A stretch of DNA of 35,542 bases from Planctomycetota bacterium. GTDB lineage: Bacteria > Planctomycetota > Phycisphaerae > Sedimentisphaerales > Anaerohalosphaeraceae. Location of the stretch: assembly GCA_019456225.1 (NCBI GenBank), contig VRUI01000050.1:1-35542 (forward strand), read 5' to 3'. Under the pieces are notes generated by a model. It had not been told where the DNA came from. It did no database searches and saw only the letters and a program-made list of their open reading frames with translations. Position 1 is the stretch's first letter; each line of letters begins with the position of its first letter. Below are positions 1 through 35,542 of the stretch, piece after piece. A program made the position numbers and the translations under genes.

Positions 1-12
1 ACAGATTGAAAA

Positions 13-429
13 TCAAGGCAGAAGTGTAATCTGCATAAAATCGTTAAGGCCATTTACACAGCTAAATGAACACTCCCTATTTAGACTGGCAATCTGAGAT
101 GTTTTACCGGCAGCTTGATCTGTTTTACCGGCAATTTGAGATGTTTTACCGGCAGCTTGATCTGTTTTACCGGCAGCTTGATCTGTTTTACCGACAGCTT
201 GATCTGTTTTACCGGCAGCTTGATCTGTTTTACCGACAGCTTGATCTGTTTTACCGACAGTTTGATCTGTTTTACCGACAGCTTGATCTGTTTTACCGAC
301 AACTTGATCTGTTTTACCGGCAGTTTGATCTGTTTGACTGGTTTCTTTATTCGAGGAAAGTCCGCCTGACGAGGTGTCTGCCTGCGAGCCATTATCCTGA
401 CTTTCTTCATCTTTCATAAATGACAGCAT
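13..429 (-). CDS. Heptapeptide-repeat protein at the end of the pilMNO cluster
   Basis: Hypothetical protein of 138 aa. About 38 polar residues are followed by eleven tandem heptads of the form GKTDQAx (residues about 36-112), then a 24-residue tail of unrelated composition. All three frames of each strand are nearly free of stops across the repeat, so the frame had to be chosen. The minus frame is preferred because a GGAG lies 7 nt before the ATG at 429 and the gene follows pilO in the same direction. There is no signal peptide and no recognised domain. In many genomes pilP or pilQ follows pilO, but nothing here resembles them. The tail could be the true C-terminus or the result of a frameshift after the repeat. 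Function unknown. Confidence 0.6.
   Translation of the reverse strand: MLSFMKDEESQDNGSQADTSSGGLSSNKETSQTDQTAGKTDQVVGKTDQAVGKTDQTVGKTDQAVGKTDQAAGKTDQAVGKTDQAAGKTDQAAGKTSQIAGKTDQAAGKTSQIASLNRECSFSCVNGLNDFMQITLLP
96..326. repeat. Eleven tandem 21-bp repeats
   Basis: Eleven contiguous 21-bp units of the type GATCTGTTTTACCGGCAGC plus TT, followed by a partial twelfth unit. Units differ only at a few positions (GATCT/GAGAT, CCGGC/CCGAC, CTT/TTT). The unit is seven codons long, so gain or loss of copies keeps the reading frame. There are no spacers, so this is not a CRISPR array. Confidence 0.95.
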
Positions 430-514
430 CGATTAACTCCATTTCAAAAAATATTCTACTTTCAACTTTATATTTTCAGCACCGGCGATCCGAGCTTAAA
501 CTTTCTTTAAATGC

Positions 515-1051
515 TTATACACTAGCGTTCTGGAAGAATATGCTTATAACAAAACTGGCCTGCATCGATCCTTCTTTCTTTGCATCCCTCTTGATGATCA
601 TTTCACGAATCTTGGTTATTCGATCCAGTTTCTCAAGTGACAGCAGGAACGAATAGTACGAATTGAAATCGCCGTGAAGCTCCATCTTGATGGGCTGCTC
701 GATATACCCATTATTGAATTTCTGTTTTAGCGTCCGGATGCTCTTAGCAGTAAGCCCGTTGGTTTGGGCGATCACTGTAACATCTTCAAGGACGGTATGT
801 ATCTCGTTTTCGGAAGGTAGTTTGCTCTCGAGGATGTTTATACTTGACTCAAGCCTTGCAAGCTGAGCATTAATATCCTTCAGTACGGCAGGCGCCGTCT
901 TCAGTTCGCGGAGTTTATTGGTCTTTTGCCCCAACTTTTCCTTCTGAAGAACAAGGTCACGGTTTGCGGGCTTGATCATATAAACATATGACGTATAAGT
1001 CATTGCCATTGTCATCACAAAAAAGATTAATTTTCGTACATTACTGTTCAT
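515..1051 (-). CDS. pilO: Type IV pilus inner-membrane platform protein PilO-like
   Basis: 178 aa, close to the usual PilO length. One N-terminal membrane helix (about residues 8-26) is followed by a coiled coil (about 32-78) and a small alpha/beta C-terminal domain with the motif GDFNSYYSFLLSLEKLDRI, as in PilO/GspM-like ferredoxin folds. PilO pairs with PilN in the periplasm and links the cytoplasmic PilM-PilN platform to the outer parts of the pilus or type II-like secretion machine. It is the third gene of pilM-pilN-pilO, all on the minus strand. The gap to pilN is 93 bp and holds a composite repeat. Assignment rests on topology, size and gene order more than on strong motifs. Confidence 0.8.
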   Translation of the reverse strand: MNSNVRKLIFFVMTMAMTYTSYVYMIKPANRDLVLQKEKLGQKTNKLRELKTAPAVLKDINAQLARLESSINILESKLPSENEIHTVLEDVTVIAQTNGLTAKSIRTLKQKFNNGYIEQPIKMELHGDFNSYYSFLLSLEKLDRITKIREMIIKRDAKKEGSMQASFVISIFFQNASV

Positions 1052-1074
1052 AGCTGTTGTCCTGACTTTTTTTA

Positions 1075-1153
1075 AATAAAATAGTCTCAGCCGCCAGGCC
1101 GAATCCTTAAATAATCAACAATCAATCTCAAACAGGCCGACAGGTCAGTTTGA
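1075..1153 (-). repeat. Composite 3' repeat, copy 1 (pilN end)
   Basis: Read on the minus strand this is hairpin A (1153-1128, TTTGA-type arms, stem TCAAAC/GTTTGA with an inner GG.CC stem), then AT-rich words of the type TTGATTGTTGATTATT, then hairpin B (1102-1087, TCGGCC/GGCTGA), then ACTATTTTATTT. The pilN stop codon (1147-1145) lies inside hairpin A. The architecture matches the copies behind gpsA and ptsI and the copy at 22.7 kb. Confidence 0.75.
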
Positions 1154-1855
1154 AATAACCTGCATTGTTTTATTGCTTTTTTCACGAATAGAGGCAATGT
1201 CCTGGCTGGTAACCCTGGCATCCCTTTTAAGCATCACTTTTAATTTGAAACCTCTGAACTTTAAATCTTCGATCTCAAGCTGCGTTGACTCGATGAGACC
1301 AACGCTTCTGATGAGAAAAGATTCATCCAGCGCCGCGATATAGCTTGCAACTTCGATATCAGTGCGGGCGGTTCCGGAAAGCTCTATCTGAGTATCCTTT
1401 AGTATTTTTACAGGAATTTTTTTCTTTTTTGCCGCCGCCTTAGCCGCCTGAAACTGCGTCTTCTTGCCCGAATTGTCCTGTACCTTTACCTCCGTGTCGC
1501 GTATGGTGATACCCGTCAGAGAAACGCCCTTGGGAAGATTGTTTGTAAGTGTGGCAAGAATGACGCTTTTACCGACAAGATCGGGCAGTTCCGCGGTAAT
1601 CAGAGCTGTCTTCATCATCGTTTTGCTTTTGGCTTCGAGAGCGTTGAGAAGCTTGATCTGCTCATGAGCCTTGTTTAAACGGCTATCCAGTGCGGCAACT
1701 TCTTCACTGACATTTGACTGACGTATTTTCAATACTGAAAAAGTCAGCCCCATCCCCATAAGGACGGCCAGAAGCAAAGCCAGGTACATCAAATTGGCCC
1801 TGTTAGATTCGCGCTGCTGAATATATTCGTCAGGTACAAAATCAATTTTACTCAT
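1145..1855 (-). CDS. pilN: Type IV pilus assembly protein PilN-like
   Basis: 236 aa. It begins with a short cytoplasmic segment (MSKIDFVPDEY) of the kind by which PilN docks onto PilM, then a membrane helix (about 23-43), a coiled coil (about 45-75) and a C-terminal ferredoxin-like domain. PilN connects cytoplasmic PilM to periplasmic PilO. A Lys/Ala-rich insert (about residues 135-150) within the C-terminal half makes the protein longer than typical PilN (about 180-200 aa). It lies 67 bp after pilM on the same strand. Its stop codon sits inside the first hairpin of a composite repeat. Confidence 0.85.
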   Translation of the reverse strand: MSKIDFVPDEYIQQRESNRANLMYLALLLAVLMGMGLTFSVLKIRQSNVSEEVAALDSRLNKAHEQIKLLNALEAKSKTMMKTALITAELPDLVGKSVILATLTNNLPKGVSLTGITIRDTEVKVQDNSGKKTQFQAAKAAAKKKKIPVKILKDTQIELSGTARTDIEVASYIAALDESFLIRSVGLIESTQLEIEDLKFRGFKLKVMLKRDARVTSQDIASIREKSNKTMQVISN

Positions 1856-1922
1856 AATAATTCCTATTTAAAAATCTAGTTTTCATATCTAATCATATTT
1901 CATTAGAACAACCAAAAGGTCA

Positions 1923-2891
1923 CTATGTGCTTGAAAGGCTAAGTCCAAAGGCAATAGCCCAGTCTATCTGGCAGCCTCGGCGGTCAACGGCTATATCACA
2001 ACTGGAATCGATCTCAACGGCCGCCAGGACATCGCCTATCTGAGCGGGGATCTGAAGGCGTTCGGCGAGTTTGGAAACTTTGCTGCAAATGGTCTCATCG
2101 ACACCGCGTCCGGAGAGAAATACGAGCCTTCCAATCTGCTGGCCGCGAGAGAAAGATTCGAAATACCTGCAGCACGCCTCTGATTCCGAGATAAGCTTTG
2201 TTGAGGCTTCCTCGGAGCCTAGATGCTTGAAACCGATAGGTATCATGCGGGCAAAAAGAAGGTCCGCCTGTCTGGCGATGACTATCTTGCTGTGGTTGAC
2301 ATCAATGTCGATAAGTATCGCTACAGTATCTGCATCTGATTGGCGTTTACCGAAGAACTTGACATAGCTGGTGGTCATCGCCAAAGGCCATACGCTTATC
2401 CCCTTTATCTCAAGGCCTGCTTTTTCGTATATCGCAAGCTGCCTGTTGACTATCTCGCGTTCTGCTGCCATTACGACAACGTCTGTCTCTTTGCCGTCTT
2501 CGCTATTACCCGCGACGACGTAATTAATCATCGCACCGGAAGGGTTAAAGGGCAGTTTGCTTGTGATCGTTTTGAAAACGGCCTTTTCCAGACCGCTATC
2601 GGTAGGTGCGCATTTTACATTGATGTGATCGATAAAAACATCTTCGGAAGGTATCGAAGCGATAACACCCTTGCCGTTAAAGCCTCCGCGAGAAAGCATC
2701 GTTTTGGCAGTGTCTACAACCCACCTCTGCCAGTCACCGCTGCCGAACTTTACCTCTTCGGGGCGTGCCTCGATCGCCGCGGCGTTAAGGAACAGACCCT
2801 TATCCTTGAGCCCTAACTGCGATACCTTGAGGTAATCACTGCTAAGGTCGATTCCCGCGGGATAAACCGTTTTTCTGGATAAACCTATCAT
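1923..2891 (-). CDS. pilM: Type IV pilus assembly ATPase-fold protein PilM
   Basis: About 322 aa. An actin-like (FtsA/PilM) fold is indicated by AGIDLSSDYLKVSQL near the N-terminus (phosphate-1-type loop) and IAILIDIDVNHSKIVI-like strands in the second half. PilM is cytoplasmic and binds the N-terminus of PilN. The start is uncertain. The ATG at 2891 gives the family-typical beginning MIGLSRKTVYPAGIDL but has a weak Shine-Dalgarno. In-frame starts at 3005 (ATG) and 3035 (TTG) would add 38-48 residues outside the fold. A promoter at 3084-3056 would put its start site near 3049 and would allow the longer ATG3005 form. First gene of pilMNO. Confidence 0.87.
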   Translation of the reverse strand: MIGLSRKTVYPAGIDLSSDYLKVSQLGLKDKGLFLNAAAIEARPEEVKFGSGDWQRWVVDTAKTMLSRGGFNGKGVIASIPSEDVFIDHINVKCAPTDSGLEKAVFKTITSKLPFNPSGAMINYVVAGNSEDGKETDVVVMAAEREIVNRQLAIYEKAGLEIKGISVWPLAMTTSYVKFFGKRQSDADTVAILIDIDVNHSKIVIARQADLLFARMIPIGFKHLGSEEASTKLISESEACCRYFESFSRGQQIGRLVFLSGRGVDETICSKVSKLAERLQIPAQIGDVLAAVEIDSSCDIAVDRRGCQIDWAIAFGLSLSST

Positions 2892-3055
2892 AAAGTTAGA
2901 ATGTCTTTCTCGTAAAAAAACTGTATCAGCGATAAAACTTGCCTGGGACGTACTCTGGTTACAGAACCGTCCAATCAGAAAATCGTCAAGATACGCCCTT
3001 GACATTATGGACTGCTTTTTACTACTAGAACCCAAATAACTATGCTTACTCTTAA

Positions 3056-3084
3056 AATCTAAGAAACATAAGCACTTACGTCAA
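3056..3084 (-). promoter_or_regulatory. Putative sigma-70 promoter for pilM
   Basis: On the minus strand TTGACG (3084-3079), a 17-bp spacer, then TAGATT (3061-3056). Predicted transcription start is near 3049, upstream of every candidate pilM start codon. Confidence 0.5.
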
Positions 3085-3292
3085 ATCGTATAATCACCAA
3101 TTTGATAATTCTTGAACGCCCGATAAAATTGCGCATAACAGCACCGGTAAAGAGCATCTGATACCATCTAAAAATTGTAAAAAAAAAGAAATGAAATTAT
3201 GATATGGAGATTAAAAAACAAATAATTGGAATTCGAAACCGCCCGCCCCGCCAAAGTCCGATAACCAAAGCAAAATATGTAGATAATAAAAA

Positions 3293-3394
3293 TGCCTCGG
3301 CCAAAGACCGAATTCTTCATTATACAATATGGTACATCCGGCAGTATTGACGGAATCATTATACATTCCAAACTGACCAAAGGTCAGTTTGAGC
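3293..3394 (-). repeat. Composite 3' repeat, copy 2 (after gpsA)
   Basis: Directly behind the gpsA stop codon. Hairpin A is a perfect 10-bp stem CAAACTGACC/GGTCAGTTTG with an AAA loop (3391-3369). Then come AT-rich words including TATTGTATAATGA, then hairpin B (3311-3297, TCGGTC/GGCCGA) and a short T tract. The order and orientation match the copies at 1.1, 19.8 and 22.7 kb. Confidence 0.8.
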
Positions 3395-3395
3395 A

Positions 3396-4400
3396 TCACT
3401 CTGCTTTAAGTTCTCTGCTCATTAATCCGCCTATCGCCTCCTGGACGTTCTTTTCGCCCTTGATAACGGCGTATACTGCTTCTGCGATCGGCATTTCAAC
3501 GGAATACTTTTCGGCGAGGACTAGTACCGACTCGCATGTCGCTGCGCCTTCTACAACGCTCTTTGTTGCTGACAGAGCCTCTTGGGCGGTTGCTCCCTTG
3601 CCGATCCGCTCACCGAACGAACGGTTTCTGCCCTTTGGCGAGATACATGTCGTTACAAGATCGCCAAGCCCGCTAAGTCCCGAGAAGGTTTTTTTCTTTG
3701 CACCCATCGCAAGGCCAAGCCGCTCTATCTCGGCAAGCCCTCTTGTTACCAGTGCCGCTTTGGCGTTATCGCCTGCGCCTACACCGTCGATTATACCGGC
3801 GGCGATGGCGATAACATTCTTGATCGCACCGGAAATCTCGACGCCTATGATATCGTCGTTGGTATACACTCTGAAATACGAGTTGTTGAATGTCTCCTGA
3901 ACCGAATGGACAAGTTGGTCATCGCTGCTAGCCGTACACGCCGTCGCGGGCAGATGGGCCATTAGCTCATCGGCAATAGTTGGCCCCGAGAGGGTCGCCA
4001 CTTTATGGTCGCCTCCGAGAACCTCTGTTAGAATCTCACTGGGACGCAGCAAAGTGCCCTTCTCGATGCCCTTGGTAACGCTGACAACCGGGACACCGGC
4101 TGGGAGTTTGTCCTTTAGACGCTGCCAAACACCACGTGTAAACTGGCATGGAACAGCAGATAGAACCATTTCAACATCCTCAAACGCCATAGCGTCGTCA
4201 GATTCGAAAAGGAGGCTGTCGGGAAGCTTGTAGCCGGGCAGAAAGATCGTGTTCTCACGATTGGCAGCGATCTGCTTCAATTGTGCGGCATCGTGGCCCC
4301 ACATAGTTACACGCCGGCCATTTTCGCAAAGGATAGCCGCACAAACACTACCCATCGCACCGTCACCAATTACTGTAATTTGATTAAACATACCAGACAT
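3396..4400 (-). CDS. gpsA: Glycerol-3-phosphate dehydrogenase [NAD(P)+]
   Basis: 334 aa, normal family length. It reduces dihydroxyacetone phosphate to sn-glycerol 3-phosphate for phospholipid synthesis in the cytoplasm. The Rossmann motif reads VIGDGAMG (family consensus GxGxWG), followed by SVTKGIE, the substrate-site region SGPTIADE and the catalytic-Lys segment GAIKNVIAIAAGIIDG, then NAKAALVTRGLAE. An alternative ATG at 4391 (MFNQITVIG) fits the family start better than 4400; neither has a strong ribosome-binding site. It stands alone functionally between the pilus genes and two unknown genes. A composite repeat follows the stop. Confidence 0.95.
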   Translation of the reverse strand: MSGMFNQITVIGDGAMGSVCAAILCENGRRVTMWGHDAAQLKQIAANRENTIFLPGYKLPDSLLFESDDAMAFEDVEMVLSAVPCQFTRGVWQRLKDKLPAGVPVVSVTKGIEKGTLLRPSEILTEVLGGDHKVATLSGPTIADELMAHLPATACTASSDDQLVHSVQETFNNSYFRVYTNDDIIGVEISGAIKNVIAIAAGIIDGVGAGDNAKAALVTRGLAEIERLGLAMGAKKKTFSGLSGLGDLVTTCISPKGRNRSFGERIGKGATAQEALSATKSVVEGAATCESVLVLAEKYSVEMPIAEAVYAVIKGEKNVQEAIGGLMSRELKAE

Positions 4401-4446
4401 TAAAACAACATTTCCATAATTTGCAACAAAAAAAACAAAAACCCCT

Positions 4447-4707
4447 CTACCCCTTATACCACACCCGAATAAACTGATGCCACGAATTCCTCTCTCCGCC
4501 AGTTCTCAGGTCCACATCCGTAGTCCCGCCATCTTCCCATGCACCCCAGATCTGCGGAAGCACAACTGTCTCGATATTAACAACATCGATACCGTAATCT
4601 TCGATCCACTCATTAGCCCCGGCCAAAGCGGCATCAAAACTCTCAAACTCCCGACTAAAAATACCACTCTTAATCATACGAGGAGCAAAATCCTCAAATC
4701 GTATCAT
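4447..4707 (-). CDS. Conserved small hypothetical protein
   Basis: 86 aa, no domain recognised. It is a soluble, acidic, aromatic-rich protein (segments NEWIEDYGIDVVNIETVVLP and FIRVWYKG), with no signal peptide or membrane helix. Its ATG overlaps the stop of the upstream membrane-protein gene by 4 bp (ATGA), so the two are probably translationally coupled. The overlap and a well-formed globular composition support a real gene. Function unknown. Confidence 0.7.
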   Translation of the reverse strand: MIRFEDFAPRMIKSGIFSREFESFDAALAGANEWIEDYGIDVVNIETVVLPQIWGAWEDGGTTDVDLRTGGERNSWHQFIRVWYKG

Positions 4708-5282
4708 AATTTTCTCACTTTAAAATCATTAACATCATTAACTGTAAGGATATATTTATCGCCTGCAATAACATAACCCTCGATAACTCCGCTATATTCG
4801 ATGTCATTTTGGATAGCTGTAAATTGCAGAGCACCATCACCTTTATGTCGAATCCTTCGAGATTTCTTTTTACCGGGTTTGATAGCCCCGGTATTAAGTT
4901 GAACACCCGGTGCTGTAATGGTCACATTGGAAATCACCGAAGAGCTGTCATTTCTTATTGTCAGAATATTTGTTGAATATAAGTATAGGACTGCAAAGAA
5001 AATGATAACAACCAGTAGAAAATTGGATGCCAACAACCCGCCAGACAACAGCCCTTTTCCCCTAAGTATTTTAGAGGGTGCATTTTCATCTATTTGCTGA
5101 AACAGAAATTTCACCAAACAAATTGTTCCTATTGCAACAGACACCAGTCCTCCTAAGACAGTAAAAACACCTATCACCTCAAAGATTCTCATCATACTAA
5201 AATACCAGAAGACAAAAACAAGACTACCGACGATAAGAGGCAACGCCCCCAAAACTATAGATGCACGATATAACTTACTCAT
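4704..5282 (-). CDS. Hypothetical membrane protein with C-terminal beta domain
   Basis: 192 aa. Three predicted membrane helices (about residues 9-28, 35-58 and 78-102) are followed by an extracytoplasmic beta-rich domain of about 90 residues containing NVTITAPGVQLNTGAIKPGK and a basic patch KKKSRRIRHK. An AGAGG-like Shine-Dalgarno lies 5 nt before the ATG at 5282. It overlaps the next gene by 4 bp and probably forms a two-gene unit with it. The beta domain could be an immunoglobulin-like or lipid/peptide-binding fold, but nothing specific is recognised. Confidence 0.75.
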   Translation of the reverse strand: MSKLYRASIVLGALPLIVGSLVFVFWYFSMMRIFEVIGVFTVLGGLVSVAIGTICLVKFLFQQIDENAPSKILRGKGLLSGGLLASNFLLVVIIFFAVLYLYSTNILTIRNDSSSVISNVTITAPGVQLNTGAIKPGKKKSRRIRHKGDGALQFTAIQNDIEYSGVIEGYVIAGDKYILTVNDVNDFKVRKL

Positions 5283-5352
5283 AAAAACCTCTCAATATAA
5301 TAATCCTGTAGGGTATGTTTAATCACACGCCATCCACCTGGCCCTTTAAGCT

Positions 5353-6660
5353 TTAACGCATCTCAATTCCATCCGGGCAGATTTTTCGCAGTCCCGGCAG
5401 CTGGCTTTTTCCTATTCTTGCCTTTATTATTACTTCGCTTTCTTCGTATTCTTCGCTTTTTATTTCTGCGTGTGCTCGCAGGAAGCTTACTACTTTTCCT
5501 TCACCGGCGTGACATCTTACTGTTATATCGACATCGCCGCCTTTGTACTTATCGAAGACGGCGTCGGCTATTTTTCCCAGGTTGAGCCCTGTCTTTGCCG
5601 ATACGCATATCGAATCCGGGTAGATCGTCTGCAGCAATTCGACGGCGCTCATGCTCGACACCGCGTCGGACTTATTCAGCAGGATCAGCATTTCCTTATC
5701 GTCGCAGTCGATCTCTTTGAGCACCTTTTCGACGCTTGCGATCTGCTCGAACACCTCCGAACTTGAAACGTCTATCACATGCAAAAGCAGGTCGGCGTTG
5801 ACGGCCTCTTCCAGCGTCGCCTTGAACGATTCGACAAGCTGGTGAGGCAGATGGCTGACGAAACCAACGGTATCGCTAAGCAAGACTTCCGCCCCGCCTT
5901 CCAGCTGCCACTTCTTTGTCCGCGTATCGAGCGTTGCGAAAAGCCGGTCCTGAACAAACACACCGGCATCGGTCATAGCATTCATGAGCGTACTCTTGCC
6001 GGCATTGGTATACCCGACCAGGCTGACCTTATACAAACCCTTACGCCCCTGTATCTCACGCAGTTTGCGCTTGTCGATCGTATTAAGTTCGCGCTTCAGC
6101 TCGGAGATGCGCTTTTGAACCAGCCGCTTATCGATCTCGAGCTGCTTTTCGCCGGTACCCCTGGTCCCCACACCGCCCGAAGCCGATCCGCCAGCAACAC
6201 GGTCAAGATGCGACCACATGCGGGTAAGCCGCGGGTAGGTGTATTCCAGTTGAGCCAGTTCGACCTGCAGTTTCGCCTGGCGGGTGCGCGCTCGCGTGGC
6301 GAATATATCAAGGATAAGTTCGCTGCGGTCGATGACCCTTACTTCGATGATCTTTTCAAGCTCGCGGATCTGGCCGGGCGACAGATCGTTATCGAATATA
6401 ACAACGTCGGCATTAAAACGCTCGACCCGATCCCATAGCATCTTAGCCTTGCCGGAACCGATATATGTGGCCGCCTTGATCTTGTAGACTTTCTGGATAA
6501 ACCGGTCGACAACCTCGGCGCCTGCGCTTTCGACAAGAGAGGCAAGCTCGGCAAGGTTGTCATTTTTCCGCCCATCTTTGGCAAGGCGACCCATCAAGGT
6601 AGCACCGACGAGGATGGCGCGTTCCTTCCTGACCTCTAATTTTTCTCTGATATCTTCCAA
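5353..6660 (-). CDS. hflX: Ribosome-associated GTPase HflX
   Basis: 435 aa. HflX binds the large ribosomal subunit and splits or rescues stalled 70S ribosomes under stress. Seen in order: the N-terminal HflX domain (AELASLVESAGAEVV, YIGSGKAKML, IFDNDLSPGQ), the glycine-rich helical linker (SASGGVGTRGTGEKQLE) and the GTPase domain with G1 GYTNAGKST, G3 DTVGF, G4 NKSD and G5 SAKTG. The start is TTG at 6660, with AGGGTG about 9 nt upstream. Monocistronic by context; 230 bp separate it from the upstream gene. Confidence 0.95.
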   Translation of the reverse strand: MEDIREKLEVRKERAILVGATLMGRLAKDGRKNDNLAELASLVESAGAEVVDRFIQKVYKIKAATYIGSGKAKMLWDRVERFNADVVIFDNDLSPGQIRELEKIIEVRVIDRSELILDIFATRARTRQAKLQVELAQLEYTYPRLTRMWSHLDRVAGGSASGGVGTRGTGEKQLEIDKRLVQKRISELKRELNTIDKRKLREIQGRKGLYKVSLVGYTNAGKSTLMNAMTDAGVFVQDRLFATLDTRTKKWQLEGGAEVLLSDTVGFVSHLPHQLVESFKATLEEAVNADLLLHVIDVSSSEVFEQIASVEKVLKEIDCDDKEMLILLNKSDAVSSMSAVELLQTIYPDSICVSAKTGLNLGKIADAVFDKYKGGDVDITVRCHAGEGKVVSFLRAHAEIKSEEYEESEVIIKARIGKSQLPGLRKICPDGIEMR

Positions 6661-6846
6661 TTAATATTTCACCCTAATAACTATACGAATATTAGTAAAA
6701 GGAAGAAGTATAACAAAACCAGCAAAATTCATCAAGCCAATTTGCCACCAAAGTTAGGGCAAACAGCGATCTCAGCAAAAGAAGCGTGAGAGAAAGGACT
6801 GCGAATTGGGGATCTGGCGTTGTATTGACAATCTAAAACCTGATTC

Positions 6847-6868
6847 GGGCGGACACACACGTCCGCCC
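6847..6868. repeat. GC-rich intergenic hairpin
   Basis: Perfect inverted repeat GGGCGGAC/GTCCGCCC with a 6-nt loop, just behind the stop codon of the minus-strand gene at 6891. No T tract follows on either strand, so a classical terminator is unlikely. It is a different sequence from the composite repeat but has the same placement at a gene's 3' end. Confidence 0.7.
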
Positions 6869-6890
6869 CTACGGGTTGGGGGCGCTATTG

Positions 6891-7469
6891 CTAATAGATT
6901 ATCGCGCTAAGCTGCTCTACCGTCGCTGCTGCTTCTTCGAAGTTATCCGGGTGGGTCATTACCGCGTCGAAACCCTTGCCAAGCAATGCGGCGGTTTCGT
7001 TTTCGCCGAGATTTTCGGCTATCGCGATTACTTTTCCGCCGGCGAGCTCCGGGTTTGAGCGGATGTATTTGCAGACCTGGCCCGCGTCGATGTCCTGTGC
7101 CATAAGATTGATAATGATAATATGAGGTATGACCTTCTGTGCCATCAGGCCGGCATCGAAACTGTTAGAAGCGGTATGGACCTGGTAGTTTTTCTTTTCC
7201 TGGAAGAATCCGGCAATCTTTTCGGAATATTCCCAGTCAGTGTCGATGATGAGAATCCGCATCTGGCCGATCTCGAGATCGTCGGTTGGAATATCATGAG
7301 CCTTCATAAAACGCACAAGCTCACTGGTAGGTATACGCCTGTCCTTCGAACCGGGTATACGATAACCCTTCAGTTGACCCGAGTCGAACCACTTGGTAAC
7401 AGTCCGCGGGGCAACATTGCATATCTGTGCGACCTGACCGGTCGTCAATACATCTTTTCGTTTCTGCAT
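6891..7469 (-). CDS. HTH DNA-binding protein with degenerate receiver domain
   Basis: 192 aa from the ATG at 7469, chosen because AGGTG lies about 8 nt upstream; an in-frame start at 7547 adds an unlikely leader. The N-terminal domain (about residues 7-57) is an excisionase/MerR-type winged helix of the HTH_17 kind (LTTGQVAQICNVAPRTVTKW, then GYRIPGSKDRRI). Residues about 70-190 have the length and strand pattern of a response-regulator receiver. The phosphoacceptor Asp is Asn121 (IIINLM), the Thr/Ser site is Ala (AIAEN), and the Lys-Pro position reads THPD. It is therefore probably a phosphorylation-independent regulator or partner-binding module. Target genes are unknown; it is divergent from the rny leader. 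Confidence 0.8.
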   Translation of the reverse strand: MQKRKDVLTTGQVAQICNVAPRTVTKWFDSGQLKGYRIPGSKDRRIPTSELVRFMKAHDIPTDDLEIGQMRILIIDTDWEYSEKIAGFFQEKKNYQVHTASNSFDAGLMAQKVIPHIIIINLMAQDIDAGQVCKYIRSNPELAGGKVIAIAENLGENETAALLGKGFDAVMTHPDNFEEAAATVEQLSAIIY

Positions 7470-7800
7470 ATCAAACACCTGTATATACTGCTCGATCACC
7501 GAGCATACACATTTATACGTCCATGCGTTAAACACCCTCAACCTCAAAGGTTAACGAGCAACATCTTAACCAGATATTCGGCAAAAAACTTACAGTCCAA
7601 AACAAATCTTTTCAAAACATACGTTTATTGCCTAATAATCAAGTAGGGATTTTCCTCTTGGTCCGATATTATCACAATATCACATCGGTATATAGATTTA
7701 GTACGTTAACCCCGAATACCTAGCCCCAAATTGAGCAATACATAGGGCTGCTGGGAAGATTTCAAGGCAGTGAGTGTCGTGAAATATTTTATCTTTTTTC

Positions 7801-7830
7801 TTGACAAATTTTAAAAATAAGCAATAATAA
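7801..7830 (+). promoter_or_regulatory. Putative sigma-70 promoter for the rny leader
   Basis: TTGACA at 7801-7806 followed after 17-18 bp by ATAATA/TAATAA (7824-7830). Predicted start near 7837, giving a leader of about 460 nt before rny, or a separate small RNA. Confidence 0.55.
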
Positions 7831-7894
7831 AGCGTTTGATAACCGAAACAATAAGCGTAAATCCCATTTTACGAACAATAATTTATTCTAGTCG

Positions 7895-8062
7895 TAACAT
7901 GGGTAAGCCGGATAAGCCCTGAGGGGCAAAAAGGCAGTAAAGCTATTAAGGACACTGAGAGCACAAGGAAAGGGCGAAAGGCGGACAACCGTCAAGTCCA
8001 ATTTTCCGACTGCATCGGTGAGTATGGTCACTTGAAACTGATGAATATAAAAATTGCGAAAC
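7895..8062 (+). ncRNA. Candidate structured leader RNA or small RNA upstream of rny
   Basis: Base pairing is dense by eye. GCCC/GGGC (7916-19/7924-27, loop TGAG) is enclosed by GCC/GGC (7907-09/7933-35). GGAC/GTCC (7950-53/7996-99) encloses a 5-bp hairpin GGCGG/CCGTC with loop ACAA (7980-7993). CATCGGT pairs with ACTGATG (8013-19/8037-43). The purine-rich, G+C-richer sequence contrasts with the AT-rich flanks and lies behind a good promoter. I compared it from memory with RNase P, SRP, tmRNA, GEMM, TPP, cobalamin, glycine and ydaO motifs and found no convincing match. It may be a riboswitch-like leader controlling rny-ymdB, or an independent RNA. Confidence 0.45.
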
Positions 8063-8298
8063 GGGAGTTTTAGAGTAGAGGAATGAAGACATTGTCAGAA
8101 AATCTTAGTTTGAGGCCTGACAAAGCCAATAAACAGCAAAAAAAAACGCTGTTTAAGCGGATTCTGCGCTCCTGACAAATGCATTAAACTAAAAATTTTT
8201 CAGTAGATTTACCATTTCTTATTAAGCACTTGCCGCTTTTGACCGGGACAATTTGCGCGATTAACATTGACTGAGCTTAATAAAGAAAGGTAACACAA

Positions 8299-9849
8299 AT
8301 GGATATATTATCAACAGCAATCGGACTGTTGGTCGGTTATGGAGTCGCATTTTTGATGCAGCGACTCGTTTTCAAGGCCAGATTATCGACACAGGAAAAA
8401 GAATTACAATCCAAAATCGACTCCGCCAACCGCGAAGCCGACAACATTCTCAAGGCTGCCCAGCTTGACGCTGCCGGTGAGATCATCAAGAAAAAAGAGA
8501 AATTCACAGCCGAAATGACACAGGCTCAGAACCAGCTTCGCAACCAGGAAAACCGATTAAGCAAACGTGAGGACGTTCTTGACCGTGAGGCAACTGAGCT
8601 TCGTGAGCGTGAAAAACAGCAAAAAAACATCGAACACGAGCTTGAGCGAAAAAGCAAAAACATCGATGCAAGAGGCAAAGATCTGACGGCTGTTATCGCT
8701 CAGCAGAAAAATCAGCTTCTGAAGATCACCTCGCTGAACGTCGAAAGCGCAAAAGAAATGCTGCTGGACCGCCTCGAAGATGAGTGTTCCCGCGACATGG
8801 ACCAGGTGATCACGCGTAAACTCGAAGAGGCCAAAGAGATCGCCGAGGAAAAAAGCCGTGAAATAATCACCACTGCTATCCAAAGATACGCCGCCGAGCA
8901 GACATGCGAAGTAAGCGTCTCTATGGTCGACATTCCCAACGACGAGATGAAGGGCCGTGTCATCGGCAGAGAAGGCCGAAATATCCGCGCGTTTGAGAAG
9001 GCCACCGGCGTTGACGTTATCGTCGACGACACACCTGGCATTATTATCGTAAGCGGATTTAACCCGCTTCGCCGTGAAGTCGCCAGACAGAGTATGGAAA
9101 AACTTATCGTCGACGGCAGGATCCACCCGACACGCATCGAAGAACTTGTCGCACAGACGGCTAAGGACGTAAACACAAAAGTGCTTCAACTTGGTAAAGC
9201 GGCGGCCGCAGAAGTTGACGTACGCGGGCTCAACAACAAAGTACTGACGATGATCGGATCGCTGCACTACAGAACAAGCTTCGGCCAGAACGTGCTCCGT
9301 CACAGCGTAGAGGTGGCTTTCCTTGCACAGGTAATGGCAGACGAGCTTGGTCTCGACGGCTCTATCGCACGACGCGCAGGCTTCCTCCATGACATCGGAA
9401 AAGCAATGGACAGGGAAGCCGAAGGCGGCCACCCGGCCATCGGAGCAAACTATCTCAAGCGTTTCAAGGAATCTTCAATAATACTAAACGCCGTCGAAGC
9501 ACACCACGGAGACATACAGGCAGACAATCCGTATACTCCGTTGGTCGCAGCGGCAGATGCTATAAGCGCATCAAGACCGGGCGCCAGACGCGAAACTCTC
9601 GAAAGATACATCAAACGACTTGAAAAACTTGAAGACATCGGATCCAGTTTTGAAGGCGTTGTAAACTGTTACGCCATCCAGGCCGGCCGTGAAGTTCGGG
9701 TCATCGTAAATGCTGAAAAGATCGACGACCAGACAACTATGAAAATCGCAAGAGACATCGCCACCAAGATCGAAGACGAAATGACATACCCCGGCGAAAT
9801 TAAGGTAACACTACTTAGAGAAGTACGCTGCGTAGAATACGCGAGATAA
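8299..9849 (+). CDS. rny: Ribonuclease Y
   Basis: 516 aa, standard length. It is a membrane-anchored endoribonuclease that starts mRNA decay. Seen in order: an N-terminal membrane anchor (residues about 3-22), a long coiled coil (about 28-200), a KH domain with GRVIGREGRNIRAFEKATGV (about 214-275) and an HD phosphohydrolase domain with HDIGKAMDREAEGGHPAIGA followed by VEAHHGD. AAAGG lies about 8 nt before the ATG. It forms an operon with ymdB, an arrangement also known from Firmicutes. Its long structured leader suggests post-transcriptional control, perhaps autoregulation. Confidence 0.97.
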   Translation: MDILSTAIGLLVGYGVAFLMQRLVFKARLSTQEKELQSKIDSANREADNILKAAQLDAAGEIIKKKEKFTAEMTQAQNQLRNQENRLSKREDVLDREATELREREKQQKNIEHELERKSKNIDARGKDLTAVIAQQKNQLLKITSLNVESAKEMLLDRLEDECSRDMDQVITRKLEEAKEIAEEKSREIITTAIQRYAAEQTCEVSVSMVDIPNDEMKGRVIGREGRNIRAFEKATGVDVIVDDTPGIIIVSGFNPLRREVARQSMEKLIVDGRIHPTRIEELVAQTAKDVNTKVLQLGKAAAAEVDVRGLNNKVLTMIGSLHYRTSFGQNVLRHSVEVAFLAQVMADELGLDGSIARRAGFLHDIGKAMDREAEGGHPAIGANYLKRFKESSIILNAVEAHHGDIQADNPYTPLVAAADAISASRPGARRETLERYIKRLEKLEDIGSSFEGVVNCYAIQAGREVRVIVNAEKIDDQTTMKIARDIATKIEDEMTYPGEIKVTLLREVRCVEYAR

Positions 9850-9851
9850 TT

Positions 9852-9904
9852 TCAAATTACTAATTATGAATTGAGAAAACGACCTTTCGGCCGAGGCTAT
9901 TTTG
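9852..9904 (+). repeat. Partial composite repeat between rny and ymdB
   Basis: AT-rich words (AATTACTAATTATGAATTGAG) followed by a hairpin-B core TTTCGGCCGAGGC and TATTTT, in the transcription direction and right behind the rny stop. The GAGG of this module also serves as the Shine-Dalgarno for the TTG start of ymdB. Hairpin A is missing or degraded. Confidence 0.6.
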
Positions 9905-10750
9905 AAGATCAAAGTATTATGTATAGGTGATATTGTCGGCCGGCCCGGTCGGCACATACTCTCGCAGCATCTGGCGACAGTGGTCAAAGATCGTAATATC
10001 GACTGCGTCATTGCCAATGCCGAAAACGCCGCCGGCGGGTCCGGGCTAACTCCTCAGATATATGAAAAACTCATGCGATACGGTGTAAATCTCATTGTCC
10101 TGGGCGACCATGCGTATCGAAAACGAGAGATAATCCCCATTCTCGAATCCCAGAGAAATATTGTGCGGCCGGCAAACCTGTCGCCCTATTCAGCTGGCAG
10201 GGATTATGCCCTGTACGAAGCATCCGGGGGCATTCGAATTGCGGCAGTCTCGCTGATCGGCAGAATCTTCATGAAGCCTGCAGACTGCCCATACGCAAAG
10301 ATAGACAGCGTCCTGTCGCGGCTTAACCACGAAGCCGACATCATCTTCATCGATATGCACGCAGAGGCGACCAGCGAAAAAAATGCGATGGGGTACTACC
10401 TCGACGGCAAGGTAAGCTGCGTCTTCGGAACACACACGCACGTAATGACCGCCGATGAAAAGATCCTCCCGGGCGGCACAGCATACATAACGGATCTGGG
10501 AATGACCGGATCGCACGATTCGGTACTGGGCAGAAAAAAGGAGAGCGTTATAAAATCCTTCAGAACGCAGATGCCCTTCTCATTCGACATCGCCACGGAA
10601 GATGTCAGGATTAGCGGGATAGAAGTGACCGTCGACTCCCGGACAAAAAAAGCCGAAAAGATCGAGCGAATCCAGATATCCGAAGACAACTCAGAAAATA
10701 TTAACTATGACAGCGACGACGGAAAACCGGAATACTATAATAGCTTTTAG
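9902..10750 (+). CDS. ymdB: YmdB-type metallophosphoesterase (TIGR00282 family)
   Basis: 282 aa. The family contains dimetal phosphodiesterases acting on cyclic nucleotides. Motifs: IGDIVGRPGR (Asp10), NAENAAGGSG (Glu41, Asn42), HAEATSEKNAMGYYLDG and GTHTHVMTADEKILPGGTAYITDLGMTG. The usual GNHxWD motif reads GDHAYR, so the Asn expected before the catalytic His is Asp69, while His70 is kept. The start is TTG at 9902 with GAGG 5 nt upstream. The C-terminal 20 residues are acidic and disordered. It is in an operon with rny, which in Bacillus is functionally linked to the same gene pair. Confidence 0.92.
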   Translation: MKIKVLCIGDIVGRPGRHILSQHLATVVKDRNIDCVIANAENAAGGSGLTPQIYEKLMRYGVNLIVLGDHAYRKREIIPILESQRNIVRPANLSPYSAGRDYALYEASGGIRIAAVSLIGRIFMKPADCPYAKIDSVLSRLNHEADIIFIDMHAEATSEKNAMGYYLDGKVSCVFGTHTHVMTADEKILPGGTAYITDLGMTGSHDSVLGRKKESVIKSFRTQMPFSFDIATEDVRISGIEVTVDSRTKKAEKIERIQISEDNSENINYDSDDGKPEYYNSF

Positions 10751-10765
10751 CAATTAGCAATTAGC

Positions 10766-12295
10766 TTATAAATATTTTGGGTGGATTTCGTACTTCTTGA
10801 TCTTGTAGCCTAGTATCCTCTCTGTCACGCCCAGGTCGGTTGCGGTTTTTCGCTGTTTTCCGCCGTTCTTCTTTAGTGCATCCACGATAATCTCACGTTC
10901 CTTATTTTCGATGATCTCGGTGAGCGTCATCGTGCCATCTGAATGTTCGCTGGTTTTGGCTATCTGTAGTGACGGAGGCATGTGCTCGGATCGAATTACA
11001 TCGTCGTTACACAGCAGCACGGACCTTTCGAGACAATTTTCAAGTTCCCGGATATTACCCGGCCAGTGATAGCTGGTAAGCATCTCGATGGCCGGCGTAG
11101 AAATGCGGTTGATATCCTTGCCGTTTTCCTTTGCGAATTTTTCGAGGAAGTGATCGGCAAGCAGCATAACGTCATTCTTTCGCTCTCGGAGCGGAGGCAG
11201 AAAAATCGGGAATACATTGATCCGGTAGTAAAGGTCCTCGCGGAACAAACCGTTTTTGATCTCGGCTTCGAGGTCTTTGTTTGTTGCTACAATAATTCGT
11301 ACATTGGCCTTGATGGTTTCGTGGCCGCCGACACGCTCGAACTCCTTGAACTGCATAACCCGCAGGAGTTTGATCTGGAGGTTCATCGAAAAATCGCCTA
11401 TCTCGTCGAGGAAAAGCGTACCGCCGTTTGCCATCTCGAACCTTCCGAGCTTTCGGGCGACAGCACCTGTAAAGGCCCCCTTCTCATGACCGAATAATTC
11501 GCTTTCCAGCAGCGTCTCCGGCAAAGCGGTACAGTTGATCTTAACAAAAGGCTTTTCGCATCGCAGGGAGTTAAAATGTACCGCATGGGCGACGAGGTCC
11601 TTTCCCGTTCCGCTTTCGCCGCGTATCAGAACTGTCGCCTTGCTGTTTGCGACCTGCTCGATAAGACTGTAAACCTCCTGCATCGAATTGCTGGTGCCTA
11701 TCATATTATGCATGTCAAAACGGCCCTTGAGCTGGCGCCTGAGCCGTTCGTTTTCGCTTGTAAGCTCACGGCGATCAAACTGGATAAGTCTGTCAAGTTT
11801 AACGGCCTGAGCGACCATAGTTGAGATGATCTCGAGCAAACGGACATTGGCCTGGAAGTCATCGTCTGATTTGGCTTTGCGGTCGACGCTAAGTGCACCA
11901 ATAGTATTTCCGTCAAGCTTGATGGGAACACAGAAAAAAGCAATACGCTGGCCTTTGGATCGCCGACGCTGGCCCGTCTTCGAGAGAAATCGCGGATCCT
12001 TATGAATATCCGGGATGACAACTTCCTGGCCGGTCTCCACGACCATACCAATGATACCCTCTCCGATCTTGTATGTACCAAGCTTTTGGGAGCGTTTACT
12101 GACGCCATGAGCAACTTCGGTCTTGATGGTCTCGCTCTGGGGGTCGAAAAGAGTAATAGTGCCCCGCTGGAGCTTTAGATGTGTATCAAGAGTTTTAAGG
12201 ATCGACTCGAGAGTATCCTCAAGATTCAAAGAGTCTGTAAAAGCCCTCGCCATGTCACCGAGGACTTCAATATCACGCGTAAGTTTTTTGGCCAT
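10766..12295 (-). CDS. NifA-like sigma-54-dependent transcriptional activator
   Basis: 509 aa. It activates RNA polymerase carrying sigma-54 by ATP hydrolysis. Domains: GAF (about residues 15-165, NifA-type, with GTITLFDP and IGEGIIGMVVETGQ), AAA+ (about 195-420) with Walker A GESGTGKD (226-233), the sigma-54 contact loop GAFTGA (273-278) and Walker B FLDEIGD, then a Fis-type helix-turn-helix (about 470-509) ending TERILGYKIKKYEI, typical of NifA. There are no nitrogenase genes in the window, so the signal and targets are unknown. No response-regulator receiver is present, so input is by ligand or partner binding to GAF. It is convergent with ymdB (15-bp gap). Confidence 0.92.
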   Translation of the reverse strand: MAKKLTRDIEVLGDMARAFTDSLNLEDTLESILKTLDTHLKLQRGTITLFDPQSETIKTEVAHGVSKRSQKLGTYKIGEGIIGMVVETGQEVVIPDIHKDPRFLSKTGQRRRSKGQRIAFFCVPIKLDGNTIGALSVDRKAKSDDDFQANVRLLEIISTMVAQAVKLDRLIQFDRRELTSENERLRRQLKGRFDMHNMIGTSNSMQEVYSLIEQVANSKATVLIRGESGTGKDLVAHAVHFNSLRCEKPFVKINCTALPETLLESELFGHEKGAFTGAVARKLGRFEMANGGTLFLDEIGDFSMNLQIKLLRVMQFKEFERVGGHETIKANVRIIVATNKDLEAEIKNGLFREDLYYRINVFPIFLPPLRERKNDVMLLADHFLEKFAKENGKDINRISTPAIEMLTSYHWPGNIRELENCLERSVLLCNDDVIRSEHMPPSLQIAKTSEHSDGTMTLTEIIENKEREIIVDALKKNGGKQRKTATDLGVTERILGYKIKKYEIHPKYL

Positions 12296-12345
12296 TTTCG
12301 TATATACCCTGAAAAAATATACTAAATTTGTAAATCAACCCCGAT

Positions 12346-12390
12346 ACTATAACAAAAATGTAAACCCAATACAAGCTGTAACATTTTTGT
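12346..12390 (-). promoter_or_regulatory. Promoter with overlapping inverted repeat before the sigma-54 activator gene
   Basis: On the minus strand TTGTAT (12374-12369), a 17-bp spacer, then TATAGT (12351-12346), about 50 nt before the start codon. A perfect 10-bp inverted repeat ACAAAAATGT/ACATTTTTGT (12352-12361 and 12381-12390) has one arm in the spacer and the other just upstream of the -35, the placement expected of an operator. It could also act as a weak terminator for the preceding gene. Confidence 0.5.
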
Positions 12391-12398
12391 ATTTTGCT

Positions 12399-12635
12399 TC
12401 ACAGCCAGCTTGTCAGTGCTATTTCTTCAGAAATCCGCTTTTTGAGGCCCTTTATACGCATTTCCTTTCGGTAATTGTCGGACTTTTTGCTTAAACTGAA
12501 GAGGTATCTATCGAGTTTTTCCCGTTCTGCGGGCATTTTATAGAGATTCGGCCTGGACTTCCGCAGTGCCATATCCGAACGATCAGAATAAATACTATAG
12601 TCTTTTCTCTTTTTTCGCTTTTCTTTTATGCTCAT
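12399..12635 (-). CDS. Small basic hypothetical protein
   Basis: 78 aa from the ATG at 12635, chosen for the strong Shine-Dalgarno AGGGAGAG 6 nt upstream. Very basic and hydrophilic (KEKRKKRKDY at the N-terminus, RKEMRIKGLKKRI near the end), with no membrane helix or signal. It might bind nucleic acid, but no family is recognised. It lies upstream of the sigma-54 activator gene in the same direction, about 100 bp away. The ribosome-binding site and clean boundaries are the main support. Confidence 0.6.
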   Translation of the reverse strand: MSIKEKRKKRKDYSIYSDRSDMALRKSRPNLYKMPAEREKLDRYLFSLSKKSDNYRKEMRIKGLKKRISEEIALTSWL

Positions 12636-12772
12636 ATCAACTCTCCCTGTCATAGAACCTGAATATTTCGATACTTCCCACTTTTTCCTACGCAGCCGGT
12701 AACATATATGGATAAGAAAAAATATTGAAACTCCTTTCAAGTGCGGTTTTCAAATATTTGATATTTATTGAT

Positions 12773-12801
12773 TTGACTTTTTCCTCTAAAAATACTAAAA
12801 T
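12773..12801 (+). promoter_or_regulatory. Putative promoter of the small lipoprotein gene
   Basis: TTGACT (12773-12778), a 17-bp spacer and TAAAAT (12796-12801), about 45 nt before the ATG at 12846. Confidence 0.6.
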
Positions 12802-12845
12802 TTTTGTAGTAAAAAAAAACTATATTAAATTACAGGACAATTGCC

Positions 12846-13178
12846 ATGAAAAAACTCTTAACCACCCTGCTTGTTTCAATGCTCCTGGCATTTGCCGTTT
12901 CAGGATGCCAGGAAAACAACTCTCCAGAGATAAACCCTCAGGCAAAACTAATAGCAAATGAGATTCTGAGGCTGGAACTTGATGAGAAAAACGCCAGGAT
13001 CGCAGAACTTCAATCGCAGTTGGAAAAATGTGAAAAAAGAAACACAGACCTCAAGGATCAGGCTGTGAAAACCGGAAAGGGCTATATGGAAGTATTCGCC
13101 ACCATCAATCAAAAAAATGGTGAACTTGTCAAAGAAAACGCGGCCCTGAAAGCAAGAATCAAAGAACTTGAAAAATAG
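12846..13178 (+). CDS. Small coiled-coil lipoprotein
   Basis: 110 aa. Signal peptide with lipobox AVSGC (Cys at residue 21) after a KK start and hydrophobic stretch, so it should be lipid-anchored outside the cytoplasmic membrane. The mature part is a nearly continuous charged coiled coil (about residues 40-110) with heptad-like Leu/Ile spacing, resembling Lpp-like or periplasmic spacer proteins in shape only. AGGA lies about 9 nt upstream of the ATG. It has its own promoter and a hairpin terminator behind it. Function unknown. Confidence 0.8.
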   Translation: MKKLLTTLLVSMLLAFAVSGCQENNSPEINPQAKLIANEILRLELDEKNARIAELQSQLEKCEKRNTDLKDQAVKTGKGYMEVFATINQKNGELVKENAALKARIKELEK

Positions 13179-13211
13179 AGTTAAACCGACATATCTTTCA
13201 GCCCATATAAA

Positions 13212-13246
13212 AAAGCCTGTCGCGGTACAATACCATGACAGGCTTT
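13212..13246. terminator. Bidirectional hairpin terminator
   Basis: Perfect 10-bp stem AAAGCCTGTC/GACAGGCTTT with a 15-nt loop between convergent genes. On the minus strand the stem runs into six T's, so it best serves the gene at 13322; it may also serve the lipoprotein gene. Confidence 0.75.
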
Positions 13247-13321
13247 AATAAACTATAGATACAGCACTACTGGAAACCCGGCGTATGGCCTGGTATCTCA
13301 CCGAATTGCTGCTTAAAGATC

Positions 13322-14047
13322 TTACTTGTGCGAGGTTCTTTCGGCAAGTTCCTGCAATGACTGGCACTGGATATCTTTGCCGTATAACCCCTCAACATCA
13401 ATCGCAAAAACCTTGAGAGCTTTACTGTCTATCTCTGTGCGCTGGCCCGTACGGACCAGTTCATCGAAGCAGAGCTTTTGCATTGCGACATCGTTCTTTT
13501 CGTTATTTCCAACGCTTTCGACTATACTAAGAAGAAATGCAAGATCAAGCAGTTCCATACCGCTGTGCATATCTCTTCCGTTCTTTCGTGACAGAGTCTT
13601 ACGAGAACCGCCGTCCTTTCTTGGAGGCCGGATATCCCGAACTGAATCTGCATAACGTCCCTGTGTCTTATTACTTGTGTTTGTTTCCATTTCTTTCACC
13701 TCATAATCATCATAATCTTCGTATTGATCCATCTCGCGAGTACCCGGCAGGTCAGAAAAACCATCCTGCTGGTGTCCGACATCGGTTCCTTTATCGACAT
13801 CAAAATCAACCATATCTGTGGAAGGGTTAACCGGAAGTTTGGGCTTTTGCGGCAGAATAACATTCCTGCCGACCATTGAGCCGGTTTTGGCGGGCTTACT
13901 AAAATCGAAAATACTTTTGCCTGTGCCAATCCCTTGCTTCGGTTCTGTGATGTGGTCAACAAGCGGCTTGCTAGGTTTGCCGATCTTTGCCCAGTCAACT
14001 TCCTTTTCTTTCGACTTCGATTTTGACTTCGACTTCGACTTTGCCAT
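13322..14047 (-). CDS. Hypothetical protein with Ser-Lys repeat N-terminus
   Basis: 241 aa. It begins with a Ser-Lys tandem repeat (SKSKSKSKSK, residues 3-12), followed by about 140 low-complexity, probably disordered residues with an acidic patch (DQYEDYDDYEVKEME). A predicted helical domain of about 85 residues follows (GMELLDLAFLLSIVESVG ... LQELAERTSHK). No family is recognised. The composition fits an intrinsically disordered adaptor or nucleic-acid-associated protein. It has no signal peptide and stands alone, with a terminator on its 3' side. Confidence 0.7.
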   Translation of the reverse strand: MAKSKSKSKSKSKEKEVDWAKIGKPSKPLVDHITEPKQGIGTGKSIFDFSKPAKTGSMVGRNVILPQKPKLPVNPSTDMVDFDVDKGTDVGHQQDGFSDLPGTREMDQYEDYDDYEVKEMETNTSNKTQGRYADSVRDIRPPRKDGGSRKTLSRKNGRDMHSGMELLDLAFLLSIVESVGNNEKNDVAMQKLCFDELVRTGQRTEIDSKALKVFAIDVEGLYGKDIQCQSLQELAERTSHK

Positions 14048-14395
14048 TTCTTTTTCCCTAAAGAATCTATGCTTCCTGCAATACTTTCAGTTCAACAGGA
14101 CAACTCAGAACAATTACTAATGTCCGATAATTATCGCTGTTAACAACCAAAACTCAAGCTTTATTTTATTTCCTGGGTCACCTCTTTGTTGCTTTAATGA
14201 GTCGAGTTATGCTTTATATGCCCGAATCTTGTGAAATTGTAACACAAACTATTATTTTTGCAACAAATTTTCGGGCAAAACGACAGCAATAATAATACAG
14301 GTAACGCTAATTCGTTGCCAGGTAATAACTTGGGCACTTCAGAAAATTTAGGTAATTTGCAATTTTCTTCAAATCGATCACCTGTTTTCCGGGTC
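14048..14395. other. Intergenic region, nothing definite
   Basis: 348 bp, AT-rich, between two minus-strand genes. No open reading frame with a ribosome-binding site and no clear terminator behind the LptC-like gene were found. It should contain the promoter of the gene at 14047, but I could not assign convincing hexamers. Confidence 0.5.
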
Positions 14396-16936
14396 TTACG
14401 GCTTATAGGGCAGCTGGATCGTCGACGGGCCGGATACATTCGTCACCAGTTCACCGGTCGCCAGATTATAGCTTATCTTGTCGGTGTTGAAACCGTTGAC
14501 CATGCATGGGTTGTTTTCGGTCCCGGTGATCAGCATTAGCGAGTTAGCGACATCATAGAAAAGCTTATCGCCGTAAAAGTTATTAATAACCTTATCGCCT
14601 TCTTCTTCCCGGAATAATACCGTATTGCTTGCCGTCAGGCTTGATAATGCCGTCCGTCCCAGCGTTGATACGAAGTTGGCTTCGATATTCCTTGCCGCAA
14701 CAAAGGTTATCTTACCGTATTGCCCGTCAACTACCGGGAGATGCTGAATTTTCACCGAATCAGAACTACCTTCGACAACAACTTTATTTTTAACCGTATA
14801 CCACTTAAGCGAGTCGAAATCCCTCATCAAAGCATAGCATGGCTCCTTGAGGGTAACCTGGGTATTGGGATCGTCATTTGAAGATTCAACGGCTGGAGCA
14901 TTTGAGTTGTTTAGGACCATCTCGCCAGGCCCGGGAGCTAACACAAATTCATCAACCGCGTCATAATCGATCCGCTGACATTTCAGACTGATACGGGTCA
15001 AAAAATCCTTGTCCGTATGAATTGTAAGCAAATTTATTTTTTCGTTGGGGTCTGAAACTTTGCGGGTAGAAAGCATATTAACATCTTCGCCAAGAACGGA
15101 TATGTGGCTGATAGAGTCTTTGTTTGCCGACGAATCGAGATCGACAACAAGCTTGTCGCCATAAACGGTGCTTACCGTGACGTACAACCCGTCGGGTAAT
15201 ATTCGTGACCCTTCAATATCGCCATTGAAAACTATCTGGTCGGCGATGCCGAAATATTCGGCATTTTCACTCGCCGTAATATTGATTGGGATCTGCGGCT
15301 GGTCGGGGCCTGCGTTGGGGTCGGCTTTGCCATAGATCAGCAGGTCTATCGGACCGGTTGCATACGCATATTTTGTGGTCATATCAAAATCTATTTTTCT
15401 GGCGTGGAATCTCGTCGGCTTTGTCTGAATTACAGGGGCTAGCTTGGAACCGCCAGCATCGGCAGCAGCAGCAAAGCTCGCAAATTCGCTAGACAGCGGT
15501 AATTGATTCATTTCCGCAGAAGCGGCGGCATAGATAAGGTCATGATCGCCGGAAGCGGCGGGTGCATTCTGTGTTTTTGCGAGTTTGGCTTTGTCCCGAA
15601 CAGCAGTAAGTGTTTCCGCAAATGTTGCAGCCACCGGTGGGGTCTGGGACGAAACGGAATCAATATTCGACATCAACTGAACAATGAAACCCCCCTTGCA
15701 TGTCAGGACGACTTCGGTTGTTTCTTCGGATGCGCCGGCATCCGCAACAGCAACGGTGCCAGGCTCGGCGGAAACGATATCGGGTTCGGCGGAAACGATA
15801 TCGGGTTTAACAGAGACAACGGAATTATTCGAAGCAGAATCTTTCTTCGAGTCGGCTATATTGCCGGAAGCAGGCTTCGATGGTTTTATTGCGGGAGTTT
15901 TCCCGGCCGATGGTTTCGCAGTAGAAGCTTTTTCCGGGGCCGATTGTGAAAATAGCAAATTTTTGATGTTCAACTCTTCCCGGCTAACGACGACCAGTTC
16001 ATTGCCGTATTCAATGTTGACGTCCTCCAGGAATCTGCAGTGGTAATAATCTGCGGGCCTTTGCTGCTTTTTATCTGCTTGTGTGTCATTAACCGGCTCC
16101 GGTTTGGGCGGCTTTGTCCTGGTATCGTTGACAGCCGTTACAACAGGTCCAGCGGCTGCATTACCGGTAGTTTTGACGACAGCATTACCGGTAGTTTTGA
16201 CGGCAGCTTTACCGGCAGAAGCATTTGATTCAGTCGCGGCAGCGGTCTTGGCTTTACCGCCCTTGCGATCTTTCGACAGCATTGCAAGATTTCTGATCGT
16301 GATCTTTTCAAGGTCTTTCATTTCAAAGTATTCGATCCTGCTTTTGGCAGAGTTATAGATCAAAATCATGCCTGTACCTACCATATTGGCATCAGCAAAA
16401 ACGGCATTGACGGAATTATCCGTAGCCAACTCTGACCTTTCACTGTCATAGTCAAGGTCTTTGAGGTATATTACGCCATCTGTGGGTACGCCTTCATTCT
16501 GGAAGGTTATGTGAATCTGAACATTCCCATAGAGCCTGCCGTTCTGAGGGGTAATTTTGTTCATCACCTCTTCAAGCTGGAAGTTACCCTCATCAGAAGT
16601 GATCTTACACTCGAACTCGTCGCCGTAGAACTCCATGTACGGTTTTTGCAGTCTCCATTTTTCGCTGTTCTTTTCCGGGTTTAGAAGCTTTTCAAACCCG
16701 AATACCCTCACGACTTTTTTTGTGATCGGGTCGCGTGTGATGTATCCGAATTTCTTCAGACCTTTTACCGAACTGTCACCGATCTTTGACGTATTGCTGA
16801 AATCCAGACGCTCGAGAATCATGCCGTCTTTGTCATCGGGCACTTCGATCTGCCTGCTTTTGGAACCGTTACTATAGATCATAAAAGCAATTACTACGAC
16901 AGCCGCCGCAACCAGACCTATCTTTACTTTTCTCAT
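14396..16936 (-). CDS. Large LptC/OstA-like LPS export protein
   Basis: 846 aa from the ATG at 16936 (an in-frame TTG at 16960 would overlap kdsC). One N-terminal membrane helix is followed by a LptC-like periplasmic domain (about residues 35-215: KPYMEFYGDEFECKI, GNVQIHITFQ). A low-complexity Ala/Lys/Pro/Thr region comes next, then further OstA/LptA-type beta segments (VNIEYGNELVVVSREEL, AEYFGIADQIVFNGDIEGSRI, DKLFYDVANSLMLITG). It probably forms part of the periplasmic beta-jellyroll bridge carrying LPS from the inner membrane. Ordinary LptC is about 190 aa, so this resembles a fusion of LptC with several LptA-like units. It directly follows kdsC, as lptC does in E. coli. Two short in-frame tandem repeats (about 15767-15808 and 16157-16204) lie in the linkers. 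Confidence 0.7.
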   Translation of the reverse strand: MRKVKIGLVAAAVVVIAFMIYSNGSKSRQIEVPDDKDGMILERLDFSNTSKIGDSSVKGLKKFGYITRDPITKKVVRVFGFEKLLNPEKNSEKWRLQKPYMEFYGDEFECKITSDEGNFQLEEVMNKITPQNGRLYGNVQIHITFQNEGVPTDGVIYLKDLDYDSERSELATDNSVNAVFADANMVGTGMILIYNSAKSRIEYFEMKDLEKITIRNLAMLSKDRKGGKAKTAAATESNASAGKAAVKTTGNAVVKTTGNAAAGPVVTAVNDTRTKPPKPEPVNDTQADKKQQRPADYYHCRFLEDVNIEYGNELVVVSREELNIKNLLFSQSAPEKASTAKPSAGKTPAIKPSKPASGNIADSKKDSASNNSVVSVKPDIVSAEPDIVSAEPGTVAVADAGASEETTEVVLTCKGGFIVQLMSNIDSVSSQTPPVAATFAETLTAVRDKAKLAKTQNAPAASGDHDLIYAAASAEMNQLPLSSEFASFAAAADAGGSKLAPVIQTKPTRFHARKIDFDMTTKYAYATGPIDLLIYGKADPNAGPDQPQIPINITASENAEYFGIADQIVFNGDIEGSRILPDGLYVTVSTVYGDKLVVDLDSSANKDSISHISVLGEDVNMLSTRKVSDPNEKINLLTIHTDKDFLTRISLKCQRIDYDAVDEFVLAPGPGEMVLNNSNAPAVESSNDDPNTQVTLKEPCYALMRDFDSLKWYTVKNKVVVEGSSDSVKIQHLPVVDGQYGKITFVAARNIEANFVSTLGRTALSSLTASNTVLFREEEGDKVINNFYGDKLFYDVANSLMLITGTENNPCMVNGFNTDKISYNLATGELVTNVSGPSTIQLPYKP

Positions 16937-16952
16937 ATTATAACCGCCAGAC

Positions 16953-17480
16953 TCAGACAAGGTATCTTTGCATCAGATCCTGCCATTTTCCATTTCTTTT
17001 CAGAATATATTCTATTACTTCGCGAACGGCACCGCTGCCGCCGGCTTTCGTCGTCGTGTAATCAGCGACCTCCTTAAGCTCATCGACAGCGTTTGCGACG
17101 GCGACGCCGAAAGCTGCTCTGCGAACCAGAGGCAAGTCCAGCAGATCGTCACCGACAAAGGCGACCTCCCGGTAGTCAAGGGAAAGTTCTTCAAGGAGAG
17201 ACTCAAAGGCCGGCAGCTTTTTTTTGCAACCCTGCTTGACGCAGCCAATATTCAACTGCTCGGCACGGACAGTAGTGGCCTTCGACGGTCTGCCGCTGAT
17301 TATCGCCGTCTGGAAGCCGACCCTGTGCCATAGCTTAATACCATGGCCGTCTACAATGCTGAAATTCTTACCCTCAGAACCATCGGAATTAATGATGACA
17401 GTACCATCGGTCATAACCCCGTCAACATCCATGACAAGCATTTTAATTTTCGAAAAATCAATCTCGTTTACCTGGCCCAT
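16953..17480 (-). CDS. kdsC: KDO-8-phosphate phosphatase (HAD family)
   Basis: 175 aa, the usual KdsC length. It hydrolyses 3-deoxy-D-manno-octulosonate 8-phosphate to KDO, a core LPS sugar. HAD motifs: DVDGVMTDG (nucleophile and acid/base Asp), the SGR of IISGRPS, Lys in KQGCKKK and GDDLLDLP. It belongs to the cap-less C0 class, as KdsC does. ATG at 17480 is preferred over the in-frame TTG at 17486. It lies between the RNase E/G gene (33-bp gap) and the LptC-like gene (16-bp gap), the kdsC-lptC order known from Proteobacteria, and supports an LPS outer membrane. Confidence 0.93.
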   Translation of the reverse strand: MGQVNEIDFSKIKMLVMDVDGVMTDGTVIINSDGSEGKNFSIVDGHGIKLWHRVGFQTAIISGRPSKATTVRAEQLNIGCVKQGCKKKLPAFESLLEELSLDYREVAFVGDDLLDLPLVRRAAFGVAVANAVDELKEVADYTTTKAGGSGAVREVIEYILKRNGKWQDLMQRYLV

Positions 17481-17513
17481 ATTCAAAATCCAATATTAAA
17501 GCTAATCGCTATT

Positions 17514-19034
17514 TCAAAACTTCACTACGCTTCCTCTGTCATTAAAGCATGTTATCCTGAAATTTTCACCCACACATGCCGGGTCGCCGTTAATGATAAC
17601 CTCTTTCGCCGATTCCTGCTCAAGCCGCACCAGGACTGACCGGTTGGTATTCTGGAGGAAGTCTGAAAGTTCCTGGGAGACGAACAATTCGATCTTTACG
17701 ACACCTTTTCTGGCAGCGGCAAGATGAATGGTCCTCATCATCTCCATCGACTGTGACTGAAGATTCTTTATTGCCCCCGTGCCGGCGCAATGCGGGCACT
17801 TTAGATATGTACTCGTCTGCAGCGACGGACGCATCCTCTGGCGAGTAAGCTCGATAAGTCCGAACTGGCTCATGCGCAGAGCCTTGGAACGGGCGCGGTC
17901 GGATTTAAGTTCCGTGCGGAAGACTTTTTCAACCTGACGTTTGTTGGCGTTTTCCCGCATGTCGATAAAATCGCAGATTATCAAACCGCCCATGTCCCGA
18001 AGTTTCAGTTGACGGACGATCTCTTTTGCCGCCTCTACGTTGATCTTCAGCGCGGTCTGCTCGGCGTTTTCCTGTTTACGATACCTGCCGCTGTTAACGT
18101 CGATAGCGACAAGGGCCTCGGTCTGTTCGATAACGATTGACCCGCCGCTTTTCAGTTCCACCATGCTCGACTGGATCTTGCTGATCTCTTTTTCGATACC
18201 GTACTTATGGAACAGCGGGGTTTTCCCTTCGTAATAATTGACGCGTTTCTTGAGCCTGGGCTGAACGATACCGAGAAAATCCCGGATGCGTTTGGCAACG
18301 GCCTCGCTGTCGACGACGATCTTGGAGACCTTGCTCGTGAAAATATCACGGATCGTCCTGATAACAAGATCTGATTCCTGGTAAATTTCGCAGGGCGCTT
18401 TTGTCGAATCGATCTTTTTCTGGATCGCTTTCCACAGTCTTTCCAGGTAAGCGATGTCGCCCTGCAGGCTTCGTTTAGTCGCCCCGACGGCAGCGGTCCT
18501 GATTATAAAACCCGTATCTTTCATCAATTCAAGTTCGCCGAGTATCTTGCGGAGTCTTTTCCTTTCGTCGTCGTCTTCGATCTTCTGAGAGACTCCAACG
18601 CGGTGCATCCAGGGCATCATTACGATATGTTTACCCGGAAGCGAAAGATACGTAGTAAGAGTCGGACCCTTAGTATTGATGCCCTCTTTAGTTACCTGAA
18701 CGATGACTTCCCTGCCTTTTTTGAGACACTTTTGGATCGGAGGACGCTGACTTAGCGCCTTTCTTTTTCCGATCTTTTCGGAAGTACCTTTACCAGTAAA
18801 GTATTTCGGGTGCAGGTCGCTGATATGCAGAAACCCGTTCTTACCCAAACCAAAATCAACGAAGGCGGCCTGTATACCAGGCTCAATATTGGTTACCACC
18901 CCTTTATACATGTTTCCTACATGGCTTATGAGGTGTGCTCTTTCCAGGTAGAGTTCGTCGAGTGTGCCCTGATTAATTACAGCGACACGACACTCCTGAC
19001 CCTCGGAAACATTAATAAGCATTTCCTTTGACAT
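17514..19034 (-). CDS. rng: Ribonuclease E/G family endoribonuclease
   Basis: 506 aa, RNase G-sized without the long RNase E tail. It cleaves AU-rich single-stranded RNA, in rRNA maturation and mRNA decay. An S1 domain (about residues 35-135: YKGVVTNIEPGIQAAFVDFG) carries an insertion at about 78-108. The 5'-sensor region is followed by the DNase I-like core with catalytic Asp312 (AIDVNSG) and Asp355 or Asp358 (CDFIDMR), and the zinc-link CPHCAGTG (Cys413, Cys416). The protein ends just after a short C-terminal domain. Neighbour of the DUF2344 gene upstream, a common pairing. The same window also encodes RNase Y. Confidence 0.95.
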   Translation of the reverse strand: MSKEMLINVSEGQECRVAVINQGTLDELYLERAHLISHVGNMYKGVVTNIEPGIQAAFVDFGLGKNGFLHISDLHPKYFTGKGTSEKIGKRKALSQRPPIQKCLKKGREVIVQVTKEGINTKGPTLTTYLSLPGKHIVMMPWMHRVGVSQKIEDDDERKRLRKILGELELMKDTGFIIRTAAVGATKRSLQGDIAYLERLWKAIQKKIDSTKAPCEIYQESDLVIRTIRDIFTSKVSKIVVDSEAVAKRIRDFLGIVQPRLKKRVNYYEGKTPLFHKYGIEKEISKIQSSMVELKSGGSIVIEQTEALVAIDVNSGRYRKQENAEQTALKINVEAAKEIVRQLKLRDMGGLIICDFIDMRENANKRQVEKVFRTELKSDRARSKALRMSQFGLIELTRQRMRPSLQTSTYLKCPHCAGTGAIKNLQSQSMEMMRTIHLAAARKGVVKIELFVSQELSDFLQNTNRSVLVRLEQESAKEVIINGDPACVGENFRITCFNDRGSVVKF

Positions 19035-19109
19035 TTTATCTGTCCATTTCTTTTAAATAATTGATTTTATTAAATCAATAAATTGTTTCATTACAAATTA
19101 TCTTACTGA

Positions 19110-19724
19110 TCAACAATCGGACCATTCAACAGAGGTCCTTTTAACCGGTGCGGAAAGATCTTTTGCGCTAATGCTAAGCTGCTGCATTATTTCGTCGATC
19201 CTTATTGACCCGCCCTGTGTGATCAGGCAATTGACCATAAGAATTTTTTCTTCAATTTTTACACTGTCAACATAGGGAGAAACATCCACCTGGCGAGGCG
19301 GTTTCCTTTTCCCTGACTGACGGTTTACGATAATGGGCATTTTTCCGCCGGCGGCGTTTTCCAGCGTCTGAAAACCTGCCCTGAAGTTTTCAGTAAATGC
19401 AGAAGGCTTAAGCGAAAATTCATAGACCGCCGACCGCGGCTGCAAAGTAACCTTCTTTTGACGAACCGAGACCTCTGAAACGACGCACTGGTCGGGTAAT
19501 TGCCGGCAAAGACCTTCACGAATCGCTTCAATATCGTAATCGTCGCCGAGGTCTACCAAGGCGCAAAGAACCTCGTCATCGGAACCGACGCCAACGCTTC
19601 TGGGCAAAGGAAGCGACAGACGGGGTCTCGGGTTAAAACCCTCTGAATAGCGCAAAGGTACCTCCTGACGCACCAGGGCACGCTGGAGCATAGTAGAAGT
19701 CTCACGATGAGAGAGAAATCTCAA
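19110..19724 (-). CDS. TIGR03936-type radical SAM-linked protein (DUF2344)
   Basis: At least 204 aa. RFLSHRE, RYSEGFNPRPRLSLPLPRSVGVGSDDE and PRQVDVSPYV are family hallmarks. The biochemical role is unknown; members are usually encoded with, or fused to, a radical SAM protein and often beside rng, as here. No radical SAM partner is in this window. The family's first beta strand lies upstream of the TTG at 19724: translation back from it reads QTLIVKFKIEGT in the same frame to a stop at 19784. No ATG, GTG or TTG occurs there, only ATT codons (for example at 19769 or 19751). The true start is therefore either a rare ATT or is lost. Confidence 0.85.
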   Translation of the reverse strand: MRFLSHRETSTMLQRALVRQEVPLRYSEGFNPRPRLSLPLPRSVGVGSDDEVLCALVDLGDDYDIEAIREGLCRQLPDQCVVSEVSVRQKKVTLQPRSAVYEFSLKPSAFTENFRAGFQTLENAAGGKMPIIVNRQSGKRKPPRQVDVSPYVDSVKIEEKILMVNCLITQGGSIRIDEIMQQLSISAKDLSAPVKRTSVEWSDC

Positions 19725-19784
19725 AGTACCTTCAATCTTAAATTTAACAATTAAAGTTTGCGTCTGAATATTACCATTAAATTA

Positions 19785-19879
19785 AACAGCCTCGGCCAAA
19801 GGCCGAATCCAAAATTCGTAATTCGTAATTCGTAATTCGTAATTAATAATTCTCAAACAGACCGCAAGGTCGGTTTGAG
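19785..19879 (-). repeat. Composite 3' repeat, copy 3 (after ptsI)
   Basis: Begins at the base next to the ptsI stop codon. Hairpin A (19879-19852) has a 12-bp stem with one mismatch, CTCAAAC arms and loop GCAA. Then four copies of the 7-bp word AATTACG (read on minus), then hairpin B (19806-19792) with a perfect TCGGCC/GGCCGA stem, then GAGGCTGTTTAATTT. Confidence 0.85.
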
Positions 19880-21616
19880 CTAGTACGCTTCAGGCAGGAT
19901 CTTTATCGCTTTATCCCTGAGATAATTTTTGATCTGTCTTTGCGAATCCATCGTCGCGACCTTCCTTGCCAGTGCGTTGCACTCGTCGATATTCACAGAG
20001 CGTATCATCTGTTTCACTTCCGGAATCATCGGTGGAGCAAGCGACAGGGTCCGGACACCCATACCGAGCAAAAGCATAGTAAACTCGGGCTCCGAAGCGA
20101 CTTCACCGCAAACGCTCAGGCCGATCTTGCCCTTATGAGCGTCATGAATAACGCCCCTGATAAGACGAAGTACAGCAGGGTCGGCGGCGGAATACAAAGA
20201 CGAAACCCGCTCATTGCCCCTGTCAACAGCGAGCGTATACTGAATAAGATCGTTGGTTCCAACGCTGAAAAAATCGCAGTCGTTTGCAAAAAGAGATGCC
20301 ATAAGAGCGGCACTGGGCGTCTCGATCATTATTCCGACAGGGATCGAAGGATTATACTCAACGGCATATTCGTCGAGGTCTTCCATAACATCGCGAATGA
20401 TCATCTTAGCCTGTCTGAGTTCCTGCAGGTTGGTGATCATTGGGAGCATGATTCTCACATCGCCGAGAATAGACGCCCGCAAGATCGCCCGTATCTGTGT
20501 CTTGAACAAAGTCAGATTTTGCAGGCAGTACCTGATCGACCGCAACCCAAGGACCGGGTTTGCCTCTACGCCGACATTTGCGTTTTGCGGAAGTTTGTCA
20601 CCGCCTAGGTCCATCGTTCTGATAACGACCGGTTCGCCCGCGAAATGTTTTACAGTCTCGGAGTATGCCTCGTAGTGGTCTTGTTCTGTAGGCTCTGTGC
20701 CGCTGTAAAGGTACAAAAATTCCGAGCGATACAATCCGATCCCGCACCCGCCTTTATCCTTAACATGAACAGCTTCGGAGGGAAATTCAATATTTCCGAA
20801 CAGTCGTATCTCAACACCGTCTCTCGTTACCGCCGGTTTGTCTCTCAGGGCATCGAGTTTCGTTTCGAGTTTTCCGAAATCTATCGCGTACTGCTCGTAC
20901 TGAGCGAGTGTTTCCTCGTCCGGGTCGACGATGACAATGCCCCGGTTACCGTCGATAACCACGGTGCTTTCGGTAGTGATCGAAGAGGTCATATCGTCAA
21001 GAGCTACAACGGCAGGTATTGCCAGACAGCGTGCCACGATAGCCGTGTGACTTGTTCTACCCCCGGCCTCGGTGGCCATGCCCTTTACGAAGTTCCTGTC
21101 AAAACCGGCTGTCTGGGTCGGGCTAAGATCATGGGCAATGATGACCACTTCCCTGTCAAGCTGATCAACCTCCTGGGCGGCCTTACCGACAAGTTGAGTC
21201 AGAAGACGGCGCTCAATATCGTAGATATCCGCCGCACGCTGACTAATGTAAGGATCGTCAACAGAGGCAAGTTGAACGGCGCTTTCGCGAAGGATGGTTG
21301 AAACCGCGTACTCGGCGGTCGTAAGCTCACTCGATACAAAATCCGTTATCTTTTTGCGAAAGCTTCTGTCGCGAAGAAAACTAAGGTGAACCGCGAATAT
21401 ATCCTTTATGTTTCTTTCGCGGATGTCCGAAGAGGTCTCCAGTTCGGTAAGTTCGACGATGCCCGCAGCAAACGCTTCACGCACACGCTTAACCTCAGCA
21501 TCTCGCTGCGCAGGCAGGATCGGTCTTCGCGGAATCCTGTAATCCCTGGAGTCTATTACCAGGGGCTTTGAGATCGCAATGCCCGGCGATACCGCTATCC
21601 CTTTTTTAATTTCCAT
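19880..21616 (-). CDS. ptsI: PTS enzyme I (phosphoenolpyruvate-protein phosphotransferase)
   Basis: 578 aa, standard EI length, without the N-terminal GAF of EI-Ntr. It takes phosphate from PEP onto His190 (GGRTSHTAIVAR) and passes it to HPr. The PEP-binding barrel shows GIGLYRSEFLYL, RTMDLGGDKLPQ, the NDLIQYTLAVDRGNE motif and SVCGEVASE with the catalytic Cys. It is in an operon with HPr (64-bp gap) and an EIIA-Ntr-like protein. No sugar-specific IIB/IIC is nearby, which suggests a regulatory chain. No clear Shine-Dalgarno precedes the ATG. Confidence 0.96.
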   Translation of the reverse strand: MEIKKGIAVSPGIAISKPLVIDSRDYRIPRRPILPAQRDAEVKRVREAFAAGIVELTELETSSDIRERNIKDIFAVHLSFLRDRSFRKKITDFVSSELTTAEYAVSTILRESAVQLASVDDPYISQRAADIYDIERRLLTQLVGKAAQEVDQLDREVVIIAHDLSPTQTAGFDRNFVKGMATEAGGRTSHTAIVARCLAIPAVVALDDMTSSITTESTVVIDGNRGIVIVDPDEETLAQYEQYAIDFGKLETKLDALRDKPAVTRDGVEIRLFGNIEFPSEAVHVKDKGGCGIGLYRSEFLYLYSGTEPTEQDHYEAYSETVKHFAGEPVVIRTMDLGGDKLPQNANVGVEANPVLGLRSIRYCLQNLTLFKTQIRAILRASILGDVRIMLPMITNLQELRQAKMIIRDVMEDLDEYAVEYNPSIPVGIMIETPSAALMASLFANDCDFFSVGTNDLIQYTLAVDRGNERVSSLYSAADPAVLRLIRGVIHDAHKGKIGLSVCGEVASEPEFTMLLLGMGVRTLSLAPPMIPEVKQMIRSVNIDECNALARKVATMDSQRQIKNYLRDKAIKILPEAY

Positions 21617-21680
21617 TAGACAATTCTTTTATTATAAACCTCGCCTTATGCCAACTGCAAAGCCGGCAGCGCTCCTTAGG

Positions 21681-21968
21681 CTATTCATCGAACATCTTCA
21701 CTTCTACAAGATCCCTGAGATCATCCAGTGCACTGGAGGCATCTTCTCCTTCAGCGCGGATCGTCAGAAAAGTCCCGCACGTCGCCGCGAGTATTGTCAT
21801 CTGCATAATACTTTTTGCATCAACATCTTCCTCGCCGTTGCTGACAGATATCTCAGACTTGTAACGGCTGGCAACATCAACAAACTTCATCGCAGGCCGC
21901 ATGTGCAGTCCCTGCTTATTCTTTATTTCCACCTCAATCTGACAACTTTCCACAGTCAATTCCTTCAT
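21681..21968 (-). CDS. ptsH: Phosphocarrier protein HPr
   Basis: 95 aa. The phosphoryl-accepting His22 is in KQGLHMRPA, and a regulatory Ser53 is in DAKSIMQMTIL, matching Ser46 of Gram-positive HPr, so control by HPr kinase is conceivable (no hprK is visible here). It carries phosphate from enzyme I to EIIA. It sits between ptsN and ptsI with gaps of about 50-65 bp. Confidence 0.95.
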   Translation of the reverse strand: MKELTVESCQIEVEIKNKQGLHMRPAMKFVDVASRYKSEISVSNGEEDVDAKSIMQMTILAATCGTFLTIRAEGEDASSALDDLRDLVEVKMFDE

Positions 21969-22019
21969 ACGTCATCTCATTTACTATTTCAAACTAAACA
22001 ACAGCCAGTTTAAATTAAA

Positions 22020-22481
22020 CTATACGTCATGATCAATAATAGCTTCTTTGATCTGTTCGACGCTCATCGCCTGCCTGAGGAATTTTCTGAAATCGTCTTT
22101 TTGAAGGTTCCTGAAAATCTTCTCCATTGCCTGAAGATGTTTGTCAGGGTCCGAAGCGGGGCTTGCAAGAAGGATTATCGTATATGCCGGCTGCTTGTCC
22201 AGTGACGAAAAATCAATACCGTCACGGCTGAGACCAACTACTGCTACGACCTTCTTGATATCGTCGTGCTTAACGTGGGGGACGGCAACACCCTTTCCGA
22301 TCCCTGTGCTGGCTTCATTTTCACGCTTTACGACAGCGTCAACAATATCCTGGCATTTTGCCTTCCCAAGATTACCTGTTTTATCGAGAGCAGAAACCAG
22401 TTCTGCAATGGCACCGTCACGATCATTGGCCTCTAACTGTGCGATTACCGCATCAAAACAAATAAAATCCGCAAATTTCAT
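22020..22481 (-). CDS. ptsN: PTS EIIA domain protein, PtsN/EIIA-Ntr type
   Basis: 153 aa from the ATG at 22481, fixed by TTGGAG 6 nt upstream. A single EIIA (fructose/nitrogen type) domain with active-site His69 in GIGKGVAVPHVKHDD. In the nitrogen-type PTS it signals through its phosphorylation state rather than transporting sugar. Located between hpf and ptsH, the order familiar from the proteobacterial rpoN cluster. Two hairpin-A elements lie just upstream of its ribosome-binding site. Confidence 0.92.
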   Translation of the reverse strand: MKFADFICFDAVIAQLEANDRDGAIAELVSALDKTGNLGKAKCQDIVDAVVKRENEASTGIGKGVAVPHVKHDDIKKVVAVVGLSRDGIDFSSLDKQPAYTIILLASPASDPDKHLQAMEKIFRNLQKDDFRKFLRQAMSVEQIKEAIIDHDV

Positions 22482-22510
22482 AATTACTCCAAAAAAATAC
22501 AAACACCTTG

Positions 22511-22538
22511 CTCAAACTGACCGCTCGGCCTGTTTGAG
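22511..22538 (-). repeat. Solitary hairpin A element upstream of ptsN
   Basis: CTCAAAC/GTTTGAG outer arms with inner CC/GG pairs and loop GCTC, matching hairpin A of the composite repeats. A degraded second copy follows at 22551-22575. Confidence 0.7.
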
Positions 22539-22629
22539 ATCGATTATTTACTCAAACTGACCGAAATCAGCTTGGATATTAACATAACCTATTGCAATCA
22601 AAGAGTTGGCATGCCCTTTGTTTTTAAAT

Positions 22630-22722
22630 GAAAATGCCTCGGCCGCAAGGCCGAAACCATCATTATACATTAGACAATAGACATTAGACATTTTCAAACT
22701 GACCAAATCGGTCAGTTTGAGT
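22630..22722 (-). repeat. Composite 3' repeat, copy 4 (hpf-ptsN gap)
   Basis: Hairpin A (22720-22694) is a perfect 11-bp stem TCAAACTGACC/GGTCAGTTTGA. The AT-rich part consists of repeats of TGTCTAAT/TATTGTCTAATGTATAATG. Hairpin B (22654-22639) is TCGGCC/GGCCGA with loop TTGC on the minus strand, followed by GAGGCATTTTCATTT. Confidence 0.85.
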
Positions 22723-22865
22723 TATTTAATATTACGCAAACATTATATTTCCATTAGTTTACACAGATATCCTGGCCGTCTTCGGTCAGTTTGAACACCT
22801 TACCATGTCAATTTCTGCAAGTCCAACAGAGACGCACTTACTCTTTGATAACACTATATAAATAC

Positions 22866-23207
22866 TCAGCTTGCTTCGGACAAATCTGTCTCGATTTCCG
22901 AGGCTCCTGAAATATGCTTATTGTTACGCTGCTTTTCTTTCTTTTTCCGCAACTGCCTTTCCAATTTGTGCACCGCCATGTCGATGCATGTCATCATGTC
23001 GTCACCGCTCTCTTTGGCAATAAATACATTGCTGTGCTCTGCCCTGGCAATGATCTCAACACCCTGATCTGCTCCATTACCTTCGACAATCACCTCGATC
23101 TGATTAATACTGTTATAGTATTTAGGCAGCTTTTCAGTCTTTTCTTCAGCATGCGCCCTTATCCGATCTGTAATCTCGAAATGTTTACCGGTAATCGTAA
23201 ATAGCAT
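22866..23207 (-). CDS. hpf: Ribosome hibernation promoting factor, short form
   Basis: 113 aa from the ATG at 23207, chosen because AAGGAG is 6 nt upstream; the ATG at 23213 touches the Shine-Dalgarno. HPF/YfiA fold: FTITGKHFEITDRIRAHAEEKTEKLPKYY, then HSNVFIAKESGDDMMTCIDMAVHKLERQLRKKKEK. It binds the decoding channel of idle ribosomes. It lacks the C-terminal dimerisation domain of long HPF, having only a Glu/Ser-rich tail. It heads the hpf-ptsN-ptsH-ptsI stretch, 43 bp after the DUF502 gene. Confidence 0.93.
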   Translation of the reverse strand: MLFTITGKHFEITDRIRAHAEEKTEKLPKYYNSINQIEVIVEGNGADQGVEIIARAEHSNVFIAKESGDDMMTCIDMAVHKLERQLRKKKEKQRNNKHISGASEIETDLSEAS

Positions 23208-23249
23208 AAGCATCTCCTTAAAAAAAATCCGCATTTTAGTTAGTAACTA

Positions 23250-24083
23250 TTATACGTCATCATCGTCTACTTTGTTCTCTTCATTTGTTGATAAAGCCGT
23301 AAAAGCCTGGTGTTCGGCAGGGGTAATAACGCCGCCGCTTATCGTAAACCTCAAAGCCTCTTCAACTGCCATCTCAACTTCGATCGTCTCATCCTTTGGG
23401 GTCATTATTACATACCCCGTAAAAGGCGTAGGGGAACTAGGGACAAAAACGGTCAAATATTCCTTCTCGAACTTGTCAACGATCCTTTTTAGGCCCGTTC
23501 CGGTAACAAGCCCAAGCGACCAGACACCCTCGCGAGGATACTGAACGGCGACAACCTTACTGAACGCAAGTTTCTTCTTTGTCAGCATAAAGTCTGTGAT
23601 CTGCTTGATATGTGGATAAACCTGCTTGACAAATGGAGCATTCATCAGCATTTTTTCCAAAGCATGCCAGATCGTACGTCCGGCTACACTTGCAAGAAAA
23701 GCGCCCAGAAAACAAACACCCACTAAAACGATAATAAAACCGGCAACCTGACCTCGCCCGTCTACCCAGTATTTATCGGCATAGGCTATTCTCACTTTAT
23801 CTTTGAATTCTTCATCCTGGATTGTTTGCTGAAGTGCTGCCGGATCCGACTTCAGTGTGGGTTCCTGTTTGACGGCATATTCTTCCAGTTGCTCGGTGGT
23901 GACATGTGGGTACCAGTCAAAGGAGGTGGTCAGAACCCAAACAACGCCGCGGTTTACATGCTCGCTGACGTTACCTTTAACAAACAAGTAACCTTGTGCA
24001 AAGATCCATAATGTCAGGATCGTCGGCAGCAAGGCAGCAAGTCCGCGGAAGAAATATGTTCTGAAATTTTTAAATGCGTGCAT
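23250..24083 (-). CDS. DUF502 family membrane protein
   Basis: 277 aa. Two membrane helices (about residues 14-34 and 112-137) flank an extracytoplasmic loop that here has an insert of about 50 charged residues. The C-terminal domain carries the family motif VFVPSSPTPFTGYVIMTPKDE. The molecular function of DUF502 is not established; members are inner-membrane proteins widespread in bacteria and plants. It is co-directional with hpf, about 43 bp upstream of it. Confidence 0.88.
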   Translation of the reverse strand: MHAFKNFRTYFFRGLAALLPTILTLWIFAQGYLFVKGNVSEHVNRGVVWVLTTSFDWYPHVTTEQLEEYAVKQEPTLKSDPAALQQTIQDEEFKDKVRIAYADKYWVDGRGQVAGFIIVLVGVCFLGAFLASVAGRTIWHALEKMLMNAPFVKQVYPHIKQITDFMLTKKKLAFSKVVAVQYPREGVWSLGLVTGTGLKRIVDKFEKEYLTVFVPSSPTPFTGYVIMTPKDETIEVEMAVEEALRFTISGGVITPAEHQAFTALSTNEENKVDDDDV

Positions 24084-24301
24084 ATTTAATTTTGGTTCCC
24101 CTGAAAAACCGGATCTTTTACGAGGCCCGCCCCAATTTCATTCTAAATTCGGAACACAAAAACAACCGGATTTGACAGAGGACTTTTACCATAATCCTTT
24201 ATGGATAAGAATGTTATAATTTTTTCATGCCGTTAAACGACCTGTATTTTGCTTTAAAGGCGAGTAAAACCGCCATCTGTAGAATTCTACTGCCAATCAC
24301 T

Positions 24302-25327
24302 CTACGAGTCAATAAAAATCTCCTCAGTATCGGAAGGTAAATGAGCACCTGTTAAATGAATGATAAAACCTGGCACGGAACCGATAATGAAAATAAATCG
24401 CTGGCAAAGGGCCAAAGCGAGCCCCTGTTCCTTTCCTACGCCCGGCAAACTCATAAAAAGTCCGACAAGTCCCAGCTCCAGGACGCCAATGCCTCCTATA
24501 CTGATCGGCAATGCCCCTATTACCCAGCTGATCGGGAAGAAAACGAAATAATACTTCACCGGCGCATCGATTCCCATCGCCTTTCCCATCATCCAGAAAC
24601 CGATAATCGGGAGCATCTGGGCAAAAAAGGTCAATATGACGCATAGAGTAAGGGTAAAAGGCTTTGTGCAATAAAGGCCAATTGCCTTTGCCGCTCTCTG
24701 GCGGTGTGAAAACACCTTTGTGAAACCTTTGATCAGGATTTTGCGGGAGGGCTTATAAATCAGAACAAACGCTATAGCAAGGACAATAAAACCCAAAACC
24801 ATTGATATTTCCATCGCATAAGGCGAAAGCCTGGTCAATAAACCCGCCTTAGCTTCACCGGCAGGCAACTCAACAGGGAAAAGGAAATAGAAAGTCAGAG
24901 CCATTACGACCAGCGTAAAAAGCCCTACCACCCTGTCAACGATAACGCTGAGTCCCGCCTCAAGACGTTTTGTGGTATATTTTGCGATATACCAAACCCT
25001 GAGCATATCCCCGCCGACGGAACTAACCATTATATTATTGTAAAACAGGCCCAGGAAGTGCACTTTTATGGCCGCTTTAAACGGAACCTTGATATCCTGT
25101 GATCGAAGCAGCAAATACCAGCGTAATGAGACAATGAGGTTTGCCAGCATAAATAATGCGATTCCGGCAATAAACACTTTCAGCGGAAGGCTGGAATAAA
25201 GGCTCTTCAGGTCGTCTTTCTGCTTGAAACAGATCAGAACAATGATTGACAGGGCTAATAATGCGACAGCAATTCGCAAAATACCCAGAATTTTCTTTTT
25301 TTCTTCGCTTTTTGTGTCTACCTGCAA
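24302..25327 (-). CDS. Flippase-like / lysylphosphatidylglycerol synthase TM-region family protein
   Basis: 341 aa with about eight membrane helices. Signature segments of the UPF0104/TIGR00374 family: VSLRWYLLLRSQ, FYNNIMVSSVGGDMLRVWYI, a positively charged region after helix 6 and SIGGIGVLELGL. Family members are integral membrane proteins related to the flippase part of MprF and may move lipids or lipid-linked sugars; the substrate here is unknown. The start is TTG at 25327 with GAGGA about 8 nt upstream. It is first in the long minus-strand run ending with the LptC-like gene. Confidence 0.87.
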   Translation of the reverse strand: MQVDTKSEEKKKILGILRIAVALLALSIIVLICFKQKDDLKSLYSSLPLKVFIAGIALFMLANLIVSLRWYLLLRSQDIKVPFKAAIKVHFLGLFYNNIMVSSVGGDMLRVWYIAKYTTKRLEAGLSVIVDRVVGLFTLVVMALTFYFLFPVELPAGEAKAGLLTRLSPYAMEISMVLGFIVLAIAFVLIYKPSRKILIKGFTKVFSHRQRAAKAIGLYCTKPFTLTLCVILTFFAQMLPIIGFWMMGKAMGIDAPVKYYFVFFPISWVIGALPISIGGIGVLELGLVGLFMSLPGVGKEQGLALALCQRFIFIIGSVPGFIIHLTGAHLPSDTEEIFIDS

Positions 25328-25478
25328 TACAAAATCCTCAAATTATGCTTGTACCATTCGACCTTTACACTTATTATCAATGTAATCGGAATTATCAGAG
25401 TATAAGGTTATTTTATTAACGCACAAATACAAAAAATCATTATCTATAAAGCAATTTTCGCATTTAAGGAGTTTTTTA

Positions 25479-25892
25479 GTGGGCGCGAGCAAAGAAATTG
25501 AAGAAGGTTTGAAATTTACACCAAAGTTCGGTTCCGACGGTTTGATCACAGCTATCAGCCAGGACGCCAACACCGGCGATGTATTGATGGTAGCGTATAT
25601 GAACGAAGAGGCGCTTGGACTGACGCTTGAGACCGGCAATGCCGTATTCTTTAGCCGGTCCCGTCAGAAGCTATGGAAAAAAGGTGAGGAAAGCGGCCAC
25701 GTCCAGAAGGTTCAGCAGGTATTGGTAGACTGCGACCAGGACTGCCTGATCCTGAAGGTTACAGTGGACCAGGGGCAGTGCCACGTGGGATACCAGTCAT
25801 GCTTCTATAGAGAGGTAGTTAAGGGATCGAGAACAGAGATGCAGCTAACCGCAGAAAAAGTATACGACCCAGCCGAAGCCTACAAGAAATAG
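25479..25892 (+). CDS. hisI: Phosphoribosyl-AMP cyclohydrolase
   Basis: 137 aa. It opens the adenine ring of phosphoribosyl-AMP, the third step of histidine synthesis. Motifs: MVAYMNEEALGLTLETG, FFSRSRQKLWKKGEESG, and the metal sites DCDQDC and QCHVGYQSCFYR. It is the HisI domain alone; the HisE pyrophosphatase must be elsewhere. The start is GTG at 25479 with AAGGAG 8 nt upstream. It is divergent from the flippase gene and followed by a hairpin terminator. Confidence 0.96.
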   Translation: MGASKEIEEGLKFTPKFGSDGLITAISQDANTGDVLMVAYMNEEALGLTLETGNAVFFSRSRQKLWKKGEESGHVQKVQQVLVDCDQDCLILKVTVDQGQCHVGYQSCFYREVVKGSRTEMQLTAEKVYDPAEAYKK

Positions 25893-25938
25893 ACCCTCTA
25901 ACTCGAAGGACTGGTTCTATTTCTACCTATCTTCCCAA

Positions 25939-25963
25939 AAAGAAACCCGGTTTCTTTAATTGT
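25939..25963 (+). terminator. Terminator behind hisI
   Basis: 8-bp stem AAAGAAAC/GTTTCTTT with loop CCG, followed by a T-rich tract (AATTGTTTTTG). Confidence 0.55.
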
Positions 25964-26515
25964 TTTTGTTTGTAAAATGGGTAATTAAGGACATTTTGGA
26001 CATTTCCCACCTATGGTTTTGGGCGTTATTTTTTGAAATTAATTGAAATTAATTGAACGAAAACGCGAAAAAAACAGATATTTTGACTTTTTTTGGGTAA
26101 AAGTGCGCGCTTTTGAACGTTTTTTGACACCTAATTCAGAGGTAAACTAAATTCTTGATACCCGTAGTGTCGCTAAGTAGGGGTTTACCATGGAGAGCAT
26201 GAAGTTTATTGAAGTACACGAAGAAAAGAGATTTTTTATCCGCGGATTTCGCGGATTGCACGGATTAAAAACTAAAAGCAAAAGATAGTTAAAAGCAAAA
26301 ACTTGAACCACTAATTGACACTAATTTACACTAATTTTTTATGGGGTATTCTCTCGCAGCGTTCGGCGGGCAGCGGGCAGCGGAAAAAAAGTAGTGAGGA
26401 GTGCAGTTGCGTTACGGGGGCTATAGTATATGTATACCCAAAATGTCGCTCGTCGACATAGCGCGCGTTTCTAGTGACAAGTTGGAAGGTGGCAAGTGGG
26501 GAAATTTAGCCGTCC

Positions 26516-26693
26516 GTCATTACTGCTCTGCCGGACTTCGCTTTGCTCAGCTTGGCGGATTTTTTAAAAGATTTGCCACCCTTCGGCAAGCTCAGGGCAG
26601 GCTCCGGAAAAAGAGGTACACAGAGAAAAGATTTGAAAATATAGGGGGATTTTTTTGGTTTGTTTTTTGGGGTTTTTTCTTTACATTCCATAG
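26516..26693 (+). repeat. Dispersed repeat, copy 1
   Basis: The core 26561-26620 is identical over 60 nt to 30415-30474. Upstream, about 24 nt (TTCGCTTTGCTCAGCTTGGC and onward) and, downstream, a G/T-rich segment ending TTTTTTCTTTAC also match the second copy with small gaps. Translations of this block are low-complexity and not coding-like. Confidence 0.9.
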
Positions 26694-26730
26694 TATCCTG
26701 TTATTGTGGAAATACCGGAGTGAGACCGGA

Positions 26731-26812
26731 TGTCCGCTGTGCGGACAAATGAATAATGTTTATTGTCTAATGTATAATGGTGGAAACAGCCTTCGGCTGA
26801 GACGATTTTATT
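26731..26812 (+). repeat. Composite repeat, divergent copy 5
   Basis: A perfect 7-bp hairpin TGTCCGC/GCGGACA replaces hairpin A. The AT-rich part TATTGTCTAATGTATAATG is shared with copy 4. Hairpin B is CAGCC/GGCTG followed by AGACGATTTTATT, almost the ending of copy 1. Orientation is with the downstream plus-strand genes. Confidence 0.65.
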
Positions 26813-26954
26813 GGAACTTGAATTTATGGTCCGCCATAAAGATTTGTCGGATTTCGCTTCGCTCAAATTTGGGAGTTTGTCAATTGGGTTGTAAAAAAGG
26901 ACGGTTAATTAAATGGGCGGGATTGCAGCATGCTATTTTACCTAAACCCCCGGA

Positions 26955-26973
26955 AAAGACCCGAAGGGTCTTT
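26955..26973 (+). promoter_or_regulatory. Hairpin just before the 26986 gene
   Basis: 8-bp stem AAAGACCC/GGGTCTTT with loop GAA, ending 12 nt before the ATG. It could be a terminator of an upstream transcript or a translation-control hairpin; no Shine-Dalgarno is visible between it and the start. Confidence 0.4.
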
Positions 26974-26985
26974 AGTTAAACCTAA

Positions 26986-28086
26986 ATGGGAAAGACAATT
27001 TCGAAGGTTATTTTATATTCAAATATTATTGTGCTTTTAGGGATTCTGGTGTTTCTGTGCGATTGTCATTTATCGCAGAAGACCGAAGGCCTTGGTGCTC
27101 ATGCTCAGTCGCGGGTTTGTTGGCTTGCGTTGTCTGATCCCGTCAAACCGGCTGAGTCGAAAACTTTATATAACGTCATGCAGTTTTCAGGTACGAACGG
27201 ATTTGTCAAAGAATATTCTTTGTCGCTGAAAACTGATATATGTTATGACAAAGTCTGCAAGCCGATCGAAGTGAAGATTTATTGGGATATGCTGGGGCGA
27301 TTTTTGAGGCTGGAGCGAGCAACGGATTCGCCGTTTACAAAAAATGAACATGATCTGTTTACTGCCAGCGATTATACCCGGCTTGACGAGATACTGAAGG
27401 ATCGTGATTCGATCCTTGTCAATTATAAACCCTCTTTTTTTGCCAAGAGGAAAAAAGGTGTGCAGGTCGATGCTGTTTCGTCAGCTACGCCGGTGAGCGT
27501 GCAAAATGCCGTTGTTAAAGATGCCGCCCATACATCGTGGGCTTTGTGGCACTGGGTCAACGGCGAGACCGCCGCTGAATTGCTCGATCTGACACGTTTA
27601 AAGTGTGATGCTGCTTTTTTAGAATATTGTTTACGTTCGCAGGACCGGGGCACGGTTAAATTTGCATTCAAATTTATTCTAAAAAATCAGCCGAAGAGTC
27701 AGCGATTCCATGATGCAGCATTAGGCGTACTTAAACAAGCCGGACGGGCAAATTGTCAGCTGGCTTTGGAGTATCTGAAAGGTTCAATGACGGACAAAGA
27801 GACTTTGCATCAACAGCTTGCCGATTTGATGGGAGTCAACGCCGGATCGCAACGGTTGATGTCGAATTATTTTCTGGGCGAAGAGTATTTAAGCACAGCG
27901 GTATTAGAGCAGCTTGCTGGAAAGTTGGCGAGCTTGCCTTACAATGGATTCATTGCTGTTTTTATATTGCTTGAATCAGGGCAGTCCAATACAGCGAAAA
28001 TAAATAGCATGGTGTCGGAGGTTTTAAAATCCGATGATACTTTTCGTGTCAAGTATGCACGGGATTATCTTAAAAAGCTAAAATAA
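26986..28086 (+). CDS. Membrane-anchored protein with FMN-binding-like motif and helical repeats
   Basis: 366 aa. One N-terminal membrane helix or signal anchor (about residues 8-25) is followed by a Cys-containing stretch. A domain of about 130 residues (CYDKVCKPIEVKIYWDMLG ... LTKN-like NEHDLF) runs into DAVSSAT (162-168) and HTSWALWHWVNG. DxxSxAT resembles the site where ApbE-type transferases attach FMN to Thr (Thr168 here). Residues about 195-366 look like HEAT-type helical repeats. No apbE gene is in the window. Function is unknown; an extracytoplasmic redox role is an inference from the motif and from the neighbouring secreted FAD oxidoreductase. No good Shine-Dalgarno precedes the ATG. 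Confidence 0.65.
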   Translation: MGKTISKVILYSNIIVLLGILVFLCDCHLSQKTEGLGAHAQSRVCWLALSDPVKPAESKTLYNVMQFSGTNGFVKEYSLSLKTDICYDKVCKPIEVKIYWDMLGRFLRLERATDSPFTKNEHDLFTASDYTRLDEILKDRDSILVNYKPSFFAKRKKGVQVDAVSSATPVSVQNAVVKDAAHTSWALWHWVNGETAAELLDLTRLKCDAAFLEYCLRSQDRGTVKFAFKFILKNQPKSQRFHDAALGVLKQAGRANCQLALEYLKGSMTDKETLHQQLADLMGVNAGSQRLMSNYFLGEEYLSTAVLEQLAGKLASLPYNGFIAVFILLESGQSNTAKINSMVSEVLKSDDTFRVKYARDYLKKLK

Positions 28087-28143
28087 CAATCGAAGCTTGG
28101 CCGTTTGAATAATGCCAACTTGTATTTTAAGGAATCAATCAGA

Positions 28144-30000
28144 ATGAAAATCTGGAAAGTCAGTCAAAAAAGAAGATGTGTTGTTATATTGATAGCGGCG
28201 GCAGTTGTTTTGTTTTGGGCGGCAGTTGTTTCGGCGGATGTCAATCCAGGCACATCCATATTAGTTGAAGCTGAGAGTTTCGATGACTACGGCGGGTGGT
28301 CGCTGGATACTCAGTTTATGGATCAGATGGGGTCGCCTTATCTTATTGCACATGGGGTCGGCAAGCCTGTCGGTGACGCAAGCACTACCGTTACATGTTC
28401 TGAAAGCGGGTCGTACCGGATTTGGGTGCGGACGTTTGACTGGGTTGGCAGATGGCGTGGTGATAAATGGCCCATGCGGAAACGAGCATTCGGAAAGGCT
28501 CCGGGGCGGTTTACAGTTGTTGTAAATGGAAAACCTATTGATGGGACGTTTGGAATAACCGGCGAAAACTGGCATTGGCAGAAGGGGCCTGTTGTTAAGC
28601 TTAAGAAGGGTTCCTTTAAACTGGCTCTGAAAGATATAACCGGCTTTGACGGTCGATGTGATGCTATTTTGTTTGCACCGCAAAACGCAATCGCTCCGCC
28701 CAATAGCGATCCGGAGATGAAGCTCTGGCGCAATAAACTCATGGGGATCAGTTCCACTCCCCGCGATGGCGGCCAGTACGATCTCGTCGTTGTCGGCGGC
28801 GGTGTGGCGGGTATGTGCTCGGCACTGTCGGGTGCCCGTCTGGGATGCAAAGTAGCGCTGATACAGGATCGGCCGGTGCTTGGCGGCAATACCAGTTCTG
28901 AAGTCTGTGTCAATATTTCCGGAAGGCTTGGTTTCAAACCATACCCCAATATCGGCAACATCGTTAAAGAAATCCAGCCCGACGAACAGCAATACTGGCA
29001 TAAGGGCCCCTTTGAAACCGGTATTCCTCAAGATGTAAAAAGGCTGAAACTTATTCAGGCCGAAAAGAATATTACGCTGTTTTTAAACCACAGAGTCAAT
29101 GGTGTGGAAATGGCCGGCGAGAGCATTAAAGTGGTGCTCGCCGAAAATACTAAGACAGGTGAATCGGTAAAGTTTACTGCCAAACTGTTTGCCGACTGCA
29201 CCGGTGACGGATGTGTCGGCGCTTTAGCCAAGGCTGACTTTGTCATGGTCGGCAACGGTCATATGGGAAGGTCGAATCTTTGGTTTGTTCATGATGTTGG
29301 AAAGCCAACGACATTTCCGCGTTGTCCGTGGGCGCTTGATCTTTTTGGGTATGAGCAACTTCGAAAAGCCCCCACAAAGATTGACGGATGGTATTGGGAA
29401 AGCGGGTTCAACCATGACCCCATTGCTGAAGGTGAATATATCCGCGATTGGAATTTAAGGGCTGTATACGGCACCTGGGACGCTCACAAAAACGAAAGAA
29501 AGGATTACAAAACGCATGAGATCAAGTGGCTGGCTTTCGTTTCAGGCAAGAGAGAATCACGTCGGCTTTTGGGTGATGTGATTTTAAACGGCGTTGATAT
29601 CCTGTCCGACAAAAAATTCGCCGATGGCTGTGTGCCGCTGAGCTGGCGTCTGGACGTTCATCGGCCCGACCCGGAATATATTGCCGAGTTTGAGGGTGAT
29701 GCTTTCATTGCCAGTGCCGATCTTTACGGAAAAGAAGAGACGAAATACAAAGGTCCATACTGGATGCCGTACCGGTGCCTCTATTCACGCGATGTACCAA
29801 ACCTCTTCATGGCCGGACGAAACATCAGTACGACCCAGGATGCGTTGGGAGCTGCTCGTGTGCAGCGAACAACGGGAATGATGGGTGAGATTGTCGGCAT
29901 GGCAGCGTCTATTTGTTTGCGGCAGAAGACGAGTCCACGAGGTGTTTACCAGAATCATCTTGATGAACTTAAAAGGCTGATGAGAGTCAGCAAGAAGTAG
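28144..30000 (+). CDS. Secreted FAD-dependent oxidoreductase with N-terminal beta-sandwich domain
   Basis: 618 aa from the ATG at 28144 (AAGGA upstream; an in-frame TTG at 28105 is less likely). Signal peptide ending VVSA before DVNPG. Residues about 35-185 form a carbohydrate-binding-like beta-sandwich (ILVEAESFDDYGGW ... GSYRIWVRTFDW). The FAD domain of the PF12831 type follows: VVVGGGVAGMCSALSGARLG, RPVLGGNTSSEVCVNISG, DCTGDG and FMAGRNISTTQDALGAARVQ near the C-terminus. Such proteins are common in polysaccharide-use loci of planctomycetes and Bacteroidetes; the substrate is not known. It is co-directional with its neighbours and 5 bp before the release-factor-like gene. Confidence 0.9.
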   Translation: MKIWKVSQKRRCVVILIAAAVVLFWAAVVSADVNPGTSILVEAESFDDYGGWSLDTQFMDQMGSPYLIAHGVGKPVGDASTTVTCSESGSYRIWVRTFDWVGRWRGDKWPMRKRAFGKAPGRFTVVVNGKPIDGTFGITGENWHWQKGPVVKLKKGSFKLALKDITGFDGRCDAILFAPQNAIAPPNSDPEMKLWRNKLMGISSTPRDGGQYDLVVVGGGVAGMCSALSGARLGCKVALIQDRPVLGGNTSSEVCVNISGRLGFKPYPNIGNIVKEIQPDEQQYWHKGPFETGIPQDVKRLKLIQAEKNITLFLNHRVNGVEMAGESIKVVLAENTKTGESVKFTAKLFADCTGDGCVGALAKADFVMVGNGHMGRSNLWFVHDVGKPTTFPRCPWALDLFGYEQLRKAPTKIDGWYWESGFNHDPIAEGEYIRDWNLRAVYGTWDAHKNERKDYKTHEIKWLAFVSGKRESRRLLGDVILNGVDILSDKKFADGCVPLSWRLDVHRPDPEYIAEFEGDAFIASADLYGKEETKYKGPYWMPYRCLYSRDVPNLFMAGRNISTTQDALGAARVQRTTGMMGEIVGMAASICLRQKTSPRGVYQNHLDELKRLMRVSKK

Positions 30001-30005
30001 AAAAA

Positions 30006-30290
30006 ATGTGGGAGAAAATAAAGGGGTCTGACCCTTTTAATTTTCCCGTTCGCAGCAGTGGGGCGGGCGGGCAGAAAGTTAATAAAAGTTCTACGTGTGT
30101 TCATTTAAAACATATTTGCAGCGGTTTGTCCGTTAAGGTTCAAAAGAGCCGGAGGCAGGGACTGAACCGTTATTATGCGCGAAAGCAAATGTGTGAACTG
30201 CTGGAGAATAAATTACTTGGAAAAGAAAGCCCGGAAGCAAAAAAGATAGAAAAAATAAGGAAGCAAAAAGACAGAAGAAGGCGGAGATAA
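30006..30290 (+). CDS. Release-factor-like (RF-1 domain) GGQ protein
   Basis: 94 aa. The stand-alone class I release-factor catalytic domain has the peptidyl-tRNA hydrolysis motif GGQ (residues 21-23) in RSSGAGGQKVNKSSTCVHL, then QKSRRQGLNRYYARK and a basic tail (KQKDRRRRR) typical of ribosome-rescue proteins such as ArfB and related factors. It lacks the codon-recognition domain. The first 15 residues (MWEKIKGSDPFNFPV) are encoded largely by a dispersed palindrome (30021-30043), so the native N-terminus may have been replaced. It sits 5 bp after the FAD oxidoreductase, with a weak ribosome-binding site. Confidence 0.8.
   Translation: MWEKIKGSDPFNFPVRSSGAGGQKVNKSSTCVHLKHICSGLSVKVQKSRRQGLNRYYARKQMCELLENKLLGKESPEAKKIEKIRKQKDRRRRR
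30021..30043 (+). repeat. GGGTCNGACCC-type palindromic repeat, copy 1
   Basis: AAGGGGTCTGACCCTTTT followed by AATTT. It matches the reverse complement of 33270-33292 at 21 of 23 positions. It lies inside the 5' end of the release-factor-like gene. Confidence 0.75.
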
Positions 30291-30348
30291 CTAAGGGAAA
30301 TAAAAGGGGGGAATAAATAGCAATCAGCCCGCCATAAAGATTTGGCCC

Positions 30349-30555
30349 GTCACTACTGCCGGGTAGACTCCCTTCGGGATTTCGCTTTGCTCAGCTTGGC
30401 GGATTTACGCGGAATTTTTAAAAGATTTGCCACCCTTCGGCAAGCTCAGGGCAGGCTCCGGAAAAAGAGGTACAGCAATTACTAATTACTAATTGAGGAT
30501 TCGCCTTCGGCGGGGGATTTTTTTTGTTTGTTTTTGGGGATTTTTTCTTTACTTT
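30349..30555 (+). repeat. Dispersed repeat, copy 2
   Basis: The core 30415-30474 is identical to 26561-26620 over 60 nt, with partly matching flanks on both sides. Between core and G/T-rich tail this copy carries an inserted composite-repeat fragment (30475-30520) that copy 1 lacks, which suggests nested insertion. Confidence 0.9.
30475..30520 (+). repeat. Partial composite repeat inside dispersed repeat copy 2
   Basis: AT-rich words AATTACTAATTACTAATTGA followed by GGATTCGCC, hairpin CGCC/GGCG (30502-30512) and a T tract. This is the same word type and order as the copy behind rny. Confidence 0.6.
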
Positions 30556-30624
30556 TTGTTGGTTTTGTGGTACGTAGTAAGTCCGCCATATTTTAAGTGA
30601 ACTATATTTTCTTAAAAGGTTTTT

Positions 30625-32127
30625 ATGATGCACAGTATTGTAAGATTCTCAAAAATTTTGAAATTATCTCTTAGGTCGTCCTCTCCTTTCCTTCTCACGG
30701 TCACCATCCTGGCGCTTGCGCTGGTGGCCTTGGAGCCAATCGCCTTCGGGCAAGAGAAGTCGGACGGTGACACCAAACGACCGGTTTCAGGCAAGATTGT
30801 CCAATCCATGTTCTACAAAGCACAACACCAGGAAACCGGAAACATGTGGGACGTTTGGCTCTACCATCACAAAGGAACATACTACCTGTACTACCTTGCA
30901 AATATCGCCAATCGCTGGCACTGGGACAATATTTCCATGGCCACGTCGCTTGATGGCGTACACTGGACTGAAAAGGGACCGATCCTGAAAAAGACTCCGG
31001 GAGCCAAGGGGATGGGCACCGGTTCGACCTGGAAGTCACCTACCTTCGATAAGGACGGCAAATTCTATATGAATTTCTCCGAGGAGATCGACGGGCGTCA
31101 GAACATCTACTTTGCCGAATCCACGGACCTCCTTCACTGGACTCGTTTAAAAGGGGAAGAATACCGATTCGTACAGAACGAACAATGGTACGAGAAGAAC
31201 GGACGCTGGGACTGCATTTGGACCATTGTCAAGCCAGGGGGCGGGCTCTACGGTTACTGGACCGCAAGTCCGAAGCGCTCGGAGAAGGGCGCCGCTGACG
31301 GAATATTCGGCTTCGGCGAGTCGCTCGACGGCGTGCACTGGAAAGCACTTGGGCCTCCCAGGGTTATTGATGATAAGAGCCAGGGAGAGGTCGGCGCCGT
31401 AGAGAAGATAGGTGACAAGTACTACATGTTGTTCGGCCACTATCCCGTCATGACGACACTTGTTGCAGATCGACCCGAAGGCCCCTTTCGCAAGGCAAAG
31501 AAGAATTACAAGGTCTTAACAGGGCATACCTACTTCGCTCGCTTCTTCCGTCACCCCGAGGGCATGCTTGCCTGTCATTTCACCCAGGCTAGAAACGTAC
31601 AGGTCTCATTCGCTCCAATAAAGGACGTGCGTATCGATAACGAGGGAACGCTACGGTTCGGGTGGTGGAAAGAAAACGAGAAGATGAAACACCGGCCAAT
31701 CGCCGTTAAAAGGCCGGTTGCTCCCAACGCAGCTGTAGCCTTGCTCGGCAATTCCTTTGACACGAAACAGGGAATCATTATTGAAGGAACCCTGAAGCTG
31801 CCCAAGGCAAAGGATTCGTCACGCTGCGGGGTGTACATTGAATGCACAGATGATTTGGGAGTCGGCGTGTTGATCGACAGCACCGGGGTCGCTGAGTTGG
31901 GCCCGATGAAAGCGGACGGCACAGGCTTCAAAGCGGAGAAGCGCGTCGACCGGGAGATGACGTTCAGGAGCCCGGCAGTATTTCGCTTACTTGTCAAAGG
32001 ATCTTTAATGGAATTCTATCTTGACGATATCCTGATCGAAAGCTTCGCACTGCCAGCCAATGCTACCGGCCGTATTGGACTGATCAACGCCGTGGATACC
32101 ATTGGCACACTGAAAGCTTGGAATTAG
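30625..32127 (+). CDS. Secreted five-bladed beta-propeller glycosidase (GH43/GH32-like clan)
   Basis: 500 aa. Signal peptide (hydrophobic core about residues 21-40, cleavage near FGQ). A propeller of about 320 residues has repeated SxDGVHW / SxDLLHW blade motifs (ATSLDGVHW, STDLLHW, ESLDGVHW) and candidate acidic catalytic residues in GNMWDVWLYHHKGTYYLYY and GEVGAVEKIGDKYYML. A beta-sandwich of about 130 residues resembling the GH32 C-terminal module follows (IIEGTLKLPKAKDSSRCGVY ... IGLINAVDTI). It probably hydrolyses a plant or algal oligosaccharide; the exact family is not assignable by eye. AAAAGG lies 5 nt upstream of the ATG. Confidence 0.82.
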   Translation: MMHSIVRFSKILKLSLRSSSPFLLTVTILALALVALEPIAFGQEKSDGDTKRPVSGKIVQSMFYKAQHQETGNMWDVWLYHHKGTYYLYYLANIANRWHWDNISMATSLDGVHWTEKGPILKKTPGAKGMGTGSTWKSPTFDKDGKFYMNFSEEIDGRQNIYFAESTDLLHWTRLKGEEYRFVQNEQWYEKNGRWDCIWTIVKPGGGLYGYWTASPKRSEKGAADGIFGFGESLDGVHWKALGPPRVIDDKSQGEVGAVEKIGDKYYMLFGHYPVMTTLVADRPEGPFRKAKKNYKVLTGHTYFARFFRHPEGMLACHFTQARNVQVSFAPIKDVRIDNEGTLRFGWWKENEKMKHRPIAVKRPVAPNAAVALLGNSFDTKQGIIIEGTLKLPKAKDSSRCGVYIECTDDLGVGVLIDSTGVAELGPMKADGTGFKAEKRVDREMTFRSPAVFRLLVKGSLMEFYLDDILIESFALPANATGRIGLINAVDTIGTLKAWN

Positions 32128-32172
32128 TTTCAAGCTCACTGTATAAGGCAGAACAATATTTTGGGGTAAATT

Positions 32173-32248
32173 AGATAATATGTAGGTCATCGGGTTTTCG
32201 GTTATAATACCGCAAAAACTATTGAAAGGGATGACCTACATATTATCT
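32173..32248. repeat. Long inverted repeat between convergent genes
   Basis: Perfect 19-bp arms AGATAATATGTAGGTCATC (32173-32191) and its complement (32230-32248) with a 38-nt loop; imperfect pairing extends a few bases outwards. It lies between the glycosidase and pseudopilin stop codons. It may be a bidirectional terminator lacking T tracts or a small palindromic element. Confidence 0.85.
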
Positions 32249-32293
32249 ATTTTCCCTGTTCATCAGCGAGACGGGGCTGAATTATATGATTAT

Positions 32294-33055
32294 TTACCAC
32301 CAATGATGTGGTCCCTGTATAATTCTCACTTGCATGTCCTCAAACTTTCTCCATTCAACGTGCCCGTCAACAAATCCGATGTTTCCACCCTTAGCCTTAT
32401 CTCTCCTTATATGGTTCGTTACGTCCGGGATGCCTAAACCCCAAAGTCCACCGTGTACCTCAACGGTGTTGCTGGTAACAGGGTTGGGGCCATCACTGAA
32501 TACGGAGTCTACTATGACTTCTGTCATTGATGGCTGTATACAGGTTACCGACCTGACCCATTTGTTAGCGTTTGTTCCTGAAAAAGTTTGTGTTTTCGGT
32601 GTTTCGCTGTCTAAGAGCCAGAAATAACCGGACACTGCAAACCTAGTGCAATTAAGGAGACCATTGTCTGATTCGCATTTAGGGTTGACATTCCCGCCGT
32701 TGCTGTAGTACCAGAAGATCGGGTTCTCGGCGCTTTTTTTATGTTTATTATCTGAGGGACAATAAAAGTTTTTTCTGACACAGCCGCCTTCTATTAGGTA
32801 TCCAGCAGTGTTGTGCCGTAAGTCCTGCAGCCAACCAGCCCGGTCGGAACGTGGAGTTTTGCTGTCGTTTTCAGAGGCGTAAGTATTAACGGCAATTGTA
32901 ATGGTCTTTAAGTTGGTTGAACAGACGACTCTTTTAGCTAACTCTTTTGCTTTACCGAGAGCTGGAATAAGTATGGCGAGTAAAAGTGCGATGATCGCAA
33001 TGACCACCAGTAATTCAATGAGCGTAAAGCCTTTAAATCTGAAAAGTTTTTTCAT
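32294..33055 (-). CDS. Type II secretion/pilin-like pseudopilin
   Basis: 253 aa from the ATG at 33055. Class III prepilin leader: MKKLFRFKG before [16 protein letters not shown], cleaved after Gly9, with the conserved Glu at mature position 5. The long N-terminal helix is followed by a globular domain ending [19 protein letters not shown], the H-x-DG-type ending common in planctomycete pseudopilins, which occur in large families per genome. It probably forms or caps a secretion pseudopilus. Transcribed from one of the two inverted promoter/leader cassettes, divergent from the phytase. Its partner platform could be pilMNO at the left of the window. Confidence 0.9.
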
Positions 33056-33076
33056 TGAGATCACAACCTTTCATTA

Positions 33077-33237
33077 GTAAGCGTTCACGGGTATTTTGAT
33101 GGTATTGAGCAACGCACTCAATGCCAAAATGCCCATTCTTACTCAATGAATCGTAGCATACTCAAGGCGGCATGTCAATGTTTTTTTTAAGAAAAACTCC
33201 TAATTTGTCCGATAATAGCCACGGTAAATGACTTGAG
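33077..33237 (-). promoter_or_regulatory. Promoter and structured leader cassette for the pseudopilin gene
   Basis: On the minus strand: CTCAAGT (33237-33231), ATTATCGGACAAATT (33216-33202), TTGACA (33178-33173), a 17-bp spacer and TACGAT (33155-33150). The leader contains a two-tier stem: GGG.ATTTT pairs with AAAAT.CCC and encloses ATTGAG/CTCAAT with loop TGCGTTG. It is homologous to the plus-strand cassette at 33544-33731. The block ends about 21 nt before the start codon. Confidence 0.75.
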
Positions 33238-33543
33238 TGCAAAACTTGACTTCCAAAACAGAACAGAGCAAATTAAAAGGGTCGGACACCTTTTTTAATA
33301 GAATCGCCGTTTTTGCTGTAACAAACGTCGATTATCCGACTCTTTTAAAATATAACTTTTGATAATTAACGTATTACACTTGCTCTTTCACCTATCCAAG
33401 AAGCCTTATTATTATCGTCAGAAGCAAGAAATTTCAATAACTTATTAGAAAAAAAGAAAAACTGTCAATTTTCATCAAAGAAACCCTCTTATAAGGCTGT
33501 GCGGGAAAAGAATGATGGCCCTTGCCATAGGGACCGTTTCGTC
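33238..33543. other. Spacer between the divergent cassettes
   Basis: About 300 bp of AT-rich sequence with one palindromic repeat (33270-33292) and no gene. The flanks are the two inverted cassettes; nothing else is recognised. Confidence 0.55.
33270..33292 (-). repeat. GGGTCNGACCC-type palindromic repeat, copy 2
   Basis: On the minus strand AAGGTGTCCGACCCTTTT then AATTT, 21 of 23 positions equal to 30021-30043. It lies in the space between the two divergent promoter cassettes. Confidence 0.75.
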
Positions 33544-33731
33544 CTCAAGTTTGCCAACACGATTATTATCGGACAAATTCAGGGCTTTGCTTGAGACAGA
33601 TATTGACATACCACCTTGAATATGCTATAATTCATCTAAAGCATAGGGATTTGTATTTGATCGAGTCGAAAATGGGCATTTTGACATTGAGTGCGTTGTT
33701 CAATACGCTCAAAATTCCCGTCAACGGTTAC
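33544..33731 (+). promoter_or_regulatory. Promoter and structured leader cassette for the phytase gene
   Basis: CTCAAGT (33544-33550), ATTATCGGACAAATT (33565-33579), then a consensus promoter TTGACA (33603-33608), 17 bp, TATAAT (33626-33631), with start near 33638. The leader stem is GGG.ATTTT (33674-33682) with AAAAT.CCC (33711-33719), enclosing ATTGAG/TTCAAT (33686-33704). Relative to the minus copy, a G-C pair becomes G-U, keeping RNA pairing. About 34 nt replace 8 nt between promoter and stem. The ribosome-binding site AAGGGAG follows, 7 nt before the ATG. Confidence 0.8.
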
Positions 33732-33760
33732 GAGGAATACAACAGTAAGGGAGTCTATCA

Positions 33761-35302
33761 ATGACTGACATGAACAAGAAAACAACTAAGTCGAACACGA
33801 AACAGCCGGGCGGGCGACAGTTGTCGCTGATAATCTGTTGCGCCCTTTGCGTTCTCAGCCTGCCCTCCGCCGCGCGGGCTGAGGTGCCGGTGATCACGCC
33901 CGACGTCCGGTACGCTAATCCAGATGATAGCGATCAAGATGACATGTGTGTCTGGGTGCACCCCACTGACAAGAGTCTCAGCACCATCGTGAGTTCGGAC
34001 AAGTACGCAAACAGGATATTCGTATATTCATTGACGGGGACATTGATCCAGTCGGTCGATGTGGGTACGCCGGGCAATATTGATATTCGATATGGGTTTT
34101 CTCTGAATGGGGAAACGGTTGACGTTGTAGGCGTTGTAGGCCGCGATGCGAAGAAAATACTTTTGTACAAGGTGAAAAGTGACCGAACGCTGGAACGAAT
34201 TGATGACGACGCCATATTCACCGACGACAATTACGGCATTGCCATGTACAAGAGCCCGACGAGTGGTAAGTACTATGCATTCAGTGTCAGTAAATCTGGA
34301 ACGATCAAACAGTTTGAGCTCACGGACGACGGATCGGGCAAGATCACGGGCACGAACGTGAGAACTATGAGTGTATCCAGCATCACCGAAGGCATGGTCT
34401 GTGATGACGAAACCGGAAAGTTGTATGTGGCTGAGGAACAAGTCGGCGTCTGGAAGTTTGGAGCGGAGCCCGATGCGGGGACGAACAGGCTCCAGATCGC
34501 CGCTGTCGGCAGTGATGGTTTCGTCTCCGATTGCGAAGGCATTACCCTCTATTACAGAGCCAATGGAGAGGGTTACATCATCGTATCCAGCCAGGGGAAC
34601 AGCACGTTCCGCATTCTGGATCGGAAAGCGCCCCATGCCTTTATCGGGGCTTTCGATATTTCCAATGCATCGAGCACCGATGGCATTGACGTCTGCAGCG
34701 TGAATCTGGGAAGTACGTACCCCCAAGGCGCCTTCCTCTGCCACTCCGGCGGGTCAAGCCAGTGGGGGACGCAGTGGGAGAAGATCGCGTCTCCACTTGG
34801 TTTGACTGTGGACACGGAATACTGGAACCCACGGGGCGATTTGTCCAACCCTCGGATCATAGCTGATCCTCTTGGTTATCAGTGGTTGACAGACGGTACA
34901 AAGACAGCTACTGTGACTGCAACTTTAGAAAACTTTGTTGATTTCGATCTCGGTGCTCCCTATACTTATACATGGTCGACTGATTTTGGTCCTCCTGATG
35001 CGACTTTTGGTACCCCTGTTCCGTCTAATACTACAGGTGCTGGAGAAGATTTGTCTACGGAGGTTACTTTTGATGCTCCTGGCGATTATGTTCTTCGGGT
35101 TGAAGTTACAATAGATACTGTGCTCTATTCTGATACTGTCACTGTCACTGTTTATGCTGACGGTTGTGTTGCAGCTAAGGCTGAGCTCACTTACAATGAA
35201 CTTATGGCTCGAGAAAAAGGCGATACGAACTATGACTGTAAAGTTAACTTAGTTGACTTTGCTGCTATGGCAGAATACTGGCTGACTGATAAATCACTCT
35301 AG
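33761..35302 (+). CDS. Secreted beta-propeller phytase with Ig-like and dockerin-like tail
   Basis: 513 aa. Signal peptide ending SAARA before EVPV. Residues about 40-355 are a beta-propeller phytase (PF02333): DDMCVWVHP, NRIFVYSL, GNIDIRYGF, TEGMVCDDETGKLYVAEEQVGVW and SDCEGITLYY. The family releases phosphate from phytate using calcium. A PKD/Ig-like domain (about 365-455) and a single dockerin-like calcium loop (GDTNYDCKVNLVDF) near the C-terminus follow, a tail common on planctomycete secreted proteins. Base composition changes near 34866: the propeller is G+C-richer than the tail, which suggests a domain fusion after transfer. It has a strong promoter cassette upstream and a strong terminator downstream. 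Confidence 0.9.
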   Translation: MTDMNKKTTKSNTKQPGGRQLSLIICCALCVLSLPSAARAEVPVITPDVRYANPDDSDQDDMCVWVHPTDKSLSTIVSSDKYANRIFVYSLTGTLIQSVDVGTPGNIDIRYGFSLNGETVDVVGVVGRDAKKILLYKVKSDRTLERIDDDAIFTDDNYGIAMYKSPTSGKYYAFSVSKSGTIKQFELTDDGSGKITGTNVRTMSVSSITEGMVCDDETGKLYVAEEQVGVWKFGAEPDAGTNRLQIAAVGSDGFVSDCEGITLYYRANGEGYIIVSSQGNSTFRILDRKAPHAFIGAFDISNASSTDGIDVCSVNLGSTYPQGAFLCHSGGSSQWGTQWEKIASPLGLTVDTEYWNPRGDLSNPRIIADPLGYQWLTDGTKTATVTATLENFVDFDLGAPYTYTWSTDFGPPDATFGTPVPSNTTGAGEDLSTEVTFDAPGDYVLRVEVTIDTVLYSDTVTVTVYADGCVAAKAELTYNELMAREKGDTNYDCKVNLVDFAAMAEYWLTDKSL

Positions 35303-35332
35303 TCTGGTTTGTTTTAGTTTTTAGAAGTTTTC

Positions 35333-35368
35333 AGCCGGGAGTTGCTTTTGCGACTCCCGGCTTTTTTT
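35333..35368 (+). terminator. Strong rho-independent terminator behind the phytase
   Basis: 13-bp stem (AGCCGGGAGTTGC pairing with GCGACTCCCGGCT, one G-U) with loop TTTT, directly followed by seven T's counted from the last stem base. Confidence 0.95.
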
Positions 35369-35372
35369 ATTG

Positions 35373-35542
35373 GTGTGCCCGGCAGGGCACACTTACTTGG
35401 AGGTGAAAGTCCTCTATGGGCCCGACAACGGGAACCATTAGCCGGACGGCAAGGGTGTCGGTCGTGAGGCCGAATCTGAAGGAAGCCGCAGGCAAAACGC
35501 TGGCTCGACGAACAGGAATCGCATATGAGGCGGTCATGTCGG
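35373..35542 (+). mobile_element. Group II intron, 5' part (truncated by window end)
   Basis: Begins with GTGTGCCC, a bacterial group II intron 5' end (GUGYG), forming an 8-bp stem with GGGCACAC around GGCA. Domain I features in order: GGAGGTGAAAGTCCTC, CCGGACGGCAAGGGTGTCGG, GTGAGGCCGAATCTGAAGGA and CGACGAACAGGAATCGCATA then TGAGGC. The reverse transcriptase/maturase gene expected inside domain IV lies beyond the window. It starts about 10 nt behind the terminator stem of the phytase gene. Subclass not determined; insertion behind terminators is typical of group IIC, but this 5' end may be another class. Confidence 0.85.

Follow-up and report, generated by a model that had tools for sequence, protein, structure and literature searches.

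A probable IS66-derived promoter and leader cassette ahead of exported-protein genes in Sedimentisphaerales

Ends of an IS66-family insertion sequence (IS) have probably been exapted, repeatedly, as promoter and 5'-UTR modules for secretome genes across the order Sedimentisphaerales. The window analysed here is the whole 35,542-nucleotide contig C103, one of the 152 contigs in a 4.45-Mb draft genome that its relatives place in this order. Within it, positions 33077-33731 hold two inverted copies of one promoter-plus-hairpin cassette, ahead of divergent pseudopilin and phytase genes. New here are an IS66 origin traced with an intact parent, a covarying leader kept in solo copies, and a one-sided, secretome-biased retention of the IS end across the order. 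Intact IS, recent copies and old solo ends form a traceable series that appears to supply promoters and 5'-UTR RNA to one gene class, and the question of whether mobile promoters build regulons becomes directly testable.

Two inverted copies between a pseudopilin and a phytase gene

The same blocks follow one another in both arms of the window: CTCAAGT, ATTATCGGACAAATT, a TTGACA-17-TATAAT/TACGAT promoter, a two-tier hairpin and CCCGTgAACGgTTAC, where the similarity stops (Table 1). The initial annotation had named the heptamer, the 15-bp block, the promoters and the hairpins, and all were found where it placed them; the C.A and C.T(U) stem mismatch and the G-U closing pair are likewise present as described. 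The inverted arms match over 61 nt at 89% and 72 nt at 79%. The outer limits of the shared block fall exactly on the first and last positions of the region, and the start codons of the pseudopilin and phytase genes lie 21 and 29 nt beyond them. The distance from stem end to start codon, put earlier at 20-30 nt, is slightly larger when measured (33 and 41 nt). The gap between -10 element and hairpin is 42 nt in the phytase copy versus 15 nt in the pseudopilin copy, a difference of about 27 nt. A dockerin-like C-terminal tail on the phytase was read from the sequence and carries no Pfam score.

Table 1. Features of the two cassette arms and their downstream genes, in window positions.
Feature	Position	Strand	Remarks
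IS66-derived promoter/leader cassette, older-lineage copy, upstream of pseudopilin gene	33077..33237	-	Most similar to IS copies from elsewhere in the order (other genomes, 82%) and not to the phytase copy
IS66 terminal inverted repeat, GTAAGCGTTCACGGG read inward; outer edge of pseudopilin-side cassette	33077..33091	-	
Two-tier leader hairpin, pseudopilin side	33089..33134	-	
Outward sigma-70 promoter TTGACA-17-TACGAT, pseudopilin side (predicted)	33150..33178	-	10/12 matches, extended -10 TG
Conserved ATTATCGGACAAATT block, pseudopilin side, upstream of promoter	33202..33216	-	Part of IS end, between promoter and transposase start
Conserved CTCAAGT, pseudopilin side	33231..33237	-	
Pseudopilin gene, type IV pilin-like, downstream of cassette	32294..33055	-	N_methyl PF07963, weak DUF1559/SBP_bac_10
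IS66-derived promoter/leader cassette, young amplified subfamily, upstream of phytase gene	33544..33731	+	92-97% identity to copies elsewhere in the genome
Conserved CTCAAGT, phytase side	33544..33550	+	
Conserved ATTATCGGACAAATT block, phytase side	33565..33579	+	
Outward sigma-70 promoter TTGACA-17-TATAAT, phytase side (predicted)	33603..33631	+	12/12 matches, TG before -10
Two-tier leader hairpin, phytase side	33674..33719	+	
IS66 terminal inverted repeat CCCGTCAACGGTTAC; outer edge of phytase-side cassette	33717..33731	+	
Secreted beta-propeller phytase gene with signal peptide, downstream of cassette	33761..35302	+	PF02333

Judged by their closest relatives, the arms are independent insertions from two IS lineages and not two ends of one element. 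The nearest sequences to the pseudopilin arm are copies found in other genomes (82%); the phytase arm shares 92-97% identity with young copies of its own genome. The initial annotation had alternatively read the arms as terminal inverted repeats of one small element, and both outer edges are indeed IS66 inverted repeats, 655 bp apart in total span. A single non-autonomous element of that length is nevertheless highly improbable: both arms are the same end of the IS, whose genuine other end has a different sequence, their lineages differ, and no 8-bp target-site duplication (TSD) surrounds the pair (TTTCATTA versus GAGGAATA), the far ends of both arms being lost. A further repeat was observed. 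The sequence AAAAGGGTCGGACACCTTTTTTAA lies between the arms at 33270-33303, and a similar one, AAGGGGTCAGGAGCCTTTTTTAA, stands directly left of another cassette copy (L079); both are possibly REP/RAYT-type repeats. The start of a group II intron (RF02001, 72 bits) follows the phytase gene directly at 35458-35542 and runs off the contig end.

Parent element and distribution of copies

Its termini and neighbouring coding sequence identify the cassette as one end, the transposase-upstream one, of an IS66-family IS with a single ORF. An intact element in a relative (G048, L209 1249-2895) is 1,647 bp long and encodes a 479-aa TnpC with Pfam matches to PF03050 (1.2e-41), DUF6444 and zf-IS66. Its inverted repeats are of the GTAACCGTTCAC type (GTAACCGTTCACAGG... 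at one end, ...CCGTGAACGGTTAC at the other), and a perfect 8-bp target duplication, TCGTTTTC, flanks it on both sides. The cassette occupies the end upstream of the transposase gene, with its promoter directed outward. L209 has one transposase ORF and no accessory tnpA/tnpB; IS66 elements of this single-ORF type are known. The cassette family shares with them the PF03050 transposase with an IS66 zinc finger (in the parent), inverted repeats (TIRs) starting GTAA, and the 8-bp duplication, which is found in the parent and in sister MITEs. It differs in its perfect-consensus outward promoter and covarying hairpin at the transposase-upstream end, and in the predominance, within the window's genome, of solo ends before exported-protein genes. 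The intact IS points at a gene's 3' end, as a fresh insertion would be expected to do. By eye, a gene for a NusG/UpxY-like protein lies near it (L209 4243-4791, minus strand).

Only remnants of an IS66/PF03050 transposase gene, and no full one, are assembled in the window's own genome. TnpC or its remnants lie upstream of cassettes, on the opposite strand, in many genera of the order, and at L164 a full-length TnpC relative (43% identical) stands beside a cassette. When the window genome's copies are aligned, the gene-side edge is fixed at GGTTAC with unique sequence beyond it in every copy, and the left edges fall at differing positions between -366 and -17 with respect to the hairpin. The IS has a partner end that differs in sequence, GTAACCGTTCACAGGGCATAAATG; four copies reach left to it (GTAACCGTTCACAGGGCATAAATGTGG), with IS66 TnpC remnants on the opposite strand in between. 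Nearly every copy in this genome retains the promoter end, its 12/12 sigma-70 match directed outward, and lacks the remainder of the element. Among solo ends, about 14 are promoter-side (right) versus 1 from the other side (left). Only one copy has a near-TSD (7/8, L067), because the left ends are gone. The -35 element (L073) or the whole promoter (L078) has been lost in two copies, the latter still 222 nt ahead of a sulfatase gene. Gene duplication was ruled out as the source of the repeats, as similarity ends at the TIR. An integron attC site and an invertible promoter were also considered; against both, the copies are dispersed singly and their right edge is an IS66 TIR.

The genome and covariance-model searches proposed in the initial annotation both returned further copies: the 4.45-Mb genome has 7 occurrences of the 15-mer versus 0 of its reversed control, far more than chance would give, and 23 matches to the covariance model of the leader. 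The hairpin core occurs 22 times (control, 0), and the 159-nt cassette is found in about 22 places, many at 92-97% identity. Several of these copies are at the ends of contigs, where a 77-nt overlap is of the kind usual at assembly breaks; the genomes used are drafts, and copies inside one genome have common ancestry. The hairpin model matches 41 of 161 Sedimentisphaerales genomes, one of which (G066) has at least 9 copies that have diverged from one another and still have intact stems. Among 392 genomes drawn from across the phylum, the model matches only the window's own genome, and the element therefore looks restricted to the order. The initial annotation would have given up its cassette reading had there been no other copies, or copies with target duplications and no downstream genes; the intact IS of the relative is the one copy of that latter kind.

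A covarying leader hairpin

In an alignment of 81 hairpin copies (78 distinct), pairing is intact in 90.5% of the cells. Changes on both sides affect 51 cells, versus 19.9 ± 4.1 in shuffled and 11-21 in slid controls, although these controls leave some shared-ancestry effect. There are 72 G.U cells versus 19 A.C cells, and therefore the outward, gene-sense strand is the paired one. The same pattern holds in 36 diverged solo copies without detectable transposase, with 20 both-side changes versus 6.7 ± 2.4 (reached in 0 of 1000 shuffles) and 49 G.U versus 11 A.C cells. The covariation was not significant on the first 25, closely related sequences and became so once diverged copies were added. 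The leader thus has the conserved, covarying secondary structure by which structured cis-regulatory RNAs are recognised. Its folding energies are no more than moderately low, with z about -2. Conservation is lower (78%) for the alternative inner helix GCGT/ACGC. In some diverged copies the hairpin persists although no IS promoter can be recognised, and what is retained is therefore not in every case the promoter. No Rfam family matches the cassette at gathering score or E<1; the single match, to a human lncRNA model (E = 3.1), is far below threshold.

The hairpin may itself be a true cis-regulatory RNA or antitermination signal that coordinates exported-protein genes and was only spread by the IS, acting through a protein, an sRNA, RNA polymerase (RfaH/LoaP-like) or a ligand switch. 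We consider this rather unlikely, though several observations point to it. The loop TGYGTTR and the tail GTGAACGGTTAC remain conserved in diverged copies, compensatory changes preserve the structure in the 36 solo copies, some hairpins are retained with unrelated sequence upstream, and the downstream genes form a coherent class. Against it, the element is small, no terminator or RBS-sequestering alternative was seen in the two leaders examined, there is no candidate ligand or protein, exported genes are a broad class, and the tail could be conserved as the IS inverted repeat. To a similarly limited degree, we entertain the idea that the IS66 element spreads a structured leader RNA with a regulatory function, to which a protein or the transcription machinery binds, and so joins dozens of unrelated exported-enzyme genes in one regulon. 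If true, this would be a transposon-built secretome regulon maintained by RNA-level selection.

An antisense-type role, in which the outward hairpin RNA regulates the IS66 transposase and precedes host genes only incidentally, appears less probable still. In IS10, RNA-OUT combines an outward promoter with a hairpin RNA near the IS end, and the cassette likewise has an outward promoter, a stable hairpin at the transposase-upstream end, a structured gene-sense strand and a conserved loop; such a role would also account for an IS carrying a hairpin. Unlike RNA-OUT, the cassette RNA would run clear of the start of the transposase message and would become the 5' UTR of a host gene: its promoter lies between inverted repeat and tnpC and reads away, so that it overlaps only read-in transcripts. 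Nor does an antisense role explain the orientation bias described below, or the compensated stems before exported genes in solo copies without detectable tnpC. An RNA-OUT-like function in the parent IS may coexist with a leader function at host genes.

Association with exported-protein genes

In the window's genome, 21 of 22 cassette copies face the start of a same-strand gene. Exported-protein genes lie downstream of 20 of the 22, against a background of 31-38% (p about 1e-6) taken from 311 genes in 400 kb of this genome, which is rich in exported proteins, with a home-made signal-peptide heuristic in place of SignalP. The set comprises three sulfatases, one FGE-sulfatase-domain protein, GH2, three GH127 proteins, three CotH/LTD, three HZS_alpha-type and one PQQ-repeat protein, the phytase, the pseudopilin and others. 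The exceptions are a PLP-dependent, threonine-synthase-like enzyme (L077) and the copy that has lost its -35 (L073), which has no gene and also lacks the tip of the inverted repeat. One predicted promoter region thus precedes non-homologous genes of one genome, as is characteristic of a mobile promoter. The proposal in the initial annotation of a portable promoter and structured-leader cassette for secreted or surface proteins is borne out by the 22-23 genomic copies, their gene context and the RNA covariation; what it missed was the origin in an IS66 terminus. In relatives, 46 of 64 gene-facing copies precede exported-protein genes versus 15 of 56 in the background (p = 7e-7), the calls being made conservatively by that heuristic with an added Tat test. 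Of the 18 misses, several are probably exported proteins too (Tat, pectate lyase, pseudopilin), and 6 further copies have no facing gene start.

A sister family serves as a control. About 15 complete IS66-type MITEs of 71-474 bp (L088-L103, L116) in the window's genome have the TIR GTAACCGTTCAC, the same 12-bp inverted repeat as the cassette, and perfect 8-bp TSDs in about 10 copies. Duplications of 8 bp are the type that IS66 makes. These elements have the two TIRs and TSD without transposase that characterise a MITE; most cassette copies have one end only. The MITEs face 12 gene starts versus 13 gene ends, with no orientation bias, and exported-gene starts at 6 of 25 sides versus 20 of 22 for cassettes (p = 3e-6). 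A preference of IS66 for sites just upstream of the start codons of such genes, with no selection for the cassette, is accordingly quite improbable. It would fit the intergenic position of many insertions and the frequent occurrence of the MITEs, whose TIR is the same, at 10-30 nt from genes as well; for this last reason, start-codon distance was dropped as functional evidence. It does not fit the even orientation and background-like export rates of the MITEs, the retention of the promoter end alone, or the intact IS, which faces a gene 3' end. We infer that selection, and not insertion preference, underlies the orientation and exported-gene bias.

Exaptation of the IS end would proceed as follows. 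After insertion upstream of a gene, transcription would initiate inside the IS end; we infer from the promoter match that the cassette drives the downstream genes. Judged by the -10 position, the message would start about 8 nt before the hairpin in the short-gap form, run through the hairpin and the inverted repeat CCCGTGAACGGTTAC into the host gene, and be translated from that gene's own Shine-Dalgarno. At exported-protein genes, mostly with polysaccharide-degradation and sulfatase functions, the promoter/leader end would be kept, probably for strong expression of the exported enzymes, and the transposase and far end would erode. More tentatively, as the weaker step of this model, the 5'-proximal hairpin might mainly protect or standardise the mRNA start and leave the ribosome site free. 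Stabiliser hairpins such as the ompA leader sit a few nucleotides from the mRNA 5' end with the ribosome site open. The cassette hairpin resembles them in its distance from the predicted 5' end and its open ribosome site, but is delivered by a transposable element. If the model holds, a likely promoter and leader can be named for many sulfatase, GH127, GH2 and CotH genes of uncultured polysaccharide degraders, and the cassette could serve as an expression cassette for Planctomycetota.

Precedents exist for ISs with outward-reading promoters, for mobile promoters and for MITEs that bear a promoter (PMC9208149, PMC3281130, PMC4596501). As in Paracoccus, where an IS-borne promoter reads into the adjacent gene (PMC3281130), the predicted cassette promoter points into its neighbour; unlike such cases, it is followed by a conserved structured leader, and solo ends are found again and again, throughout the order, ahead of one functional class. 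Promoter propagation by mobile promoters (Matus-Garcia 2012, as cited in PMC9208149) is, in the account given there, similar in placing near-identical promoters before non-homologous genes of one genome; relative to that account, the cassette adds a traced origin, one IS66 end whose parent element survives intact, and a conserved RNA structure. The BrickBuilt MITE of Porphyromonas gingivalis, described as intergenic and with no such link to a gene class (PMC4596501), is likewise a short repeat, dispersed in the genome, that combines IS-like ends with promoter activity (predicted in the cassette); most cassette copies are one-ended.

A second repeated leader (L290-L325) was observed in genomes of the order. 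It contains a short upstream ORF encoding M-F-[FC]-[NK]-R-[VL]-N-G-K-C-Q, which has a Shine-Dalgarno of its own, varies at the C-terminus and looks like a conserved leader peptide; a literature search of partial coverage found no paper on it. The ORF sits just before, or is fused in frame to, mostly signal-peptide genes, with occurrences in the window's genome at C66:12729, C141:5338, C39:1329, C110:23122, C130:13222 and C23:33486. Its DNA pattern is present in 80 of 161 genomes of the order, versus very few matches for the reversed control.
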